Origin: Halococcus qingdaonensis
GTDB taxonomy: Archaea; Halobacteriota; Halobacteria; Halobacteriales; Halococcaceae
Length of the DNA stretch: 64,000 nucleotides
NCBI RefSeq assembly: GCF_024508235.1
Contig: NZ_CP101943.1
Coordinates: 1-64,000, forward strand
Direction of reading: 5' to 3'
The notes under the pieces were generated by a model. It did not search any database. It had not been told where the DNA came from and worked only from the letters and a program-made list of their open reading frames with translations. Both the position numbers and the translations under genes were made by a program. Shown here in pieces: positions 1-64,000 of this stretch (its first letter is position 1; each line of letters begins with the position of its first letter).

Positions 1-199
1 CGAGCAGCCCGCTGGCGTGCGGGAGTGCGAGGATCAGTCCGGGGACGACCAGAAAGGCGACGACGATGATGCCGACGAGCACCCAGCCGCGCCAGTCGAA
101 CTCCTGGTCGGCGGCGCGGGCGCGGGCCTCGTCGTACTCGCTGCGCGGGCGATCGTCGTCGAACGCCTCCGGGTCGTGGACGTAGCCGTCGTCGCTCAT
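1..199 (-). CDS. Membrane protein of unknown function, 3' part beyond window
   Basis: The reading frame opens with ATG at 199 and runs leftwards off the window, so only the first 66 or so residues are seen. Residues 1-45 are hydrophilic and rich in Asp, Arg and Glu; from about residue 46 a hydrophobic stretch (VLVGIIVVAFLVVPGLILAL) forms one transmembrane helix. I do not recognise the family. The composition (acidic soluble head, then a helix) suits a small haloarchaeal inner-membrane protein. It is divergently arranged with moaB, so the 105 bases between them should hold both promoters. Confidence 0.55.
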   Translation of the reverse strand, partial: MSDDGYVHDPEAFDDDRPRSEYDEARARAADQEFDWRGWVLVGIIVVAFLVVPGLILALPHASGLL

Positions 200-304
200 C
201 GCGGCCCGCCCCGTCGGTCCGGCGTGCCGTGGTCCATGCCCGATTCGAGGGTCGGCACGACCAAAAGCATGGGGAGTTTTGTCCCGGGCGCTCCGGCCTT
301 TCAC

Positions 305-949
305 ATGGCTGATTCACACGACGCGGACGGTTCGGACGGGCACGATCACCACGACCACCACGACCACCACGACCACCACGAGGACGAGGCGGTCCACGCC
401 CACGAGCACGACTTCGGGTCGGTCGGCATCGCCGTCGTCACGGTCTCGACCTCGCGGACGCTCGACGACGATCCGGCCGGCGATGCCATCGCCACGGCCG
501 TCGAGGCGAACGACGAACTGCCGACGCGCGAGCTCGTCCCCGACGAGTACGATACGGTCCAGGGGACGGTCGACGCGCTCGCGGGTCGCGAGGACGTCGA
601 CTGCATCGTCACCACCGGCGGCACGGGCGTGACACCCGACGACGTGACGATCGAAGCGATCCGGCCGCTGTTCGGGAAGGAACTCCCGGGCTTCGGCGAA
701 CTGTTTCGCGCGCGCTCGCGCGACGAGATCGGCACGCGCGTCGTCGCCACCCGCGCCACCGGCGGCGTCGTCGACGGCGTCCCCGTGTTCTGCTTGCCCG
801 GGAGCGAGGACGCCGCCCGCCTCGGCGCGGGGATCATCACCGAGGAGGCGGCCCACCTCGCCGGGCTCGCCGGACGCACGACGAACGACGGGGCCGACGG
901 CGATGCTGACGCGGCGGACGAAAACGACGCGGACGATTCGACCGAATAG
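305..949 (+). CDS. moaB: Molybdenum cofactor biosynthesis protein MoaB with His-rich N-terminus
   Basis: A 214-residue protein of the MoaB/MogA fold, which adenylylates molybdopterin before molybdate insertion. The core (about residues 36-185) shows the family TTGGTGVTPDD loop near 103-113 and the later GxxD-type segment LFGKELPGFGE. I chose ATG 305, since the frame upstream (from 17) is low-complexity and overlaps the divergent gene; a weak A-rich TATA-like stretch lies near 262. Residues 13-25 are a repeating His-His-Asp tract absent from typical MoaB, and the last 25 residues are an acidic Ala/Asp tail. Other Moco genes lie at 23.7-26.8 kb and 55.5 kb. It ends tail to tail with the cupin gene with no spacer. 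Confidence 0.88.
   Translation: MADSHDADGSDGHDHHDHHDHHDHHEDEAVHAHEHDFGSVGIAVVTVSTSRTLDDDPAGDAIATAVEANDELPTRELVPDEYDTVQGTVDALAGREDVDCIVTTGGTGVTPDDVTIEAIRPLFGKELPGFGELFRARSRDEIGTRVVATRATGGVVDGVPVFCLPGSEDAARLGAGIITEEAAHLAGLAGRTTNDGADGDADAADENDADDSTE
347..382 (+). repeat. Four tandem 9-base repeats in moaB coding sequence
   Basis: Four tandem copies of caccacgac (last copy caccacgag) encode the His/Asp tract near the MoaB N-terminus. The unit is a multiple of three, so copy-number change keeps the frame. This is a coding microsatellite-like repeat, not a CRISPR repeat, as there are no spacers. Confidence 0.9.
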
Positions 950-1264
950 CTACGACGGCAGTGGACAGAGGCTCGCGGTGAGCACCGCCCGCTCCTCGCC
1001 CTCGTTGCGCGCGCCGTGGACCGCGCCGCGCTCGTTCGCGACGATGCTCGGTGCGGTGACGGATTCTTCTTTGTCGTCGCGGGTCACGATGACACTGCCC
1101 TCCAGGACGTGGAAGACGTTGGTCGCCCCCTCGTGTTCGTGCGGTTCGATCTCCGCGTCGGGACCGAGCGCGAACGCCTTTACGAGAACGTCGTCGCTCG
1201 CGTGGAGCTCTTCGGTCAGCACCTCGCCCGCATCGGGATCGAGATCGGGATAGCTGTCGAGCAC
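950..1264 (-). CDS. Small cupin-domain protein
   Basis: A 104-residue single-domain cupin. Motif 1 is visible as the segment PHEHEGATNVFHVLEG (about residues 41-56), with two His and a Glu that normally bind a metal, and motif 2 as GAVHGARNEGEE (about 80-91). It starts with GTG at 1264; no nearer ATG fits the fold. Small cupins of this type bind a metal and can be dioxygenases, isomerases or sugar/stress sensors, so the substrate cannot be named. It is convergent with moaB and divergent from the aldo/keto reductase. Confidence 0.75.
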   Translation of the reverse strand: MLDSYPDLDPDAGEVLTEELHASDDVLVKAFALGPDAEIEPHEHEGATNVFHVLEGSVIVTRDDKEESVTAPSIVANERGAVHGARNEGEERAVLTASLCPLPS

Positions 1265-1349
1265 GGTCGTTCGGCGGGCGCGAGAGGCCTATCCCTTTCG
1301 GCGCTGCCGGAGGCCGGGAGGTTAACCGCCTGCCGGTGCACCGCTCCAC

Positions 1350-2168
1350 ATGGAGTACGTTACCGTTCAGGGCACGGAGATCCCGGCGCTCGGGATCGGC
1401 ACGTGGCGGATGGAGGGGCCGACCTGCCGGCGTGCCGTGGCGACGGCGCTCGAACTGGGCTATCGCCACGTCGACACCGCCCAGGCCTACGGCAACGAGC
1501 GCCAGGTCGGTGCTGCCATCGCCGAATCCGGCGTCGATCGTGACGAACTGTTCCTGACGACGAAGCTCGGCTCGTCGAACCGCGATCACGACTCCGTCGT
1601 AGAGTCGACCCGTGCGAGCCTCCGGAAGCTCGAAACCGACTACGTGGATCTGCTGCTGATCCACCAGCCGAACACCCGGACGCCGCTCGAAGAGACCATC
1701 GGCGCGATGGACGAACTCGTCGACGACGGGCTCGTCGAGCATATCGGCGTCTCGAACTTCGGCCTCTCGCGCCTCCACGCCGCCCGCGAACACGCCAGCG
1801 CGCCGATCCTCACCGATCAGGTGCAGTACCACCCCTTCTGGGATCAGTCGACGCTGGTCGATTACTGCCAGATCAACGATCTCATGCTGACGGCTTACAG
1901 CCCGCTGGCCCACGGCGGCGCGGTGAGCGACGACCTCCTCGCGGAGATCGGTGCGCGCTACGACAAGACGCCCGCACAGGTCGCGCTCCGCTGGCTGGTC
2001 CAACAGGACAACGTCTCGACGGTCCCGAAATCGACGAGTCCCGCGCATCTCGAAGCCAACCTCCAGGTGTTCGATTTCGAACTCACTGACGAGGAAATGA
2101 GTGCCGTCCGGCGACCATCCATCTCGCGCACCGCGTCGAGTTTCCTCCGCGCACGACTGCCGTTCTAA
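1350..2168 (+). CDS. Aldo/keto reductase with atypical C-terminus
   Basis: A 272-residue NAD(P)H-dependent aldo/keto reductase. The catalytic tetrad is in place: Asp in HVDTAQAYGNE (near 44), Tyr (near 49), Lys in LTTKLG (near 70-74) and His in LLLIHQP (near 107), followed by VSNFG, QVQYHP and the cofactor-binding segment VPKSTS. Up to DEEMSAV (about residue 252) the sequence is normal for the family; the last 20 residues are Arg/Ser-rich and do not look like the usual AKR tail. The change coincides with the edge of a low-GC segment, so the natural 3' end may have been replaced. It starts 85 bases from the divergent cupin start. Confidence 0.88.
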   Translation: MEYVTVQGTEIPALGIGTWRMEGPTCRRAVATALELGYRHVDTAQAYGNERQVGAAIAESGVDRDELFLTTKLGSSNRDHDSVVESTRASLRKLETDYVDLLLIHQPNTRTPLEETIGAMDELVDDGLVEHIGVSNFGLSRLHAAREHASAPILTDQVQYHPFWDQSTLVDYCQINDLMLTAYSPLAHGGAVSDDLLAEIGARYDKTPAQVALRWLVQQDNVSTVPKSTSPAHLEANLQVFDFELTDEEMSAVRRPSISRTASSFLRARLPF

Positions 2169-2176
2169 AAGCGCCG

Positions 2177-2746
2177 ATGGACGATTTGAGGCAACTCTCA
2201 AACGAAGACGAGTTGCAGACGTACCTGAAGGAACGGTTCGAGCGACAGGGCTGGACGGCCACGCGCGAGGTAAATCCAGACCGGTCAAACCTTCGTGTAG
2301 ATCTGTTACTCAATCACGACACCTTCGGTCGTATTGGAATCGAGACGAAGTACGTCCAGAAAAGGGAGGGGGACACAGTTCTCGCGGAGGGTCACAAACA
2401 GATCACGCACCGATATTGGGACAAACCGTATCAAGGTGAAGAGATTCTTCTCTGGGTTCTCTGCCCGTACTTGGAAGGCGAGTACGAAAACGAGAAAAGT
2501 AGCTATCATCGTACCCTCTTGAAAAGACGTCATCAGGCTTCAGAGTCGTTCTGCAACCAGTACGGTATCGGCTATCTCCAGCTGTCCACGAATTTCACTT
2601 CGATTACGTATGCACCCCACGTCCCCAAACTTCGAATTCCAGCCTTTCCGGTCGATGATGAGATTCCATATCGCAGTTACGAAACGGTGGACATCAACTT
2701 CATCCGTGATGCAGTAGCGTCCAAACGCGACTGGGATGACCAGTAA
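2177..2746 (+). CDS. PD-(D/E)XK nuclease-like protein of unknown role
   Basis: A 189-residue protein I do not recognise by family. The segment RVDLLL, about ten residues, then GIETKYV reads as D...ExK, the core of the PD-(D/E)XK nuclease fold (residues about 40-60), followed by a Gln/His-containing helix (HKQITHRYW, near 74-82), as in Mrr-like and HJC-like enzymes. The rest is rich in aromatic and hydrophobic residues. Base composition is clearly lower in G+C than the neighbours and codons end more often in A/T, which points to recent transfer. It starts eight bases after the AKR stop. A solitary restriction, defence or mobile-element nuclease is possible; DNA cleavage is an inference. Confidence 0.6.
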   Translation: MDDLRQLSNEDELQTYLKERFERQGWTATREVNPDRSNLRVDLLLNHDTFGRIGIETKYVQKREGDTVLAEGHKQITHRYWDKPYQGEEILLWVLCPYLEGEYENEKSSYHRTLLKRRHQASESFCNQYGIGYLQLSTNFTSITYAPHVPKLRIPAFPVDDEIPYRSYETVDINFIRDAVASKRDWDDQ

Positions 2747-2923
2747 GATATGCAGAAAACACGTGCAGCACGCTACGTAGAATAGAACTATCTTGGAAAC
2801 ACTATTCCATGTATTCTGTATCCCTAACCTGCATAATCAGTGTTGAGTTGACGGGGGATATCTTGTTGTTCAATTTTTTACTGCTACCGTCGCAGATTTC
2901 ACTCAGTAGGTCATATTCCTACT

Positions 2924-3592
2924 ATGGTAACCGAGCTCGCCGAGGGCATCCACTGGTTCGAACTGACCGGCGTGAACGCCTATCTCGTCGAGGATGACGT
3001 GCTCACGCTCGTCGACGCCGGCACGCCGTTCGACGCGCATGCTATCGAAGCCGGCATCCAGAACGCCGGCCACGCGGTCGGGGACATTGAGCGCGTCCTG
3101 CTCACGCACTACGATTTCGACCACACTGGCGCGCTCGCGCGGCTTCCGGACCTCGATGCGACGATCCGTGCCGGCGCGGCCGACGCCGCCATCCTCACCG
3201 GCGAGCGAAAACCACCGCTCTCGAATCATAAGGGGCTGCTCCAGCGCGTCTCGGGACCGTTCGTACGCACGCCGGACTGCCCGATCGAACCGATCGCCGA
3301 CGGCGAGCAGATCGGCTCGTTCACGGCCTATCACACGCCGGGACACACGCCCGGTCACACCGCGTTCGTGAGCGAGGAGTGCTCGGCGGGCTTTCTCGGT
3401 GATCTCGTCTTCGAGGATCGCGGTGCGCTCGCGCCCTCCTCGTGGCTCGTGAGCTACGACACCATCGCAGTCGCCACGAGCATCCGCTCGCTCGTCGAGC
3501 GCGCACCGGGGTTCGACGCCCTCGGCATGGGCCACGGTGTTCCTTTCCTCCGGGATGGCGACGAGCGCCTCGCCGACCTCGCCGCCAACTGA
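2924..3592 (+). CDS. MBL-fold metallohydrolase
   Basis: A 222-residue metallo-beta-lactamase-fold hydrolase. The metal motif reads THYDFDH (about residues 61-67): H-x-D-x-D-H, with Asp in place of the second His of the classical HxHxDH. Further ligands are the His in YHTPGHTPGHT (near 137-146), Asp in FLGDLVF (near 159) and His in MGHGVP (near 204), matching the usual order. Such enzymes hydrolyse thioesters, lactones or phosphodiesters; the substrate is unknown. Codon use returns to the normal high-GC pattern here, so it marks the right border of the low-GC island. Confidence 0.85.
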   Translation: MVTELAEGIHWFELTGVNAYLVEDDVLTLVDAGTPFDAHAIEAGIQNAGHAVGDIERVLLTHYDFDHTGALARLPDLDATIRAGAADAAILTGERKPPLSNHKGLLQRVSGPFVRTPDCPIEPIADGEQIGSFTAYHTPGHTPGHTAFVSEECSAGFLGDLVFEDRGALAPSSWLVSYDTIAVATSIRSLVERAPGFDALGMGHGVPFLRDGDERLADLAAN

Positions 3593-3625
3593 GGAATTTT
3601 ACCGATCCAGGTGCTAAGGTCTTGC

Positions 3626-3955
3626 ATGACCGACGGCGACGAACTCCCCGAGGGCTGGCAACAGCCCGACTCGGACGCACAGGCCGGCCAGTACAACCCA
3701 CAGCAACCGATCCGCTACGAGCGCGACGGGATCGAGCTCCACCTCCAGCCGGCGACGAACACCACGGAGACGGACCAGGACGTCTGGCGGCTCAACGTCG
3801 TCGACGAGGACCGCGAGACGACCGAGCCGGTTCGTGAGGGGATCGATGGTCGCGACGGCGCGATCGACGCCGCCCGCGAGTTCATGGAGACCTACAACGA
3901 GCGGTGTATCGACGGAAACGAGAGCGCCGCGGACGTCATCGCGTCGTTCCGGTGA
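3626..3955 (+). CDS. Conserved haloarchaeal protein of unknown function
   Basis: A 109-residue acidic soluble protein without membrane segments or recognisable catalytic motifs. Residues 1-30 are disordered-looking (Gln, Asp, Pro); the middle has a beta pattern (IELHLQP, VWRLNVVDED); residues about 75-109 form a helix with ERCIDG. I chose ATG 3626 over the GTG at 3611 because it begins the conserved-looking acidic start. Its 3' end overlaps the convergent DUF7126 gene by 20 bases. Confidence 0.65.
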   Translation: MTDGDELPEGWQQPDSDAQAGQYNPQQPIRYERDGIELHLQPATNTTETDQDVWRLNVVDEDRETTEPVREGIDGRDGAIDAAREFMETYNERCIDGNESAADVIASFR

Positions 3956-4274
3956 GCTCCTCGGCGACCGTTTCGGGCTCGAAGAGCGCGGGATCGAGCA
4001 GCAGGTCGGCCTGCCCTTTGGCGAACTCCGGCAGCGACTCGCGCGCGTAGACGACGACGTGGAGTTCGCCGGCGCGGTCGACGGCAACCGGGATCGAGGT
4101 CGCCTGACCGACGTCGGTGAGCACGTACAGCTCGGCCGCGTCGATGCCGGCGTCTTCGAGCGCCGCGCCGTCGGCGATGCCGTCGACGTGCGTCACGTCG
4201 AACCCTTCCGCTTCGAGCGCGTCGCCGAGTCCTTCGGGGTCGGGACCGACGAAAACGGCGTTGCTCTCACCCAT
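3936..4274 (-). CDS. DUF7126-type small protein downstream of the CTP/GMP synthesis genes
   Basis: A 112-residue protein of alpha/beta pattern, beginning with SNAVFVGPDPEGLGDALEAEG, which resembles a small Rossmann-like nucleotide-binding turn, and containing a second strand-turn (LYVLTDVG) and third (LHVVVYARES). I assign it to the haloarchaeal family catalogued as DUF7126, sometimes mislabelled CTP synthetase; that assignment is from memory. It is the last gene of a tight minus-strand run pyrG-guaAb-nudix-DUF7126, one base after the NUDIX stop, so a link to nucleotide metabolism is plausible but unproven. Confidence 0.65.
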   Translation of the reverse strand: MGESNAVFVGPDPEGLGDALEAEGFDVTHVDGIADGAALEDAGIDAAELYVLTDVGQATSIPVAVDRAGELHVVVYARESLPEFAKGQADLLLDPALFEPETVAEELTGTTR

Positions 4275-4275
4275 C

Positions 4276-4794
4276 TCACACCGCCTCGATTGCTCGTTTC
4301 ATTCTTCGTTCCTCTCCAGGTCGCAACGTCCCGTTCATGTCTCCTTCGAGTTGCCAGAACTGTACCGCTTCCGCGTCCGTTCCTGCTTTCGGCTTGCCGG
4401 TCGTTTCGGGCAGTGAAACGGCATAGCCGACCGTAACGGAGTACACGTTTTCGTCTGGGCATTCCTGTTGCCACGTATCGAAAAGCACGAGGTCCGACGA
4501 CGATGCCACGATATTCGTCTCTTCTTCGAGTTCCCGGACCGCCGTCTCTTCGGCGCTTTCGTCGTACTCCATGACGCCTCCAGGCACCGCCCACGAACCC
4601 GCATGGGGCGGTCCCATTCGCCGAATGAGAAGGACACTTCCCTCGTCGACGACTGCGACCCCGGCTGCAGGTAGCGGCTGCTGGAATATCAGGTGCTCAC
4701 AGTCCGCGCAGTAGCGTCTCTGTCGACCTTCGAACTGTTGCGTGTCGAGTGAGGTTCCACAGTCCGGACAGAATTGAGCGGTGCGTATCGTCAT
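4276..4794 (-). CDS. NUDIX hydrolase with N-terminal zinc ribbon
   Basis: A 172-residue NUDIX hydrolase. Cys9/Cys12 (CPDC) and Cys29/Cys32 (CADC) form a zinc ribbon like that of NADH pyrophosphatase NudC. The NUDIX box follows at about residues 71-93 (PGGVMEYDESAEE, then RELEEETN), with the catalytic REXXEE intact and Thr instead of the final Gly. Such enzymes hydrolyse nucleoside diphosphates linked to another moiety, often ADP-ribose or NADH. It starts 12 bases after guaAb in the same direction, consistent with a nucleotide clean-up role in that operon. Exact substrate unknown. Confidence 0.85.
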   Translation of the reverse strand: MTIRTAQFCPDCGTSLDTQQFEGRQRRYCADCEHLIFQQPLPAAGVAVVDEGSVLLIRRMGPPHAGSWAVPGGVMEYDESAEETAVRELEEETNIVASSSDLVLFDTWQQECPDENVYSVTVGYAVSLPETTGKPKAGTDAEAVQFWQLEGDMNGTLRPGEERRMKRAIEAV

Positions 4795-4806
4795 GTGGAC
4801 GGTACG

Positions 4807-5724
4807 CTACTCGTACTCGATCGTTGCGGGCGGTTTGTGCGTGACGTCGTAGACGACGCGGGAGACGTTGTCGAGTGAGCCGGTGATCCGGCTCTGGAGG
4901 CGCTGGAGCGTCGCCCAGTCGAGTTCCTGGGCGCGGGCGGTCATCCCGTCGCGCGACTCGACCGCGCGGACCGAGACGACCCAGCCGTGGACGCGGTTGT
5001 CACCCTTCACCCCCGTTGCCTTGCCGATGACCGCCGCGAGCGCCTGCCACGGATCGTACTCCTCCAGTTCCTCCTCGACGATGTGCGTCGCCTCGCGTGC
5101 CACCTGCAGCTTCTCTTCGGTGACTTCGCCGAGCACTCGAACGGCGAGCCCCGGACCGGGGAACGGCATCCGCTCGGCGACCAGCGCATCGAGATCGAGC
5201 GCGCGGGCGACCTCACGGACTTCGTCCTTGTAGAGTTCGCGCACGGGCTCGACGATGCCCGAGAAGTCGACGACCTCGGGCAGCCCGCCGACGTTGTGGT
5301 GGGATTTGATCCCGCCCTCGCTCTCGATGCGATCGGGGTAGATCGTCCCCTGGACGAGATACTCCGCGTCGGCCTCGTGGGCCTCGCGCTCGAACTCGCG
5401 GATGAACCGCTCGCCGACGATCGCGCGTTTCTCCTCGGGGTCCGTCACTCCCGAGAGCTCGTCGAGGAACCGCTCGTGGGCGTCGACGATCCGGAGCCCT
5501 TCCATGTACGAGAAGGTCTCCTCGACCTGTTCGGTCTCGCCCTTGCGCATCAGTCCGGTGTCGACGTAGACCGGGGTCAGCTGATCGCCGAGCGCCTCGT
5601 AGGCGAGCGCGGCTGCCACCGAGGAGTCGACGCCACCCGAGAGGGCGATGACGGCGTCCGCGTCGCCGACCTGCTCGTCGATCTCGGCGACGGCGTCGTC
5701 GATGAACTGCTCTACTTCGACCAT
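4807..5724 (-). CDS. guaAb: GMP synthase (glutamine-hydrolysing), ATP-pyrophosphatase subunit B
   Basis: A 305-residue ATP pyrophosphatase subunit of the two-subunit archaeal GMP synthase, which converts XMP to GMP using ammonia from the separate glutaminase subunit GuaAa. The N-terminal PP-loop ALSGGVDSS is at about residues 27-35; the C-terminal dimerisation domain ends with the family signature KPPATIEYE. GuaAa is not in this window. ATG 5724 overlaps the pyrG stop codon by one base (TGATG), so the two are translationally coupled. Length is normal for the archaeal subunit. Confidence 0.95.
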
Positions 5725-7358
5725 CAGGCTTCCACCTCGCTGACCGGCCGCTCGCGCTCGTCGATCGCGGCGTCGAGAAAGCCCACGAAGGGTGGGCTCG
5801 CTCGCTGGGGTCGCGAGCGGAACTCGGGATGGAACTGCGTGCCGAAGAAGAACGGATGGTCCGGCAGTTCGAGGATCTCCATCCGGTTGTTCGCCTGCCC
5901 CGAGAACCGGAGCCCGGCCGATTCCAGCTGCTCGATGTATTCGGGATTGACCTCGTAGCGGTGGCGGTGGCGCTCGGTACAGTGCTCGCCGTAGAGCTCC
6001 GCCGCGAGCGTCCCGCTCTCGATGTCGGTCTCGTGCGCGCCGAGGCGCATCGTCCCGCCGAGATCCTCGACATCGTACTGTTCGGGCAACAGTCCGATGA
6101 CCGGGTGGGGCGTCTCGGCTTCCATCTCGGTCGAGTGTGCGTCGTCGAGCCCGCAGACGTTTCTGGCGTACTCGATGACGGCCATCTGGAAGCCGAGACA
6201 GAGCCCAAGGAAGGGGACGTCGTTCTCGCGGGCGTAGCGCGCGGCGGCGATCTTCTCGGTCGTGCCGCGCGTGCCGAACCCGCCCGGCACGACGATCCCG
6301 TCGGCCTCGCGGAGGCGCTGTTCGTGGGTGTTCGCCATCTCCTCGGCGTCGACCCAGAGCACCTCGACGTCGGTACTGTGTTCGAGCCCCGCGTGTTTGA
6401 GCGCCTCGTGGATCGAGAGATAGGCGTCTTCGAGCGCGTACTTGCCGACGAGTGCGACGGTGACGGTCCCGGACTGCTCGCGGGTCACGATGTCGCGCCA
6501 CTGGCTCGCGCGCTCGGCTTTCGGCCGGGCATCGTCGGCGAGTTCTAACTCTTCCATCACGTACTCGTCGAGTCCCTCCTCCTCAACCACCAGCGGCACG
6601 TGGTAGATGTCCTCGACGTCGGGATTCGAGAAGACCGCGTCGGTGGGCACGTCGCAGAACAGCGCGATCTTCTCCTTCGTGTCGGCGTCGAGTTCGTCCT
6701 CACAGCGGCCGACGAGGACGTCCGGCTGGAGCCCGATCGAGCGGAGCTCCTTCACGCTGTGCTGGGTGGGTTTGGTCTTCTGCTCGCCGTTCTTCGAGTA
6801 CGGGACGAGGGTGACGTGGGTGAGCAGGACGTCCTCATCGCGTTCTTCGTGAGCGAACTGCCGGATGGCTTCGTAGTACGGGCCGCCCTCGATGTCGCCG
6901 ACCGTGCCGCCGACCTCGATGAGACAGACGTCGTGGCCCGCCGCGGCGTCCCGGATCCGGCGCTTGATGTCGTCGGTGATGTGCGGAATTATTTGAACTG
7001 TCTTCCCGAGATAGTCGCCGGCGCGCTCCTTCTCGATGACGTTCTTGTAGAGCTTGCCAGTGGTTATGTTCTGATCGAACGTCATGTCGGCGTCGAGGAA
7101 CCGCTCGTAGTTGCCGAGATCGAGGTCGACCTCGCCGCCGTCCTTGAGTACGTAGACCTCGCCGTGCTGGTAGGGGTTCATCGTCCCGGCATCGACATTG
7201 AGATAGGGGTCGATCTTCACTGCCGTCACGTCGAACCCGGCGTTTTCGAGCAATCGACCCGTACTCGCGGCCGTGATTCCCTTTCCGAGGCCGCTCATTA
7301 CACCACCCGTCACGAAAACGAACTTCGGTCCCGAGGCGGGACCCGAATCGGTCGGCAT
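5724..7358 (-). CDS. pyrG: CTP synthase
   Basis: A 544-residue CTP synthase, which aminates UTP to CTP with glutamine. The N-terminal amidoligase domain has the P-loop [10 protein letters not shown] at 18-27 and KIDPYLN; the C-terminal class I glutaminase domain has the nucleophile elbow GLCLG with Cys near 386 and the His/Glu of QFHPEF near 509-511. ATG 7358 is preferred to an in-frame upstream codon at 7373, as PTDSGP precedes the first strand. Full length for the family. First gene of the operon pyrG-guaAb-nudix-DUF7126; the alpha/beta hydrolase upstream is separated by 59 bases and may share its promoter. Confidence 0.96.
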
Positions 7359-7417
7359 AGCAACGGTGAGCAACCGGTAGGGAAAGACGTTTCGGAGCGC
7401 CCGATGGCCACCATCCG

Positions 7418-8017
7418 TTACCGGGATTCATCGAAGAACGTCGCGACCCGCTCGGCCACTTTTCCCGATTGGCCGACGAAGAAGTGATCGGCTGCCAGTT
7501 CGTCCACCTCGATCCTGTTCTCACGGGCGCGCTCGACGACCGGTTCCCAGTCGGCGGTCGAATCGCGCTCGGCGGCGAGGATCCTCGTAGGGCTCCCAAT
7601 CTCATCGAGCGCGGCCACCGCGTCTGCATCCGCGGCCATCGCCTCGCCGCTGTCGGGTGCGAGCGCACACACCGCCCACAGCTCGCTGTCGGCGGCCGCA
7701 CACAGCGCCATTGTCGCGCCGAAACTGAAGCCGAACAGCCCCACCCGGGCGAACCGCTCGCACGCCCAGCGAATGGCGTTTCTCACGTCGTCCTGTTCGG
7801 CCCGGCCTTCGTCCCACGCACCGTAGTCGAAGCGAAGGCAGGCGATCCCCCGTTCGCCGAGTGCATCGCTCACGGCCGTGAGTCGCTGGTCCGAGCGCGT
7901 CCCACCCTGCTGGGGATGTGGCGGGCAGGCGACGACGATCGTCTCCGGATCGCTTGGGTCGTCCGGTTCGTCAAGCGTGCCACGGACGTCCCGGCCGCCG
8001 GGCAGTACGACGTCCAT
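7418..8017 (-). CDS. Alpha/beta hydrolase (dienelactone hydrolase-like)
   Basis: A 199-residue alpha/beta hydrolase. The nucleophile elbow GFSFGAT puts Ser near residue 98; the oxyanion region is CPPHPQQGG (near 31-39), the acid is probably the Asp in AERDST (near 151) and the base His in AADHFF (near 180). The short length and the PHPQQGG motif match small haloarchaeal dienelactone-hydrolase-like proteins. The substrate is not known. It reads towards pyrG and is divergent from pspA, with 54 bases between start codons. Confidence 0.82.
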
Positions 8018-8071
8018 CGTTCGCCGTTTGTGTGGTAGGTGTTTTAAGATAGCGGCCCACTAGGCCTCGGC

Positions 8072-8941
8072 ATGGGGATCCTCTCGCGCGCGTCGTACGT
8101 CATCCGGTCGCGGTTGAACGCCATCCTCGGGAGCGCCGAGGACCCGAGCGAGCAGCTCGACTACTCCTACGAGCAGCTGCGTGACCAGCTGCAGGACGTC
8201 AAGAGCGGTATCGCCGATCTCACCACCCAGAAGAAGCGCCTCGAAATCCAGAAGCGCCGACTCGAAGAGAACGTCGAGAAACACAACGAGCAGGCCCGCG
8301 AGGCGGTGCGACAGGACCGCGATGACCTCGCCCGCCAGGCTCTGGAGAAGAAAAAGCAGAAGATGAGCCAGATGGAGGACCTGGAGGGTCAGATCGCCGA
8401 TCTTCAGGACACGCAGGATCAGCTCGTCGAGAAGAAGAATACCCTCCAGAGCCGGATCGAGGAGTTCCGCACGCAGAAGGAGACGATGAAGGCGCGCTAC
8501 GAGGCCGCCGAGGCGAGCACCCGTGTCTCGGAGGCGATGACCGGTGCCGGCGACGAGATGGAGGACGTGAGCCGGTCGATCGAGCGCGCCAACGAGCGCA
8601 CCGAGGACATGGAGGCGCGCGCCGAGGCGATGGACGAACTCGAACAGTCGGGAGCCTTCGAGGACGCACTCTCGGACAAGGACAGCATCGACCGCGAACT
8701 CGACTCGCTCAGTACCGACAGCGAGGTCGACGCCGAACTCGAAACGCTCCAGGCGGAGGTGGGCGATGGTTCCTCGACCGACGAGTCGACGAGCGACACG
8801 AGCGAACCGGCCGACGAGAGCGTCGACGCCGAGACGAGCGAGGCGAGCGCCGCCGACGGCGGGGCCGACGCCGGCGACAACGGGACGGACCCGGCGGTCG
8901 AGGCCGAACTCGAAGAGCTACAGAACGAGTCCGACAGCTGA
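8072..8941 (+). CDS. pspA: PspA/IM30 (ESCRT-III-like) membrane-stress protein
   Basis: A 289-residue PspA/Vipp1 homologue. Residues 1-20 form the amphipathic helix that binds damaged membranes; residues about 25-190 are long heptad coiled coils rich in Glu, Lys, Arg and Gln; the last 90 residues are a low-complexity acidic tail of Ser, Asp, Thr and Ala, typical of haloarchaeal versions, ending in a short helix (VEAELEELQNE). A TATA-like ttttaag lies about 30 bases before the ATG. Nine bases after the stop codon lies a TnpB relic, so the 3' flank has been altered by a transposon. Confidence 0.88.
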   Translation: MGILSRASYVIRSRLNAILGSAEDPSEQLDYSYEQLRDQLQDVKSGIADLTTQKKRLEIQKRRLEENVEKHNEQAREAVRQDRDDLARQALEKKKQKMSQMEDLEGQIADLQDTQDQLVEKKNTLQSRIEEFRTQKETMKARYEAAEASTRVSEAMTGAGDEMEDVSRSIERANERTEDMEARAEAMDELEQSGAFEDALSDKDSIDRELDSLSTDSEVDAELETLQAEVGDGSSTDESTSDTSEPADESVDAETSEASAADGGADAGDNGTDPAVEAELEELQNESDS

Positions 8942-8949
8942 GCTACACC

Positions 8950-9114
8950 GAGGACAGAGATCTCAACGTGGCGAAGAACATCCTTTCTCGCGGGTTGAAG
9001 CAGATAAGGGCGGGACGCTCCGAATCAACGCCTGTGCAGACTGTGCTCCCTACGTTCACCTCAATTCAGGTGGATGCAAAGCACGTCGTGGAAGCAGGAA
9101 GTCCCGCGGCTTGA
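8950..9114 (+). pseudogene. tnpB: C-terminal relic of an IS200/IS605-type TnpB
   Basis: Fifty-four in-frame codons ending in TGA read as EDRDLNVAKNILSRG, then a GRSESTP segment and VDAKHVVEAGSPAA. This is the tail of a haloarchaeal IS1341-type TnpB: DRDLN carries the third RuvC Asp, and SESTP...VVEAGSP is the family's C-terminal end. Everything upstream of the RuvC III motif is gone, and the relic begins within ten bases of the pspA stop. Its subfamily differs from the TnpB at 46970. It has no start codon and cannot make an active nuclease. Confidence 0.85.
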
Positions 9115-9121
9115 CCGCGGG
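9103..9121 (+). other. Right-end hairpin of the TnpB relic
   Basis: A perfect 7-base stem (cccgcgg / ccgcggg) with loop cttga overlaps the relic's stop codon. IS200/IS605 elements carry such a hairpin at the right end, recognised by TnpA and also forming the 3' part of the TnpB guide (omega) RNA. It supports the relic as the right end of a once-complete element. Confidence 0.7.
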
Positions 9122-9127
9122 GTCCGT

Positions 9128-9595
9128 TCACGCGACGTTTTCTCCCTGATAGTCTCCGTCGTAGGTACCGTCGTGATCGGCGTCGGCGAGGACGAACTGC
9201 GCGATCCGCGCGCCGCGCTCGATCTCGATCTCGTGGTGAACTTCGAGGAGTCCCTCGCCACGACCTTCGTAGCCAGCGTCCCAGACAGCCGTATGGAGCA
9301 TACACGAGTTGCGCATCAGCGACGAGCGCGGATAGATAAATCCGATATGGTCGTCGGGCACCCGGATCGTCTCGGCGTAGCGGGCGACGTAGCCGCCCGG
9401 TGTGAGCGTGTAGCAGTCCGAGTCGTCCGTGTCGAGTTCTTGGCGATCGCCGACCGTCTTGCCGTTGACGCCGATACGGCCGGCGTTCTGCTGTTCGAAG
9501 ACGGCGTCGAGGGTGAGATCGACGCCGTTTGGCTGGATCTGCTCGTCCGTCACGGATGTGAGCTGTGCGGCGACGAACGTCCCGCTCTCGTACAT
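9128..9595 (-). CDS. dUTPase / dCTP deaminase family nucleotidohydrolase
   Basis: A 155-residue member of the trimeric dUTPase superfamily, which removes dUTP from the pool and supplies dUMP. The active-site motif PRSSLMRN lies near residues 88-95 and the nucleotide-binding segment AVWDAGYEGRGEG near 107-119; the C-terminal strand GARIAQFVLADA follows. The DAGYxGxGE form favours dUTP diphosphatase over a pure dCTP deaminase, as annotated in other haloarchaea, but a bifunctional enzyme is not excluded. I chose ATG 9595, giving a start (MYESGTF) that fits the family; the frame extends 19 codons further without a better start. Confidence 0.78.
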   Translation of the reverse strand: MYESGTFVAAQLTSVTDEQIQPNGVDLTLDAVFEQQNAGRIGVNGKTVGDRQELDTDDSDCYTLTPGGYVARYAETIRVPDDHIGFIYPRSSLMRNSCMLHTAVWDAGYEGRGEGLLEVHHEIEIERGARIAQFVLADADHDGTYDGDYQGENVA

Positions 9596-9980
9596 ACCTG
9601 CGCTTTTCGGTCGCGAGTAAAGGCGTATCGAAGCAATTCCTGTCGATTTCACTGAACGGACGAGCGAACCTGGTTCGTGGTGTCCGTCTCCGGAGCTGAT
9701 TCTACCGCCACGAATCCCGATACAAACGAGAACCCGTTACCGCACCGCCACCGCCCACACACCTCCCCAACCGATTCGCTCGCTCCCTCCGGTCGCTCAC
9801 TCATCCCTCGCACGAGTCGTGCGCTTCGCGCACTCCCGCGCGCCACCGCCTCGCACTCTGGACGAATCTTCGATTCGCCGTTCTCGCCCGCCCGCAATGG
9901 CAACATTTGCACCAAGTATGGTGGTCTTTCGTGCCAAACGCGCGGGGTTTATACCGATGGGTGGCCGAGTGTCCGACGCT
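9596..9980. other. Intergenic region with hairpin cluster upstream of aconitase
   Basis: No gene is supported here; the open frames are low-complexity shadows. The right half is pyrimidine-rich (tcgctcgctccctcc type runs) and carries short perfect hairpins: 9810-9822 (gcacga / tcgtgc), overlapping 9819-9833 (gtgcgc, loop ttc, gcgcac), and 9863-9877 (cgaatc, loop ttc, gattcg). The aconitase promoter is at the right edge. Confidence 0.7.
9948..9953 (+). promoter_or_regulatory. TATA box of the aconitase gene
   Basis: tttata lies 28-33 bases before the ATG at 9981, the spacing expected for a leaderless haloarchaeal transcript. It selects 9981 over earlier in-frame codons. Confidence 0.65.
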
Positions 9981-11954
9981 ATGGGAACAACGCTGACGGA
10001 GAAGATCCTCGACGATCATCTGGTCGAGGGGGAGCTCGAAACCGGTGAGGAGATCGGGATCGACATCGACCAGGTGCTCACGCAGGACACCACTGGCACG
10101 CTCGTCTGGCTCCAGTTCGAGGCGCTCGGCCTCGACGAGGTCCAGACCGAACTCGCCGCCCAGTACTGCGACCACCAGACCTACCAGTTCGACTTCAAGA
10201 ACAGCGACGACCACCGCTTCCTCCGTTCGGCCGCCGGCACCTTCGGCGCACACTTCTCGCGCCCTGGTAACGGCATCTGCCACCAGGTCCACAAGGAGCG
10301 GTTCGCCGCGCCCGGCAAGACGATGCTCGGCAGCGACTCGCACACTCCGACCCCGGGCGGGATGGGCGAGCTCGCCATCGGCTCGGGTGGACTGGACGTC
10401 GCCGTCGCGATGGGCGGCGGTCCCTACTACATCGAGATGCCCGAGGTCGTCAACGTCCATCTCGAAGGCGAGCTCCCCGAGTGGGCGACGGCCAAGGACG
10501 TCATCCTCCACCTGCTCGGCGAGCTCTCCGTGAAGGGCGGCGTCGGCAAGGTGCTCGAATACACCGGTCCCGGTGTCGAGAACCTCTCGGTGCCCGAGCG
10601 GACGACGATCACCAACATGGGCACCGAACTGGGTGCCACGACCTCGATCTTCCCGACCGACGACCGTACTGAAGAATTCCTCTCGCGACTCGGCCGCGAG
10701 GACGAACACGTCGAGATCGGCCCGGACGACGACGCCGAGTACGACGACCGGATCGAGGTCGATCTGAGCGAGATCGAACCCCTCATCGCCACGCCGTCGA
10801 TGCCCGACAACGTCGTCCCCGTCGGCGAGGTCGCCGGCGAGGACGTCGATCAGGTCATCATCGGCTCCTGTACCAACGGTGCTTACGAGGACATCCTGCC
10901 CGGCGCGAAGATGCTCGAAGGCCGCGAGATCGACAAGCGCACCGAAATGATCGTCGCGCCCGGCTCGAAACAGGCCTCCGAACTGCTGGCCCGCGAGGGC
11001 TGGAGCGCCGAGATGATGGCCGCCGGCGTCAACTTCTCCGAGGCGACCTGTGGTGCCTGCATCGGCATCGGCCACGTGCCCGCCTCCGACTCGGTGAGTC
11101 TCCGGACGTTCAACCGCAACTTCGAGGGCCGCTCGGGCATCGAGGACGACTCGGTCTACCTCTGCTCGCCGGAGGTCGCCACGGCCTCGGCGCTCGCCGG
11201 CGAGATCGTCGACCCGCGCGACCTCGCCGAGGAGCTCGGCGATCTCGAGGACCCCGGCTTCGAGATGGCCGACACCTACGACGGCTCGGACGCCGACCTT
11301 ATCGCCCCCGACGAATCCGTCGACGACGGGCTGGTGAAGGGGCCGAACATCAGCGACGTTCCCCTAAAGGACCCGCTCGACGCCCACCTCGAGGGCTCGG
11401 CGCTGCTCAAGATGGGCGACAACATCACGACCGACCACATCATCCCTGCGACCCAGGACATCCTGATGTACCGGTCGAACATCCCGAAACTCTCGGAGTT
11501 CACCCTCTCGCGAGTGGACGACGAGTTCGCCCAGCGCGCGCTCGACGCCGACGGCGGCTTCCTCGTCGCCGGCGAGAACTACGGCCAGGGTTCTTCGAGA
11601 GAGCACGCCGCCCTCTGCCCGATGTATCTCGGCGTCGAGGGCGTCCTCGCACAGAGCTTCGCCCGCATCCACAAGGCGAACCTCTTCAACTTCGGCCTCC
11701 TGCCCCTGGAGATCGACGCCGACGCACAGGAGAACATCGCGGAAGGCGACGACATCGAGATCGTCGACGACGTCGAAGAAGCCGTCCGCTCCGGCCAGGA
11801 GGAGTTCACCATCCGCGTGAACGACGACTGGGAAACCACCGGCCTGCTCGACGCCTCCGAACGCGAGCGCGAGATCCTCGCCGACGGTGGCAAGCTGCCT
11901 CACACCAAAGCGCAGCAGAGCGGCTCCGGCGCTGCGGCCCCGGCTGACGACTAA
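9981..11954 (+). CDS. acn: Aconitate hydratase
   Basis: A 657-residue aconitase of the short archaeal/mitochondrial-like type, interconverting citrate and isocitrate in the TCA cycle. The [4Fe-4S] ligands are Cys near 297 (GSCTNGAYED) and the pair near 357 and 360 (ATCGACIG). Substrate motifs include GSDSHTPTPGGMGE (near 115) and, in the C-terminal swivel domain, GDNITTDHI (near 480) and ENYGQGSSREHA (near 533). The frame is open for 54 codons upstream, but the TATA box and conserved MGTTLTEKIL start fix ATG 9981. The gene is monocistronic, followed by a T-run and a dispersed repeat. Confidence 0.95.
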   Translation: MGTTLTEKILDDHLVEGELETGEEIGIDIDQVLTQDTTGTLVWLQFEALGLDEVQTELAAQYCDHQTYQFDFKNSDDHRFLRSAAGTFGAHFSRPGNGICHQVHKERFAAPGKTMLGSDSHTPTPGGMGELAIGSGGLDVAVAMGGGPYYIEMPEVVNVHLEGELPEWATAKDVILHLLGELSVKGGVGKVLEYTGPGVENLSVPERTTITNMGTELGATTSIFPTDDRTEEFLSRLGREDEHVEIGPDDDAEYDDRIEVDLSEIEPLIATPSMPDNVVPVGEVAGEDVDQVIIGSCTNGAYEDILPGAKMLEGREIDKRTEMIVAPGSKQASELLAREGWSAEMMAAGVNFSEATCGACIGIGHVPASDSVSLRTFNRNFEGRSGIEDDSVYLCSPEVATASALAGEIVDPRDLAEELGDLEDPGFEMADTYDGSDADLIAPDESVDDGLVKGPNISDVPLKDPLDAHLEGSALLKMGDNITTDHIIPATQDILMYRSNIPKLSEFTLSRVDDEFAQRALDADGGFLVAGENYGQGSSREHAALCPMYLGVEGVLAQSFARIHKANLFNFGLLPLEIDADAQENIAEGDDIEIVDDVEEAVRSGQEEFTIRVNDDWETTGLLDASEREREILADGGKLPHTKAQQSGSGAAAPADD

Positions 11955-11958
11955 CGAC

Positions 11959-11964
11959 TTTTTT
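11959..11964 (+). terminator. T-tract terminator after aconitase
   Basis: Six T residues five bases after the stop codon form a typical archaeal transcription terminator. An imperfect hairpin (ggggtt / aacccc arms) follows at once. Confidence 0.5.
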
Positions 11965-12250
11965 ACTTCGGGGGTTCGCGCTCCCTGCGGTCGCGCTCAA
12001 CCCCTCGCAAAAACCTCGACTAAAAACTCCCGCTCACTCGCCTGCGGCTCGTTCGCGGTGAACCGCGCTCGTTTCACTCGCGCGGATGCTGATGCTCTCC
12101 GCCCAGCACGGCAACCGCACCGCAGAAGCCCTCAGTCGCTTCGCTCCCTCGCCCTTCATCCACCAGGGCCGCGACCGCAGACCGCCGCCGCAACCGCCGG
12201 CCGTACCCGCTGCCGGGCAGGCTTTTCACGCCGGATCGCCTGCGACAGGC
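11965..12250. repeat. Dispersed intergenic repeat, copy A
   Basis: No gene is supported. The stretch matches 23465-23703 along most of its length. Shared blocks in the same order are: a T-run, an inverted repeat opening with gggg, gcaaaaa, ctaaaaactcccgctc (ccaaaaactcccgctc in copy B), ggtgaaccgcgctcgtt, cactcgcgcggatgct, accgcagaa, and cgcccttcatcc. Both copies sit immediately 3' of a plus-strand metabolic gene. The inverted repeat at its left end is imperfect here and perfect in copy B. Confidence 0.7.
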
Positions 12251-12631
12251 ATGGACTGTCCCGACTGCGGGGCCGGCACGGTCGCGTTTGCGGTTCCCGA
12301 CGGACTCGACACGCTCGATGAACCCGCGGCCGCGCTCTGTACGCACTGCCTCGCGCTCCATTCTGTCGAGAAGAGCGACGCGAACTCTGATTTCACGGCC
12401 GTGAGTGACGACTTTCCGACCGGCTCGGCGGCAGTACCGATGGCGCTCGCGATCGGACTGCTCGATTCGCTCGTGCTCCATCGAGAGACCGTCGAGGCGC
12501 TACTCGAACGGGTCGAGCGGGCTGGCACGGACCCGCTGCTCGTCATCGATAGACTGGCAAATGATCCGACGCTCGATCCGAAAACCGACCTCGCGACGCG
12601 TCGCCGACAGGTGGCGCAGTTGCGTGATTAA
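12251..12631 (+). CDS. DUF6276-like zinc-ribbon protein
   Basis: A 126-residue protein starting MDCPDCGAGTVAF, with a second Cys pair CTHC near residues 34-37, making a four-Cys zinc ribbon. The rest (about 60-126) is helical and contains TGSAAVPMALAIGLLDSL and a basic/acidic C-terminal helix. I place it in the haloarchaeal family catalogued as DUF6276, from memory; no function is established. ATG 12251 begins the ribbon; the frame is open upstream through the repeat but only as shadow. It overlaps the convergent TackOD1-like gene by four bases. Confidence 0.65.
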   Translation: MDCPDCGAGTVAFAVPDGLDTLDEPAAALCTHCLALHSVEKSDANSDFTAVSDDFPTGSAAVPMALAIGLLDSLVLHRETVEALLERVERAGTDPLLVIDRLANDPTLDPKTDLATRRRQVAQLRD

Positions 12632-13608
12632 GGCTGTCTGACCGCCGAGGCGATGCGCTGGACCAGCGACGGCGAGGTGCGTTGGCCCTCGGTGATCTGG
12701 TAGTCGTTGCTGAGATTCCCCTCGGTGTCGGCACTGAGAATCCGCATGTCGGCCCCTTCGGCAATCGAGACGACGTCCTTCTCGACGGAGCCCAGCGTCG
12801 TCACGAGATACGGCCGCGCGTCGACGGCGGCCGCGACGTCGCACAGCTGGGAAGCGGCCTCCCGCCCGGGGCGTTCGTGGATCGCCGCCACGACGCGGCT
12901 GTCGAGCAATTCGTCCTCGCCGTAGACGTGGACGGGCTGATCGCCCCGATCGGTGGTCACGGTCGTGTTCGCGCGCGCGTCGAACCCGCGCTCTTCGAGC
13001 GTCTCGACCATCGACTCGCGAGCGGCGAGCTGTGCCTCCACCCAACGGATCCCCTCGTCGGTCAGCGCGTACCGACAGAGCACGCGCTCGGTCGCGTCGC
13101 CCGGCGTGTAGATATCGCCGCAGTCACGACAGCGCAGCCCGTGCTCGGGCTGTTCGGCATACGAGCCACAGTCCTGGCAGACGTGGCGATGGCCGCTCTC
13201 GATCTCGTCGAGCGAGTCGAGGTGGGCCTCGCAGTCGGGACAGACGTACTCCTCGGAACCGACTTCGAACGCCTCGCGGGCGGCGATATGGCCACAGGCC
13301 AGATGCTCGAACAGTTCGGTCTCGACGGTGTGGGCCGAGCCACAGCTCGGGCAGGCGGTGGTGTAGGCCATCCCTTCGGCCCCGCAGCCGGGGCAGAGAT
13401 ACACCTTCTCCTCGAACGTCTTGCCCAGGATTTCGCGTTTGGCAAGCGATTCGAGCAGTTTGAAGGCGTTCGGATCGCCCGCATCGAGGTGCATCTCGGC
13501 GTCGGGATAGCTCACCGCACCCGTCTCCGTATCGATCGTCGGTTCGTACTCGGCCTGCGAGCCATCCGCGAGCGCCGTGAGTGCCGTGAGTGTACCGGGC
13601 GAGACCAT
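12628..13608 (-). CDS. TackOD1-type multi-zinc-ribbon protein
   Basis: A 326-residue protein with a run of CxxC pairs from about residue 72 to 165: CPGC, CPSC, a single Cys-His (LACGH), CPDC, CQDC, CRDC. This arrangement and the following helix-strand segments match what is catalogued as the TackOD1 metal-binding output domain, an assignment from memory. The C-terminal 120 residues look like a receiver/flavodoxin-type alpha-beta domain (VAAIHERPGREAASQ, ARPYLVTTLG, ADMRILSAD) and end in a low-complexity tail. A TATA box at 13639-13644 lies upstream. A signalling or regulatory role is inferred. ATG 13608 is used; an in-frame TTG at 13620 could also serve. Confidence 0.6.
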   Translation of the reverse strand: MVSPGTLTALTALADGSQAEYEPTIDTETGAVSYPDAEMHLDAGDPNAFKLLESLAKREILGKTFEEKVYLCPGCGAEGMAYTTACPSCGSAHTVETELFEHLACGHIAAREAFEVGSEEYVCPDCEAHLDSLDEIESGHRHVCQDCGSYAEQPEHGLRCRDCGDIYTPGDATERVLCRYALTDEGIRWVEAQLAARESMVETLEERGFDARANTTVTTDRGDQPVHVYGEDELLDSRVVAAIHERPGREAASQLCDVAAAVDARPYLVTTLGSVEKDVVSIAEGADMRILSADTEGNLSNDYQITEGQRTSPSLVQRIASAVRQP

Positions 13609-13638
13609 TGTCGCTACCAATCACTGCGTCGCCGACGG

Positions 13639-13644
13639 TATATA
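13639..13644 (-). promoter_or_regulatory. TATA box for the TackOD1-like gene
   Basis: tatata lies about 31-36 bases before ATG 13608 on the minus strand, consistent with a leaderless or very short leader transcript. Confidence 0.6.
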
Positions 13645-13769
13645 GTTCCTTCCACGCCGGACGATATCGTTCATATTGTTCGGGAGGAATGATCAATAAC
13701 TTTGTGTACGAATTCCGTCCGTCGTCGTGGGGCGTTCCGGCGTTCACTTTCGCTTTCCGTCAGAAAACG

Positions 13770-15017
13770 TTAGACACCTGTCGAATATCGCAGGATACCG
13801 GCGATGCCGCCGAAGGCGTCGAGCAACTGCTCGCCCTTCTCGAAATCCGAGGAGATGAACCGCGTCTCGGTGCCGCGCTGTTCGGCGATCGAGATGAGAT
13901 GATCGATGACGTCCTCACGCTCGACCTCGACGGGCTCGCTCCCACACTGTTCGCAGGTGTGCTCGGGCGTCTCGGCCCGTTGACCGACCAGTTCGTGATC
14001 GGTGTGGCCCTCTGGACAGTCGTAGCTCACCACGTCCTCGCGGAGGTCCTCGGAGATGAGCAGGCGATCGACCGAGCCGAGCACGAGGTTCTCGCGAGTG
14101 GGGCCGAACCCGTAGGTGGCGAGGTCGCCGCCGTGGAGCTCGGCGAAGAACTCCTCCATCTCCGCCTTGTCCTGCATCACCTCCTGATCGGCGAGCGCGT
14201 CGCTCGCGGCGTCGACGAGATCGGAGAGTCCGGATTCGTCCGTGTAGGCGACGTCGAACTTTCCGATCACCTTGTCCTGGAGTTCGTGGTGGAGATAGTC
14301 GCCGTCGAGGAACTCGTCCTTGGTCGGTGAGGGACCCCCAACCAGAATGCCGTCGATCTCGTGGCGCTCGGGCACCATCAGGTCGTCCGCCATCCCCGCG
14401 ACCTCCTGATAGAAGTTGTCGATGGCCTCAAGCCGGAGACGGGCGAACCGCTGTGCGGACTGACCACCCTTTCGCTGCTTGCCGGGCACCAGCGAACTCG
14501 CCGATTTGACGGGTTCGATGCGCTTGCCTCGGAGCCAGCCCACGTTCGCCTCCCGCCGATCGAGCACGACGAGGCCGAACAGCCCCTGATCGGCGAGCAT
14601 CTCTTCGAGGGGTTCGGTGACGAACTCCGATGAACAGCGGTACATCGACGCGTGGATCGGCTGCGGCGGATCCTCCAACACTCTGGTGACCATCTCGGTG
14701 CGACCGCCGCCGGTGTCGATGGCACCGCTGAACACCGCCATACCGTTGTCGGGTGGGAACGTGTCGTAGTAGCGGAGTCGATCCTTGATCGACTTCAGCG
14801 CGTCCTGGACGTTGGTCCGGGTCTGCTTCGATTTGATGTTCGAGGCCTCGGAATACTCCTCGTTGATGTGGGCGACGTTGTCCGAGATCTTCTCGTCGGG
14901 GGTGATGTAGAGACTGACGAGCTGCGTTCCTGATCCTTCGTACTCCTTGAGGTCCTCGATGACCCGCCGGAACTCGTATTTCTTCCTGTCGGACTGTTCG
15001 GTTTGCGAGGTACTCAT
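13770..15017 (-). CDS. prf1: Peptide chain release factor aRF1
   Basis: A 415-residue archaeal class I release factor that recognises all three stop codons and triggers peptide release. The codon-recognition motif NIKS is at residues 60-63 and the catalytic GGQ near 184-186, followed by the RFARLRLEAIDNFY helix. The C-terminal domain carries a Cys cluster (CPEGH and CEQCG, about 335-365) as in other archaeal eRF1 proteins. Length is normal. A TATA-like gtacttacc lies about 30 bases upstream on the minus strand. It is divergent from the MinD/ParA gene. Confidence 0.95.
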   Translation of the reverse strand: MSTSQTEQSDRKKYEFRRVIEDLKEYEGSGTQLVSLYITPDEKISDNVAHINEEYSEASNIKSKQTRTNVQDALKSIKDRLRYYDTFPPDNGMAVFSGAIDTGGGRTEMVTRVLEDPPQPIHASMYRCSSEFVTEPLEEMLADQGLFGLVVLDRREANVGWLRGKRIEPVKSASSLVPGKQRKGGQSAQRFARLRLEAIDNFYQEVAGMADDLMVPERHEIDGILVGGPSPTKDEFLDGDYLHHELQDKVIGKFDVAYTDESGLSDLVDAASDALADQEVMQDKAEMEEFFAELHGGDLATYGFGPTRENLVLGSVDRLLISEDLREDVVSYDCPEGHTDHELVGQRAETPEHTCEQCGSEPVEVEREDVIDHLISIAEQRGTETRFISSDFEKGEQLLDAFGGIAGILRYSTGV

Positions 15018-15077
15018 TGAGGTATACTACCGTCCTCGCTGGTAAGTACCCTTTGACAGCCCCGATCGCGCGGGCAG

Positions 15078-15083
15078 TTTTAT
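15078..15083 (+). promoter_or_regulatory. TATA-like box of the MinD/ParA gene
   Basis: ttttat lies 26-31 bases before ATG 15109 and favours that start over the upstream in-frame ATG at 15082, which overlaps the box. Confidence 0.55.
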
Positions 15084-15108
15084 GTGGATGCTCGTGGATA
15101 GGACGGTC

Positions 15109-15954
15109 ATGAGCGGCCACGTCTATGCGGTGGCGGGCGGCAAGGGCGGCGTCGGCAAGACCACCTCCGCGATCAACCTCGGCGCGGCGCTGCGCGCGGC
15201 GGGCCACGACACGATCGTCGTCGACGCCGACCTCGCGATGGCGAACCTCGGTTCGATGGTCGACGTTCGCTCCGGGCCGACGCTCCACGACGTGCTCGCG
15301 AGCGAGGCCGCCCTCCACGAGGCACTCGTCTGGCTTCCCGAGGACGGATCGCCGACGCGCTCGCCGCCCGACGAGGGGCCGCATCTCGTCGCCGTTCCCG
15401 GATCGCGCTCGCTCGATGCGTTCGCCGACGCCGATCCCGACGCACTCGGTGGTGTGCTGCGCTCGCTCGCCGACGCGGCCGATTTCGTGCTCTGTGACAC
15501 CGGTGCGGGGCTGAGCCACGAGAACGCCGTCCCGCTCGGCGTCGCCGACGGCGTGGTCGTCGTGACGACGCCCGATCCCGTGGCCGTCGCCGACGCGCGA
15601 AAGACGATCGACTTCACCGCCCGTGCCGGCGGAACGATCGTCGGCGCGGTCGTGACCCACGCCGGCGAGGAGACCGACGTCTCGGCGCTCGCCGACGAGC
15701 TCGGCATCGAGATACTGGCAGTCGTCCCTGAAACCGACGCCGCTGGCGACGAACCGCTCGTCGAGATCGCCTCCGAGAGCTACGCTGCCGACGCCTACGA
15801 GCGCCTCGCGGCGACGCTCGCCGACCGCGGCGATCCCGGTACAGGAGCGTTCGCCGAGAGCAATCTCGTGAGCCGGTCGACGGAGCCCGAAACGGACGAC
15901 GCGACCGTGGTCGAGCGGCTCTCGGGCGTGTTCGATCGGAGCGAGAACGACTGA
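15109..15954 (+). CDS. MinD/ParA-family P-loop ATPase
   Basis: A 281-residue ATPase of the MinD/ParA (deviant Walker A) group. The P-loop GKGGVGKT is at residues 11-18, switch I around VDADLAMANLG (near 42-52) and the Walker B-like CDTGAGLS (near 130). These ATPases dimerise on ATP and position proteins or DNA; haloarchaea carry several that act on pili, archaella or chemoreceptors. The last 40 residues lack a clear amphipathic membrane-targeting helix but end VVERLSGVFDR, which could play that part. It stands alone, so its partner is unknown. Confidence 0.85.
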   Translation: MSGHVYAVAGGKGGVGKTTSAINLGAALRAAGHDTIVVDADLAMANLGSMVDVRSGPTLHDVLASEAALHEALVWLPEDGSPTRSPPDEGPHLVAVPGSRSLDAFADADPDALGGVLRSLADAADFVLCDTGAGLSHENAVPLGVADGVVVVTTPDPVAVADARKTIDFTARAGGTIVGAVVTHAGEETDVSALADELGIEILAVVPETDAAGDEPLVEIASESYAADAYERLAATLADRGDPGTGAFAESNLVSRSTEPETDDATVVERLSGVFDRSEND

Positions 15955-15990
15955 GATCGGTATGGCAACGATCCCCGGTTTGGCCCGGGA

Positions 15991-15998
15991 ATAATATA
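15991..15998 (+). promoter_or_regulatory. TATA box of the DsbA-like gene
   Basis: ataatata lies 23-30 bases before ATG 16021, a strong leaderless-type promoter. Confidence 0.65.
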
Positions 15999-16020
15999 CC
16001 ACGGCGATCGTACTCCACCC

Positions 16021-16632
16021 ATGAGCGAGCATCCGACGACGATCCGTGAGTATGCCGACTACGCCTGCCCGTTCTGTTATCTCAGCCACCGCTCTCTCGA
16101 CGACTATCGGCAAACGCGGGACGAACCGCTGGTCGTCGATTGGCGACCCTACGATCTCCGGGGCGATAGCCGCGACGCGAACGGCGATATCGATGGCGAG
16201 ATGGGCTATCCGGAGCAGGTCGAGCAGCGCATCGAGCAGCTGCAGGCGGAGCACGACGCAAACGAGATGCTCACTCCCGACACGGTTCCGAAGATCGATT
16301 CGCGCGACGCACAGCTGGTCTCGTTCTTCATCAAAAACAACCACCCCGACCAGTGGATGGTCCTCAATGGCGCGCTGTTCGTGGCGCTGTGGGAGGACGG
16401 CCGCGACATCAGCGACGAGGACGTGCTTGTCGAGGTGGCGTCAAGCGTCGGTGTGGACGACGCCGTTCGCGACGTCTTCGCCGACGACGAATATCGAGAG
16501 CGACTCGCCGAGCAGTTCGACGACGCCCGTCACAACGGCGTCACGGACGTCCCGACCTTCGTCGCGGACGGCCGCACCGAGACGGGGTTCCTCTCGGTCG
16601 ACGACCTCGATGCGTTCGTTCGCGACGAATAG
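16021..16632 (+). CDS. DsbA-family (FrnE-like) thiol oxidoreductase
   Basis: A 203-residue thioredoxin-fold protein with active site Cys16-Pro-Phe-Cys19 after the first strand, a helical insertion (about 65-140) and the cis-Pro loop TDVPTFV near 177-183. This is the FrnE/HCCA-isomerase branch of the DsbA family. There is no signal peptide, so it works in the cytoplasm, probably in thiol redox homeostasis or oxidative stress. The strong TATA box gives a leaderless transcript. It is convergent with argS. Confidence 0.85.
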   Translation: MSEHPTTIREYADYACPFCYLSHRSLDDYRQTRDEPLVVDWRPYDLRGDSRDANGDIDGEMGYPEQVEQRIEQLQAEHDANEMLTPDTVPKIDSRDAQLVSFFIKNNHPDQWMVLNGALFVALWEDGRDISDEDVLVEVASSVGVDDAVRDVFADDEYRERLAEQFDDARHNGVTDVPTFVADGRTETGFLSVDDLDAFVRDE

Positions 16633-16659
16633 CCGGGGATCCTCACCGACAACGGCGGC

Positions 16660-18456
16660 CTACATCGACTCGGGCGCGGCGACGCCGAGCAGGCCGAGCG
16701 CGTTCGCGACCGTTCTCCGGGCTGCGGCCACGAGCGCGAGGCGCTGTCTGCGCACCTCCCCGTCGGCCGAGAGCACGGGACACTCGCGATAGAAGGCGTT
16801 GAACGCCTCGGCGAACGTGCGCGTGTAGGTGGCGACGACGTGTGGGGCGAGTTCGTCGGCCGCGCGCTCGACGACCGCCGGGAATCGTGCGATCACTTCC
16901 AGTAATTCGCGTTCCTCGGCGGTCGTGAGCTCGCTTGCATCGACGATTTCGGGCGCGTCGTCGGCTTCCTCGGCCTCGTCGTCTCGCGGCGGGACCGCTC
17001 GACCCCCCGAGGCGCGTTGCGCCTCGCTGAGAATCCCGCAGGTCCGTGCGTGGACGTACTGGACGTACGGCGCGCTCTGGGCCTCGAAATCGAGCGCACG
17101 CTCCCACTCGAAGGTGATCGACTTTGCGGGCTGTTTCGCCACGATGTCGTAGCGCACCGCGCCGATGCCCACCTGGCGGGCGATGCGCGCCACGTCCTCC
17201 TCGTCGAGTTCGTCGTCGCGGATCCGCGAGTCGAGTCGTGATTCGACCTCCTCGCGGGCGCGCTCGATCGACTCGTCGAGCAGGTCGTCGAGATCGACGC
17301 CGGTGCCCTCGCGGGTGCTCATCCCGCCCTCGGGAAGGTTGATCCAGGAGTAGTAGACCGAATCCAGCTTGTCGGTATCGTTGCCGAGAATCGAGAGCGT
17401 CTCGCGGAGCTGTTCGGCTTGGAGTTTGTGATCCTCTCCCAGTACGGTGACGGCGCGATCGAAGTTGTCGAACTTCCACTCGTGGTGGGCCAGATCGCGC
17501 GTCGTGTAGAGGCTGGTCCCGTCCGAGCGGAGGAAGACGAGGTTCTTCTCGAAGCTCGGCAGTTCGAGCTGCCAGGCATCCTCCTCGTAGACGGCGTATT
17601 CGGTGTCCTTGAGCCGCGCGACGAGATCGTCGGTGCTCCCGTCGCGAATGAACCGGGTCTCTTTGACGAATTCGTCGAAATCCACGGGCAGGCGCGCGAG
17701 CGATTCGCGCATTCCCGAGAGTACACCGTCGACGACCGCCTCGACACGTTCGTAGGTCGCCTCGTCGCCCGCTTCGAGTCCTTCCAGAATCGCACTGATC
17801 TCGTCCTCGGCGTTCGCGCGCTCGCTCTCGCTGGCCTCGTCCAGGAACTCGTTGCCCTTGCGGTAGTAGCGCACGAGGTCGTAGTCGCCGCGCTCGCGCT
17901 CCGGATCGGGGAGGTCGCTTTCGGCGAAGGTCTCGTAGGCCCACGTGAACACGGCCATCTGCCGGCCGGCGTCGTTGACGTAGTAGTGACGCGAGACGTC
18001 GTAGCCGGCGAAATCGAGCACGTTCGCGATCGCGTCGCCGACGATAGGGTTGCGCGCACGGCCGACGTGGACGGGGCCTGTGGGGTTCGCGCTCGTGTGT
18101 TCGACGACGACCGTCTCGTCCTTCGCGTCGAGTCGGCCGAACCCCTCGTCACCGGCCGCCTGCAGGGTGTCGTCGTAGTAGGCCGGCGAGGGGTGGAAGT
18201 TGACGTACGGCCCGGACTGCGAGACCGATTCGATGTAGTCGTACTCGGTGGGATCGATCTCGGCGGCGAGATCGCCGGCGATCTCCGGCGGCGGTGCACC
18301 CACTTCTGCGGCTAGCCGGAAGGCGACGCTGGAGGCGAGCACGGCATCGACGGATTCGGGCGGGTCTTCGATCCCGGGGTCGGTCGGTTCGACGTCGAGC
18401 GCCGAGAGCGCGTCCGACAGCGCCGCCGCGACGTCGGCGCGAAACGAGAGGAACAT
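16660..18456 (-). CDS. argS: Arginyl-tRNA synthetase
   Basis: A 598-residue class I ArgRS. The HIGH signature appears as [12 protein letters not shown] (near residue 129) after NPTGPVHVG; the KMSKS-equivalent loop is [11 protein letters not shown] (near 380); the C-terminal anticodon-binding domain ends with [13 protein letters not shown] 18456 (MFLSFRADV) is preferred to upstream in-frame codons because it begins the conserved N-terminal additional domain. Length is normal for archaea. The next gene upstream on the same strand is a small membrane protein. Confidence 0.96.
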
Positions 18457-18534
18457 ACCCCCGCTTCCGTGGCTCTCACTAAATGCGTGTTGGGTTCTCC
18501 GCGCACCAGTACGCGAGTGCGCCGCGCACCGCAA

Positions 18535-18858
18535 TCAAAGCCATACCTCGATGGCGAACGCGGCGACGAGAATTGCCGCGAGCGTACCGCCGACGAGTGC
18601 CGCGAGTTCGAACCACCGCCGCGGTGTCGGCTCGGTCCCGTGATCCATCGACTCCGGGCGTATGTAGGTGTATCCGGCCAGCACGAACCAGAAGGCTGCG
18701 GCGACGACGTTGCCGATTGTGTTGATTGCAATGCCCTCTGACAGAGCGTACCAGCCGCCGAGCAGTGCGAAGAACGCTCCACCGACGACATGGAGAAGCG
18801 CCATGAAATCCGCTCGCCGTATCTCCAACGGGAAGCGATTGGTATCCGCAGCGCTCAT
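18535..18858 (-). CDS. Small three-helix membrane protein
   Basis: A 107-residue protein with three predicted transmembrane helices, about residues 19-38 (MALLHVVGGAFFALLGGW), 44-64 (INTIGNVVAAAFWFVLAGYTY) and 84-104. Residues 65-83 form a charged loop (RPESMDHGTEPTPRRW). I do not recognise the family. An internal ATG at residue 19 could be an alternative start. It lies 78 bases upstream of argS on the same strand and may be co-transcribed. Confidence 0.6.
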   Translation of the reverse strand: MSAADTNRFPLEIRRADFMALLHVVGGAFFALLGGWYALSEGIAINTIGNVVAAAFWFVLAGYTYIRPESMDHGTEPTPRRWFELAALVGGTLAAILVAAFAIEVWL

Positions 18859-19069
18859 ACTTCGTCTCGCTACGAGAAGGTCACAAATGACGGTGGCGGT
18901 TGCCCAACACTCACGTTATGTCAGTTCGAGCCACTGGCCGCTGGCAAAGGCTAAGTGGAAAATTTCACGAAACTTCTTCAGAGTATTCTTTCATCTGCGT
19001 TTCGATGAGGCGGTCATCACTCGCGTGACCTGTAAATGAACGAAACGCTTGTCCAATGCATTATTGCAG

Positions 19070-19363
19070 ATGGCGCAGAATGCCGAATGCATGGAGCGTC
19101 TCTACGTATACAACGGTGCGCTCGCCATCGTGGGGATTTCGCTCGGATTTAACGCAGTGCCCTCGCTTCTCGCAGGAGAACGAAGTGTTTCGTTACTACT
19201 GATCGCAGTCGGCTCTTGTGGGATGATCGTCGCTGCCGTTTACCAGTCGCTCACAACTGATCCTGCCGAATTCACGATCTCCGCAGGTGCGCTCCTTACT
19301 TTGATAGGCGCTGCCTGTCTGTCTCTGGCTGGTACTGCCTTGGAGTTCTTGACTACACCGTAG
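19070..19363 (+). CDS. Small membrane protein, unknown function
   Basis: A 97-residue protein with three hydrophobic helices, about residues 13-35, 42-62 and 73-93, the last rich in Leu, Ala and Gly. No motif is recognised. The start is uncertain: ATG 19070, ATG 19091 (MERLYVY) and TTG 19049 are all in frame. Base composition here, and in the 200 bases before it, is lower in GC than the surroundings, so the gene may be acquired or weakly constrained. Confidence 0.5.
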   Translation: MAQNAECMERLYVYNGALAIVGISLGFNAVPSLLAGERSVSLLLIAVGSCGMIVAAVYQSLTTDPAEFTISAGALLTLIGAACLSLAGTALEFLTTP

Positions 19364-19541
19364 GCACGTCCTTACTCCGCACTGCCCATTCGCCGGACGC
19401 CGCACTGAGAATGTAAAATTCGTCTACCATTCTTCCCCGAAAGCCGAGGGGTTTACTGTCGTCGACCCTATCGTTCGATGATTACTGTTCGCCCGCGCCT
19501 CGTATCATCACGTTTTCGGTACGCATACCATATCCGGCACG

Positions 19542-19547
19542 CTTATG
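19542..19547 (+). promoter_or_regulatory. TATA-like box of rbkR-ribB
   Basis: cttatg lies 25-30 bases before ATG 19572. The upstream in-frame ATG at 19545 falls inside this box, so 19572 is the likely start. RbkR operators are expected near here but I cannot point to one. Confidence 0.5.
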
Positions 19548-19571
19548 CGGGACGACGCCTTTTATTCAGTC

Positions 19572-20276
19572 ATGCCGATGGCAACCGAGGGCGCGATCGG
19601 GAACGACGAACTCGCCACCCTCAAGCTGCTGGCGCTCGACGGAGCGCTCGACAGCGACGTCAAGATTTCCTGTGCGAACCTCGCGGCCGACCTCGATGCC
19701 TCGACCCAGACCGCCTCCAGACGCCTCCAGCATCTCGACGACGCGAACTTACTCACCCGCGAGACCGTCGCCGACGGCCAGTGGGTCGCGGTGACCGAGG
19801 ACGGCGAGCGCGCGCTGCGGGCCGAACACGCCGACTACCGACGCCTGTTCGAGGAGCACTCGACGATTTCGCTCGACGGGACGGTCACGAGCGGGATGGG
19901 CGAGGGTCGCCACTACATCTCGCTGTCGGGCTACATGGCGCAGTTCGAGGATCGACTGGGCTATGAGCCGTTCCCTGGGACGCTCAACGTCTCGCTCGCC
20001 GCCGAGAGCACTAGGACGCGGACGGCGCTTGACGCGGCCGAACCGGTCGAGATCGACGGCTGGGAGGACGACGAGCGAACCTACGGCCCGGCGTTTTGCT
20101 ATCCCGCGACCGTCTTGTACGACGAGGCGGAATACGACCGTGCCCACGTCATCGCGCCCGAACGGACCCATCACGACGAGGACAAGCTCGAAGTCATCGC
20201 ACCGGTGAAACTCCGCGAGGAGCTCGGGCTCGAAGACGAGGACCCCGTCACCGTGCACATCGAGGTGGCACCGTGA
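19572..20276 (+). CDS. rbkR: RbkR-type transcriptional regulator / CTP-dependent riboflavin kinase
   Basis: A 234-residue two-domain protein. Residues about 8-90 form a winged helix ([15 protein letters not shown], then [10 protein letters not shown]). Residues about 100-234 are the archaeal CTP-dependent riboflavin kinase: [10 protein letters not shown] near 109-118, and PGTLNVSL near 136. Fusions of this type are described as RbkR, which makes FMN and regulates riboflavin genes. The adjoining ribB overlaps by four bases (GTGA), fitting that role: the regulator senses the pathway and controls its first committed step. Confidence 0.9.
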
Positions 20277-20956
20277 CCTCGCGAACGAGCGATCACGCGG
20301 TCGATCACGGGAGCGCGGAGCCAGTCCAGCGCGCGATCGACGCGATGGCCACGGGCGGGCCGGTGCTCGTCCACGACGCCGCCGACCGCGAGGGCGAGAC
20401 CGATCTCATTTATCCTGCCGATGCCGTCACGCCCGACTCGGTCGCGCGCCTGCGCAACGACGCCGGCGGGCTGGTCTGTGTCGCGCTCTCCGATCCCGTG
20501 GCCCGTGCGTTCGATCTCCCCTTCGCCCGCGAGGCGATCGATCACCCTGCGGCCGACGGGGGAAAACTGAGCTACGGCGACCGGTCGTCGTTCTCGCTGA
20601 CGGTGAACCACCGTGACACCTACACCGGTATCACTGACGACGATAGATCGAAAACCATCACTGCGCTCGGTCGTGCGGCCGCCGCACCCGATGAGACTGA
20701 TTTCGCCGACGAGTTCCGCGCGCCGGGTCACGTCCATCTGCTCCGTGGGGCCACCGAGGGAGTTGACGACCGCCGTGGCCACACCGAACTCGCGCTCGCG
20801 CTGGCCGATACGGCCGACCGACCGCCGGCGGTCGTCGTCTGTGAGATGCTCGATGATTCGGGCGGAGCGCTCTCGCCGGCGGGCGCGCAGGCCTACGCCG
20901 AGCGCAACGATCTGGTGTACGTCGAGGGGCGCGATCTCCTCGACGCCTTCCGTTAG
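20273..20956 (+). CDS. ribB: 3,4-dihydroxy-2-butanone 4-phosphate synthase
   Basis: A 227-residue DHBP synthase, which turns ribulose 5-phosphate into the four-carbon unit of riboflavin. The acidic loop DREGETD near residues 37-43 and the PGHVHLLRG segment near 153-161 are the metal and substrate motifs; [12 protein letters not shown] closes the domain. It starts at GTG 20273, overlapping the rbkR stop (GTGA), so it is translationally coupled. There is no GTP cyclohydrolase II fusion, as usual in archaea. Its last four bases overlap the convergent nhaC gene. Confidence 0.92.
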
Positions 20957-22392
20957 TCGTCGGCGGCCGTCGCCGCGTCCGTCGGTGTGCGCTGGCCGGT
21001 GCCGCGACCCGTATAGGCCATCACGAACAGTACCGCCGGCGAGAGAAAGCCGAAGAAGTAGTACGGAACGAACGCCCACGAGGTGGCGAACCCGAGCACG
21101 CCGGCCATGTAGACCGCGCCGGCGTGCCACGGGAAGAGCGGGCCGGAGGGCGTGCCGGCGGCTTCGACCGCCCGTGAGAGGTCGGTCGTCTCCAGATCAT
21201 ACTCGTCGTAGAGGCTGCGCAGGCTGAGCCCCGGAACGACGATGCTCATGTACTGCTGGGCGGTGACGGCGTTGGTCACCATCGCGGCCACGCCCGTACC
21301 GGCGACGAGCGAGGCCGACGAGTCGATCGCCGCCGTGAGATGGTGGGCGAGCGTCGCCAATATTCCCGTGCGTTCGAGCAGTCCGCCCAGCGAGAGCGCG
21401 GCGACGACGACCGCGATCGTCCAGGCCGAGCCGGTGACGCCGCCCGCGGCGAGCAGTTCGTTGACGACCTCGCTCCCTGTTTCCGGGGCAGTACCGTTCA
21501 GAAAGACGTCCCACGCGCGGGTGAAGGAGACGCCCTGGGCGACAATCGTGGTCAGCACGCCCGAGAAGACGCCCGCGAGGAGCGACGGCAGCGCTGGTAT
21601 GCCGTAGAGTGCGAAGCCGAACGTCACGAGCAGCGGAAGGAAAACGAGCGGGCCGAGCGCGTACGACGACGCGAGCGGATCGCTGATGGCGGCGACGTTC
21701 GCGCCGCTCGGGTCGATGACGACCGCGCCGAGGGCTGCGTAGGCGAGCACCGAGAGGCCGAACGCGACGAGCGTGCCCACGCGCATCGCGTTGATGTGGT
21801 CGTAGAGATCGCTGTCGGTGACGGCGGCCGCGAGGTTCGTCGTGTCCGAGAGGGGGCTCTGCTTGTCGCCCGCATAGGCACCCGAGACGACCGCACCCGC
21901 CGTCATCGGCGCGGGGATGCCGAGTCCCTCGCCGATGCCAAGGAAGGCGACGCCGAGCGTTCCCACCGTGGTCCACGAGGAACCGACCGCGACCGCGACG
22001 ACCGCCGCGAGCAGCGCCGCCACGGGGAGGAAGATCGCCGGCGAGAGCAGCCCGAGGCCGTAGTACATCAGCCCCGGGATCGTGCCCGCGCTCGTCCACG
22101 TCGCGATCAGCCCGTAGATGACGAACAGGATGAGGATCGCCTGAAGCCCCATCCGTAGCCCGCTCGCGGCGGCCTCGTAGATCCCCTCCCAATCGTAGCC
22201 GAGTCGGTAGTGGACGAACAGCCCGGTGACGACGATCGCCCACAGCAGCGGCCCGTGCGGCGCGAGGCCGAGATAGCCCGAGCCGACGCCCAGGGCGACC
22301 ACGACCGCACCGACCGGCACGAGCGCCTCGGCGAGGCTTGGCCGTTGCGACGGCGCGAGATCCTCGTAGGACAGCGGTTCGAACTCGCTCAT
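20953..22392 (-). CDS. nhaC: NhaC-type Na+/H+ antiporter
   Basis: A 479-residue polytopic membrane protein with about 11-12 hydrophobic helices. The family core GDKQSPLSDTTNLA (near residues 175-188) is typical of NhaC antiporters, where the Asp/Ser/Thr cluster handles Na+. It expels sodium in exchange for protons, expected in a cell living in molar salt. ATG 22392 is preferred to GTG 22398 because of the TATA box at 22416-22422. It is monocistronic and convergent with ribB. Confidence 0.9.
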   Translation of the reverse strand: MSEFEPLSYEDLAPSQRPSLAEALVPVGAVVVALGVGSGYLGLAPHGPLLWAIVVTGLFVHYRLGYDWEGIYEAAASGLRMGLQAILILFVIYGLIATWTSAGTIPGLMYYGLGLLSPAIFLPVAALLAAVVAVAVGSSWTTVGTLGVAFLGIGEGLGIPAPMTAGAVVSGAYAGDKQSPLSDTTNLAAAVTDSDLYDHINAMRVGTLVAFGLSVLAYAALGAVVIDPSGANVAAISDPLASSYALGPLVFLPLLVTFGFALYGIPALPSLLAGVFSGVLTTIVAQGVSFTRAWDVFLNGTAPETGSEVVNELLAAGGVTGSAWTIAVVVAALSLGGLLERTGILATLAHHLTAAIDSSASLVAGTGVAAMVTNAVTAQQYMSIVVPGLSLRSLYDEYDLETTDLSRAVEAAGTPSGPLFPWHAGAVYMAGVLGFATSWAFVPYYFFGFLSPAVLFVMAYTGRGTGQRTPTDAATAADD

Positions 22393-22415
22393 CGACACCG
22401 GCTAATTCACGGAGG

Positions 22416-22422
22416 TAATTAA
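22416..22422 (-). promoter_or_regulatory. TATA box of nhaC
   Basis: taattaa (ttaatta on the minus strand) lies 24-30 bases before ATG 22392. Confidence 0.6.
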
Positions 22423-22494
22423 GCGACGCGGAATAATAACCAGAGCGTATTCCACATGTCTGCAGGCAAGGATTGCACGAACCGACACTCGTGG

Positions 22495-22500
22495 ATTTAA
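22495..22500 (+). promoter_or_regulatory. TATA-like box of ilvE
   Basis: atttaa lies 25-30 bases before ATG 22525, fixing this start over in-frame codons from 22504. Confidence 0.6.
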
Positions 22501-22524
22501 GACGTGGCCAGCCGTTCGATCGGT

Positions 22525-23457
22525 ATGAGCGGTTTCGATGACATGGACGTCGACACGATCTGGATGGACGGCGAGTTCGTCGACTGGGACGAGGCACAGG
22601 TCCACGTCCTCACCCACGGACTGCACTACGGCTCGGGCATCTTCGAGGGCGTCCGCTGCTACGACACCGAGGAGGGCCCGGCGATCTTCCGCTGGGACGA
22701 ACACCTCGACCGGTTCTACAACTCCGCGAAACCCTACGACATGGAGATCGACCACTCGCGCGAGGAGCTCACCGAGGCGACGCTCGAACTCATCGAGCGT
22801 CAGGATCTCCAGTCGTGTTACATCCGCCCGCTGGCCTACTACGGCTACAACAGCCTGGGCGTGAGTCCACAGGACTGTCCCACCAAGACCGCCATCGCCT
22901 GCTGGCCGTGGGGCACCTATCTCGGCGAGGAGGCGCTCGAAAACGGCGTCGACGTGATGGTCTCGTCGTGGCGCAAACACGCCTCCAGCCAGGTCCCGAC
23001 GAACGCGAAGACCACAGGACTGTACGTCAACTCGATGCTCGCCGGTGAGGAGGCCCGCCGCAACGACTACGTCGAGGCGATCGTCCTCAACAAGGAGGGC
23101 AACGTCGCCGAAGGGCCGGGCGAGAACATCTTCCTCGTCAACGACGGCGAGATCTACACGCCCGGCCTCGCCGAGAGCATCCTCGATGGTATCACCCGCC
23201 GGACGGCCATCACGCTCGCGCGCGATCTCGGCTACACGGTCCACGACGAGGCAGCCATCAGCCGCGGCGAGCTCTACACCGCCGACGAACTGTTCTTCAC
23301 GGGCAGCGCCGCCGAGATCACCCCCATCCGTTCGGTCGACGACGTCACGATCGGCCCGGGCGAGCGCGGCCCCGTCACCGAGGAGCTCCAATCGAAGTTC
23401 TTCGAGGTCGTCGAACGCCGCACCGACGACTACGACGAGTGGTTCACCTACCCCTGA
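22525..23457 (+). CDS. ilvE: Branched-chain amino acid aminotransferase
   Basis: A 310-residue fold-type IV PLP enzyme that makes or degrades Leu, Ile and Val. The PLP Lys is near 162 in VPTNAKTTG; other signatures are HGLHYGSGIFEGVRCY (near 33-48), the GNVAEGPGENIF loop (near 193-204) and ELFFTGSAAEITP (near 256-268). Full length. A TATA box 28 bases upstream gives a leaderless message. Directly after its stop come a T-run, a strong hairpin and dispersed repeat copy B. Confidence 0.94.
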   Translation: MSGFDDMDVDTIWMDGEFVDWDEAQVHVLTHGLHYGSGIFEGVRCYDTEEGPAIFRWDEHLDRFYNSAKPYDMEIDHSREELTEATLELIERQDLQSCYIRPLAYYGYNSLGVSPQDCPTKTAIACWPWGTYLGEEALENGVDVMVSSWRKHASSQVPTNAKTTGLYVNSMLAGEEARRNDYVEAIVLNKEGNVAEGPGENIFLVNDGEIYTPGLAESILDGITRRTAITLARDLGYTVHDEAAISRGELYTADELFFTGSAAEITPIRSVDDVTIGPGERGPVTEELQSKFFEVVERRTDDYDEWFTYP

Positions 23458-23703
23458 AGCCCCACCTTTTTGCTGCGAGGGGTCGCCTGCGGCGACCCCC
23501 GCTTGCAAAAATCTGGACCAAAAACTCCCGCTCGCTCACTCCGTTCGCTCACGGTGAACCGCGCTCGTTCCACTCGCGCGGATGCTACACTTTCCGCACC
23601 GACCGCAGAACCCCTCGCTCCCTCACATCCGTTCGGTCGCTCGCCCTTCATCCGCCGAGGCCCCGCGCCGCAGCGCAACCGCCGCCGGCCGCCGCCCGGC
23701 GCT
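23458..23703. repeat. Dispersed intergenic repeat, copy B
   Basis: No gene is supported. This is the second copy of the repeat seen at 11965-12250, in the same orientation and again immediately 3' of a plus-strand metabolic gene. Long shared blocks include aaaaactcccgctc, ggtgaaccgcgctcgtt, cactcgcgcggatgct, accgcagaa and cgcccttcatcc. Copies differ by small indels (for example an extra cactccgttcgct near 23538 here), so they are diverged relatives rather than recent duplicates. It extends to the end of moeA2. Confidence 0.7.
23467..23499 (+). terminator. T-run and hairpin after ilvE
   Basis: ttttt at 23467-23471 is followed by a perfect 9-base stem, ggggtcgcc / ggcgacccc, with loop tgc (23479-23499). 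The order (T-run first) differs from bacterial terminators; the T-run alone is enough for archaeal termination. The hairpin is part of the dispersed repeat. Confidence 0.45.
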
Positions 23704-25578
23704 TCAGCGGCCGTAGCCGGGCAGCACGTCGAGCAGGTCGTCGATCGCGTCGAGTTCGCGGTCGAGCTCTTCGACACCGGCTTTGTCCATTCGTTCGGGA
23801 TTCGCGAGCACGTGCACTCGCTCGGTGCCGATTGGAACGAACCCACAGCCGAGGTTCGCGGCCGTCGCGCGCAGGCCGAGCCCGACGTCGGCATCGCCCG
23901 CGAGTATCCGGCGCGCGGGGCTCTCGTGGGCCTGGACGGTGAACTCGAACCCGTCGATCGCTTCGACGAGTTCGTGGCGCTCCATCCCGCGCTCGTCGGC
24001 GAGTTCCGCGAGCGCGTTCCCGAGGCTCGTCCGGAGTCCCGACTCGGTCGGCCGGTTGACGAAGCGTAGATCCTCGTCCACGAGCTCTCCAAGCCCCGTC
24101 ACACCCTCCGGATTCCCGTCAGGCACGACGAGCCCCCATTCACGCGTCCAGCCGCCGATCTCGGTACCGATTTCGGTATCGATCGAACTCACACCGATGT
24201 CGGTCACGCCGTCGCGCAAGTAGCGCTGCCCGCCACGACTGCCCTGGCGCAGATAGCGCGGGCGATCTAGGCGATCGAGCAGTCGCGAGAAGAGTGGGTC
24301 ATCCTCACCGACGCCGAACAGCGTCGGCGGGCGGACGTCCGGCGAGAACAGCTCGACCGTCACCCGCTCGCCCTCGTCGAGATAGTTGACGTCGGCCGGC
24401 ATCGCGACGATCCCGTCCGCCTCGACGAGGCTCGTGGTCGCGCCGCTGCCCTTGTCGACGGGCGCGGCCAATAGTTCCCCGTCGCCGTTCGTCACCAATC
24501 CGATCGGCACGAGCCGGCGGCGACCGCCGTCGTAGCGTTCCCGACTCGCCATCCGCGCCTCGACGGTCGCCGTTTCGGGTTCCGGCAGTCCCGCAGCGCG
24601 GCGGATGGCCGGTGCGACGAACGTTCGGAAGATCGACAGCGCCGAGACCGGATAGCCCGGCAGGCCGACGTACGCCGCCTCGTCTAGCCGGCCGACGAGC
24701 ATCGGCTTGCCCGGCTTGATCGCCACCCCGTGCAGGAACAGCTCGCCCTGCTCGTCGATGACGCGATAGACGACGTCGACGGCGCTCGCGGAGGTCGACC
24801 CCGACGAGAGCACGAGGTCGCACTCGTCGGCCGCCTTTCGAAGCACTCGCTCCATCGCGTCCATGTCGTCGCCCGCGTGTGGGTAGAGAATCGGCTCGCC
24901 GCCGGCCTCCCTGACGCCCGCCGCGGTCGTGTAGCTGTTCACGTCGTATATCTGCCCGCGCCCGCTGTCGAGCTCCCTGCCCGGTCGGACGAGTTCGTCA
25001 CCCGTCGAGACGATGCCGACCCGCGGGCTCGCGCGCACGGGCACCTCGTCGATCCCGAGCGCCGACAACAGTCCGATCTCGCGGGCGGTGAGGTGCGTTC
25101 CGGGACCGAGCGCGCGCTCGCCGGCCGCGATGTCCGCACCAGCGGCCATCACGTTCTCGCCCGGCGTCACGGCGGTGTCCACGTGCACCGTCTCGTCCTC
25201 CTCGTCAGTTTGCTCGACGGGCACCATCGCGTCGGCCCCGTCGGGCATCACGGCCCCGGTGGCGATCTCGACGGCCTCCCCGCTTCCGGGATCGACGGCC
25301 GGGCGCTGGCCCGCTTCGACGGTTCCAACGAGGGTGAGCGTGACGGGATCGCCCTCGCTCGCGCCGAAGGTGTCTCGCGCACGGAGCGCGTAGCCGTCGA
25401 GCCCCGACCGATCGAACCCCGGCACGTCCAGGCCGGCATCGACCCGTTCGGCGAGCACTCGTCCGTTCGCCTCGGCGAGCGGCACGCTCTCGCTCCCACT
25501 GCCGATGTCGAGCCCGGCGATCGTCTCGTGGGCTTCCTCGGGGGATGCGAGATCGCGGAACTCCTTTCGTCCGCTCAT
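23704..25578 (-). CDS. moeA: MoeA with C-terminal periplasmic-binding-like domain
   Basis: A 624-residue protein. Residues about 1-410 are MoeA, molybdopterin molybdenumtransferase, with the loops DRSGLDGYALRA (near 58), GAVMPDGADAMVPVEQ (near 108), STGDELV (near 190), the SSGSTSASAVD glycine/serine loop (near 258) and GLPGYPVSAL (near 308). Residues about 430-624 form a PBP-like domain (RYLRQGSRGGQRYL, ADVGLGLRATAANLGCGFVPI) like that fused to MoeA or ModE in other prokaryotes and thought to bind molybdate, tungstate or a precursor. The start overlaps the stop of the upstream moeA by four bases. The longer paralogue may serve a different metal (W versus Mo), which is inference. Confidence 0.9.
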   Translation of the reverse strand: MSGRKEFRDLASPEEAHETIAGLDIGSGSESVPLAEANGRVLAERVDAGLDVPGFDRSGLDGYALRARDTFGASEGDPVTLTLVGTVEAGQRPAVDPGSGEAVEIATGAVMPDGADAMVPVEQTDEEDETVHVDTAVTPGENVMAAGADIAAGERALGPGTHLTAREIGLLSALGIDEVPVRASPRVGIVSTGDELVRPGRELDSGRGQIYDVNSYTTAAGVREAGGEPILYPHAGDDMDAMERVLRKAADECDLVLSSGSTSASAVDVVYRVIDEQGELFLHGVAIKPGKPMLVGRLDEAAYVGLPGYPVSALSIFRTFVAPAIRRAAGLPEPETATVEARMASRERYDGGRRRLVPIGLVTNGDGELLAAPVDKGSGATTSLVEADGIVAMPADVNYLDEGERVTVELFSPDVRPPTLFGVGEDDPLFSRLLDRLDRPRYLRQGSRGGQRYLRDGVTDIGVSSIDTEIGTEIGGWTREWGLVVPDGNPEGVTGLGELVDEDLRFVNRPTESGLRTSLGNALAELADERGMERHELVEAIDGFEFTVQAHESPARRILAGDADVGLGLRATAANLGCGFVPIGTERVHVLANPERMDKAGVEELDRELDAIDDLLDVLPGYGR

Positions 25579-26783
25579 GGCAGTTGCTCCCAGTGTTCGA
25601 CGGCGACGGTCTCGCCGGCCGGCAGCCCCTCGCTCGATTCGGGGACGACGACCCAGCCGTCGGCGAGCGCGACGCTCGACAGGACACCCGCGCCGCCCGT
25701 CCGCACCGGCACGGCCACCGAATCGTCACCCTCTTCGTTCAACTCGACGCGCGCGAATGTCCGCGTCCCGGGCTCGCTCGGCAGTTTCGCGTCGAGTCGT
25801 GCTTCGGTCGCCGGCTGCGAATCGAGCGGAAGACGACCGATCCGCTTGAGCGCCGGTCGGAGCAACTGCACGGCGGTGACGATGGCCGCGACCGGGTAGC
25901 CCGGCAGTGCGAGCACGGGCGTGTCCTGGACGATCCCGATCCCGACCGGATGGCCCGGTTCGAGCGCGACGCCGTGGACCAGGAGTTCGCCGAGTTCGTC
26001 GATGATGGTGGGCACGAGATCGCGCTCGCCGACCGACGATCCGCCCGTAGCAACCACGATGTCCTTCGTCAGGTCGCGCTCGATGGCCGCCCGCAGCGCC
26101 GCCCGGTCGTCGGTGACGACCTCTCGGTAGGTCGCCTCGCCGCCCCAGCGCTCGACGTATCGCGAGACGGTGAGCCCGTTGGTCTCGATCGTCTCGCCCG
26201 CTTCCGGCTCGTGCTGGACGAGCTCCTCGCCGGTCGGGATCACGCCGGCGGTCGGCGGGTCGTACGTCTCGATCTCCCGCACGCCAACCGATTTCAACAG
26301 TCCGAGATCGGATGGACGGAAGCGATGGCCGGGCTCGTAGAGGCGTGTTCCCGCTTCGACGTCCTCACCGACGGGTGCGACGTTCGCCCCTTCGGCGACC
26401 GGCTCGTGGATCTCGATCTCCTCGCCGATCGCTTTTGTCCGTTCGACCATCACGACCGCGTCCGCTCCTGCAGGAAGTTCGCTGCCGGTGTGGACCCACG
26501 TTCCGGCTCTCGGGTTCGTCGTCTCGGCACGATCGAGAACGGCCGGCGAGCGCTCGCTCGCGCCGAAGGTGTCGCGTGCGCGCACCGCGAACCCGTCCAT
26601 CGCCGCGCGCTCGTAGTGGGGCACGTCCCGCCGGGCATCGATCGCCGTCGCGAGAACGCACCCGTCGACCGCTTCGAGCCGGCGCGTCGTCGTGCGGTCG
26701 GTCGGCGCGAGGCGCTCTTCGAGACGCTTGCGCGCCTGATCGAGGCGCGTCAATTGCTTGAACCCCGCGGTGGCGTCGCTCAT
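25575..26783 (-). CDS. moeA: MoeA, molybdopterin molybdenumtransferase
   Basis: A 402-residue MoeA, which inserts molybdate (or tungstate) into adenylylated molybdopterin. Motifs: ERAAMDGFAVRA (near 58-69), GSELPAGADAVVMVE (near 97-111), PTGEELV (near 182), GGSSVGERD (near 249-257) and LPGYPVAAIV (near 298). The C-terminal domain IV follows. It is first in a two-gene operon with the longer moeA, ATGA overlap at 25575-25578. Having two MoeA paralogues side by side is common in archaea. Confidence 0.93.
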   Translation of the reverse strand: MSDATAGFKQLTRLDQARKRLEERLAPTDRTTTRRLEAVDGCVLATAIDARRDVPHYERAAMDGFAVRARDTFGASERSPAVLDRAETTNPRAGTWVHTGSELPAGADAVVMVERTKAIGEEIEIHEPVAEGANVAPVGEDVEAGTRLYEPGHRFRPSDLGLLKSVGVREIETYDPPTAGVIPTGEELVQHEPEAGETIETNGLTVSRYVERWGGEATYREVVTDDRAALRAAIERDLTKDIVVATGGSSVGERDLVPTIIDELGELLVHGVALEPGHPVGIGIVQDTPVLALPGYPVAAIVTAVQLLRPALKRIGRLPLDSQPATEARLDAKLPSEPGTRTFARVELNEEGDDSVAVPVRTGGAGVLSSVALADGWVVVPESSEGLPAGETVAVEHWEQLP

Positions 26784-26822
26784 GGACGCTCTACGGACGG
26801 CAGTACAAAAACGTCTGGCGGG

Positions 26823-27146
26823 TCAGTGTAGGCCGGCGACGAGGATCGTCTCTTGGCGGACGACGAACTCCGGAGCGGACGAATCCCGCGTGTCGACGGT
26901 GAGGCTCGCGGCCCCGCCGTTGTCGACGTGGAGCTCGACCCGCAGCGTCCCGCTGTCGATCCCGGCCGACTCGATGGCGTACTGGCTGTCGCCGGCGACG
27001 GTGTGGCTGGCCGTGTTGACCACGCCGTCACCGCCGGTGATACGTACGTCGAGCGCGTGGGCGGCGTCGTCCTCGTTCCGAAGCACGACCGCAGGAGGGG
27101 TCCGTCCGTCGTTCGCCTCAATGCCGTTGCGCGGGGCCTGCGTCAT
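26823..27146 (-). CDS. Small beta-rich protein, unknown function
   Basis: A 107-residue soluble protein of alternating beta pattern (AVVLRNEDD, LDVRITGGDG, LRVELHVDNGG, SLTVDTRDS, EFVVRQETILVAG), suggesting an immunoglobulin-like or jelly-roll sandwich. No Cys, no signal peptide, no catalytic motif. I do not recognise the family. It lies 40 bases upstream of the moeA pair on the same strand, and is divergent from hsp20. Confidence 0.5.
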   Translation of the reverse strand: MTQAPRNGIEANDGRTPPAVVLRNEDDAAHALDVRITGGDGVVNTASHTVAGDSQYAIESAGIDSGTLRVELHVDNGGAASLTVDTRDSSAPEFVVRQETILVAGLH

Positions 27147-27208
27147 TACTGTTCAGGATGACCGTGTCAGACAAGAAGGGTCCCGATGGTTGTGGACGGT
27201 TTCCCACT

Positions 27209-27228
27209 GTTTCGGACCGTTTCGGACC
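27209..27228 (+). repeat. Tandem 10-base repeat in hsp20 upstream region
   Basis: gtttcggacc occurs twice in direct tandem about 75-95 bases before the hsp20 start, followed by a partial third copy (gttc). It could be a regulator site for the heat-shock gene or for the divergent gene; this is inference from position. Confidence 0.5.
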
Positions 27229-27302
27229 GTTCACCGATGGGATCGTCCGTTTCGACGGCCGCTATCGGGGGGTTTTTCGCCGTGGCGCTGCTTTGTCGCA
27301 CC

Positions 27303-27686
27303 ATGTCCGCGCTGTCGAACGCGCTGGGTGATCTCCCGGACCCGGTGTTCGCCGACCTGTACGAATCCGAGACGACGTATCTCATCGTCATCGACCTGCC
27401 CGGCGTGAGCAGCGAGACGCTCGACGTCCGGACGGAGGGAACGCACCTCCACATCGAAGCGCGTCGGGAGAAGAACCTTCCGATGGACTTTCGCTACCTG
27501 CGCGAGGATCGCCCGCTCTTTCTCGACACCGACCTCCCGCTGCCGCCGACCGTCGTCGCGAGCGAGGCCGACGGCTCGCTCGATCGCGGCACGCTCACGC
27601 TCCGCCTGCCGAAGCGCGAGGGCACCGACGAGACGACGATTCCGATAACGACCGGCGAGGGGCCGGGGTCGGCTGCCGAGACGTGA
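27303..27686 (+). CDS. Hsp20/alpha-crystallin family small heat-shock protein
   Basis: A 127-residue small heat-shock protein. The alpha-crystallin domain spans about residues 15-115: YLIVIDLPGVSSETLDVRTEG, HIEARRE, and the last strand GTLTLRLPKREGTD with the usual LxLxLP form. It should form oligomers that hold unfolding proteins. ATG 27303 is chosen since the frame upstream is a hydrophobic, unconserved extension. ubiB starts ten bases later, so the two are probably one transcript. Confidence 0.82.
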   Translation: MSALSNALGDLPDPVFADLYESETTYLIVIDLPGVSSETLDVRTEGTHLHIEARREKNLPMDFRYLREDRPLFLDTDLPLPPTVVASEADGSLDRGTLTLRLPKREGTDETTIPITTGEGPGSAAET

Positions 27687-27696
27687 GGGTGCCGCA

Positions 27697-29481
27697 GTGA
27701 ACGTCCGTGCGTACGGGCGATTTTTCGTCGTCGTCCGCCAGTTCTTCCCGCTGATCGTCGCCTATCTGCGCGATCGACGGCGCTACATCCTCTTCGGCGA
27801 ACAGCGCGAGGTCACGAGCGCCATGCGTCGCGAGCGCGCGCGAACGCTGCTCGATACGCTGTTGACGCTGGGCCCGACGTTCATCAAACTCGGTCAGATT
27901 CTCTCGACGCGGCCGGATGTCCTCCCGCCCGAGTACGTCGCCGAGTTCTCGAAGCTTCAGGACGAGGTGCCGCCGGCCGACTGGAACGAGGCCGAAGTGG
28001 TCATTCGTGAGGAGCTCGGCCCGGCCGAGGAGGCCTTCGACAGTTTCGACACCGACGCCATCTCCGGAGCGAGTCTCGGCCAGGTCTATCGGGCCGAACT
28101 CGACGGCGAGCAGGTCGCCGTGAAGGTCCGCCGGCCGGGCATCGAGGAGCTCGTCGAGGCCGACCTCAAGGTGATCAAGTGGAGCCTGCCGATCATCATT
28201 CGGTTCATCGGCGAGGCACGCTCGTTCTCGCTCGAAACGCTCGCCGACGAGTTCGACACCACGATCCACCAGGAGATCGACTACGCGCGCGAGGCACGGA
28301 TGTTGGAGGAGATCAAGGCGAACTTCGTGGGCAACGACGACATCCGCATCCCGAGCGTCGTCGAGAGCCACTCGACGCCGAGCGTGCTCACGATGGAGTA
28401 CGTGAGTGGGACGAAGGTGACCGATACCGACGAACTCGACGCGATGGGCATCGATCGGACGGGACTCGCCGAACGCCTCGAACGCATCTACCTCCAGATG
28501 ATCGTCGACGACGGCGTCTTCCACGCCGACCCCCATCCGGGCAATCTCGCGGTCAAGCCCGACGGCACGCTCGTCTTCTACGACTTCGGGATGAGCGGTC
28601 ACGTCGAGGGCTACGTCCAGGAGAAGATCGTCGAGTTCTACATCGGCATCGCCAACCAGGACATCGACGCCATCCTCGATGCACTCGTCGAGATGGGCAC
28701 GCTGAGCCCTGAGGCCGACCGCGAGACGATGGGCAACGTGATGGAGCTCGCCATTCAGGACGTGCGTGGCGAGGAGGTCGAACAGTACCGCATCCAGGAG
28801 GTCGTCGGCCAGGTTGAGGACACGATCTACGAGTTCCCGCTGCGCCTGCCCGCCAATCTCGCGCTGGTGCTCCGCGTCGCGACGGTCGTCGAGGGGGTCT
28901 GTGTTACGCTCGAACCGAACTTCGATTTCATCTCGGTCGCCACCGACTACCTCGTCGAGGAGGGCTATCGCGAGGAGGGGATCAAACAGTTCCTCGAAAA
29001 CCGCGGCGAGGAGGTCCAGGACCTCGCAGAGGCGGCGATACGCACCCCGCCCAAACTGGAGCGGACGCTCGATTCACTGAATCAGGGCGAGCTCTCGGTG
29101 CATGCCGATCTCGACGACACCGACGGCCTGTTCGAGTCGCTCGCCAACCGTCTCATCTTCGGCGCGCTGTTGACCGCGGGCGTCATCTCGACGGCGATGC
29201 TCTACTCCTTTGCGACCACGGGCGCGACCGTCGTCGCCGCCGCCTTCTCGATCGGTGTCGCGCTCTTTCTCGTGCGTTCGTTCCGGAGCGGGCGCTCGGG
29301 GACGCGGGCGACCCCGGAGTTCACCCGGCAGGGACTCAGCCAGCAGCGCCCGAGCGAGGCGGAGGGAACCGGCGGTATCGAGGCGATGGCCGAGGCGGGT
29401 GAGGGCACGGAACCAGGGCCGGAATCGGAGCCGGTGGGAGCACCGACGGGTGACCCCGAGGGTGAGATCGAAACCGATTGA
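27697..29481 (+). CDS. ABC1/AarF/UbiB-family atypical kinase
   Basis: A 594-residue ADCK/UbiB protein. After KLGQILSTRPDVLPPEY (near 66-82; the KxGQ motif), it has the Ala/Gly-rich nucleotide loop GASLGQVY (near 123), VAVKVRRPG (near 139-147), catalytic HADPHPGNL (near 274) and DFGMSG (near 294). Two C-terminal transmembrane helices lie near 490-530, then an acidic Gly/Glu tail. The family is needed for isoprenoid quinone synthesis or lipid handling in bacteria; in haloarchaea menaquinone or membrane-lipid roles are possible. GTG start at 27697, ten bases after hsp20. Confidence 0.88.
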   Translation: MNVRAYGRFFVVVRQFFPLIVAYLRDRRRYILFGEQREVTSAMRRERARTLLDTLLTLGPTFIKLGQILSTRPDVLPPEYVAEFSKLQDEVPPADWNEAEVVIREELGPAEEAFDSFDTDAISGASLGQVYRAELDGEQVAVKVRRPGIEELVEADLKVIKWSLPIIIRFIGEARSFSLETLADEFDTTIHQEIDYAREARMLEEIKANFVGNDDIRIPSVVESHSTPSVLTMEYVSGTKVTDTDELDAMGIDRTGLAERLERIYLQMIVDDGVFHADPHPGNLAVKPDGTLVFYDFGMSGHVEGYVQEKIVEFYIGIANQDIDAILDALVEMGTLSPEADRETMGNVMELAIQDVRGEEVEQYRIQEVVGQVEDTIYEFPLRLPANLALVLRVATVVEGVCVTLEPNFDFISVATDYLVEEGYREEGIKQFLENRGEEVQDLAEAAIRTPPKLERTLDSLNQGELSVHADLDDTDGLFESLANRLIFGALLTAGVISTAMLYSFATTGATVVAAAFSIGVALFLVRSFRSGRSGTRATPEFTRQGLSQQRPSEAEGTGGIEAMAEAGEGTEPGPESEPVGAPTGDPEGEIETD

Positions 29482-29486
29482 AAGGA

Positions 29487-29559
29487 TGCGTCAGCCGCGA
29501 TTTGAACGCGGGTCATCAGCATGGGAAGCTGAGGTGATACCAGGCTACACCACTGACGC
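29487..29559 (-). tRNA. tRNA-Gly (anticodon CCC)
   Basis: A 73-base cloverleaf on the minus strand. The acceptor stem GCGTCAG (29559-29553) pairs with CTGACGC (29494-29488), with discriminator A at 29487. The anticodon stem TCAGC / GCTGA encloses loop TTCCCAT, giving anticodon CCC. The T arm is CCGCG TTCAAAT CGCGG. No intron is seen and CCA is not encoded. The tRNA starts six bases after the ubiB stop on the opposite strand. Confidence 0.92.
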
Positions 29560-29906
29560 GCGTTCCACGCTTGTGCGACCGGCATCATAACGATACCGGT
29601 CACGATCCACAACTGGTTGCAACGCAGTTCGCGTTGTCGGTGGAGTGAAACAAAACGTTTTTGGCCCACCGTAACCCGTAGCCGATAGGCTGGCAGCGGA
29701 CCAGTCTGGAAAACCCCGAAGACAGGGTGATGCCACGCAACGGGGTCTTTTTTGCCGGTTGCGAACCTGCCTCCGAGCGGGAGCACCGTCGTCCCAACCA
29801 TCGCTTTTGGGTCATCTGTAATGAGCTTTGTGGGGGTTTCGGTCGTCGATCGGATATACCGATTTGCCGGCAGTAGCGTTTTCCGCCGGTCGGCGTTTTC
29901 GGGTGT
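29560..29906. other. Intergenic region between tRNA-Gly and the AI-2E-family gene
   Basis: No protein gene is supported in these 347 bases. The left part should hold the tRNA promoter (minus strand). The middle contains a small inverted repeat near 29618-29635 (caacgc / gcgttg) and a hairpin plus T-run at 29713-29753 on the plus strand, which could end a short untranslated RNA. The right part has a TATA-like ggatatacc near 29853 and gcgttttc near 29895. Confidence 0.55.
29713..29753 (+). terminator. Hairpin with T6 run, no obvious upstream gene
   Basis: accccg (29713-29718) pairs with cggggt (29741-29746), followed by c and six T. No plus-strand protein gene precedes it within 230 bases, so it may end a small RNA or be a bidirectional punctuation mark after ubiB. 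Confidence 0.4.
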
Positions 29907-31109
29907 ATGGAGATCGATCGACCTGGCGATCGCTCACGGCTCGGCTGGTGGCTGCTCGGCCTCGTGGTCGCGGCGACGGTGCTGTTCGTCGGCTACTCGT
30001 TCGTCGGAACGTTCGTGCTCGGCCTGTTCGTCTACTACGCCGTCCGACCGGTGAACCGCCGGCTTGAAAATCATCTGTCGAGCGGCCTCTCGGCCGCGCT
30101 GACGATGGTCGTCGTCGCGCTGCCGGCACTGCTGCTCGGCGCGTATCTCGTCGTCATCGGTCTCGGCCAGCTCAGCTCGCTCCAGGGGACGCCCGTCGCT
30201 GAGTACACGAAGTTCCTCCAGCCGTATCTCGATGTCTCGCAACTCCAGGGTGGGCCCGTCGACGCGCTCACCGTCCTCAGAAATCGGTTGAGCCAGTCCG
30301 GCGTCCTCCAGAAGGTGCTCAACCAGGGGCTGGGCGTGCTCTCGACGCTCTCCGGCGGCCTGCTCCACGTCTTCCTCTCGCTCGCGTTTGCCTTCTATCT
30401 TCTGCGCGACGAACACGACCTCGCGGCGTGGTTTCGTGCCGAGGTCGGCGATCGAGGAACGGCCCAGCACGCCTTCCTCTCGGCGATCGACCGCGATCTC
30501 CACTCGGTCTATTTCGGCAACGTGCTCACCGTGTTGCTCGTCGCGGTCGTGGCCGTCGTCGTTTACAACGGACTGAACGCCGTCGCGCCGGCGCAGCTCT
30601 CGATCCCGTTGGCGACGGCACTCGCGCTGGCGACCGGGCTCGCGAGCTTCGTCCCCATCGTCGTCGGCAAACTCGTCTACGTCCCTCTCGGCCTCTATCT
30701 CGCTGTACAGGCGTTTCGGACCGATCCCACGCTGCTCTGGTTTCCGGCTCTCTTTTTCGTCGTCTCGTTCGTCCTCCTCGACATGCTGCCGGTCATGTTT
30801 CTCCGGCCGTATCTCTCGGGCCAGAGCCTCCACACCGGGCTCGTGATGTTCGCCTATGTCCTCGGGACGGTCCTGTTCGGCTGGTACGGCCTGTTCTTCG
30901 GCCCGTTAGTCGTCGTGTTCGTCGTCCAGTTCATCAACGTCGTGTTGCCGGAGCTGTTTCATGGGCACTCGGTCGGGCCGGAGACGAGTTCGGCTACCAA
31001 TGTCGGTTCCGTGCCAGCCGATACGGCCACGACGAGCGAGCCGTCCGATGGAGCGGACGATACGGCCACGACGAGCGACGCGGCCGACGGGGCGAGCGAC
31101 GCGGGCTGA
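29907..31109 (+). CDS. AI-2E transporter (PerM) family membrane protein
   Basis: A 400-residue polytopic protein with about eight transmembrane helices (residues about 13-55, 60-85, 140-165, 205-350). The family fold (PF01594 type) is seen in paired N-terminal helices, a soluble loop (about 90-140) and the C-terminal helical bundle with the SFVPIVG-like segment ASFVPIVVGKLVYVPLG. Members export autoinducer-2 or act as Na+/H+ antiporters; the substrate here is unknown. The last 50 residues are a low-complexity tail with a 13-residue repeat (DTATTS...). ATG 29907. Confidence 0.85.
   Translation: MEIDRPGDRSRLGWWLLGLVVAATVLFVGYSFVGTFVLGLFVYYAVRPVNRRLENHLSSGLSAALTMVVVALPALLLGAYLVVIGLGQLSSLQGTPVAEYTKFLQPYLDVSQLQGGPVDALTVLRNRLSQSGVLQKVLNQGLGVLSTLSGGLLHVFLSLAFAFYLLRDEHDLAAWFRAEVGDRGTAQHAFLSAIDRDLHSVYFGNVLTVLLVAVVAVVVYNGLNAVAPAQLSIPLATALALATGLASFVPIVVGKLVYVPLGLYLAVQAFRTDPTLLWFPALFFVVSFVLLDMLPVMFLRPYLSGQSLHTGLVMFAYVLGTVLFGWYGLFFGPLVVVFVVQFINVVLPELFHGHSVGPETSSATNVGSVPADTATTSEPSDGADDTATTSDAADGASDAG
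31020..31077 (+). repeat. 39-base direct repeat in transporter tail
   Basis: gatacggccacgacgagcg occurs at 31020-31038 and again at 31059-31077, a 39-base period that is a multiple of three. It encodes two DTATTS-type units in the hydrophilic C-terminus of the AI-2E-family protein. Confidence 0.8.
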
Positions 31110-31241
31110 ACGCCAGCTATCGACCGTCCCACCGTCCGTTCGTCGATCCGACGGTCGTGGATGTCGTAGGGGAACGGACGCTACCCGGATCGATCATGCA
31201 AATTCTTTATCACTGGTACGCTCGTGTGTCCATCCGTCCCA

Positions 31242-31595
31242 ATGTCCGACAACTCTTCGCCCGCCGAGCGGACGGCCGCCGACGCGATCGATCCGTCGGT
31301 TCCGAGCACTGGGGACGCCAGAAAGCAACATCTGATGGGCTGTCTCGGTCGTTTTTTCTATCCCGTCGAGCTCGCCACCCTCGCGACGTACGTCGTGGCG
31401 AGCGAGCGCACGACCGCACTCGAATCGGTGAGCGACGACGAGCGGACGCGCGTCGCGATCCGCCTCCATCACGTCCACATCCCCGAACTCGTCGAGCGCG
31501 ATCTCGTCGAGTACGACCCCGAAAGCCGGATGGCGATCGCGGCATCGGACTCGACCGCCGCGCCGGAACGCTCGCGGTGGTCGAACGTCCCCTGA
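31242..31595 (+). CDS. DUF7344-type winged-helix protein
   Basis: A 117-residue protein. After a disordered N-terminus (residues 1-35), the segment FFYPVELATLATYVVASE, ERTRVAIRLHHVHIPELVERDLVEYDPES (split over two helices and a wing) matches the haloarchaeal winged-helix family catalogued as DUF7344 (from memory), usually linked with signalling or transcription. A TATA-like tctttatc lies about 35 bases before the ATG. No target can be named. Confidence 0.6.
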   Translation: MSDNSSPAERTAADAIDPSVPSTGDARKQHLMGCLGRFFYPVELATLATYVVASERTTALESVSDDERTRVAIRLHHVHIPELVERDLVEYDPESRMAIAASDSTAAPERSRWSNVP

Positions 31596-31676
31596 CGCGC
31601 CTCGCCACGCGTTTTTCGTCGGCCGATCGCCGTCGCTATCCCTGCTATCATCGGTCGTAACGTCGTATCCTGCTAT

Positions 31677-32576
31677 TCAGTTCGGTGGCGTCAGATCGCG
31701 GCCGAACTCGTCGAAGACGTCGAGCGCCGGCGGAAGATCGGTTTCGAGACGACGCTGCTCGCGGCGGTCGGTGTTCGCGTCCTCGATCGGCTCGGCGACC
31801 GACTCCCAGCCGGGTTTGACGCGGATCGATGTCGCGGGCGTCCCGACGGCGACGTGGTGGGCCGGCACGTCGCGCTGGAGGACGGCCTTCGCACCGAGCA
31901 TCGCGTTCTCGCCGAGACGCACGCCGGCCCGGACCATCGAGTCGTAGCCGAGGCGGACGTCGTCGTCAACGATCGTTCGGAAGTTCTCGATATCGGTCTG
32001 GTCGACGAGGTCGTGATCGTGGCTGTAGATGTGGGCGTCGTCGGCAATACTTACCCGGTCACCGATGGCGAGCTCTCCCCGATCGTCGAGATGGACGTCG
32101 TCGTGGATCACCGTGTTGTCGCCCATCGTGATGTTGTGGCCGTAGGTCATCGAGATTCCCTTGAACAGCCGGAGGTTCTCGCCCGCCTCCGCGAAGAGGT
32201 GATCGGCGAGCATCGCCCGAAAGCGCAGCGCGAACTCGACGTTGTCGGCCATCGGCGTGGCGTCGAACTGCCGCCAGAGCCACTGGAGATGCTTCGAATC
32301 CTCGAATTTCTCCTCGTCCTTTTCGGCGTAATATTCGCTTTCGAGCGTCGCGTTGCAGGGGTCGTAGCCCTGCAATCGCACCCGCTCGACCGGCGAGACG
32401 TCTTCCCCGTCCAGGAACCGTCGGTAGGCGTCGCCGTCGCCGTAGAGGCCGGCGAGCGTCTCGGCGACCACGGTACAGGTGTCTTCGGGTCCCGAGAGCC
32501 GCTCGTCGACGTCGGTGAGGAACTCCTCCAGGCCGGCTTCGGCGGCCGCCGGCAGCGTCACGTGGCGTTTCGTCAT
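31677..32576 (-). CDS. Left-handed beta-helix acyltransferase
   Basis: A 299-residue protein of the hexapeptide-repeat acyltransferase superfamily. Residues about 20-120 are helical and contain PCNATLESEYYAEKDEEKFEDSK-like maltose/galactoside acetyltransferase start features (YDPCN); residues about 130-250 carry imperfect [LIV]GxxxxI repeats (GDNTVIHDDVHLDDRG, GDRVSIADDAHIYSHDHD, LGENAMLGAKAVLQRDVPAHHVAVGTPA). The catalytic His is likely in YSHDHD. It probably transfers an acetyl group to a sugar or small acceptor. It stands alone, facing the DUF7344 gene. Confidence 0.82.
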   Translation of the reverse strand: MTKRHVTLPAAAEAGLEEFLTDVDERLSGPEDTCTVVAETLAGLYGDGDAYRRFLDGEDVSPVERVRLQGYDPCNATLESEYYAEKDEEKFEDSKHLQWLWRQFDATPMADNVEFALRFRAMLADHLFAEAGENLRLFKGISMTYGHNITMGDNTVIHDDVHLDDRGELAIGDRVSIADDAHIYSHDHDLVDQTDIENFRTIVDDDVRLGYDSMVRAGVRLGENAMLGAKAVLQRDVPAHHVAVGTPATSIRVKPGWESVAEPIEDANTDRREQRRLETDLPPALDVFDEFGRDLTPPN

Positions 32577-32724
32577 CGCCGAGAATTGTGATTCCGGGCC
32601 AATATGGCTTCCGTCATTGGCACTGATATGCCATGGTTGATGATATTAGTTTCCATGACGTTCGTGCTGTTGACGGTTCGGGAGGGGGGCGTGAGGGAGG
32701 TCGCAGAGAGGGGACGCGTACGAG

Positions 32725-32733
32725 TATTTATAT
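32725..32733 (+). promoter_or_regulatory. TATA box of the Cas4-like gene
   Basis: tatttatat lies 24-32 bases before ATG 32757 and fixes that start; the frame upstream is not coding. Confidence 0.7.
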
Positions 32734-32756
32734 CGGATGACACAGCCAGCCGCCAT

Positions 32757-33419
32757 ATGGGCAAACACGCTTTCAGCGACCTCAAATCCGCCGCCTACTG
32801 CCCACGGCAGTGTTACTATCGCCAGCAGGACGACGATCGCGGACCACCGCCAGCGGTCGAACAGCGCCGCGAACTCGCCTTCCGGTACGACGAGCTCCTC
32901 GCCGGGGCGGATCTCGCCGACGCACCGATCGCGGTCACGCCGACCCAGCTCAGGACGAACCTCTCGTGTGCGAAAGCTCGCTTCGACGCCTTCGACGAGC
33001 TCAGCGATCCCGCAGCTCGGGACGTGCTCCTCACGGGCAAGGACTGTCGCGGCATCGCCCACAAGATTTTAGCGCTCGACACGCCCGTCCCATCGCTCGT
33101 TTCGGCCGGCAGCCCACCTGAAAACGGTGTTTGGAAGCCTCAAACTGTGCACGCCGTCGCGGCCGCGAAGGCGCTCGCCTACGAACGCGAGACGCCCGTC
33201 GAGCGAGCGTTCGTCGAGTACCCGACCTACGGCGTGATCCGCGAAGTGGCGCTGACGACGCGGCGGAAGGCGGCCTACCGGACGGTGGTCCGCACGCTCG
33301 AGTCGATCGATGGTCCGCCGCCGCGCCTCGACGATCGCTCGAAATGCGAGCCATGCGAGTACCGCGAGGAGTGTGGCGTGAAGACGCGGTCGCTGCGCTC
33401 GTTGCTCGGCCTCGGCTAG
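32757..33419 (+). CDS. Solitary Cas4/Dna2-like Fe-S nuclease
   Basis: A 220-residue DUF83/Cas4-family protein. Cys15 and Cys19 (YCPRQC) with a C-terminal trio near 198, 201 and 207 (KCEPCEYREEC) give the four-Cys iron-sulphur cluster layout of Cas4. The PD-(D/E)XK core is divergent: RAFVEYPTYGVIREVAL, near 149-165, holds candidate acidic residues. No cas1, cas2 or CRISPR array is near, so this is a Cas4-like gene outside a CRISPR locus, of a kind found in many haloarchaea, with a possible role in DNA end processing. It overlaps tsaC by four bases, tail to tail. Confidence 0.8.
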   Translation: MGKHAFSDLKSAAYCPRQCYYRQQDDDRGPPPAVEQRRELAFRYDELLAGADLADAPIAVTPTQLRTNLSCAKARFDAFDELSDPAARDVLLTGKDCRGIAHKILALDTPVPSLVSAGSPPENGVWKPQTVHAVAAAKALAYERETPVERAFVEYPTYGVIREVALTTRRKAAYRTVVRTLESIDGPPPRLDDRSKCEPCEYREECGVKTRSLRSLLGLG

Positions 33420-33991
33420 TCGAGCCACGCCTCGATATCCGCGACCTGTGCCCCACGGCGGTGGATCGTGCCCGAGGAGACATCGACGACGCTGCTCTCG
33501 GTGCCCGGACATTCGCCATCGTCGAGGACGGCCCCGCAGGCCGTCCGCACCGATTCGCCGATCTCCGTGACGCGTCGCGCGCTCGGCTGCCCGCTCACGT
33601 TCGCGCTCGTCGAGGTGGCCGGGCCGCTTTGTTCGAGGAGTTCCTGCGCCACCGGCTGATCGGGCACGCGTACCCCCACTCGGGAGCGGCCGGCGGTCAG
33701 CACGTCCGGCACTTCCGGCCCCGCCTCGACGAGCACGGTGACGGGACCGGGCAGGAACTCGTGCATGAACCGCTGCTCGCGCTCGGTAGGCTCGGTGTGT
33801 GCGAGCGCCGCCGCGACGGTTGGCACGGCCAGCGAGATCGGCTTCTCGTGCGAGCGGCCCTTGACCGCGAAGACCCGTTCGACGGCGTCGGCGTCGAGCG
33901 CGTCGGCAGCGAGCCCGTAGACCGTCTCGGTCGGATAGACGACGAGCCCGCCCTCGCGGACGGTCTCGGCGGCAGCTGCAACGTCCGTCAT
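33416..33991 (-). CDS. L-threonylcarbamoyladenylate synthase (TsaC/YrdC)
   Basis: A 191-residue YrdC-domain enzyme that makes threonylcarbamoyl-AMP for the t6A37 modification of ANN-decoding tRNAs. Motifs: YPTETVYGLAADA (near 19-31), FAVKGRSHEKPISL (near 41-54) and TSTSANVSGQPS (near 131-142). It lacks the extra Sua5 C-terminal domain, so it is the short TsaC form. It is last in a three-gene minus-strand operon: glutaredoxin, redoxin, tsaC, with ATGA overlap to the redoxin. Confidence 0.92.
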   Translation of the reverse strand: MTDVAAAAETVREGGLVVYPTETVYGLAADALDADAVERVFAVKGRSHEKPISLAVPTVAAALAHTEPTEREQRFMHEFLPGPVTVLVEAGPEVPDVLTAGRSRVGVRVPDQPVAQELLEQSGPATSTSANVSGQPSARRVTEIGESVRTACGAVLDDGECPGTESSVVDVSSGTIHRRGAQVADIEAWLD

Positions 33992-34494
33992 AGCTCGTCG
34001 ATGGCCGCCTCGATCGTGTCGTAGTCGGGGAAGGATGGCCACTCCTCGGCGACCCAGGCATACTGGATCGTCCCGTCCTCGTCGACGACGAACGCCGCGG
34101 GTCGTGGCTCCGCGATCCCGGTCATCCCGTCGAGATCGTTGACGATGTCGTATTTCTCGGCGACGCCGTTTCCGGGATCCGAGAAGAGTCGGGCGTCGAC
34201 CCCTCGCTCTTGAATGAGCCGCTTGTGCTCGTACGGCGTCGAGATCGACAGGCCGACGACGGCGATCTCGTCGGTCCAGCCACGCTCTCTGATCTCGTTC
34301 CACGCATAGGTCGCGGGAAAGGCCCCGTCCATCGGGTGAAAGAGGAGGACGAGCGGGCCGTCCTCCAGCAGCGTCGAGAGCGAGACGTCCGTCCAGAGCT
34401 CGCCGTCGACGAGCGGGCGAGTGAAATCGGGGGTCTGGTCGCCCGCCTCAGGATGGTCGGTGGCGTCGAGCTCGACCACGTCGAACTCGACCAT
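33988..34494 (-). CDS. Redoxin-domain protein lacking the peroxidatic Cys
   Basis: A 168-residue AhpC/TSA (peroxiredoxin) fold protein. The active-site loop reads LLFHPMDGAFPATYAW (about 50-65): the position of the peroxidatic Cys (PxxxTxxC) is Trp, and there is no Cys in the whole protein. Later segments (VVGLSISTPYEHKRLIQERG, LFSDPGNGVAEKYDIV, RPAAFVVDEDG) are normal for the family. Hence it cannot be a classical peroxidase; it may be a scaffold, partner or sensor. It sits between a CPFC glutaredoxin and tsaC, overlapping both starts/stops, so all three are co-expressed. Confidence 0.85.
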   Translation of the reverse strand: MVEFDVVELDATDHPEAGDQTPDFTRPLVDGELWTDVSLSTLLEDGPLVLLFHPMDGAFPATYAWNEIRERGWTDEIAVVGLSISTPYEHKRLIQERGVDARLFSDPGNGVAEKYDIVNDLDGMTGIAEPRPAAFVVDEDGTIQYAWVAEEWPSFPDYDTIEAAIDEL

Positions 34495-34778
34495 CAGGCG
34501 CGCTCCCCGTAGGTACCGTCGAGATATTCGACGATATTGGCGCTCTCGGCCATCGTCACGCCGGTGTTCGGGTCCACGACCGCGGGCACGGTGCGCTTGC
34601 CACAGGCGCGCTTGACCGCGTCGCGTTCGGAGTGTCGTGCCTCGACGAACCGCGATTCGTAGTCGACATCGAGTTCGTGCAGCCGGCGGACGACGCGCTC
34701 GCAGAACGGGCAGGCCTGCAGCCGGTAGAGCACGAGCGGTTCGGTCGTCTCGGTGGCTGTCGATCGGGTGGTGCTCAC
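34494..34778 (-). CDS. Glutaredoxin-like protein
   Basis: A 94-residue thioredoxin-fold protein with dithiol site Cys23-Pro-Phe-Cys26 after YRLQA, the cis-Pro TVPAVVDP near 63-70 and the helix ESANIVEYLDGTYG, typical of glutaredoxin/GST N-terminal domains. Haloarchaea use gamma-glutamylcysteine rather than glutathione, so that is the likely partner thiol. Its stop overlaps the redoxin start by one base (TGATG). Confidence 0.85.
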   Translation of the reverse strand: MSTTRSTATETTEPLVLYRLQACPFCERVVRRLHELDVDYESRFVEARHSERDAVKRACGKRTVPAVVDPNTGVTMAESANIVEYLDGTYGERA

Positions 34779-34868
34779 GGCGACGGTTGGGGCGAGATCG
34801 GCCTAAGAGCTTCGCCTCCCCAACCATGCGAACGTTTAATCCGGCCGGCGGGCAAGAGCGCCACGTTG

Positions 34869-36245
34869 ATGCAACCTCTCGCGTTCGTGATGGATACGTC
34901 CGCTCCGATTGCCGTCGATGCTTTCGGCATCTCGCTGTCCAACGGAGCGTTCACCGCCATCGGCGTCGCCGTCGTCGTCGTCCTCATCGTCCTTTCGGCG
35001 TTTTTCTCCTCCTCGGAGATCGCCATGTTCTCGCTGGCCGCCCACCGCGTCGAGGCGCTTGTCGAGGAGGGCACGCCGGGCGCGGCGACGATGGCCGAAC
35101 TCAAATCGAACCCGCACCGACTGCTCGTGACGATTCTGGTGGGGAACAACCTCGTCAACATCGCCATGACGTCGATCACGACGGGGCTGCTCGCGCTCTA
35201 CTACCCACAGGGCGTCGCCGTCGCCATCTCGACGTTCGGCATCACGGCGCTCGTCCTGCTGTTTGGCGAGAGCGTGCCCAAGTCCTACGCCGTCGAGAAC
35301 ACCGAATCGTGGGCGCTGACGATCGCCCGGCCGCTGAAACTCGCCGAGTACGGACTCCTCCCGCTCATCGTCGTCTTCGACTATCTCACCCGCCAGATCA
35401 ACCGCATCACCGGTGGCGGGTCGGCGATCGAGACCTCCTACGTCACTCGCGACGAGATCCAGGACATCATCGAGACGGGCGAGCGCGAGGGAGTCATCGC
35501 CGAGGACGAACGCGAGATGCTCCAGCGCATCTTCCGGTTCAACAACACCATCGCGAAGGAAGTGATGACGCCACGGCTCGACGTCACCGCCGTCACGACC
35601 GACACGAGCATCGAGGAAGCGATCGAGACCTGTGTCCAGAGCGGTCACGCACGCGTCCCGGTCTGTGAGGGCAGCCTCGACAACGTCATTGGTACTGTGC
35701 ACATCCGCGATCTCGTCCGCGATCTCAACTACGGCGAGTCGGGCGATCTCGCCATCGAGGATCTCATTCGGCCGACGCTGCACGTCCCCGAGTCGAAGAA
35801 CGTCGACGAGCTGCTCACGGAGATGCGCAGCGATCGTATGCGCATCGCCATCGTCGTCGACGAGTTCGGCACCACCGAGGGGCTGGTCTCGGTCGAGGAC
35901 ATGATCGAGGAGATCGTCGGCGAGATCCTGGAGGGCGGCGAGCGCGAACCCGTCGAGACGATCGACGAGGACACGGTGCTCGCCCAGGGCGAGGTCAACA
36001 TCGAGGACGTCAACGAGGCGCTCGACATCGAACTGCCGGAAGGAGAGGAGTTCGAGACGATCGCGGGCTTCATCTTCAATCGCGCGGGCCGACTGGTCGA
36101 GGAGGGCGAAAGCATCGATTACGACGGCGTCGAGATCACGGTCGAGGCGGTCGAGAACACCCGCATCACGACCGCGCGCGTCCATCGGCTGCCAGAGACC
36201 GAACACGAACCCGTCGCGGTCGACGACGACCCTAGTTCGTCGTGA
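34869..36245 (+). CDS. CNNM/HlyC-type transporter with CBS pair
   Basis: A 458-residue protein. The DUF21 membrane domain (about 20-200) starts after a short N-terminus and has four hydrophobic helices plus the SSSEIAMFSL and NNLVNIAMTS motifs; a CBS pair follows (about 225-345; MTPRLDVTAV, and SVEDMIEEIVGEI), then a CorC_HlyC domain (about 365-440; FETIAGFIFNRAGRL). Members move Mg2+ or other divalent ions; CBS domains bind adenine nucleotides. A TATA-like tttaat lies near 34834. Its tail overlaps the convergent DUF5828-type gene by 14 bases. Confidence 0.88.
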   Translation: MQPLAFVMDTSAPIAVDAFGISLSNGAFTAIGVAVVVVLIVLSAFFSSSEIAMFSLAAHRVEALVEEGTPGAATMAELKSNPHRLLVTILVGNNLVNIAMTSITTGLLALYYPQGVAVAISTFGITALVLLFGESVPKSYAVENTESWALTIARPLKLAEYGLLPLIVVFDYLTRQINRITGGGSAIETSYVTRDEIQDIIETGEREGVIAEDEREMLQRIFRFNNTIAKEVMTPRLDVTAVTTDTSIEEAIETCVQSGHARVPVCEGSLDNVIGTVHIRDLVRDLNYGESGDLAIEDLIRPTLHVPESKNVDELLTEMRSDRMRIAIVVDEFGTTEGLVSVEDMIEEIVGEILEGGEREPVETIDEDTVLAQGEVNIEDVNEALDIELPEGEEFETIAGFIFNRAGRLVEEGESIDYDGVEITVEAVENTRITTARVHRLPETEHEPVAVDDDPSSS

Positions 36246-36918
36246 AGTCCGCCGTCGAGTTCTCGTCCGGCGCTTCGGTGCCCTCGACGGCTTCGGAGAC
36301 CGCCGTCCGTTTTTCGGTCGTGACATGCCAGCGCTCGATCTCGTCGTCGTACTCGGCGAGGCGTTCGCTCACTCGCTCTTTGAGATCGTCGTCGTTGACG
36401 TTGACCTCGAAGACGTAGCCGGCGTAGTCGCCATCGCGGGCGTTGCCGGTTCGCTGGAGGTTCGCGCTGATGAGATCGTTATCGAAGTAGTAGGGCGCGA
36501 CCTGCGTCATCACGTTTCTGTACACCGTGTCCTCGACGGTGCGGATCGCCTTCCGGCCCGCCGAGTCGGCCGCGCGGGCGACGTATTCGAGCGACTCGCT
36601 CCAGGAATCGACCGCCTCGTCGGTGTCGTCGAGCTTCTCGTAGGACTGTGAGAGCTTCTCGCCGGCGCTTTTGAGGTCCTCGTTCGGCCGTTTGCCGGCG
36701 CGCTCGCCCTCACCCTCCTCGATCGACGCCTGTTCGGCGGTCTTCTCGTTGACGTCCTCGTCGAGGCGCTCGTGGCTTTTCGGCCGCCATTCGTCCCACT
36801 CGTCGAACGCCTCGCCGTCGGCATCGAACTCGGCGAGCGCGCGCGTGATCCGCTCGCCGTGTTCGACGATCTCGTTCCATCCGCCGCGCTCTTTGAATCC
36901 GGAGATACTCTCTTCCAT
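36232..36918 (-). CDS. DUF5828-type helical protein
   Basis: A 228-residue acidic protein. It is mainly helical (residues about 1-140, EGEGERAGKRPNEDLKSAGEKLSQSYEKLDD), followed by a beta-rich C-terminal part (VYRNVMTQVAPYYFDNDLISANLQR, YVFEVNVNDDDLK). I place it, from memory, in the haloarchaeal family catalogued as DUF5828; no function is known. It follows a 75-residue gene by 11 bases on the same strand, so the two form an operon. Confidence 0.65.
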   Translation of the reverse strand: MEESISGFKERGGWNEIVEHGERITRALAEFDADGEAFDEWDEWRPKSHERLDEDVNEKTAEQASIEEGEGERAGKRPNEDLKSAGEKLSQSYEKLDDTDEAVDSWSESLEYVARAADSAGRKAIRTVEDTVYRNVMTQVAPYYFDNDLISANLQRTGNARDGDYAGYVFEVNVNDDDLKERVSERLAEYDDEIERWHVTTEKRTAVSEAVEGTEAPDENSTADFTTN

Positions 36919-36929
36919 CGCGTTCCTCG

Positions 36930-37157
36930 TTATCGTCCGTAGGTGAGTCGCTGTACGAACCCGTCGAGTCTGTTCTTCGCCCCGGCGAGCCATGCCGACG
37001 GCGAGACACGTCGGAGTTCGTCTTCCGAGAGCTCGATGCGCGCGTCGGCGAACGGGTCGTCGTTCGCGCGCTCCGCGTCGCTCTTTCCCTCCGCCGCGAT
37101 CTCGGTCACGGACGTCATGGCACACCGACCGCACGTCTCGCGGTCCGTTCCACCCAT
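36930..37157 (-). CDS. Small conserved-looking haloarchaeal protein
   Basis: A 75-residue protein with a CGRC pair near 9-12, an acidic middle (DDPFADARIELSEDELRRVSPSAW) and a basic amphipathic C-terminus (LAGAKNRLDGFVQRLTYGR). The single CxxC pair could bind a metal as a dimer. An internal ATG at 37118 (MTSVTEIAAEG) might be the true start, which would remove the CxxC. It is upstream of the DUF5828-type gene in one operon. No family recognised. Confidence 0.5.
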   Translation of the reverse strand: MGGTDRETCGRCAMTSVTEIAAEGKSDAERANDDPFADARIELSEDELRRVSPSAWLAGAKNRLDGFVQRLTYGR

Positions 37158-37241
37158 GCTCGCTTCCTATGTCGAGCGGCCGTTTAAGCGTTCGCGTGGC
37201 AGCGACCGTGTACTTTTGTTCGTCTCTCCCTTCGCCCCGAT

Positions 37242-37847
37242 ATGAGCCCTCGCGGCGACGACGCCGGCGATACCGCCCCCGAGGTGGACCCCGACCTGCC
37301 CGCCCTCGACGACGAGTATCTGACCAGCGTCGCCGAGCGTCTCCAGTTCAACTACGATCTCGACGCCGACCGGCGGGTTCACGGCGAGTCGTTCGCGCTC
37401 TCCGGCGCGCTCACGCTCGAAAGCCATAAGCAGTTCCTCCACTCGGCGCTTTCCTACGGCCATCACGAATCCGTCGAACAGCTGTACGCGCGCCGCTGTG
37501 ACGGGGTGAGCGTGACCGATCTCGAAGCGCTCGTCGCGCTCGGTCACGATCTGGGTGCGGGGATCGACGCCGACGAGGAACATTTCAGCACGGAGTTCAC
37601 TTTCGCCCTCGTCGCCCCACGAATTCCCGACGAGGTGCGCGAATTCGTCGCCGGCTTCAGCGACCGCACGCTGCTCAAATACGGCTATCACGGCCATTAC
37701 GAGATCAACCTACTCGTCGTCGCGCCCGATATCGAGGAACTGGTCGCCAGCGAGAACGCTGAGGTCGCCGCCGCCTTCCGGCTCTGGGAGTCCGACGAAC
37801 CAGAATCGAGCGGCCTGGCTGCACGGCTCGCCGGCCTGTTCGGCTGA
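37242..37847 (+). CDS. Conserved haloarchaeal protein of unknown function
   Basis: A 201-residue soluble acidic protein, alpha/beta in pattern: ERLQFNYDLDADRRVHGESFALSG (split over two elements), SHKQFLHSALSYGHHESVEQLYARR, FTFALVAPRIPDEVREFVAGF and LLKYGYHGHYEINLLVVAPD. Several His (HH, HGH) might bind a metal. No signal or membrane segment. I do not recognise a named family. It is divergent from the small operon at 36.2-37.2 kb with 84 bases between. Confidence 0.55.
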   Translation: MSPRGDDAGDTAPEVDPDLPALDDEYLTSVAERLQFNYDLDADRRVHGESFALSGALTLESHKQFLHSALSYGHHESVEQLYARRCDGVSVTDLEALVALGHDLGAGIDADEEHFSTEFTFALVAPRIPDEVREFVAGFSDRTLLKYGYHGHYEINLLVVAPDIEELVASENAEVAAAFRLWESDEPESSGLAARLAGLFG

Positions 37848-37852
37848 CACGC

Positions 37853-38275
37853 TCAGTCCGCCCCCACCTGTTTGCCCTCGGGTCGTTCGTCCGCGGGAAG
37901 CGAACGGACCAGCCCGATCCCGAACTGGAGGGCGGCCAGCCCAACGCCCAGCACGAGTAACTGGAGAGCGAGCCGGAGCCCCGGCGCGAGCGGGAGCCAG
38001 AACCCCACGCCGCACAGCGCCGCGAGCGAGACGACGACCGCCCACGCGCCGCTCCACGGATCGTAGCCCGCCGCCCGTTCGCTCCCCAGCGGGACGACCG
38101 AGCGGTGTTCGAGCGTGAGTCCGGTTGCGACGGTATAGACTCCGGCGAGCGTCGCCGCCAGCGCTCCATCGGCGACGAGCCAGCCGTAGGTCGCACAGCC
38201 GATCGCGAGACCGAGACAGCCACCGACGGCCCACGAGCGCCGCTGCATGCCGCTCGTTTCGATATGCTGACGCAT
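37853..38275 (-). CDS. Small membrane protein downstream of prepilin peptidase
   Basis: A 140-residue protein with four hydrophobic helices (about 13-33, 37-57, 75-98, 100-122) and a short Gly/Asp tail. It starts 11 bases after the prepilin peptidase stop in the same direction, so it is probably made with it, but nothing shows a functional link. Family not recognised. Confidence 0.6.
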   Translation of the reverse strand: MRQHIETSGMQRRSWAVGGCLGLAIGCATYGWLVADGALAATLAGVYTVATGLTLEHRSVVPLGSERAAGYDPWSGAWAVVVSLAALCGVGFWLPLAPGLRLALQLLVLGVGLAALQFGIGLVRSLPADERPEGKQVGAD

Positions 38276-38286
38276 AGGGTTTGCCC

Positions 38287-39234
38287 TCAGAACAGTCCGA
38301 ACACGCCCAGCACCGCGTACAGCAGGTCACCGTAGACGAGTGCGAGACAGAGCCCGACGAACAGCGGGACGAGAAACGGGATGGCGGGCGTCACCCAGAG
38401 ACGTTCGCGGCGCACGAGCGCGTCGAGTGCGGCCCGCAGGTGCGCCGGCGTCGTTCCGTACGCACTGCCCTCGACGGCATCGAGAAACGCCGCCGCGCCC
38501 CACGGATCGGCGCGCTCGCCGCCGTCCGTGAGCGGTTCGACGGCCCCGTCACCCGGCGTGGGTCGCTCCGCCGGGAGGCTCGCCGGGTCGCGCGAGCGAT
38601 TGGGGCTCGCCCGGAGCGTTTCGACCGTCGTCTCGCGCCAGCGGAGATACATCCGCAGCGCGTCGAGATCGAGTCCCGCTTCAAGCCCGTTCGCGCGCGC
38701 GAGGAGTCGTCCGTGCGTTTCCGGCAACTCGCGCCAGCGGACGGGACGGCCGAGAAATCCGACCAGACCCACGCGTCCGGCGAGTGCATTGCGGGCGAAC
38801 AGGACGAACGGCACCGCTCCTCCGACGAGCGCTGCGTTCGTCAACACCGTCAGTGAGAAGACGCCGCTGGTTTCGCCGAACGGCACCACTAGCGAATCGA
38901 ACGGTCGATAGAGCGGTGTGAACGGAAAGAGCAGACAGAGCGTCGCGAGCGCCTTCGCGTCGGCACCGCCGAACGCACCGACCCGCCAGAAGAGCACGCC
39001 GAGCGGGGCGACGACGCCGAGACTGATGGCGAGTCGGAGTGCGACCATTCCGGGATCGACCGACACCGCGCCACGGAGAACGTTCGCAACGTCCCACGCC
39101 AGCAGCACCGCCCCGAGTACGAGCAGCGGCAGCCACGTCCGATTGGGGACGCGTCGGGTCCGAACGTCACGGACGGCTGCCCAGCCGAACAGCGGGAGCG
39201 AGAGCAGGCGCAGCAGATCCGGGAGCGCGTTCAC
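38287..39234 (-). CDS. pibD: A24-family prepilin/pre-archaellin peptidase
   Basis: A 315-residue polytopic aspartyl peptidase. The first catalytic Asp is in AVRDVRTRRVPN (near 20-31) after helix 1; the second in the GxGxxD-like GAFGGADAKAL (near 88-98). These enzymes cleave type III signal peptides of archaellins and pilins at the membrane. About six helices, with a large soluble loop (about 160-270) rich in Arg and Glu that is longer than in bacterial PilD. It starts at GTG 39234. Other pilus genes are not in the window. Confidence 0.82.
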   Translation of the reverse strand: MNALPDLLRLLSLPLFGWAAVRDVRTRRVPNRTWLPLLVLGAVLLAWDVANVLRGAVSVDPGMVALRLAISLGVVAPLGVLFWRVGAFGGADAKALATLCLLFPFTPLYRPFDSLVVPFGETSGVFSLTVLTNAALVGGAVPFVLFARNALAGRVGLVGFLGRPVRWRELPETHGRLLARANGLEAGLDLDALRMYLRWRETTVETLRASPNRSRDPASLPAERPTPGDGAVEPLTDGGERADPWGAAAFLDAVEGSAYGTTPAHLRAALDALVRRERLWVTPAIPFLVPLFVGLCLALVYGDLLYAVLGVFGLF

Positions 39235-39302
39235 GACACAGAGCCTCGGGGACGGTACAAAAACGCTTTGCCCGTTTCGGTCGGGATGGCTGCGATGTCC
39301 GA

Positions 39303-40862
39303 TCAGGCGAGGAACACGTGCCGGGGCCGATCGGCGAGCACTTCGCGGCCGAAAGAGACCGTCTCGCGGAACTCGTCACTGCGGAAGAAGGCCATCGCGT
39401 CCTCGCGCGAGCGCCACCGGCTGGCGATGAACATGTCGTTCTCGTTCTCGCGGTTGACGAGCAGGTCGGTCTCGTCGTGGCCGTCCATCTCCGCGAGCAG
39501 ATCGGTGACGGTATCGAACCGCTCGACGAACGCCTCGCGCTGGTCGGGTTTGGTCGTGTAGAACATCCCCATCGTGCCGAACCCGTCGTCGCCGTCGCCG
39601 CGCCCACGCGCGACGATCCCCGGGAGATCGGAGAGGAAGCCGCCGGCCGTCTCGGCCGCGCTCGCGGTGTCCCAGATGCTGACGACTGCCGACTCTCCAC
39701 CGTCGGTGCTCGCGGTTTCACCGTCTTCTCGCGGGCTTTGCCCGCTCGAACGGTTCGCGGAGCTTCGCTCCGCGCTACTCGCATCCGAGGCGCTTCGCGC
39801 CTCGTTATTGCCGTAAACGGCGGTCTTCACGTGTGTATCGTAGTGCTCGAAGTTGCCGCGCAGTCCGGAGACGTCGTCGGCGAGTTCGTCGGGATCGGCC
39901 TCGGAGTAGAGCACCATCGCGTGGACGTCCTCGCCGTGGGGCTGGCCGGCATAGATCCCTTCTTCGTCGAGCACGTCGCGGACCGTCTCGCTCTCGTCCT
40001 CACTCGTTTCGTCCCCGTGATCGCCGTGTGGACTTCCCTCGCCGTGGCTCGTGTCCGCGCCGGCGTGATGATCGTCGCCGGTCGGGACCGGTTCGCCGGC
40101 AAGCACCGCGCCGAGGTCTTCGGGCGGGAACCGGCGACCGAACCGGAACCGACCGAACTCGCCGAAGCGCGAACTCGACGGGTCGAAGCGCATCTCGTAA
40201 AGCAGTTTCTTGATCTGTGCGGGGTCGTCGGCGAACAGCGTCACGCCCCACTCGTAGTCGTCGAGGCCGACGCTGCCGGTGATGATCTGCGTGACCTTGC
40301 CCGCGTAGTCGCGCCCGATGTCGCCGTGGCCGCTCATCAGGTCGGCGCGCTCGTCGAAGGGGAGGTCGTACCAGTTGTTCTCGGGCCCGCGGCGCTTGTC
40401 CATCGGATAGAAGGAGACGTACTCGCTGTCGGGGATGTCTGGCTCGAGCCGGGATTCGATGTAGTTGGCCATCCCCGTGTCTTCGACTTCCTCGCCCTCG
40501 AAGTATTCCTGTGACATGTAGCCCGACACCTCGGTCACGGAGAGATACGAATCGGTCTGCTCGGTGAACCCGGCGAAGGCCGTCTGTTCGAACCGGCGCT
40601 CGGCGGTGTCGAGGTCTGCGATCGACGGTCGGAGGTGGAGGAGCATGAGGTCGGCATCATGGCCGAGAACGCTGAAGACGGCCGATCCACCGGCATCGGC
40701 GTCCGTGAGTGCCTCGTGATCGCGGAGATAGTCGACACCCTCCTCGATGGCGCGGTCGCGCTCGCGCTCGGGGGCCGCCCGCCAGCCGTCCCAGTCGATA
40801 GTCCGAAAGTCGTGGAGCACGTACCAGCCTTCCTCCGTCTGCGGTGGCTCTCGTCGACTCAT
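39303..40862 (-). CDS. pitA: PitA-like chlorite dismutase/HemQ-family protein fused to ABM domain
   Basis: A 519-residue haem-binding protein of the haloarchaeal PitA type. Residues about 5-235 are the chlorite-dismutase/HemQ fold: GWYVLHDFRTIDW, SFYPMDKRRG, and the likely proximal His in LMSGHGDIGRDYAGKV. A His/Asp/Gly linker (about 240-265) follows, then a second alpha/beta region (VHAMVLYSEADPDELADDVSG...SIWDTASAAETAGGFLSDLPG) and an antibiotic-biosynthesis-monooxygenase-like end (ENDMFIASRWRSREDAMAFF). A Ser/Arg-rich stretch near 353-378 is encoded by a cluster of perfect hairpins. The HemQ role (coproheme decarboxylation) is probable. ATG 40862. Confidence 0.85.
   Translation of the reverse strand: MSRREPPQTEEGWYVLHDFRTIDWDGWRAAPERERDRAIEEGVDYLRDHEALTDADAGGSAVFSVLGHDADLMLLHLRPSIADLDTAERRFEQTAFAGFTEQTDSYLSVTEVSGYMSQEYFEGEEVEDTGMANYIESRLEPDIPDSEYVSFYPMDKRRGPENNWYDLPFDERADLMSGHGDIGRDYAGKVTQIITGSVGLDDYEWGVTLFADDPAQIKKLLYEMRFDPSSSRFGEFGRFRFGRRFPPEDLGAVLAGEPVPTGDDHHAGADTSHGEGSPHGDHGDETSEDESETVRDVLDEEGIYAGQPHGEDVHAMVLYSEADPDELADDVSGLRGNFEHYDTHVKTAVYGNNEARSASDASSAERSSANRSSGQSPREDGETASTDGGESAVVSIWDTASAAETAGGFLSDLPGIVARGRGDGDDGFGTMGMFYTTKPDQREAFVERFDTVTDLLAEMDGHDETDLLVNRENENDMFIASRWRSREDAMAFFRSDEFRETVSFGREVLADRPRHVFLA
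39731..39804. repeat. Cluster of four palindromes inside pitA
   Basis: Four perfect hairpins in 74 bases: 39731-39745 (gcgggc, loop ttt, gcccgc), 39747-39757 (cgaac, g, gttcg), 39756-39774 (cgcggagc, loop ttc, gctccgcg) and 39786-39804 (cgaggcgc, loop ttc, gcgcctcg). They encode the Ser/Ala/Arg-rich insert of PitA on the minus strand. Confidence 0.9.
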
Positions 40863-41118
40863 GTCGGCGATTCGGGCGAGTCGAACAAGGGTCTTGCGCG
40901 TTCGCCGCGGGCCGGGAGCCTCGGCGATGCTGCCGGATGCGCGGGGTGGCCGTATCGTCGGGCCTCCCGGCATGCGAAAGCAGACACTATTACATGCCAT
41001 GCTCGCTATACCCCTGTGAGCCGATCCTCTCGCACCTCTGAACTATGAAGCATCCAACGTCGACCATCTCACTGGCTGAGCCGGGCGCACCGGCGACCGT
41101 ATCGATCCGGAGGGACTC

Positions 41119-41514
41119 GTGAACAAGCGGTCCCTACAGCGTTGTTTCGTGGCGACGATCGTGGTCTGTAGCCTGGCGGTCGGCGGCTGTCTCACCCTCG
41201 ATCCGACCGTCACGGCCGACACGAGCGATTCGGCGGTCTTCGAGCGGGTCGCGCCGAGCGAATCGTGGTCGAGCCAGCGGGTCCGTGCGAAGGCGACTCT
41301 CACTTCCTCGCCGTCGGCGGGCAACGTCTCGAAGATCACCGTCGTCGCGGCGAGCGGGACGAGCTTTTCGACAGCATCGATCGATCCCGGCCAGACGAAC
41401 GTCTCTCTCGAACTCCCCGCGAACGAGAACGCGACGCTCGTCGCCAGCGATGCGGTCAACGGCACCACGATCGAGAAACTAAACGTGACGACCGGCGGTG
41501 ACACACTACTATGA
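41119..41514 (+). CDS. Small lipoprotein
   Basis: A 131-residue protein with an N-terminal signal (residues about 1-22, KRSLQRCFVATIVVCSLAVGG) and a lipobox ending AVGGC near 20-24, so the Cys should be lipidated and the protein anchored outside. The mature part is Ser/Thr/Asn-rich with a beta pattern and several N-glycosylation-like sites (NVSK, NATL, NVTT). GTG start at 41119. Unknown function; first gene of the plus-strand membrane cluster. Confidence 0.65.
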   Translation: MNKRSLQRCFVATIVVCSLAVGGCLTLDPTVTADTSDSAVFERVAPSESWSSQRVRAKATLTSSPSAGNVSKITVVAASGTSFSTASIDPGQTNVSLELPANENATLVASDAVNGTTIEKLNVTTGGDTLL

Positions 41515-41563
41515 TGTCCGCTCGACACAGTTGCGTCCGTCCGGGGTTTGGGGGGAATCGCCG

Positions 41564-42646
41564 ATGAGTGATTCGACGACCGACGATCCGAACGGCGTCA
41601 CGCGACCGGCCGACACGATGCGCGAACGCGTCGGCGAGAGCCGGGCGAAGATCTGGTTTCTCATCACGGCGAACCGGTGGTTCGTCACGGGGATCTTCCT
41701 GTTGTTGGCGTATGTGACCCTCGTCGTCCTCCACGTGTTCGGTCCGAGTTCGGTGCGCAAACTCGTCACGACGAGCGCCGTGACGTCGCTGTTCTCGTCG
41801 GTCATCATCGCGCTCATTACGAGCATCACGCTCGTGCTCTCGATCTCACAGTTCGTGCTCTCCGAGGAGATCGACACGCTCGGGACGCAGCGCGAACAGA
41901 TGCGAAACGTGACCGAGTTCCGCACCGACGTCGAGGAGCGAACGGGGATCGCGGCCGCACCGGCCGAACCGTCCCGATTCCTGCGGACGCTCATCGAATC
42001 GGCCGATCAGCGCGCACGCCGTCTCAAAGAGGCCGTTACCGAGGGTAACGACGATCTTCAGGAGATCGCGAGCTACGCCGACGGGATTTTAGAGCACAGC
42101 CAATCCGTGACGGACGAGCTGAAAGGCACCGATTTCGGCTCGTTCGACGTCCTGTTGCCCGTGATTAACTACAACTATTCGTGGAAGATCCACGCGGCGC
42201 GCAACCTCCGGGCGAAATACGCCGATTCGCTCTCCGAGGAGGCCGACGAGAGCATCGACGAGCTCATCGAGGCGCTGCGCTTTTTCGGGCCGGCGCGCGA
42301 GCACTTCAAGACGCTCTACGTGCAGTGGGAGATCATCAACATCTCGCGGGGCGTCCTCTATGGGGCGATGCCGGCGCTGGCGATCGCCGCGTACATGATG
42401 CTCTCCTTCGACGCCGCGCGACTGTTCGGTACCACCCTGTTCGGTATCGACGCCGCGTTCCTGTTCACCAGTGCGATGTACGTGCTCACCCTCTCGCCGT
42501 TCGCGGTGGTGCTTTCCTACGTCATGCGCGTGCTCACGGTGATCAAACGAACGCTGGCGATCGGTCCGTTCGTGCTCCGGGAGACCGACCAGCTCGAATC
42601 GGCACGCTACGACGAACTCTCCGAGGTCAAAGAGGGTGACAAATGA
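41564..42646 (+). CDS. Four-helix membrane protein, unknown function
   Basis: A 360-residue protein with two hydrophobic helices near 37-60 and 70-95, a long soluble helical region (about 95-250, with EIDTLGTQREQMRN, LFRTLIESADQRARRLKEAV-like coiled-coil patterns) and two more helices near 262-310. Such layouts occur in ion-channel or mechanosensitive proteins, but I see no signature. It starts 49 bases after the lipoprotein gene and 21 before the FNT gene. ATG 41564 is preferred to an upstream frame that lacks a helix. Confidence 0.6.
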   Translation: MSDSTTDDPNGVTRPADTMRERVGESRAKIWFLITANRWFVTGIFLLLAYVTLVVLHVFGPSSVRKLVTTSAVTSLFSSVIIALITSITLVLSISQFVLSEEIDTLGTQREQMRNVTEFRTDVEERTGIAAAPAEPSRFLRTLIESADQRARRLKEAVTEGNDDLQEIASYADGILEHSQSVTDELKGTDFGSFDVLLPVINYNYSWKIHAARNLRAKYADSLSEEADESIDELIEALRFFGPAREHFKTLYVQWEIINISRGVLYGAMPALAIAAYMMLSFDAARLFGTTLFGIDAAFLFTSAMYVLTLSPFAVVLSYVMRVLTVIKRTLAIGPFVLRETDQLESARYDELSEVKEGDK

Positions 42647-42667
42647 TCCGACGACGGACGAACGAGG

Positions 42668-43537
42668 GTGTCGGGTGACGTGACCGAGGACGACACCACC
42701 GACGAGGAAAGCTCGCCCGAACCGACCCTCGCCGCCCGTCAGATTTTGGGTCGCGAGCTCGAAAACGCGCTCAAACAGATCCGTCGGCCAGCGAGCGGGC
42801 TGTTCGTCTCGGCGATCGCGGCGGGCCTCAACGTGAGCTTCGGGGCCCTGCTGATGGGGATGGCGCTGACGTTCTCCGGTGGGTTCGACTCGTCGTTCGT
42901 GACGCGGTTCGTCCTCGCGAACGTCTCGACGGTCGGGTTCGTCATCGTCATCATCGGTCAGACGGAGCTGTTCACCGCTCACACCACCCTCGGCGTACTG
43001 CCCGTCATGGATCGCCGCGCCTCGATCGCCGAACTGGGGAAACTATGGGGTGTGGTTCTCGTCGGCAACCTGATCGGCTGTGCGGTGTTCGCCGGCTTCA
43101 TCGCCGTTGCCGGGCCGCCGCTCGGCATCGTCACGCCCGCGGCAGCCGGCTCGCTCGCTGACGCGTTGCTGCCGCTGCCGTGGTGGGCGATCCTTCTGAG
43201 CGGCGTCATCGCGGGCTGGCTCATGGGGTTGGCGACGTGGCTCGTTGCCGCCGGCCGCGACACCATCGGCCAGGTCGTGCTGATCTGGATGATCACCGGT
43301 GTCATCGGGTTCGGGCCGTTCCATCACGCACTTCTCGGCACGACGGAGTTGCTCTCGGCGATGTTCCGGGGACAGGGTGTTTCGATCGCCCAGTTCGTTC
43401 ACTTCCTGCTCTGGACCACGGTCGGCAACGCCGTCGGCGGGACGGTGTTCGTCGCGCTGCTCAACTACGGCCAGGCGATCAAAGCCGGCGAACCCGGCGA
43501 CGTCGACGTCGATCCCGAGAGCCTCGGCGAATCGTGA
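42668..43537 (+). CDS. Formate/nitrite transporter (FNT) family channel
   Basis: A 289-residue FNT protein with six hydrophobic helices (about 44-265). Family features include NVSFGALLMGMALTF, the FTAHTTLGVLPVMDRR loop and GNLIGCAVFAGF near helix 3, and GTTELLSAMFRGQ. FNT channels carry formate, nitrite, hydrosulphide or lactate; the anion here is unknown. GTG 42668 is used; a second GTG at 42680 is possible. It lies between an unknown membrane protein and DUF389 on one strand. Confidence 0.85.
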   Translation: MSGDVTEDDTTDEESSPEPTLAARQILGRELENALKQIRRPASGLFVSAIAAGLNVSFGALLMGMALTFSGGFDSSFVTRFVLANVSTVGFVIVIIGQTELFTAHTTLGVLPVMDRRASIAELGKLWGVVLVGNLIGCAVFAGFIAVAGPPLGIVTPAAAGSLADALLPLPWWAILLSGVIAGWLMGLATWLVAAGRDTIGQVVLIWMITGVIGFGPFHHALLGTTELLSAMFRGQGVSIAQFVHFLLWTTVGNAVGGTVFVALLNYGQAIKAGEPGDVDVDPESLGES

Positions 43538-43579
43538 CAGTATAGATACAAATAGGGCTCGCGACGATTGCGGAATCCG

Positions 43580-43585
43580 TATATA
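43580..43585 (+). promoter_or_regulatory. TATA box of the DUF389 gene
   Basis: tatata lies 30-35 bases before ATG 43615, indicating a promoter within the cluster, so DUF389 can be expressed apart from the FNT gene. Confidence 0.6.
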
Positions 43586-43614
43586 GCTGCGCTTGAGACC
43601 CATCGAATAGCTCG

Positions 43615-44910
43615 ATGCGGCTTATACAGATTCGTGTCAAAAACGAGTCACGAGATGGCGTGCTCGATACGCTCGATGACGCGGACGCCGATTACGTCAT
43701 CGCCGACGAGGCGGCGGGAAACGACGCCTCCATCGTCTACTTCCCCACGCCTGCAGGCGCGGTCGAGGAGATGCTCGACCGACTCTCGGAGGCGGGTCTT
43801 GCCGACGACGCGTTCACGATCGTCACCGACGTCGAGACCGCCACGACGCCACATTTCGACGAGCTGGAGGGCCGCTACACGCAGGGTCCCGAAGACGAGA
43901 TCGGGCTGTCGCACGCCGAACTCCGGACGAAGGCACAGGAGCTCACGCCCGAGACGACGATGTTCGTGGTCTTCGCCGCGCTGAGTGCGATTCTCGCCAC
44001 TGCCGGCCTCCTGCTCAACTCGGCCATCGTCATCGTCGGCGCGATGGTGGTCGCGCCGTTCGCTGGCTCCTCGCTGTCGACGAGCGTCGGGTTGGTAAGC
44101 GACGACGGACAGTCGACGGCCAAGAGCCTTCGATCGCAGTTCCTCGGACTCGTCGTCGCCACCATCAGCGCCACCGTCGCGGCCGCCGTCTTTCGATGGG
44201 GTCATCTCGTGCCGTCGACGCTCGCCGTCGGGCGGATCACACAGGTCGGATCGTTCACGACGCCGACGCTGCTGACGCTCACCATCGCCGTCGTCGCCGG
44301 GGCTGCGGGTGCGCTCGCGCTCTCGACCGATCTCCCGGTGACGATCGCCGGCGTCGCGGTCGCCGCGGCGGTCGTTCCGGCCGCTGCTGCGGTGGGGATC
44401 GGCGTCGTCTGGGTCGAACCGGTGCTGGCGCTCGGTGCGCTCGCGTTGCTGCTGGTCAACGTCGTGTTCATCAATCTCTCGGCGCTCGTCGCCCTCCTCG
44501 GCTTCGGCTACCGGCCATCCGAGATCAGCAGCCTGCGGGAGTGGCTCTCGTTCTCGCCACGACAGATCGTTTCGGTGCTGGTGGCCATCGGCCTCGCCGT
44601 CCTCGTCGTTGCAATGCTGGTTAGTACCTATCAGTATTTCCTGTTCGATCAGGCGGTCAACCGGAACGTCGACGAGGTACTCGATAACCCCGACTACTCG
44701 AACCTCGAACTCGCGTCCGCCTCGGCCGAGTTCGGTGCTGCAGGTCTGTTCGGAGAAGAGGGCTCCGTCACCGTCGTCGCCGCACGCACTACTGGCGAGC
44801 CTTATCCTCGACTCTCCGAGCGACTCAGACGGCATATCGCGGCCGAGACGAACAGAGACGTCTCCGTCGAGGTTCGGTTCGTCGAATACCAGCGGGCCGG
44901 ATCGGGGTAG
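43615..44910 (+). CDS. DUF389 (TIGR00341-type) membrane protein
   Basis: A 431-residue protein: a soluble N-terminal domain (about 1-120, ACT/ferredoxin-like pattern, MRLIQIRVKNESRD), then a DUF389 bundle of about eight helices (about 120-345) with NSAIVIVGAMVVAPFAGSSL as the core motif, and a C-terminal soluble tail (VEVRFVEYQRAGSG). The family occurs widely, often beside stress or transport genes; its substrate is unknown. Confidence 0.8.
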   Translation: MRLIQIRVKNESRDGVLDTLDDADADYVIADEAAGNDASIVYFPTPAGAVEEMLDRLSEAGLADDAFTIVTDVETATTPHFDELEGRYTQGPEDEIGLSHAELRTKAQELTPETTMFVVFAALSAILATAGLLLNSAIVIVGAMVVAPFAGSSLSTSVGLVSDDGQSTAKSLRSQFLGLVVATISATVAAAVFRWGHLVPSTLAVGRITQVGSFTTPTLLTLTIAVVAGAAGALALSTDLPVTIAGVAVAAAVVPAAAAVGIGVVWVEPVLALGALALLLVNVVFINLSALVALLGFGYRPSEISSLREWLSFSPRQIVSVLVAIGLAVLVVAMLVSTYQYFLFDQAVNRNVDEVLDNPDYSNLELASASAEFGAAGLFGEEGSVTVVAARTTGEPYPRLSERLRRHIAAETNRDVSVEVRFVEYQRAGSG

Positions 44911-44991
44911 GCCGACGGTCACTGACTGCTCCGGAATTCGTGACTGAATACCAAGAGTGAAGCGTCGTCGTCGGTGACGACGCAACGAGCG

Positions 44992-46917
44992 ATGGCAGAC
45001 AACGCGGAGACGTCCGGAACTATTTCGTTCGACGAGCGATCCGAGGATCGCACACCGATCGCTCCCGATTCCAACTATCGACTCGGGACGATCGCCGTGC
45101 TCGCCGGTGTCATCGGGCTTCTGGCCGGCATCATCGCGTTTCTCATCTACCATTTCATCGGCTTGCTGACGAACCTCTTCTTCTATCAACGAATCGCCTT
45201 CGAGTTCGTCACGCCGCCGAACGCGGGACTCCCGATCTGGGTCGTACTGATCCCGGCGATCGGCGGGTTGATCGTCGGACTGCTGGCGAAATACGGGACG
45301 CCGCGGATCCGCGGTCACGGCATCCCCGAGGCGATGGAGGCGGTCTGGGACAACGACAGCGAGGTCGAACCCCGCGTCATGCTGTTGAAACCGATCTCGG
45401 CCGCCATCGCCATCGGGACGGGCGCGCCGTTCGGCGTCGAGGGCCCGATCATCCAGACCGGTGGGACGATGGGATCGGTCATCGGCCAGTACATCCCCAC
45501 GACGGTGGCCGAGCGAAAGGTGCTGCTGGCCTGCGGCGCGGCGGCGGGGATGGCCGCGACGTTCAACACGCCGATCGCGGGCGTGCTGATCGCCATCGAA
45601 CTGCTGCTGTTCGAGTTCCGGATGCGGTCGTTCGTCCCGCTGAGCGTCGCCAGCGTTATCGCGACTGCCGTTCGTCGCCAACTCCTTGGCACGGAGCCAC
45701 TCCTCCGGATCGGTGATCTGAGCTACCAGCTGCTCCCGAATCTGCCGTTTTTGCTTGTGCTCGGCGTCATCCTGGGGCTGGCGACCGTCGCCTTCAAGCG
45801 CGGCTATTTCGCGGTCGAGGACCTGTTCCACGGGTTCCCGGTCGGGAACGTGCTCCTGCCGGCGATCGGCGGCCTCATCCTCGGCGTGATGGGGCTGTTC
45901 GTCCCGCGCGTGCTCGGCGTCGGCTACGAGGTCACGAGCGAGATCCTCCAGAACGAGCTTTCCATCGGGCTGCTCCTGTTGGTCGTGATCGGGAAGGCGA
46001 TCGGCGTCTCCGTGACGCTCGGGACGCGCACGTCGGGTGGCTTTCTCGCGCCGATGTTCGTCATCGGAGCCGGCATCGGCGGCGCGTTCGCGCTCGCGGT
46101 GAACGCGCTCGTCCCCGGCGTGACGCTGCCGGTCGGGCTGTTCGCGCTCACCGGTTTGGGAACCCTGTTCGGCGTCGCCGGCGGCGCGACGTTCGCGCTC
46201 GTGCTCTTCACTGTGGAGGTGACCCAGCAGTTCGCGGCCATTCTGCCGGTGTTTCTCGTCGCGGTCGTCGCCGACGGCGTGGCCTCGATCTATCTCCGCA
46301 ACTCCCTGATGACCGAGGAGCTCACCCGGCGCGGGATCGACATCTACCAGGAGTACGAGGTCGATCCGCTGAAGCGCTTCACCGTCGCCGAGATCATGGA
46401 CGAGCGCCCGGTGACGATCCGCCCCGACGTGACCGTCGCCGAACTGGTGAACGAACTCACCAGCGACGAGCCATCCGTCGCCCGTTTCACTCCCGAGACC
46501 GACGGTGACCAGCCGGATGCCCTCGACGAACCGGGCGAATCGGGGACGACACCCGGCCAGACATCCGCACTGACGCTTCACGAGGGGCTCCCGATCGTCG
46601 ATCCCGACGAGGGTCTCGTGGGGATCGTCACTTATGGCGACCTGCTTCGGGCGAGCTCCAACGACGGCGCGGACATCACCGTCGCCGAAGCCGGGACGAC
46701 CGATGTCGTCACCGGCCACCCGGACGAACAGCTGTTCGAGGCCGCCGTCCGGATGTCCTCGAACGATCTCGAACAGCTCCCGATCGTCGACCGTGACAGC
46801 GGCGATCTCTTCGGGCTGGTCGACTCGCAGAACCTGATGGCATCGGCGATGCGACAGCTCGAGGACGAGCAGGTTCGCGAGACGGGGAAGCTCGATTTCG
46901 GTCGTGGACCGCTTTGA
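44992..46917 (+). CDS. ClC-type chloride channel/transporter with CBS domains
   Basis: A 641-residue protein. Residues about 35-435 are the ClC bundle: GHGIPEAMEAV (near 110), GAPFGVEGPIIQTGG (near 145-159; the gating Glu is kept, the usual Lys/Arg of GKEGP is Val), GGFLAPMFVIGAG (near 350) and GATFALVLFTVE. Residues about 470-630 hold two CBS domains (MDERPVTIRPD, DVVTGHPDEQ) around a linker of Gly/Asp/Glu. The stop codon lies at the border with the IS200/IS605 right end, so the C-terminus may be shortened. ATG 44992 is chosen over GTG 44974. Confidence 0.9.
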   Translation: MADNAETSGTISFDERSEDRTPIAPDSNYRLGTIAVLAGVIGLLAGIIAFLIYHFIGLLTNLFFYQRIAFEFVTPPNAGLPIWVVLIPAIGGLIVGLLAKYGTPRIRGHGIPEAMEAVWDNDSEVEPRVMLLKPISAAIAIGTGAPFGVEGPIIQTGGTMGSVIGQYIPTTVAERKVLLACGAAAGMAATFNTPIAGVLIAIELLLFEFRMRSFVPLSVASVIATAVRRQLLGTEPLLRIGDLSYQLLPNLPFLLVLGVILGLATVAFKRGYFAVEDLFHGFPVGNVLLPAIGGLILGVMGLFVPRVLGVGYEVTSEILQNELSIGLLLLVVIGKAIGVSVTLGTRTSGGFLAPMFVIGAGIGGAFALAVNALVPGVTLPVGLFALTGLGTLFGVAGGATFALVLFTVEVTQQFAAILPVFLVAVVADGVASIYLRNSLMTEELTRRGIDIYQEYEVDPLKRFTVAEIMDERPVTIRPDVTVAELVNELTSDEPSVARFTPETDGDQPDALDEPGESGTTPGQTSALTLHEGLPIVDPDEGLVGIVTYGDLLRASSNDGADITVAEAGTTDVVTGHPDEQLFEAAVRMSSNDLEQLPIVDRDSGDLFGLVDSQNLMASAMRQLEDEQVRETGKLDFGRGPL

Positions 46918-46926
46918 CATCCTCCC

Positions 46927-46940
46927 CGCCCTGAAGGGCG
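46927..46940 (-). other. Right-end hairpin of the IS200/IS605 element
   Basis: cgccct / agggcg with a two-base loop ga, inside the commonly seen haloarchaeal end cctccccgccctgaagggcg. It should be the TnpA recognition hairpin and the 3' part of the TnpB guide RNA. The guide would be taken from the flank, that is, the last bases of the ClC gene. Confidence 0.75.
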
Positions 46941-46969
46941 AGGATTCCTCCGGTGGGGATTCGGACGGC

Positions 46970-48265
46970 CTACGCCGTCGAACCTACGGAAATCTTTTGC
47001 TGGTACGCACGAACCTCATTGGGACGAGAGTGTGGTAGCTCTGACCATCGGTGGTCGTCCCACTTGAGGCGTGCAGGCCGTGCCATCGACCCAACTTCGG
47101 CGTTCGTCTGTTGTGCGAGGAACTTCGCCGAAGCGTCCAAATCGGCGTGTCCCTCGTAGCCGCACGGACACCAAAACGAATCGCCTGACCGAACGGTGTC
47201 CTCCCGTTCGCCACACTCGGGACATTCCCGCGTGGTGTTCGCTTCCGGTTTCACTTCGACTGTGATACCGAACTCGGCGGCAGTGTACGCGAGCCGGTTG
47301 ATGAACGCCCGGAACGCCCAGAAGTTGTGCGTCTTTGCGTTCACTTCGACCGACCAGTGCTTGTCGAGAACGCCCTTGAGAGCGCCGACGTACACCGTCG
47401 AAACGCCTTCGGAGTGTAGGCGCTCCATCAGGTCGCGTGCGAGAGCGTCCTGTGCGTGGTCGCGCCGTCGAGTCCGCCGCCGGTACAACCGCTGTATCCT
47501 GTCGCTCGAATACCGCCCTTCGCGGAGCTTCGATTGGTACTCGGCGATGTCGTGGGTCGTCTCGCGGAAGCGGTCGAACAGGTCGCGTCCCTCGTACAGC
47601 AGTTGTGTTCCGGTGGTCGTACTGCACGCAACGAGATTGTTTGCGCCCACATCCAGAGCGGCGGAGTCGTCCGCCAGTGGTGAATCCAGTCGAGAATCTT
47701 CGATTGTGACTGGTTGAATTGCTCTGAATTGGTCGCTCATCTCGTCGTAGTACAGTTCGAGCTGCCCGGCTTCGCCGTCCCACTTTGGGTCGCCGTGAAC
47801 GTCGAGACGGAGACGTTCGCGGTAGCCGATGTCGTACTCCTCTTTCAGTTGCTTCCCGACAGGGACATCGAGGATGGACTGTTCGCGGTTGCCCGACGCC
47901 CATCGGAGCGTGTACTGGTCACTCCGAATATACGTTCGCAACTCCCGTCCACCATCCTCGTTGCCCCAGTAGCCGGGAAGCCCGTTCGCTTCCCCGCTCT
48001 CTTTGAGCTTGAAGAACGAGCGCCACGCTTGGTCGTTCTTTCGCACTACCTGTTGGGCGGTCGCCGAACCGACGACACCTTTGTATTCGCCGTAGTGGTC
48101 GTCGGCTTCCCAAATCGGTGCGTCGATGTCCGGGTCGGTGAGATACTGTCGTCGCCCGTAGTTGGTTTCGTTCCACAGGGACGCGGAAGCGTCCAACAGC
48201 CGCCGAAGGCACTCCGCGTCCGATTCGGAGCGGGGAACGACCCGGAACGTATTGACTCGTCGCAT
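46970..48265 (-). CDS. tnpB: TnpB, IS200/IS605 RNA-guided nuclease, possibly inactive
   Basis: A 431-residue TnpB. RuvC I is [10 protein letters not shown] (near 202-211) with Asp; RuvC III is GHADLDAS (near 376-383) with Asp; a zinc finger (CPECG, then CPCG, about 351-371) precedes it. The RuvC II position reads [11 protein letters not shown] (near 296-306), where relatives have an acidic residue (VGDL or IEDL); here it is Ala. This would remove a catalytic residue, though the alignment is by eye. TnpB, guided by RNA from the right end, normally cuts DNA at the donor site to keep the element. Full length, 3 bases from tnpA. Confidence 0.85.
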
Positions 48266-48268
48266 GGG

Positions 48269-48655
48269 CTACGCGCGCCCCTCCTGCTGTTCTTGCTCTT
48301 TGATGTACTGTTCGATGGCATCCTTCGAGATGCTTCCGGCGGTCCCGACGTAGTACGAGCGCGTCCACTTGATGCGGTCGTGATTCCGCTGATTGTAGTA
48401 CCGTGCAGAGATGCCTTTGAGCCAGTTCACAAGCAGCGAGGGCGCGTTTTTCGGCGGACTCCCGACGAACAGATGAACGTGGTCTGGCATGATTTCGGCC
48501 TCGGCCAATTCGAGACCTTTGTCCTCGCATATCTCCTCGAAAATCGTTTCGAGTTGATTCTGTCTCATGCCAACGAGTACCGGCTGTCGGTACTTCGGCA
48601 CGAACACTATGTGGTAGTAGAGTTCGTAGACCGCGTGACGGGTACTCTTTGGCAT
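48269..48655 (-). CDS. tnpA: TnpA, IS200/IS605 Y1 (HUH) transposase
   Basis: A 128-residue single-strand transposase. The HUH motif is [10 protein letters not shown] (near 55-64), and the catalytic Tyr is in IEQYIKEQ (near 116-123). Its length and the RYYNQRNH...[10 protein letters not shown] segment are typical of IS200/IS605 TnpA, which cuts and joins the hairpin ends as a dimer. The TATA-like gcttaaacg lies about 28-34 bases upstream. It appears functional by sequence, so the element may still move even if TnpB is not active. Confidence 0.9.
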
Positions 48656-48775
48656 CTCTGCATACTATGGGTGGCCGGACGCTTAAACGTCCCGGCTGAA
48701 CCCCAGTTCGGCTACTGCCGGGCAGTTGTCGGTTGCATACTACCACGGGAAAGCTTACGGCGCGTATCCCCGTCC

Positions 48776-48855
48776 CGAGAACGCTTCGCGTTCTCGTGTG
48801 CGAACGAATCGCAGAGCGATTCGTCAACGCCGTGAACGGCGAGGCTTTGCGCCTG
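48776..48855. repeat. Tandem hairpin cluster between IS element and uspA
   Basis: Four hairpins in 80 bases: 48776-48796 (cgagaacgc, loop ttc, gcgttctcg), 48804-48824 (acgaatcgc, loop aga, gcgattcgt), 48828-48841 (cgccgt / acggcg) and an imperfect 48842-48854 (aggc / gcct). The first two have 9-base perfect stems. It resembles the clusters at 9810-9877 and 39731-39804. It is 60 bases before the uspA start and not part of the IS200/IS605 end by sequence. Confidence 0.85.
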
Positions 48856-48915
48856 TCTTTCACGTAACTCGTTTCGACCCCCTGTTTTTCGTGACTCCGT
48901 GCCGTAGGGAGCGCC

Positions 48916-49359
48916 ATGTACGACGAGATCCTCGTCCCGACCGACGGAAGCGAGGCGGTCGAGACGGCGATCGAGCACGCGTTCGATCTCGCCGACGGAT
49001 ACGACGCGACGGTCCACGCGCTGTACGTCGTCGACGACACGCATGGCGGGGCCGGGCTGATGGGCGTCGATGCTCAAGACACCGTTTCGGAGCTGCGAAC
49101 GATGGGCGAGGAGGCGGTCGACACGATCGCAACGCGTGGCGAGGATCGTGGACTCACCGTCGAAACCGCGGTCAACGAGGGGCTTCCCCACGAAGGAATC
49201 CTCGACTACGCCGACGACAACGGGATCGATCTCCTCGTGATGAGTTCGCGCGGCCGGTCGGGGGTCAGCCGGTTCGTCTTCGGGAGCGTCACCGAACGGG
49301 TCGTGCGGCTGAGCGACCGGCCGGTCCTCGTCGTTTCGCGTGCCGTGACCGACGGATAA
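48916..49359 (+). CDS. Universal stress protein (UspA family)
   Basis: A 147-residue UspA with the ATP-binding motif SSRGRSGVSRFVFGSVTERVVR-like Gly loop (SRGRSG, near 115-120, and FGSVTER). It begins MYDEILVPTDGSE, the usual UspA start. It should bind ATP and act in stress adaptation. The HPP-family membrane gene follows 45 bases later and another Usp gene is convergent, so the three form a stress/transport group next to the ClC cluster. Confidence 0.88.
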   Translation: MYDEILVPTDGSEAVETAIEHAFDLADGYDATVHALYVVDDTHGGAGLMGVDAQDTVSELRTMGEEAVDTIATRGEDRGLTVETAVNEGLPHEGILDYADDNGIDLLVMSSRGRSGVSRFVFGSVTERVVRLSDRPVLVVSRAVTDG

Positions 49360-49404
49360 ACCGATAAACGGCCGTCTTATCCGTCATGGGTTCCAACGAC
49401 GGCC

Positions 49405-49917
49405 ATGGCTCGGTATCCGCTCGGCGGCGGGGTCGGCACCTATCTCGGCTTTCATCTCTTCATCCTCGGGCTCCTGTCGTTCGTCACCGGACAGCCGTTT
49501 CTGATCCCGAGTCTCGGGCCGTCGCTGTTCCTCCTCGGAACGCTGCCCGACGACGAGATGAACTATCCACGGCGGATCATCGGCGGCCAGTTCATCGGCG
49601 CGGTGGCCGGCTTCGTCGCCTTTCATCTGATCGTCGGCGGCATCGATCCGGCGGCGAGTCCGGCGCTCTCGCTCGAAGTGTTCAGACAGGTCGTGTCGAG
49701 TTTCGTCGCCGCCCTTCTCTCGACGTTCGGCATGTATCTCGCCGATGTCCAACATCCGCCGGCGTACGCGACGACGCTCATCGTCTCGCTTGGCTATCTC
49801 ACCTCTCCGCGGGGCGTCGGCGTGTTCCTGCTGGCGGTGTTGGTGATGGTCGGATTACACGAAATCCTCGGCAAACGCGGGCCGATCTGGAGTCTCCCTT
49901 ACCAGCAGGACGAGTGA
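49405..49917 (+). CDS. HPP-family membrane protein
   Basis: A 170-residue protein with four hydrophobic helices. The signature runs SLGPSLFLLGT (near 32-42), NYPRRIIGGQFIG (near 53-65) and QHPPAYATTLIVSLG (near 115-129); HPP gives the family name. Related proteins in plastids and cyanobacteria act as nitrite transporters. Given the FNT gene nearby, an anion role is plausible here, but this is inference. ATG 49405. Confidence 0.8.
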   Translation: MARYPLGGGVGTYLGFHLFILGLLSFVTGQPFLIPSLGPSLFLLGTLPDDEMNYPRRIIGGQFIGAVAGFVAFHLIVGGIDPAASPALSLEVFRQVVSSFVAALLSTFGMYLADVQHPPAYATTLIVSLGYLTSPRGVGVFLLAVLVMVGLHEILGKRGPIWSLPYQQDE

Positions 49918-49939
49918 GCACCGACCGAACCCGCGACGC

Positions 49940-50377
49940 TCAGGTCCCCTCGCTGCCCACGCGTACCGTCAGGACCGAGGGGTTCGACCGCCGGACGACC
50001 TTCTCGGTCACGCTACCGAGGAGCTGTCGGTCGAGCCCGCTGCGACCACGGGTCCCCATGACGACGAGATCGCAGTGCTCGTCGGCGTAGTCGAGGATCT
50101 CCTCGTGTGGCACGCCCCGTCGAACGACGTCGGTGACGTCCTCGACACCCGCCCGTGTCGCCCGCTCGCCGATCTCCGCTACCGTCTCCTCGCCTTCCGA
50201 TTCGGCCTCCTCGAAGCGCTCGTCGCCACCGCGGACGTTCAGCGGTCCGGCCGTCTCGTCGACGACGAAGAGCACGTGCAGCGTCGCGTCGTTGGTGGTC
50301 GTGATCTCGAACGCCTCGTTTTCGGCGTCCATCGCCGCTTCACTCCCGTCGGTCGGCAACAGTACGTGATCGTACAT
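49940..50377 (-). CDS. Universal stress protein (UspA family)
   Basis: A 145-residue UspA starting MYDHVLLPTDGSE and ending with GTRGRSGLDRQLLGSVTEKVVRRS, the ATP-binding Gly motif of nucleotide-binding Usp proteins. An in-frame GTG at 50383 is an alternative start. It differs clearly from the Usp at 48916 (about family-level similarity only), so it is not a recent duplicate. It faces the HPP gene. Confidence 0.87.
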   Translation of the reverse strand: MYDHVLLPTDGSEAAMDAENEAFEITTTNDATLHVLFVVDETAGPLNVRGGDERFEEAESEGEETVAEIGERATRAGVEDVTDVVRRGVPHEEILDYADEHCDLVVMGTRGRSGLDRQLLGSVTEKVVRRSNPSVLTVRVGSEGT

Positions 50378-50419
50378 GATCACGCTCGTCAGTCCGGGGT
50401 GAAAACGCTGGCGGCGATA

Positions 50420-52183
50420 TCAGCCCGACAGCAGCGACGGGCCGAACACCATCAACACGAGCGCCGCGAGCATCGTCAGGCTCACCGCGGTCGTCACCGC
50501 GCCGGTGAGCGACCGCCGACTGCCGATGGGGAGCCGCGAGACGACGGCTTCGGTGCTCGTCCGGAGGATGTGCCCGCCGTCGAGCGGGAACGTCGGGACG
50601 CAGTTGAAGAAGCCGAGGTTGAGGTTGATCCAGCCGGTCCAGAACAGCACGTTCGCCAGCACGAACACGCCGCCGCCGAGGAAGCCGAGCGGGCCGGTCG
50701 CGGTGTAGAAATCGACGTTCGAGCCGACGAAGCCGGCGAAATTGTAGCTCACGCCGGGTGCGGCGACGCTCGCGAACGGCAGGACGAGCATGGGGAGGAT
50801 CCCCAACAGCGCCGACCCGCCGGCTCCACCCTCGCCGCCGAGCAGTGTCAGGAAGCCGGCGGCCGGATAGGCGTCGATTCCGAAATCGTCGACCGCGATT
50901 CCGGTGGTGCCCGACTGGAGCCCCGTTACGCCGACCAGACCGCCGCCGGTCTGTGTGTTCTCACCGAGCGTGACCCGTTGGGTCGTGCGTTCGCCGCCGA
51001 CGAACGCCTCGACGCGCACCGTCTCACCAGGATTCGTTTGCGAGAGCATCTCGGACAGCGCGGACGTGTTCGGGGTGCGTTCGCCGGCGAATCGGGTGAC
51101 GACGACCGGCTCGCCGCCCTCGCCGGTCGCATTCGCCAGCGGTCCGTCGGGCGTGATCTGGCTCGCGTACGCACCCATCGGTGCGGTCGTCGTGGAGCCG
51201 TTGTCGGTCCGCAGCGTCGCCACGGAGCGGTTTTCGAGTGCCGCGGTGAATCCGCTCTCGGTATGCGTGGACGAGCCGTTGACCGCCGTGATCGTCGCGC
51301 CCGTGCCGAGCCCGATCGGTCCGTCCTTGATAGCGCTGGTGACGACCAGCGATCGCTCGACGGACGTCGTGGTGCCGTTCGACAGCGAGACCGGGACGGT
51401 GCGGTTCGCGTCGACGAGTGCGCGGTCGAGATCGCTCGCGTTCGTCACGTTCTGGCCCGCGACGCCCGTGATGACGCTTCCCTCGCCGATGCCCGCATCG
51501 GCGGCCGGCGTGCCCGGCAGCGCACCGCCGACGTGGACGCCCGGCACGACGCCGATCGAGCCCACGACCGGGCCGAAGAGGAGCGCGAAAGCGATGACGG
51601 TAATGGCGAAGTTGTTGGTGACGCCGGCGGCGAACATCCGCGTCTGGGGTCCTCGCTCGGCGTTGCGCTGTTCTTCCTCGTCGGGTTCGACGAACGCGCC
51701 GACCGGGATTAGCGTGATCAGCGCGAGCCCCATCGAGGAGATGCTGATGTCCTCGACCCGACAGAGCAGGCCGTGGCCGCCCTCGTGGACGACCAGTCCG
51801 ACGAGCAGTCCGAAGACGATCTCCGGGGCGACCGAGAGCGGGAGGAACTGGTTGACGCCGGGGATGACCAGCGCGTCCTGTGGCTCGGTGATGATCGTCG
51901 AGGAGGGTCGGTTGAGGATCGTGACGGCGCTGAAGATGACGAGCACGAACGAGCCGACCATCACGACGAGCGTGATGCCGAGGCCGACGTTCGCCCACGC
52001 CCGCCAGAACCGTTTCGGGCGTGCGAGCCGGTCGAGGACGGCCTTTCCGCGCTCCGTATGTAGTGTCGTGATGGGTCCCGAAACCCGGGCCCAGTCGGGG
52101 AGGAACCCCCGCGCCGATAGCGCCGTCGCCACGACGCTGTAGAGAAGCATTCCCGAGAGAACCCACAGCAACGTGCTCGCCAT
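50420..52183 (-). CDS. Site-2 protease (M50) with PDZ region
   Basis: A 587-residue intramembrane metalloprotease. The zinc motif HEGGH is near residues 132-136 and the third ligand in FPLDGGH near 538, the LDG motif. Between them lie PDZ-like stretches (PGVHVGGALPGTPAADAGIGEGSVI and GPIGLGTGATITAVNG) that would hold the substrate. It has at least six transmembrane helices, one at the N-terminus (MASTLLWVLSGMLLYSVVA). It cuts membrane-bound regulators or signal peptides; the target is unknown. A second, smaller S2P lies at 56913. Confidence 0.88.
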   Translation of the reverse strand: MASTLLWVLSGMLLYSVVATALSARGFLPDWARVSGPITTLHTERGKAVLDRLARPKRFWRAWANVGLGITLVVMVGSFVLVIFSAVTILNRPSSTIITEPQDALVIPGVNQFLPLSVAPEIVFGLLVGLVVHEGGHGLLCRVEDISISSMGLALITLIPVGAFVEPDEEEQRNAERGPQTRMFAAGVTNNFAITVIAFALLFGPVVGSIGVVPGVHVGGALPGTPAADAGIGEGSVITGVAGQNVTNASDLDRALVDANRTVPVSLSNGTTTSVERSLVVTSAIKDGPIGLGTGATITAVNGSSTHTESGFTAALENRSVATLRTDNGSTTTAPMGAYASQITPDGPLANATGEGGEPVVVTRFAGERTPNTSALSEMLSQTNPGETVRVEAFVGGERTTQRVTLGENTQTGGGLVGVTGLQSGTTGIAVDDFGIDAYPAAGFLTLLGGEGGAGGSALLGILPMLVLPFASVAAPGVSYNFAGFVGSNVDFYTATGPLGFLGGGVFVLANVLFWTGWINLNLGFFNCVPTFPLDGGHILRTSTEAVVSRLPIGSRRSLTGAVTTAVSLTMLAALVLMVFGPSLLSG

Positions 52184-52329
52184 TGGCACTTTTCCGTGAT
52201 GAGCAGTGATGAGGGTTTGGGTCCGGTTCGTTATCGACCGCGATCGGCCAGCAGGATCGACGGTATTCGACTCCGTCTAGCGTTCTCGCCCGAAGATACA
52301 TGCCGTGTCGACGCCAACGTCAACGCAGA

Positions 52330-52581
52330 ATGAGTACCGCCGACGAGCAGATCAGGATCAGTTCCACGGTGAAGAGCGAACTCGAACACCGGCGACGGGA
52401 AGGTGAATCGTTCAACGAGGTTCTCGAACGACTGCTCTCTGACGATCGCGACGTGTTCGCGGGTTTCGGAGCTTTCGAGGGGACCGATCGAGGGGAACGG
52501 ATTCGAGAGGTTCACGACCGGGGACGCGCCCGATCCACGGAGCGCATCGAACGTATCGCCGAGAGCCGCAGCGACGAATGA
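52330..52581 (+). CDS. vapB: VapB-like antitoxin
   Basis: An 83-residue protein: residues about 5-40 form a ribbon-helix-helix-like DNA-binding part (QIRISSTVKSELEHRRREG, SFNEVLERLL), as in haloarchaeal antitoxins, and the rest is a charged tail that would wrap the toxin. It overlaps the PIN gene by four bases (ATGA), the standard antitoxin-toxin order. It should repress its own operon and block VapC. Confidence 0.78.
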   Translation: MSTADEQIRISSTVKSELEHRRREGESFNEVLERLLSDDRDVFAGFGAFEGTDRGERIREVHDRGRARSTERIERIAESRSDE

Positions 52582-52970
52582 TCGTCCTCGACACGTCCTT
52601 TCTCATCGATTATGGCGACGGAGTCGACGCCACCGGTGAATTCCTTGTCAACCACGAGGACGAACGGTTTCTCCTGCCGGCTCCAGCCTATACAGAGTAT
52701 CTCCTCGGAACGGTCCACAGCAACGGTGACACGGACATCGCGGCGGCACGCGCGGAACTCGCGTGGTGCGAGGTGGTCGATATCACTGCGGCGATTGCCC
52801 TCGTGGCCGCGGAGATCGCCGACGAAATCGGTCCGCAGGGACCGAACCTCACGGCCGTCGATGCACTCGTCGCCGCGGTGGGTCGTGAACTCGGTGCTCC
52901 GGTCGTTTCCGGCGACGGCGATCTCACGCACGACGGAACGATGGATGTCGTCGAAACTGTGAAATACTAA
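52578..52970 (+). CDS. vapC: VapC-type PIN-domain toxin RNase
   Basis: A 130-residue PIN domain. The acidic residues expected for Mg2+ binding are Asp5 (VLDTSFLIDY), Glu near 40 (PAYTEYL), Asp near 94 (TAVDALVAA) and Asp near 112-114 (SGDGDL). Enzymes of this type cut tRNA or rRNA when freed from VapB. It ends 68 bases before the convergent lysS. Catalytic residues are all in place, so it should be active. Confidence 0.82.
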   Translation: MIVLDTSFLIDYGDGVDATGEFLVNHEDERFLLPAPAYTEYLLGTVHSNGDTDIAAARAELAWCEVVDITAAIALVAAEIADEIGPQGPNLTAVDALVAAVGRELGAPVVSGDGDLTHDGTMDVVETVKY

Positions 52971-53038
52971 CGCATCAACTCCGACCTATCTGGTGCGGCG
53001 AACGTCTCGTGAGTGGTGCGCCATACGCTCCGAAGGGA

Positions 53039-54688
53039 TCATTCCTCGCGTCGCAACCGCCTGACGACGAACTCACGGTCGAGTTCCGCGAGAAACGGCC
53101 CGAGCTTCGGTCCCTGCTCGGTGTCGAAGAACAGTCGGTAGCCGGCGGCGAAGAGATCGCCCGGATCGAGATCGTGCTCGCGGGCGGTCTCGAAGATCTC
53201 GCTCTGGATCGCCTCGCCGTCTTCGCCCGCCTCGACGACGTCAGCCAGTCCGTCGAGCGCTCGCTCGGTATCGTCGTCGAACTCCGCGTCGGGGAGATCG
53301 GTCGCGAGGCGGTAGTTGTAGGCGTTGTCGGTGCGCTCGGCCCACGTCCGGGCGTATTCGACGCGGCCGAGGGCTTCTTCGACTGCACTCTCCGAGGCAT
53401 CTTCGGGGATGTGCTCCTGGCGACGCGCCATCTTCTCGCGGAGCTCGCTGTCGTCGGTCATGCCGAGCACTGCGGCGAAGGTGTAGGGGAGACGGATCGG
53501 CTGCGCTTCAGGTGTTTCGTCGACGATGGCTGGATAGGCCTGTTCGGCTCGCGCTCGCTCATCCGGCACGTGACCGATCGTCGACTCTCCAAAGGCCAAC
53601 GCCTCGAACCGATCGAACTCGTCGACCAGCTGGTCGGCGCGCTCGATGGAGAAGTCCCGCGCCCGGCTCGGATCCTTCGTGAAGAAGTAGCGCAGCACTT
53701 CGGGTTCGAGGAACTCCAGGACGTCCTGGACCATGATCACGTGGCCGGCCGACGACGAGAACGGCTCGCCGTCGAGCGTGAACCATTCGTAGGCCATCGG
53801 CACCGGTGGGGTGTCGTCGAAGACGGTACGGGTGATGTCCGCGCCGCTCGGCCACGAGCCCTCGGCGTGGTCCTTGCCGAACGGTTCGAAATCGACGTCG
53901 AGCACCTGCCACTGGGCGGGCCACTCGAAGCGCCACGGGAGCTTTCCTTCTTGGAAGGTGGCGGTGCCCTCGTGGCCACAGCCCTCGATCGTTTGCTTGC
54001 CGGCCTCGACGTCGGTACAGACGTACTCGACGGTGCCGGCGTCGAGATCCACGCTTTGGACGGCGTCGGTCTCGGTGACGTGGCCACACTCGGCGCAGAT
54101 CGGGCGGAAGGGAATGTAGTCGTCGTCGACCTTCTCCTGATACTGTGCGAGTACGTTCCGTGCCTGCTCGCGGTGTTCGAGCAGATGATGAATCACGTCG
54201 TCGAACGCGCCGGATTCGTAGCGCTCGGTGTTCGAGACGGTCTCGACGGGGATGTCGAGCAGTTCGGCGCTCCGCTCGATCAGATTCGAGAAATGTGCGC
54301 CGTACGACTCACAGCAGCCGAAGGGATCGGGGATCGCGGTGTAGGGCTTGCCGAGGTTGCGGCCGAGCGCGCCGGCGTCGACCTCGCCGAGCCCGACGAC
54401 GTTGCCGTCGAGGTCGGCGAGCTTTCGGGGCACCTTCCGGAGCGGGTCACGGTCGTCGGCGGTGAAGATCTGTCGGACCGTCCGTCCGCGCTCGCGGAGA
54501 GCCTCGGCGACGAAGTAGCCCCGCGCGATCTCGTTCATGTTGCCGAGGTGGGGAACGCCCGACGGCGAGATTCCACCCTTGATGACGATCGGCTCGTCGG
54601 GATCGCGCTCGTCGATCGCGTCGGCGACGGATTCGGCCCAGAAATCGCGTGACTGTGAGCCAGCGAGGATGTACGGGTCGTCAGTCAT
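53039..54688 (-). CDS. lysS: Lysyl-tRNA synthetase, class I
   Basis: A 549-residue class I LysRS, found mainly in archaea in place of the class II enzyme. HIGH appears as PSGVPHLGN (near 42-50) and the KMSKS equivalent as FSSSAGHVI (near 298-306). A Cys/His zinc region, CAECGHVTE (near 182-190) and CGHEG (near 222), lies between. Length is normal. The start overlaps the pyrH stop by eight bases, so the two are one operon with pyrH first. Confidence 0.96.
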   Translation of the reverse strand: MTDDPYILAGSQSRDFWAESVADAIDERDPDEPIVIKGGISPSGVPHLGNMNEIARGYFVAEALRERGRTVRQIFTADDRDPLRKVPRKLADLDGNVVGLGEVDAGALGRNLGKPYTAIPDPFGCCESYGAHFSNLIERSAELLDIPVETVSNTERYESGAFDDVIHHLLEHREQARNVLAQYQEKVDDDYIPFRPICAECGHVTETDAVQSVDLDAGTVEYVCTDVEAGKQTIEGCGHEGTATFQEGKLPWRFEWPAQWQVLDVDFEPFGKDHAEGSWPSGADITRTVFDDTPPVPMAYEWFTLDGEPFSSSAGHVIMVQDVLEFLEPEVLRYFFTKDPSRARDFSIERADQLVDEFDRFEALAFGESTIGHVPDERARAEQAYPAIVDETPEAQPIRLPYTFAAVLGMTDDSELREKMARRQEHIPEDASESAVEEALGRVEYARTWAERTDNAYNYRLATDLPDAEFDDDTERALDGLADVVEAGEDGEAIQSEIFETAREHDLDPGDLFAAGYRLFFDTEQGPKLGPFLAELDREFVVRRLRREE

Positions 54689-55397
54689 TCATCGCCCAGT
54701 AGGTCGGTTCGTCGCTCTCGGCGGGCACGATGTCGGTGCCGTCGTGCTCACCGGTGTTGACGACGTGCCCGATGCGTTCGGGGTCGGTGCCGTTGAGGAC
54801 CACAGTTCTGACGCCCGAGCGTTCGATGATCTTCGCCGCGAGCAGGTCCACGGGGGCCGACGAGCCGGCGGTCATCTCGATGTCGGCGATGACGTCGACG
54901 AGCTCGCCGGCCGTGAGGCGCTCGAAGCGTTGTGCGTCGGGGTTTTCGTCGGGATCGGCATCGAAGACGCCGGGGACGCTCGTCGCATACACCAGGAGAT
55001 CGGCGTTGACGTATTCGGCGAGCGCCGCGCTCACGGCGTCGGTCGTCTGGCCCGGCGTGACGCCACCCATGACGGCGATCTCGCCACGACGGAGCGCTGC
55101 GCCCGCCGTCTCGTAGTCCTCCGACGGTCGGGTCGCCGCTCGCTCGGATAGCGCCGCGATGAGCAGCCGTGCGTTGAGACGGGTCGTGTCGACGCCGAGC
55201 TGGTCGAGTTCGATCTCGTTGGCACCGAGCTCGCGAGCGGTATGGATGTACTCCCTGGCGACTGTACCACCGCCGACGACCGCCCCCACGGTATGGCCCT
55301 CCTCGGCGAGCCCCTCGATGACGGTGGCGTGTGCGCCCACGCGCTCTGCGTTTCTGGGCGCGAGCACGCTCCCGCCGAGAGAAACGATGATTTTCAT
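54681..55397 (-). CDS. pyrH: UMP kinase
   Basis: A 238-residue archaeal UMP kinase of the amino-acid kinase fold, phosphorylating UMP to UDP. It starts MKIIVSLGGSVL, with the GGS phosphate loop near 8-10, then GGGTVAREYI (near 42-51) and later VMGGVTPGQTTDAVSA (near 108-123). The archaeal form is about 225-240 residues. A TATA box at 55422-55427 lies 25-30 bases before the start. The product feeds CTP synthase (pyrG at 5.7 kb). Confidence 0.94.
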   Translation of the reverse strand: MKIIVSLGGSVLAPRNAERVGAHATVIEGLAEEGHTVGAVVGGGTVAREYIHTARELGANEIELDQLGVDTTRLNARLLIAALSERAATRPSEDYETAGAALRRGEIAVMGGVTPGQTTDAVSAALAEYVNADLLVYATSVPGVFDADPDENPDAQRFERLTAGELVDVIADIEMTAGSSAPVDLLAAKIIERSGVRTVVLNGTDPERIGHVVNTGEHDGTDIVPAESDEPTYWAMND

Positions 55398-55421
55398 TGT
55401 CGGCGGTTGCCCGGACGCACT

Positions 55422-55427
55422 CTTAAG
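55422..55427 (-). promoter_or_regulatory. TATA-like box of pyrH-lysS
   Basis: cttaag lies 25-30 bases before ATG 55397 on the minus strand, giving a leaderless pyrH message. Confidence 0.55.
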
Positions 55428-55478
55428 CGTTATCAACACCGTCGAAGGGTACAAACGACCGCCAGCCGTGCCCCTCAT

Positions 55479-56300
55479 ATGAAAGCCATCGCCGTCGTCG
55501 GTCCCTCCGATACCGGAAAGACGACGCTCGTCGAACGCCTCGCCGACCGACTGGACGGTAGCGTCGCCACGATCAAACACCTCGATCACGCACCCACGAT
55601 CGACACCGAAGGCAAGGACACCGCCCGCCACCGCGCGGCCGGCGCACGCGTCACCTACGGTCTGAGCGACGACGGCTGGTTCGCCACCGGCGCGGAGCGC
55701 TCGCTCCCCGATCTCCTCGACGATCTCGCGCCCGAGCACGACTACGCGCTCGTCGAGGGGTTTTCGAGCCACGGGCTGCCGACCGTCGTTCTCGGCGGGC
55801 GCGAGCACACCGGCCCGGAGCTCGCGACAGCCACCGACGCCGACGAGATCGATCTCGATGCGCTCTGTACGGGGATCGACGATCTCGAACCGCGCGTGAC
55901 GCTCGCATCGCTCGTCCAAGACGTGAAACGATCGCCGCAGGCCGACCGTGCGGGCGCGATCGCCACCTTCACCGGGCGCGTGCGCGTGAAGGACGCTCCC
56001 GACGACGACCCGACCGAAGCGCTCGAATTCGAGACCTATCGCGAGGTCGCCGACGAGCGACTGTACGCCATCGAAACCGAACTCGAAGCCCGCGAGGGCG
56101 TCCACGAGGTGCTCACCCACCACCGGGTCGGGCGGATCGCGGCCGGCGAGGACATCGTCTTCGTCGTCGTGCTCGCGGGCCACCGCAGCGAGGCGTTTTC
56201 GACCGTCGAGGACGGTATCGACCGGCTCAAAGACGAGGTCCCGATCTTCAAGAAGGAACGCACGAGCGACGAGCAGTTCTGGGTCCACGACCGCGCGTGA
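55479..56300 (+). CDS. moaE: MobB-MoaE fusion, molybdopterin synthase catalytic subunit
   Basis: A 273-residue fusion. Residues about 1-150 are MobB-like with P-loop GPSDTGKTT (8-16) and HLDHAPTIDTEGKDT-type switch region (HAPTID, near 38). Residues about 150-273 are MoaE, the large subunit of molybdopterin synthase, with the RVGRIAAGE segment near 215-223 and the catalytic Lys in PIFKKERTSDEQFW near 253-266. It converts precursor Z to molybdopterin with the MoaD thiocarboxylate; MobB binds GTP and may help make the guanine dinucleotide cofactor. No moaD is in the window. ATG 55479. Confidence 0.9.
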   Translation: MKAIAVVGPSDTGKTTLVERLADRLDGSVATIKHLDHAPTIDTEGKDTARHRAAGARVTYGLSDDGWFATGAERSLPDLLDDLAPEHDYALVEGFSSHGLPTVVLGGREHTGPELATATDADEIDLDALCTGIDDLEPRVTLASLVQDVKRSPQADRAGAIATFTGRVRVKDAPDDDPTEALEFETYREVADERLYAIETELEAREGVHEVLTHHRVGRIAAGEDIVFVVVLAGHRSEAFSTVEDGIDRLKDEVPIFKKERTSDEQFWVHDRA

Positions 56301-56521
56301 GCGACCCGTCCCCGCGTCGAGGGATGATTTCAGAACGAAAATTATAGAAATCACCATTCGGCACGTAACATTCTCGTCCGCCGACAGCTGATCCGATTCA
56401 CCGATCGATGGTTTCTGCGTGCCGGATGAAACGTCTAAACGAATCTAGAACCGTCGTGAAACGTCGTCGATGGCATCACCGAGAGTGAAGTACACCGAAT
56501 TCATCCGAAGCATCTGTCGGC

Positions 56522-56528
56522 TATAATA
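56522..56528 (+). promoter_or_regulatory. TATA box of the DUF7123-type gene
   Basis: tataata lies 32-38 bases before ATG 56560, a strong archaeal TATA element with a short leader. Confidence 0.6.
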
Positions 56529-56559
56529 CATAGGGATGGTATGACCGAGTGAGGTCACA

Positions 56560-56805
56560 ATGAGTACGACTCAGCCCGCCGGTGTCGACGCGACCACCAA
56601 AGAGCAGCGACTGAAGGCATATCTCGAACGCAACGCGGCCGACGGCGAGCTCTACTTCAAGAGCAAGTTCATCGCCGACGAGGTCGGTCTCTCGCCGAAG
56701 GAAATCGGTGCGCTGATGCACAAACTCGCCGACTCGGCGAGCGATCTGGAGATCGAGCCGTGGTCGTACACCAGCGCGACGACCTGGCGCGTCGCGCCGG
56801 CCTGA
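56560..56805 (+). CDS. DUF7123-type small winged-helix protein
   Basis: An 81-residue basic/acidic protein with a helix-turn-helix look: KEQRLKAYLERNAADGELYFKSK, FIADEVGLSPKEIGALMHKLADS, then a wing (LEIEPWSYTSATTWRVAP). I link it, from memory, to the haloarchaeal family catalogued as DUF7123. A winged-helix regulator or nucleic-acid binder is likely; no target known. It is upstream of, and in the same direction as, the second site-2 protease. Confidence 0.65.
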   Translation: MSTTQPAGVDATTKEQRLKAYLERNAADGELYFKSKFIADEVGLSPKEIGALMHKLADSASDLEIEPWSYTSATTWRVAPA

Positions 56806-56912
56806 CGTCGGCCTCGCTGGCCTCTCGTCGTCCTGCCTCGCTGACGGACCGCTCCCCGCTGGCGCTCTCGCCCGAATCGGTCTGTACGTTTATCCGCGTT
56901 CGCCGCGTATCC

Positions 56913-58070
56913 ATGCCGATGGCTGACAGCGACCCGCCGGCCAACGGGCCGCCGGCCGAGGCGTTCGCCGGACTCTTTCGCGTGACCGAGACGGACGTGG
57001 ACGGCGGCCAGCTCCGGTATTACGGCGAGCCGCTGGTCGACAGTCGCCGGCTTGAACGACGTCTCTGGCCACTGTTTCGCGACCAGGGCTACGAGGTCAG
57101 ACTGACGAGCGAATCCAACTCGGAAGAAGACCCGTTCACCGGTATCGAGATCGATCGGACGAGACACGTCCTCGTCGCCACGCCGCACTCGACCGGCATC
57201 GACGGGATCCCGTGGACGAACGTCGCCTTCGCGCTGCTCACCGTGCTCTCGACGCTCGTCGCCGGTGCGCGCTGGTACGGTACCATCGACACCGTCGGCG
57301 ACGCCCTCGTCGATCCGATGGCCGTTCTCGCCGGCTGGCCGTTCGCGCTCGCGGTGCTCTCGATCCTCGGCGTGCACGAACTCGGCCACTACGTCCTGAG
57401 TCGGTATCACGGTGTCGACGCGAGTCTTCCCTACTTCATCCCGCTGCCCAACGTCATCGGTACGATGGGCGCGGTCATCAGCATGCGCGGGCGGATGCCG
57501 TCGCGCAAGACCCTCTTTGACATCGGCGTCGCCGGGCCGTTGGCCGGGCTCGTCGTCGCCTGCATCGTCACGCTCGTCGGCCTCGGTCTTCCGCCGGTTC
57601 CCACACCAGCCATCCCGATCGAGTTCAACTACCCCCTGCTCGTCCAGTGGCTCGCTGACCTCACCGGCCAGCCGATCGACTATCCCGCCGGCATGTCCGT
57701 CAACCCGGTCGTCTTCGCCGGCTGGGTCGGCATGTTCGTCACCTTCCTCAACCTGATCCCCGTCGGCCAGCTCGACGGCGGCCACCTCGTCCGCGCGATG
57801 GTCGGCGAGCGACAGGCGACCGTCGGCGCGCTCGTCCCTGCCGCGCTGTTCGCGCTTGCGGCCTACCTCTACTACATCCAGCACGCCGCCTTCAACGCCG
57901 TCTTCCTCTGGGTGTTTTGGGGTGTGTTCACGATGGCCTTTGCCTACGCCGGCCCTGCGACGCCGATCTACGACGACGCGCTCGATACGAAACGCGTTCT
58001 CTTGGGGTTCGTCACCTTCGGGCTCGGGATCCTCTGTTTCACGCCCGTTCCGTTCGAACTCGCGCTCTAG
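56913..58070 (+). CDS. Site-2 protease (M50), small form
   Basis: A 385-residue intramembrane metalloprotease. Zinc motif HELGH at 155-159; third ligand in GQLDGGHLVRAM near 284-295. About six helices follow the N-terminal soluble part (about 1-85). It lacks a PDZ domain, unlike the protein at 50420. The TATA-like ttatcc lies about 25 bases before ATG 56913. Substrate unknown. Confidence 0.87.
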   Translation: MPMADSDPPANGPPAEAFAGLFRVTETDVDGGQLRYYGEPLVDSRRLERRLWPLFRDQGYEVRLTSESNSEEDPFTGIEIDRTRHVLVATPHSTGIDGIPWTNVAFALLTVLSTLVAGARWYGTIDTVGDALVDPMAVLAGWPFALAVLSILGVHELGHYVLSRYHGVDASLPYFIPLPNVIGTMGAVISMRGRMPSRKTLFDIGVAGPLAGLVVACIVTLVGLGLPPVPTPAIPIEFNYPLLVQWLADLTGQPIDYPAGMSVNPVVFAGWVGMFVTFLNLIPVGQLDGGHLVRAMVGERQATVGALVPAALFALAAYLYYIQHAAFNAVFLWVFWGVFTMAFAYAGPATPIYDDALDTKRVLLGFVTFGLGILCFTPVPFELAL

Positions 58071-58273
58071 AACCTCTGTTCTGTCGGACAGTAGCAATCG
58101 TATCCCGCTTCGTTGGACGGCGCGACGCACCGCACACTACAGGACTAGCGTCAGGATACTTATCGAACGATGATATGAGTGATACTGCAGCGGCACACCA
58201 TCGACGGCCGAGGCAACGGGATCCGCTCGGTCGTACGAAACGACGACGAAATCACGCACATGAACAACCTACA

Positions 58274-58993
58274 ATGGCGACAAACGATACCGTAATACGA
58301 ACCGAGGGACTGACCAAGCAGTTCGGCGAGACCATCGCCATCAACGATATCGATCTCACGATCACCGAAAACGAGATATTCGGACTGCTCGGTCCGAACG
58401 GTGCCGGCAAGTCGACCGTTATCGATATTCTGCTCGATCATCTGCAGCCGTCCGTCGGTACCGCGACGGTGCTCGGTCATGATTCCCGGATCGAGGCAGA
58501 GACTCTTCACGAGCGTATCGGCATTCTGGGGGACGACTTCACTCATCACTCCGGCATGTCCGGAATCGAGCATATCGAGTTCGCCATCGCCTCGAAGGAC
58601 GCCGACGAGTCACCGGATGCGATACTCGATCGGGTGGATATCGATTCCGAGGATGCTGCTCGACCGGCCGGTGAATACTCCTCGGCACTGGCTCAGCGTC
58701 TCGCGCTCGGGATGGCACTCGTCGGCGATCCCGACCTGCTCATCCTCGATGAGCCGTTCAGCGAGCTCGAACCGACCGGTGTCGAAGAGGCGCACGATAT
58801 CGTTCGCGAAGAGCTCGATCACGGCACGACGGTGGTTCTCACCACCCACCGTCTCGACCAAGCCGAGGCGCTCTGTGATCGAATCGGTTTGATGAAGGAT
58901 GGACGGGTGTTGATGGTTGTAACCCCCGCTACCCTCCGTGATACGATACGCACGAACCCGAGTCTGGCGTGGTGGCGGGATCACTCGGTGTAG
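58274..58993 (+). CDS. Orphan ABC ATPase with degenerate signature
   Basis: A 239-residue ABC ATPase. Walker A is GPNGAGKST (near 41-49), Walker B LLILDEPF (near 156-163), the H-loop TTHRLDQAE near 194-202. The signature motif is EYSSALAQRLALGMAL (near 133) instead of LSGGQ, and the Q-loop reads ILGDDFTHHSG, with Asp for Gln. No permease is adjacent. Such ATPases often serve drug export or lipid translocation with a permease coded elsewhere. The start is uncertain: ATG 58274, or ATG 58175, adding 33 basic residues. It is convergent with the PAS regulator. Confidence 0.75.
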   Translation: MATNDTVIRTEGLTKQFGETIAINDIDLTITENEIFGLLGPNGAGKSTVIDILLDHLQPSVGTATVLGHDSRIEAETLHERIGILGDDFTHHSGMSGIEHIEFAIASKDADESPDAILDRVDIDSEDAARPAGEYSSALAQRLALGMALVGDPDLLILDEPFSELEPTGVEEAHDIVREELDHGTTVVLTTHRLDQAEALCDRIGLMKDGRVLMVVTPATLRDTIRTNPSLAWWRDHSV

Positions 58994-59030
58994 TTGACCT
59001 TCTGTCCGTTTCGTCTCGACGAGACGGTCC

Positions 59031-62000
59031 TCAGGGCTGCTGTGGCGTGTCGTCCATGGAATCGAAGAACGCGCTCAGGAGCTTGTGTTGTGCTCGCCGG
59101 AAGTGTCTGTTGAGCGTCGGTGCGGCGATCCCCATACTCTCGGCGACCTCCGTGGCGGTACTCTCGCGTGGCCACTCGAAGTAGCCGGCGTGATAGGCGG
59201 TTTCGAGCGCCTCGCGCTGGCGGTCGGTGAGTTTCTCGATCGGCCCGCCGGGGACGTCGAACTCCACGGCCGACCGATCCCGCTCACGCTGGGCGAGCAG
59301 CGTCGCGGTGGGAGCGACGTCGCGGATACGATCGATCAGGTTCCGGACGGCCGCGTCCTGTGGTGCTTCGATGACGAGTCGACCGGTTCCCGCGTCCATG
59401 TCGGCGGACCCGAGCTTGACGCCGGCCTCCGTGAGCGTTCCCAACAGCGACGATTCGGCGAATCGATACTCCAACAGCCCTTCATCGCCGCCGTCACGCA
59501 CGACCCGGACGTGTTCGAGGTCATCGAGCCCCGAGGCCGCCTCGCACACCGCTGTGGGCGACGCTCCCTGGACATCGACGTAGAGCAGCCACCCGCCGGA
59601 TTTGGTGGCGACGTATCCCGACACCGAGAGTTCACACTCGAAGCGCTCGGAGTGGCGAACCAAGAACAGGTCCGAGTCGGTGGCTCGAAATTCGAGTTCG
59701 AGCACTGCGTCGGCGAACAGCAGCCGCCGGGTCTCGATGGCGTGGATTGCGAACCCGACGGCTTCGCCGAGCAGTTCGAACGCACGCTGCTCGCGCTGGC
59801 TGAAGCCCAGTGGTCGGGTGGTATACACCGCCAAGCAGCCATACGTCGTCGCCCCGTGGAGCAGCGGGATCGCGGCGGCCGACTGGATATCGCGGTCGAG
59901 TGCGGCCTCGCGCCACGGCTCGAACGCGGGATCCGTGCGGATGTTCTGACTGACCTGTACGTCCCCCATCCGGAGCGCCCGTCCGCTGGGACCCTGCCCC
60001 GTTTCCGTCCCGTCAGCCGTGACAGTGATCGCTTCGACGTAGCCATCGTCGACGCCAGCACTCGCCCGGGCAACGAGCTGGTCTCCATCGGCTTCGGGCT
60101 CGCCGATCCACGCGAACTGGTACAGCTCCGAGGTGGCCAGTCGATCACAGACGGTGTGCTCGATCTGCTCGCGCGTCGATCGTTCGAGCAACTCCCGAGT
60201 GATCTCCAGCAGGAGGTCGTTGATACGGTTGAGCGTTTCGAGCTTGTCGCGTTGGTGTTCCAGTTCCCGTTCCTGTCGTCGTCGCTCGGAGATATCGGTG
60301 GCCATCAGGATCGCTCCGTCGAACTCGTCGTCCCGATACAGCGGAACGCTTCGCCCGGTGAAGTACGCCTCCTTGTCGTAGATCGACTCGAACGGGAACT
60401 CGAACTCGACGGTCTCGCCGTCCTGCAACCGCGTGAACCGCTCCGCCTGGCCGGTCTCGACGACCGATGGGAGTTCGTGGAACGGCACTCCGATCGCATC
60501 CGACGACGACATCTCGTCAGGGAGACCGATGATCTCCTCCGCACGCGGGTTCTCGTACGTGATCCGGAGCTCCTCGTCGAGACGGAACATTCCGAACGGA
60601 GCGTTCTCGACCAGCTCTTCGTTGAACTGCCGGGCGGCACGGAGCTCCTGTTCGCGTTCCTTCCGCTCGGTGATATCACGGACCACGCCGACGCTGCCCT
60701 GGTATGCGCCGTCGGGTTCGGGATAGGGACGGTACCGTGCTTCGAGATACACGGTCTCGCCGTCGGGCGTCGCAATCGCCCCTTCGATCGAACCGATATC
60801 GGTGTCGCCGCTCACGACGCGTTCGCGCATCTCGTCGGCGAGGGTACGCTCGTCGTCGTGGACGAAGAACTCGATGGCGGGCGTTCCGAGGAGCTCCTCG
60901 CGTGAGCGTCCGAACGTCTCGCAGAGTGCGTCGTTGACGAACGAAAACCGGAGGTCGTCGTCGAGAATGTAGACCCCGTCCTTGACGGTCTCGATGATGG
61001 TCTCGTAGCGCTCGCGTTCGTGCTGTCGCCGTCGACGCTCGGTGATATCTCGGGCGATGCCGACGCGATAGCGCTCGCCGGACGGCTCGTCGATGTCGGT
61101 CACCTCCCGGAGCTCGTGGGGAATCGCCTCACCCCCGGCAGTCTCCAAATCGAGCTCCCTCGTCCAGTTGGGACGATCGTCCATGTGGAGTCTCGACTCC
61201 GGCAGGCTGTCGCGATTCGCCTCGGTGAGAACGTCGGACAGGCCCATCCCCACGATCTCCTCGTCGGTGTATCCGAGGCGCTCGTTCAGCCGGTCGTTCC
61301 ACTGTATCATGTCGTCGTTCTCGTCGACGATGTAGAGCACGTCCTCCAGCGCGTCAATGACGGTCTGCGTGAACCGTTGCTCGTTCCCGGGCACCCCCTT
61401 CGTGCGATCGTGGGTTCCGACATCGTCGATGACGACCTGTGCTGCTGGTTCGCCTTCGTAGCTCACGGGATTTATCGTCAGCTCCACGCTCCGTTCGTCC
61501 TCGTCCAGACCGATCAGCCGTCCTTCGAACGGCTCGGCTGCTTCCCGTCCCCCGATGACCTGCCGGAAGCGTCGGCGGACCTGCGAACGGTCATCCTCGT
61601 GGATGAACGCCGTTGGCGTCCGACCGATCATCGCATCGGGATCGTCGACGCCGAGGACTGTGGCGGCAGCCGGGTTGCAGTAGGCGATCTCCCGCTCGGC
61701 CGTGACGATCCAGATCGGGATCGAATCGGTTGTGGCCAGCCCGCGATCCCGGTCGTTGCTCCGTCGGTGATCCCGTTCTCGGCGGTCCGGATTCGCGGCA
61801 TCGCGGACGATACAGACGACCAGTTCGTTCTCGGTCGCTCGGAGCGATAGCTCCAGCGGGATCGTTTCACCGTCGCGACGTCGGCCGACAGTTTCGCCGC
61901 GCCAGTGGCCTTCCTCGTGAACCTGCGGCAGCACCTCGCTCTCGATACGCTTGCACTCGTCGGGATCGTAGCGGTCCTGCCACGTCGTTCCGACGAGTTC

Positions 62001-62141
62001 GTCGGGATCGTCGTAGCCGTACACGTCGGCGAACGGACGATTGGTGTAGACGTACTCGTCGCCATCGAGCACACCCACCCCGTCGATCGACGCGGCCCCG
62101 ACCTCCCGCCATTCGACGGGCCCGTGCGCCTGATCGCTCAT
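59031..62141 (-). CDS. Multi-PAS/GAF Bat-type transcriptional regulator
   Basis: A 1036-residue sensor-regulator. It contains about five PAS domains (about 12-115, 140-245, 255-365, 375-490, 505-620), each closing with the PAC form RDITERRRR or ATDISERRRQ, then a GAF domain (about 650-790) with AAIPLLHGATTYGCLAVYT, a Bat-type linker domain (about 800-955) and a C-terminal helix-turn-helix (about 965-1020: LTDRQREALETAYHAGYFEWPRES, STATEVAESMGIAAPTLNRHF). The last part is the bacterio-opsin activator HTH. It should sense light, redox or ligands and control genes; no target can be named. ATG 62141 is used; 62156 is possible. Confidence 0.88.
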   Translation of the reverse strand: MSDQAHGPVEWREVGAASIDGVGVLDGDEYVYTNRPFADVYGYDDPDELVGTTWQDRYDPDECKRIESEVLPQVHEEGHWRGETVGRRRDGETIPLELSLRATENELVVCIVRDAANPDRRERDHRRSNDRDRGLATTDSIPIWIVTAEREIAYCNPAAATVLGVDDPDAMIGRTPTAFIHEDDRSQVRRRFRQVIGGREAAEPFEGRLIGLDEDERSVELTINPVSYEGEPAAQVVIDDVGTHDRTKGVPGNEQRFTQTVIDALEDVLYIVDENDDMIQWNDRLNERLGYTDEEIVGMGLSDVLTEANRDSLPESRLHMDDRPNWTRELDLETAGGEAIPHELREVTDIDEPSGERYRVGIARDITERRRRQHERERYETIIETVKDGVYILDDDLRFSFVNDALCETFGRSREELLGTPAIEFFVHDDERTLADEMRERVVSGDTDIGSIEGAIATPDGETVYLEARYRPYPEPDGAYQGSVGVVRDITERKEREQELRAARQFNEELVENAPFGMFRLDEELRITYENPRAEEIIGLPDEMSSSDAIGVPFHELPSVVETGQAERFTRLQDGETVEFEFPFESIYDKEAYFTGRSVPLYRDDEFDGAILMATDISERRRQERELEHQRDKLETLNRINDLLLEITRELLERSTREQIEHTVCDRLATSELYQFAWIGEPEADGDQLVARASAGVDDGYVEAITVTADGTETGQGPSGRALRMGDVQVSQNIRTDPAFEPWREAALDRDIQSAAAIPLLHGATTYGCLAVYTTRPLGFSQREQRAFELLGEAVGFAIHAIETRRLLFADAVLELEFRATDSDLFLVRHSERFECELSVSGYVATKSGGWLLYVDVQGASPTAVCEAASGLDDLEHVRVVRDGGDEGLLEYRFAESSLLGTLTEAGVKLGSADMDAGTGRLVIEAPQDAAVRNLIDRIRDVAPTATLLAQRERDRSAVEFDVPGGPIEKLTDRQREALETAYHAGYFEWPRESTATEVAESMGIAAPTLNRHFRRAQHKLLSAFFDSMDDTPQQP

Positions 62142-62324
62142 AGCTACAGAAACCATGTCAACATGTATCAATCTTTTCCGCAACACTACGTCGTTAGCGC
62201 CGGTGTTTTTGACGATCGGATATCGGGCCTCCCACAGTTGTCACCCGCTCCATATCATCCTCGCTGATCGCGACGAAGATCGAGAAAGACACATGGTAAT
62301 CAGTCCTGCACGAACTGCCCACAC

Positions 62325-62330
62325 AATTAA
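62325..62330 (+). promoter_or_regulatory. TATA box of the two-helix protein gene
   Basis: aattaa lies 26-31 bases before ATG 62356. Confidence 0.55.
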
Positions 62331-62355
62331 GTATAATTGGCTAACAATACATCGC

Positions 62356-62706
62356 ATGGTTGCAGTGAACCTCCGCGAAGGCGTCCGGTATGGTGCCTAC
62401 TTGCTTGGCTACTTCATCGTGCTGTTCCTGATCGGCGGCATCATCATCGAGATCGGTATCGAGCTGTTCCTCACGGATAGTCTGTTTCTCACTGTCATCG
62501 GCGGGATCGTTGGTGCCATCGGCGGGTTAGTGATCTACGCCGGTCTGCTCGGTTTCGGATACAAGATCATCGCCGATGCCGTCGAGCAGGGCATTCGAAG
62601 CTCTCAACGCCCGGTCGAAGAAGCCACCGGCCCATCGAGAAGCCAGCAGATCGTGGACGTCATCACGAACAATCCCGACGATCAAGACGTGCCACCGGAG
62701 CAGTAG
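62356..62706 (+). CDS. Small two-helix membrane protein
   Basis: A 116-residue protein. Two hydrophobic stretches, about 14-40 (YLLGYFIVLFLIGGIIIEIGI) and 46-76, are followed by a charged C-terminal half (IIADAVEQGIRSSQRP). The pattern resembles small stress-linked membrane proteins; no family is recognised. It is divergent from the PAS/GAF regulator, with 214 bases between starts, so it could be a target of it; this is inference. Confidence 0.6.
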   Translation: MVAVNLREGVRYGAYLLGYFIVLFLIGGIIIEIGIELFLTDSLFLTVIGGIVGAIGGLVIYAGLLGFGYKIIADAVEQGIRSSQRPVEEATGPSRSQQIVDVITNNPDDQDVPPEQ

Positions 62707-62729
62707 CGACTGACAGTCGACCCTACCGG

Positions 62730-64000
62730 TCAGTTCGCAGTAGTCGCGGTCTCGATCGCCATCTCCAGATCCGCGATGATCCGGGCCGGTTCCTCGATAC
62801 CGACCGAAAGACGCACGAGATCGTCGGTGACGCCGGAGGCGTCCCGTTCGTCGTCGGTAAGCTGCTGGTGCGTGGTGCTGGCCGGATGGAGGATCAACGT
62901 CTTCGCGTCACCGACGTTGGCGAGCATACTCGCGAGCTCCGTCGATTCGACGGTCGTTCGCGCAGCCTCGTATCCACCCGCGACGCCGAAGGTGATCATC
63001 CCGCCATAGCCACCGTCCAGATACTCGCTCGCCGTTTGATGCGTCGGGTGGTCGGCAAGCCCCGGGTAGTTGACCCACGAGACGTCGTCGTGCTCCTGTA
63101 GCCACTCCGCGACAGCCAGTGCGTTCTGGCTGTGGCGCTCCATTCGCAGTGGCAGCGTCTCGATCCCCTGCAACGTCTGCCACGCGTCGAACGGAGCCTG
63201 CTGATTGCCCAGATCGCGCATTCCACGGGCGATCGCAGCGTAGGTGAACGCCTCCTCGCCGAACGTCTCCACGAAGTTGACGCCGTGGTAGGCAGGGTTG
63301 TCCTGCGCGAGTTCGGGATATTTCTCGGCGTGGTCGACCCACGGGAACGTCCCACCGTCGACGACGACACCGCCGACGGTCGTCCCCGAGCCGTGGAGCC
63401 ACTTCGTCGTCGAGTTCCACACGAGATCGGCACCGTGTTTGATCGGGCGACAGAGTGCGGGCGTGGCGAACGTGTTGTCCACGAGCAGCGGGACGCCGTG
63501 ATCGTGCGCGATATCCGCCACGCGCTGGATGTCCGGCGTATCGAGCGCGGGATTGCCGATCGTCTCGAAATGGACGTAGGCGGTATCCTCGTCGATCGCG
63601 TCGGCGTATGCCTCGTAATCGAGCGGATCGACGAACCGAGTGGTTATCCCTCGCCGCTCGACCGAGTGGGTAAAATAGGTGTACGTACCGCCGTACAGCG
63701 ACGAGCCGGTGACGATGTTGTCGCCCGCGGACGCGAGGAGGAACGTGGTGAGATCGAGTGCGGCCATCCCGGAGGCGGTGACGGCGGCTCCGACACCGCT
63801 TTCGAGCGTCGCAAGGCGATCCTGCAGCGTTTCGAGCGTCGGATTCATCAACCGGGAGTAGATGTAGCCCGGCTCTTCGAGCGAGAACTGTGCGGCGGCG
63901 TCCTCGGCATCGTCGAAGACGTAGGAGCTGGTCTGGTAGATCGGCGGTGCGCGGGAACCCGTTGTGGGGTCGGGTTCCTGACCGGCATGGACCGAGTCCG
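62730..64000 (-). CDS. O-acetylhomoserine sulfhydrylase/cystathionine gamma-synthase-like enzyme (5' end outside window)
   Basis: At least 422 codons on the minus strand; the start lies beyond base 64000. Visible N-terminal segment: VHAGQEPDPTTGSRAPPIYQ, then EEPGYIYSRLMNPT, the family start. The PLP Lys is in STTKWLHGSGTTVGG (near 215), with NTFATP and RHSQNALAVAEWLQ further on, and HPASTTHQQL near the end. The GQ, GSGT and HPASTTH features favour an O-acetylhomoserine (thiol)-lyase that makes homocysteine, with cystathionine gamma-synthase as an alternative. A frame of 373 residues from an internal Met is part of this gene, not the full protein. Confidence 0.88.
   Translation of the reverse strand, partial: DSVHAGQEPDPTTGSRAPPIYQTSSYVFDDAEDAAAQFSLEEPGYIYSRLMNPTLETLQDRLATLESGVGAAVTASGMAALDLTTFLLASAGDNIVTGSSLYGGTYTYFTHSVERRGITTRFVDPLDYEAYADAIDEDTAYVHFETIGNPALDTPDIQRVADIAHDHGVPLLVDNTFATPALCRPIKHGADLVWNSTTKWLHGSGTTVGGVVVDGGTFPWVDHAEKYPELAQDNPAYHGVNFVETFGEEAFTYAAIARGMRDLGNQQAPFDAWQTLQGIETLPLRMERHSQNALAVAEWLQEHDDVSWVNYPGLADHPTHQTASEYLDGGYGGMITFGVAGGYEAARTTVESTELASMLANVGDAKTLILHPASTTHQQLTDDERDASGVTDDLVRLSVGIEEPARIIADLEMAIETATTAN

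Follow-up and report, generated by a model that had tools for sequence, protein, structure and literature searches.

The DNA directly behind the aconitase gene of Halococcus qingdaonensis carries one copy of a dispersed, apparently non-coding repeat that recurs throughout its genus. We best read the family as hairpin repeats anchored to transcription terminators, in what is probably a new variant of such dispersed repeats. Comparison of sequences establishes the family itself, its position behind genes, the grammar of its structure, the replacement of its modules and the breaks in gene order found at it. As a full explanation, a genus-wide terminator-anchored hairpin repeat that evolves by exchange between its copies has, in our judgement, about an even chance of being correct.

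A repeat family across the genus Halococcus

We compared the sequence after aconitase (copy A, 11955-12250 of the window, the 64,000-nucleotide stretch of DNA that was analysed) with that after ilvE (copy B, 23458-23703). Their local alignment scored 156, while dinucleotide-shuffled versions of copy B reached a mean of 23 and a maximum of 37 against copy A (500 shuffles), and the reverse complement of copy B scored 21. Chance or low-complexity similarity is thereby ruled out, and the ordered similarity that the initial annotation had described, together with its suggestion to compare it with shuffled sequences, is borne out. A BLAST search of the whole genome, which it had also suggested, recovered copy B (E 9.6e-27, 75% identity) and at least 51 matching pieces, a lower bound as 40 of 121 candidates were scored.

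The conserved box 2 of the repeat (CGCCCTTCATCCRCCAGG) occurred at 56 places in the genome with up to two mismatches, and 46 of these were exact. Allowing three mismatches raised the number to 63; the seven additional matches were left out of the count as chance, because the reversed-pattern control gives three. One of the 56 places (1263437) lies inside an apparent coding sequence and is probably a chance match, so that by this count about 55 are genuine family copies. The two copies originally proposed were thus a large undercount, and the extent implied by the blocks quoted for them was too short: the similarity reaches left to a T-run and a palindrome (H1).

By BLAST, the family was present in 10 of 10 Halococcus genomes searched, where 18 candidates were scored per genome and copy counts are therefore lower bounds. 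The aconitase is 98% identical to those of H. morrhuae and H. thailandensis. Of 391 genomes from the class Halobacteria, 13 held a stricter two-box pattern, which never turned up in reversed controls: the nine Halococcus genomes sampled each had 28-46 occurrences, and four genomes from a single other family had 1-5 apiece. A second subfamily with a different right half, marked by the box CCTCCCCAACCGATTCGCT, occupies 27 places in the genome at up to two mismatches (control 0); at its representative upstream of aconitase (9716..9850), we recognised no H1-H3 part.

Searches with blastn yielded no match to the repeat among 72,556 plasmid records or 50,697 phage records, ruling out an origin from the elements in either set. 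The Rfam 15 covariance models gave no match at E up to 1 in 11900-12300, and a known RNA family was likewise rejected as the identity of the repeat. A literature search, in which subscription journals and preprints were little covered, returned no description of the family.

Anatomy of the element and its place behind genes

The anatomy was read from 40 copies compared by eye and then from 56 copies. Following the stop codon, the element consists of a T-run, H1, an A-run block, the hairpins H2 and H3, box 1, the hairpin H4, box 2 and a variable tail (Table 1). In the left part, the stop codon is followed by a trinucleotide (N1N2N3), a C, a C or T, and a run of five to six T. Beyond it lies H1, which is bordered by a repeated ACY triplet and whose inner hairpin is exchangeable. 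The A-run block opens and closes with an A run; in between are two bases, the complement of N1N2N3 and a further three bases. Across three genomes, 122 of 136 measurable copies carry complementary trinucleotides to the left and right of H1, and six such pairings occur (CCA/TGG, GTA/TAC, GAA/TTC, CGA/TCG, GCA/TGC and GGA/TCC). The right part is built of H2, a TGAA link, H3, a spacer, box 1 (GAAGCCCTC), H4 and box 2, 3' of which an optional hairpin module (H5) precedes a CCGCAACCGCACCGC-like tail. One H1 (copy 2088676, L052) is a long G run followed by a long C run, either an extreme palindrome or an assembly artefact.

Table 1 Features of copies A and B and of the neighbouring second-subfamily half, in window coordinates
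Feature	Position	Strand	Details
Copy A, whole element	11955..12210	+	3' of aconitase; from sequence, genome matches and 40-copy comparison; right end approximate, tail variable
Copy A, core	11955..12026	+	CGA-C-T6 run, H1 palindrome, A-run block
Copy A, T6 run	11959-11964	+	
Copy A, A-run block	12009-12026	+	AAAAACCTCGACTAAAAA
Copy A, trinucleotide pair	11955-11957 and 12016-12018		CGA pairs with TCG
Copy A, hairpin H2	12030..12058	- (folded strand)	Watson-Crick pairs, GA/GA steps, GCA loop
Copy A, hairpin H3	12063..12085	-	CCGCGC-GA-GT-GAA-AC-GA-GCGCGG on minus strand
Copy A, conserved box 1	12125..12133	+	GAAGCCCTC
Copy A, hairpin H4	12134..12149	-	variable module between boxes
Copy A, conserved box 2	12150..12167	+	CGCCCTTCATCCACCAGG
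Copy B, whole element	23458..23703	+	between ilvE (+, stop 23457) and convergent moeA-type gene (-, ends 23704)
Copy B, core	23462..23524	+	CCACC-T5, H1, A-run block
Copy B, T5 run	23467-23471	+	
Copy B, A-run block	23507-23524	+	AAAAATCTGGACCAAAAA
Copy B, hairpin H2	23528..23554	-	
Copy B, hairpin H3	23559..23581	-	CCGCGC-GA-GT-GGA-AC-GA-GCGCGG on minus strand
Copy B, diverged box 1, H4 and diverged box 2	23608..23659	+	box 1 GAACCCCTC; H4 at 23617-23641; box 2 with 2 mismatches
Second-subfamily right half	9716..9850	+	directly upstream of aconitase; box CCTCCCCAACCGATTCGCT at 9762-9780

Both copies follow plus-strand genes in the same orientation, as the initial annotation had noted: copy A begins directly 3' of the aconitase stop codon (TAA, 11952-11954) and copy B directly 3' of that of ilvE, a class-IV aminotransferase gene (TGA, 23455-23457). 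Among the 45 measurable copies (those with both an A-run block and an ORF), 32 have a T-run that starts 3-12 nt past the stop of a long ORF, and 36 have one within 17 nt. A T stretch shortly past the stop codon, one defining feature of haloarchaeal T-run terminators, is thus present in these 32 copies. Three further copies lie directly 3' of tRNA genes in the same sense. Pfam matches were obtained for 21 of the 22 upstream genes scanned, many of them with housekeeping functions, including aconitase, citrate synthase, gyrB, aEF-2, RadA, thermosome, DnaJ and glutamyl-tRNA reductase.

On the downstream side, a simple GC3 gene caller placed 29 of the 56 genes in convergent and 27 in codirectional orientation. 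There is therefore no preference for convergent spacers, and termination between convergent genes was rejected as the sole role of the element. One copy (423459, L145) sits in the gap between gyrB and gyrA, and is also found there, with both flanks, in a distant Halococcus genome (G003). A strict terminator between these two genes would be unexpected, which counts against the termination reading.

Many other haloarchaeal genera have a shorter unit, CCACCTTTT-palindrome-CAAAANCTGGACCAAAA, at the ends of genes; among the 28 of 80 loci that were read, it was found 3' of aconitase in Haladaptatus, Halomarina, Halorientalis and Halobium. The core pattern CAAAANCTGGAYYAAAA, which requires four As before N and does not pick up the five-A form that is frequent in Halococcus, was detected in 34 of 116 haloarchaeal genomes and 19 of 45 genera, with no match in the reversed control. 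A T-run and a palindrome accompany it at most of the 20 places read. By eye, four loci in other genera (L306, L308, L311 and L312) seem to hold a tandem duplication of the short terminator unit that also takes in the final few dozen bases of the adjacent gene.

We infer termination activity for the core, read as a two-way terminator, because it carries T-runs on both strands and T stretches serve in haloarchaeal termination; in H. volcanii, 95% termination was obtained with T5C (PMC7237163). The element resembles such T-stretch terminators in its T-run past the stop codon, and hairpins also lie near some of the 3' ends reported there (PMC7237163). A dispersed element with H1, an A-run block, boxes and exchangeable hairpins does not figure in the available portion of that account (PMC7237163).

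Hairpins on the antisense strand

Read on the plus strand, the hairpins look irregular; their regularity emerges on the minus strand, which is antisense to the upstream gene. There they follow a grammar in which Watson-Crick dinucleotides alternate with GA opposite GA under a GNA triloop cap. We counted this grammar in 88 unique H4 hairpins of up to 45 nt from three genomes, longer H4 being left out. Their cells comprised 550 Watson-Crick pairs, 18 GT, 4 AC or CA, 178 G.A and 17 other mismatches, with 82 tandem GA/GA steps among the G.A cells and GNA loops in 59 hairpins, under a scoring in which GA counts neither for nor against a hairpin and other mismatches are penalised, which favours GA to some degree. 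A 15-mer scan of the genome's own DNA, independent of this scoring, found 129 cases in which GA step and GNA loop share a strand and 4 in which they are on opposite strands (shuffles: mean 1.7, maximum 4), and AG/CT steps with matching loops not once. At 77 loci from other genera, the corresponding counts were 41 and 9 (shuffle mean 4.1). The hairpins are related to one another, so p values for this coupling are too small.

Covariation was examined in H3, using 37 distinct sequences that remained after 32 of 69 were removed as duplicates and 27 were left out for not being exactly 23 nt long. Cells were paired in 98.3% of cases versus 92.9% in shuffles, and double changes numbered 25 versus 8.8, a level reached in 0 of 500 shuffles. 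The GA columns were invariant, and 17 cells were of G.U type. The covariance analysis that the initial annotation had recommended thus detects a covarying structure, and its proposal of a conserved 3' RNA structure survives in part: the structure is real, but it folds stably on the opposite strand from the upstream transcript and is therefore no simple 3'-UTR of the aconitase or ilvE gene.

The constant orientation behind each upstream gene and the housekeeping nature of those genes would also suit an element in the 3'-UTR of the upstream mRNA that folds on the plus strand and influences how stable the message is or where it is localised. We consider this very improbable, as the fold is weaker on the plus strand, where GA and GNA become UC and UNC, and as the structure is preceded by a T-run, a known haloarchaeal terminator (PMC7237163).

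Under RNA parameters, the minus strand folded better in 47 of 47 H2+H3 blocks and 41 of 51 H4 blocks; under DNA parameters, it did so in 46 of 47 and 43 of 51, respectively. Individual copies behaved less regularly. With DNA parameters, the minus-strand optimum of copy A differed from the predicted fold; with RNA parameters, the expected H4 hairpin of copy A was not formed, and the H2+H3 block of copy B folded no better than shuffles (z -0.37). The energy models as computed here do not settle whether DNA is the folded molecule.

In DNA, both GNA triloops and tandem sheared G.A pairs have unusually high stability. Mini-hairpins of the d(GCGAAGC) type, which are synthetic or short motifs, carry a GNA triloop closed by C-G, and this C-G-closed triloop is also the most frequent loop class in the repeat. 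Unlike these mini-hairpins, the repeat forms a genomic vocabulary with tandem GA steps. The GNA triloops, and the apparent exchange of hairpins as DNA modules, lead us to favour DNA over RNA, and we best read the hairpin array as a single-strand structure on the antisense strand.

An unlikely alternative is a structured RNA transcribed from the minus strand, either the 3' end of convergent genes or an antisense or small RNA, with the U-runs UUUUUAGUCCAGGUUUUUG as its terminator. It would account for the consistently better minus-strand fold of the H2+H3 blocks under RNA parameters, for the G.U-type cells in H3 and for the order of hairpin and then T-runs in the minus sense. It sits poorly with the mere 29 of 56 downstream genes that are convergent and with loops that are GNA triloops rather than GNRA or UNCG tetraloops; nor was there an Rfam match, and by eye we noticed no AT-rich promoter in the GC-rich tail.

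Conserved positions and replaced hairpins

In H. morrhuae, both flanks were orthologous at 48 of the 56 copies, and these flanks were 93.4% identical. Of the remaining copies, four had one or a discordant flank and four had none in this incomplete draft assembly, one of these probably being a chance box match. Box 2 was 95% identical between the species and the A-run block 93%, whereas H4 was 50% identical over the alignment and fully identical in only 4 of 46 cases. Such wholesale indels and hairpin swaps between sister species fit non-coding DNA.

For each hairpin, we asked whether it was nearer to its ortholog or to a non-orthologous copy. The non-orthologous copy was nearer for 34 H4 and the ortholog for 6 (3 ties, n=43); the corresponding numbers were 27 and 9 for H1 (4 ties, n=40), 18 and 2 for H3 (6 ties, n=26), and 18 and 9 for H2 (1 tie, n=28), the last not significant (p 0.12). 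As the hairpin vocabulary is small, chance similarity can explain part of these counts, but it can hardly explain composite hairpins of 40 nt and more. Among such long H4, 17 of 21 were nearer to another locus than to their ortholog, and seven lay at 2-4% distance from another locus while differing from the ortholog by 31-73%. Exact donors were rare: 3 of 43 H4 were identical to a copy at another locus of the same genome. Alignments of orthologous copies showed mosaics and, at locus 501601, a hairpin tip in which a hairpin module of ~60 nt had been cleanly gained or lost. As judged from these alignments, the mobile parts are the hairpin modules inside the element, and the whole element keeps its position. 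Small composite modules of several kinds (about 50-60 nt) recur in hairpin tips across loci, as at copies 614138, 1302718, 1286736, 851549 and 1412257.

The same patterns could arise in passive spacers, that is, ordinary terminator repeats homogenised by gene conversion whose hairpins have no role. Gene conversion is active in polyploid haloarchaea (PMC4056108), and the boxes are barely more conserved than the flanks (95% vs 93.4%). We nevertheless regard passive spacers as quite unlikely: the strong covariation and the coupling of GA and GNA on the same strand across different hairpins point to selection on the fold.

Gene-order breaks at the element

In comparison with a more distant species, breaks in gene order tend to fall at the element. 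The genome G003 carries 71 repeat copies. Of our 56 copies, 23 shared an upstream and 21 a downstream flank with it, and only four shared both, these counts being lower bounds because the downstream flanks were under 1 kb. Under the stricter rules behind these figures, an impression that the element follows its upstream rather than its downstream gene was abandoned.

In 11 pairs of loci chosen for a shared upstream gene and compared over ~10 kb, collinearity ran upstream for one to eight genes and stopped at the element in eight. Adjacency across the element was conserved in 3 of 11 pairs, two of which had been chosen because both flanks matched, versus 33 of 46 adjacencies on the upstream arm without an element (Fisher p 0.012). 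Ten of the 71 G003 copies matched flanks of H. qingdaonensis elements on both sides. Five were parental and five recombinant, their two sides matching different copies, where 0.4 would be expected for random partners among an assumed 2,700 genes. One of the five recombinants (L230) involves two neighbouring copies and may reflect a local event.

Comparison with mobile elements and other known repeats

REP and BIME sequences of bacteria are short, dispersed, imperfect hairpins in intergenic and often 3' positions, present in tens to hundreds of copies. The repeat is like them in these dispersed hairpins and positions, and unlike them in being a composite of about 250 nt with a T-run core, tandem GA and GNA triloops, whose hairpins are swapped at fixed loci. 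No RAYT-type transposase was found: the sole Y1_Tnp gene belongs to an IS605 pair with TnpB. This IS605-type element lies within the window (46970-48655) and encodes TnpA (Y1) and TnpB (OrfB, with a Cas12f1-like TNB domain). A Pfam search (Y1_Tnp) for a transposase that might serve the repeat found this one Y1 gene of the IS200 type in the whole genome. By eye, the repeat has no IS605-like ends and the ends of the single IS605 element are unlike it, so a link to IS605 transposition was rejected.

The PATEs and SMRs of Haloquadratum walsbyi are palindrome-rich, non-coding and without target duplication, and SMRs insert into PATE palindromes (PMC3119063). Our repeat, also haloarchaeal, shares all of this. 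PATEs differ in having IS605-like ends and in including strain-specific insertions (PMC3119063); in our repeat, the whole element mostly keeps its place behind stop codons, and it is inner modules that move. On the sequences compared, the repeat works partly like REP, PATE and SMR elements but lacks the IS605-like ends and the RAYT-type transposase that mark PATE and REP/RAYT systems.

The initial annotation had suggested a non-autonomous mobile repeat. In the usual sense this was not supported, given the positions shared with H. morrhuae, the short distance to stop codons, and the lack of target duplication and of a matching transposase; the compared copies also showed no common termini or target-site duplication of the MITE kind. 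An element of PATE, REP or MITE character that prefers terminators and is moved by an IS200/IS605-type transposase via single-stranded hairpins would fit the single-strand character of the hairpins, the one TnpA gene, and the modules nested in hairpin tips without obvious target duplication, for which there is one empty/filled pair and which resemble SMRs entering PATE palindromes in Haloquadratum (PMC3119063). We think this origin unlikely, as 48 of 56 positions are shared with H. morrhuae on both flanks, stop codons are close by, the whole element has no defined termini or target duplication, and the genome's IS605 element has unlike ends.

Proposed mechanism and implications

In the explanation that we prefer, the copies of a terminator-anchored repeat would evolve by exchanging sequence with one another. 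The left part of the element (T-run, H1 and A-run block) would be a bidirectional transcription-termination unit a few bases past the stop codon, related to the shorter unit that occurs across haloarchaea. To its right, H2, H3, box 1, H4, box 2 and the tail would make up a hairpin array that folds on the antisense strand, most likely as single-stranded DNA, with tandem sheared G.A pairs and GNA triloops lending it stability. Copies would stay at their loci over species time, while hairpin modules would be copied between loci, small modules would insert into hairpin tips, and whole chromosome arms would occasionally be exchanged at the element. As the boxes are near-identical and hairpins are present, we propose ectopic recombination between copies and infer it over other copying processes. 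Gene conversion, which is active in polyploid haloarchaea (PMC4056108), would be the simplest exchange machinery, with the hairpins as active participants or passengers.

A more far-reaching idea, which we also rate as unlikely, is that a vocabulary of single-stranded-DNA hairpins shared by haloarchaea, built of tandem sheared GA steps and GNA triloops, forms a dedicated exchange substrate, with cassettes hopping between fixed, terminator-linked docking sites. If true, these docking sites would double as preferred points of chromosome rearrangement.

Haloarchaeal intergenic DNA contains many short GCTCGCTTCGCTCGC-like phrases, and the tandem-GA/GNA reading makes them predictable one-strand hairpins. 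The family offers a natural experiment, with structure being replaced again and again at constant positions, and it provides a concrete candidate for the cause of gene-order breaks in Halococcus. If the exchange does proceed via single-stranded hairpins, the element would be a directly testable recombination substrate in archaea.

Follow-up and report, generated by a model that had tools for sequence, protein, structure and literature searches.

A dispersed family of two-hairpin palindromes with in-frame copies in haloarchaeal housekeeping genes

The heme-biosynthesis gene pitA of a Halococcus genome (2.70 Mb; G000 below) contains an in-frame insert that, in all likelihood, is one copy of a dispersed palindromic two-hairpin family nested within another, coding insertions of this family persisting in one reading frame only. 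Copies of the family are scattered over the genomes, are present in some species and missing from others, where empty sites are found, may be nested in each other, and show a frame bias in genes. Across the order, this dispersed palindrome appears to add peptides repeatedly to archaeal proteins, in many unrelated housekeeping genes. The first-pass annotation had suggested an archaeal family of gene-invading palindromes resembling those of Rickettsia, and the dispersed copies, the empty sites, and the fixed reading frame bear this out. For its other suggestion, a role of RNA folding in translation, the support seen here is the strong predicted fold.

The window (the whole stretch of 64,000 nucleotides that was analyzed) includes pitA on the minus strand, at positions 39306 to 40862. 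This host gene is found in a single copy in G000, has 519 codons as used here, and encodes a coproheme-decarboxylase-like (Chlor_dismutase) domain and an ABM domain. In Haloferax volcanii, a delta-pitA strain is viable but grows less well under aerobic conditions (PMC5746218). Judged by pitA, the nearest named relatives of G000 are H. thailandensis and H. morrhuae. A cluster of four hairpins in a 74-bp stretch inside pitA had been noted earlier. Those of 6, 8, and 8 bp are found exactly there, at 39731 to 39745 (6-bp stem, TTT loop), 39756 to 39774, and 39786 to 39804 (8-bp stems, TTC loops), and the fourth is the 5-bp hairpin CGAAC-G-GTTCG near position 39747. The location of the cluster and the four hairpins named thus stand, whereas its total and extent have to be revised: a fifth hairpin, CGGT-TTC-ACCG at 39713 to 39723, was overlooked and belongs to the insert, which spans 99 bp (39708 to 39806). 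The 141-nt region around these hairpins folds better than its dinucleotide shuffles both as RNA (z = -5.1) and as DNA (z = -4.7), and none of 200 shuffles folds as well. The pitA hairpins are real and far above chance. Single hairpins of 7 to 9 bp are common in this GC-rich window, so the length of the pitA hairpins is by itself unremarkable; the TTC/GAA triloop and the clustering are the unusual features. Triloop hairpins of this type with stems of at least 8 bp occur 15 times in 464 kb versus 1.0 expected in Markov sequence, an approximately 15-fold excess.

The whole insert (minus strand, 39708 to 39806) corresponds to residues 353 to 385 of PitA (NEARSASDASSAERSSANRSSGQSPREDGETAS). Its outer portion is a 45-bp unit of the type AGCGAGGCGC-GAA-GCGCCTCG GATGCG AGCGGT-GAA-ACCGCGAGC, split into a left part at 39778 to 39806, with hairpin 1 (CGAGGCGC-GAA-GCGCCTCG) at 39786 to 39804, and a right part at 39708 to 39723, with hairpin 2 (CGGT-GAA-ACCG) at 39713 to 39723. 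The split is caused by a 54-bp unit of like design, located at 39724 to 39777 on the same strand, which consists of TAG, the hairpin CGCGGAGC-GAA-GCTCCGCG, a spacer, the hairpin GCGGGC-AAA-GCCCGC, and GAGAAGA. The pitA gene of G008 contains the outer unit alone, without the inner 54-bp unit. The nested arrangement is also seen in a gene unrelated to pitA: in G008, the gene for an FAD-linked oxidase (L436) carries SAERSSADRSSGQGPREDGGTAS, nearly the same combination of inner and outer units as in the window's pitA.

Alignment of pitA from G000 and ten relatives shows that residues 353 to 385 are missing from the proteins of the closest Halococcus relatives, G009, G001, and G004, with exact flanks and with codons contiguous across the junction; these proteins are 92 to 97% identical to that of G000 over the first 352 residues. 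A 45-bp insert occupies the identical position in G008, G005, and G007. The first-pass annotation had asked whether a matching Ser-rich segment is present in all PitA orthologues. It is not: the loop is short across 96 orthologous reading frames (some of them from duplicate genomes), the only carriers being G000, three other Halococcus, and a species from another family (G055, locus L038), which has the insert in the same loop. In a tree built without the insert columns, the carriers fall into three separate lineages, the AU test rejects a single clade of carriers (p = 3e-33), and the presence or absence of the insert amounts to three changes on the Halococcus tree. This recurrence at the exact same position, in three Halococcus lineages and another family, could also result from short-tract recombination or repeated loss. 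Horizontal transfer of the insert with long flanks was considered and rejected; the flanks are native to within ~10 bp. In an AlphaFold model of PitA (mean pLDDT of 70), the insert lies between two strands, pLDDT falls below 50 at residues 356 to 388, and the 33-residue loop is predicted to be disordered.

Of 295 Halobacteriales genomes, 172 contain an exact 19-mer from the second hairpin of the unit (CGAGCGGYGAARCCGCGAG), and none contains a match to the reversed control. A covariance model trained on 44 units detects 17 copies in G000 and up to 46 in one genome; 30 of the 41 related genomes are positive. The genome search for similar hairpin clusters inside genes that had been proposed earlier thus returns dispersed copies, including one in argS of the same window. 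Noncoding DNA lies on both sides of 21 of 52 model matches, and the palindromic repeat is dispersed in both intergenic and coding DNA. Hairpin 1 shows compensatory changes at 7 of its 8 pairs; it was chosen as a perfect hairpin, which makes its 100% pairing a matter of construction but not the diversity of its pair types. In hairpin 2, a Y-R pair covaries although the search pattern permitted mismatches. The coding unit is 45 to 60 bp long and has no overall terminal inverted repeats. The palindrome unit has no match in Rfam or in phage records. Viral contigs from the whole collection contain only 3 exact matches to the 19-mer, so viruses are no evident carrier. Another sequence, GGAGCTTCGCTCC, was discarded as a family marker because 4 of its 6 genome matches share a single repeated gene context, interpreted as a transposase gene, and reflect coincidence.

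Several other hairpin arrangements were observed. A modular intergenic class (L214, L223, L227, and L216-L231) has the form GTCGTT-[hairpin]-TGATGA-[hairpin]-AACCAC with up to four hairpins, which are interchangeable (CGAAAGRCGC-GAA..., CGAAACGGC-GAA..., and CGAGAGAGC-GAA...). At an intergenic site that appears to be orthologous among G000, G001, and G004, one species has a GAA loop and another a TTC loop, as would be expected if individual hairpins were inverted. Tandem arrays of hairpin units with a 54-nt period are found at G070:C1:67530-67690 (L143, with coding flanks) and G278:C1:838150-838330, in three and four copies. The pattern CGAG..GCGAAGC..CTCG has 103 matches in G017, the highest number among 79 genomes, versus 5 for the reversed control.

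The reading frame of the genic copies is strongly constrained. With flanks called coding by a simple codon-usage score (threshold of 12), sites with two coding flanks invariably have the unit on the coding strand, with a common right-flank frame at 30 of 31 of them. A second sample was drawn with the covariance model instead of the exact 19-mer; all 18 of its copies that have two coding flanks show this same strand and frame. These 18 copies represent ~13 protein families and are not all independent; the chance of ~13 families agreeing on one of six frames is <1e-8. A frame-compatible spacer length is found in 17 of 19 coding versus 3 of 25 noncoding copies (Fisher p = 2.6e-7), and two plasmid genes annotated by others contain the unit in the same frame. 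The frame used encodes a net acidic SEARSAS-x-SGETAS-like peptide (SEARSASDASGETAS) and is the only one of the six that is clearly acidic, the remaining readings being basic, neutral, or interrupted by a stop. The hosts are ordinary enzymes from over a dozen unrelated housekeeping families, including PitA, ArgS, UvrC, SufBD, SBP56, GatE, FBPase, TrpA, MoeA, IlvC, RibB, CarB, iPGM, and others. The open frame suggests that the insert is translated as part of the host protein. We infer that the frame bias is due to selection rather than insertion and that host proteins with the insert remain functional.

The second coding unit of the window is located at 16982 to 17028 (minus strand) in argS, a single-copy gene of G000 for arginyl-tRNA synthetase (16663 to 18456, minus strand). 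This covariance-model match is a net insertion of 48 bp when compared with G009 and G001, whose argS genes lack exactly 48 bp at this site. The start of the unit, AGCGAGGC, is already present in the empty target, which suggests that short homology is involved in insertion. In G063, a member of another genus, UvrC contains the unit, which is absent from six congeners and from other genera. In the MoeA genes of two genomes (L260 and L347), one region contains the unit, and the context looks similar in L262 and L263; this might be a second case of recurrent insertion, like that in pitA.

Positions 46914 to 48867 of the window contain an IS605-type transposon with an intact-looking TnpA (48293 to 48631) and TnpB; its left end is TTAC and its right end is TCAA. 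A two-hairpin element of ~56 bp (48772 to 48827, no strand assigned) lies inside the transposon's left-end palindrome, which is intact, without the element, in another G000 copy of this transposon (L380). One or two near-terminal IS605 palindromes are split in this way in G000 (48772 to 48827 and L389), the element being related to the coding unit.

It appears unlikely that the units are terminal-only IS200/IS605 derivatives (PATE-like) or REP/REPIN elements that are moved in trans by Y1 transposases (TnpA/RAYT). Some PATEs of Haloquadratum are indeed terminal-only forms of 52 bp that have two palindromes and lack a target duplication (PMC3119063), and G000 encodes one TnpA, the one described above, and about 12 TnpB proteins. 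In addition, 16 of 50 units have TAG before hairpin 1, versus a background of 0.5%, which recalls the GTAG-tagged REPs (PMC3733652) and hints at an element end; the complete GTAG is seen in 6 of 50, and both are far over background but not general. However, the left ends of the local IS605 elements are TTAC or TTAT and their right ends TCAA, unlike those of the units, and several unit-rich genomes have no Y1 at all (G003, with 46 units; G017, with 44; G008, with 27), whereas G025 and G027 have Y1 but no unit. A search for the mobilizing enzyme by comparing unit counts with Y1_Tnp matches across genomes revealed no correlation (rho -0.02, p 0.88). Given their present distribution across genomes, Y1 transposases are not required. 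No clean target duplication that would define the unit ends was found.

The palindromes might instead be kept for a function in mRNA structure, such as translation pausing or stability, and not as tolerated insertions. The very low z score of the predicted RNA fold and the perfectly paired stems with compensatory changes, hairpin 1 having been preselected as perfect, would fit such a role, but the DNA fold is equally strong, Rfam contains no counterpart, and many matches have noncoding DNA on both sides. The closest relatives have no insert at the pitA site, so no function is conserved there, and this explanation is very improbable. Perfect stems, short loops, and the occurrence of either loop orientation in orthologous intergenic hairpins are also what local template switching (fold-back synthesis) would produce in place; yet the same two-hairpin unit, with its spacer and end motifs, is found at unlinked loci in many genera. 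Such switching is not enough alone and has a very slim chance of being the explanation, although it may still reshape inserted copies. That a nonmobile, ancestral coding segment of pitA and other genes was precisely deleted in most lineages is scarcely credible: the shared pitA position in several lineages is in its favor, but the segment is absent from close relatives in argS, uvrC, and pitA and from most of the order, and the same sequence is found in unrelated genes and intergenic DNA.

A dispersed palindrome family with copies inside genes has counterparts elsewhere. Rickettsia palindromic elements (RPEs) are short elements found between and inside unrelated genes, where they are in frame and add a peptide to housekeeping proteins (PMC10969869, PMC3733652). 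The haloarchaeal family resembles them in its dispersal over intergenic and coding DNA and in its in-frame insertions that are absent from close orthologues, but RPEs are described as ~150 bp long and from Rickettsia, whereas the two-hairpin units described here are 45 to 60 bp long, archaeal, and order-wide. The likeness is one of behavior; common descent is not claimed because the host phylum and GC content differ. GTAG/CGTC REP dimers are found inside bacterial genes, including uvrA and uvrB, and their termini sometimes supply TAG stop codons (PMC3733652). They too are intragenic two-hairpin repeats, at times nested in other palindromes (PMC3733652), but GTAG is present in only 6 of 50 haloarchaeal units and, in contrast to the REPIN-RAYT systems, copy number is independent of Y1/RAYT. 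The text of PMC3733652 describes no archaeal family of intragenic REPs. The nearest haloarchaeal repeats are SMR-A/B and PATEs of Haloquadratum, which are short, transposase-free, and without target duplication (PMC3119063). PATEs differ in that the unit ends do not match the local TTAY...TCAA ends of IS605. SMR-A inserts into near-terminal palindromes of IS605 elements (PMC3119063), as does the element at 48772 to 48827, a relative of the coding unit. By its description, however, SMR-A is ~110 bp long and has prominent terminal inverted repeats, with no in-frame coding insertions described (PMC3119063); the longer intergenic clusters of two to four hairpins are nearer to it than the coding unit is.

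According to the proposed mechanism, two-hairpin DNA elements of ~45 to 60 bp would spread through haloarchaeal genomes and enter intergenic DNA, palindromes of other mobile elements, and genes. They would move as DNA, probably passing through a hairpin of single-stranded DNA or a cruciform and using short homology to the target, and purifying selection would follow. A genic copy would persist only if the frame is kept and the unit is read in one of the six ways, the tolerated frame yielding a soluble, net-acidic peptide, rich in Ser, Ala, Glu, and Gly, that would fit a halophilic protein and be placed in a flexible surface loop. In pitA, a first copy would have been inserted and a second would then have entered the first, producing the 33-residue loop. 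A target preference may explain why one pitA position and other palindromes have received insertions more than once. The fuller proposition, of an order-wide family that moves independently of Y1, favors hairpins or sites of short homology as targets (its own copies among them), and is preadapted for translation, is tentative and falls a little short of an even chance.

A literature search, with subscription journals and supplements outside its scope, found no earlier description of a coding palindrome family in haloarchaea. Rickettsia and some REP-rich bacteria already provide examples of palindromes that invade genes in frame; here, the phenomenon extends across an archaeal order and into single-copy housekeeping genes. 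Presence or absence of copies between species that differ by a few percent provides a clean natural experiment on the gain of loops by proteins. Archaea with genetic tools (Haloferax and Haloarcula) offer a chance to ask what moves these elements, a question that the similar Haloquadratum repeats raise as well. If the one tolerated frame indeed encodes an acidic flexible linker, such palindromes would continually supply halophilic proteins with new surface loops.
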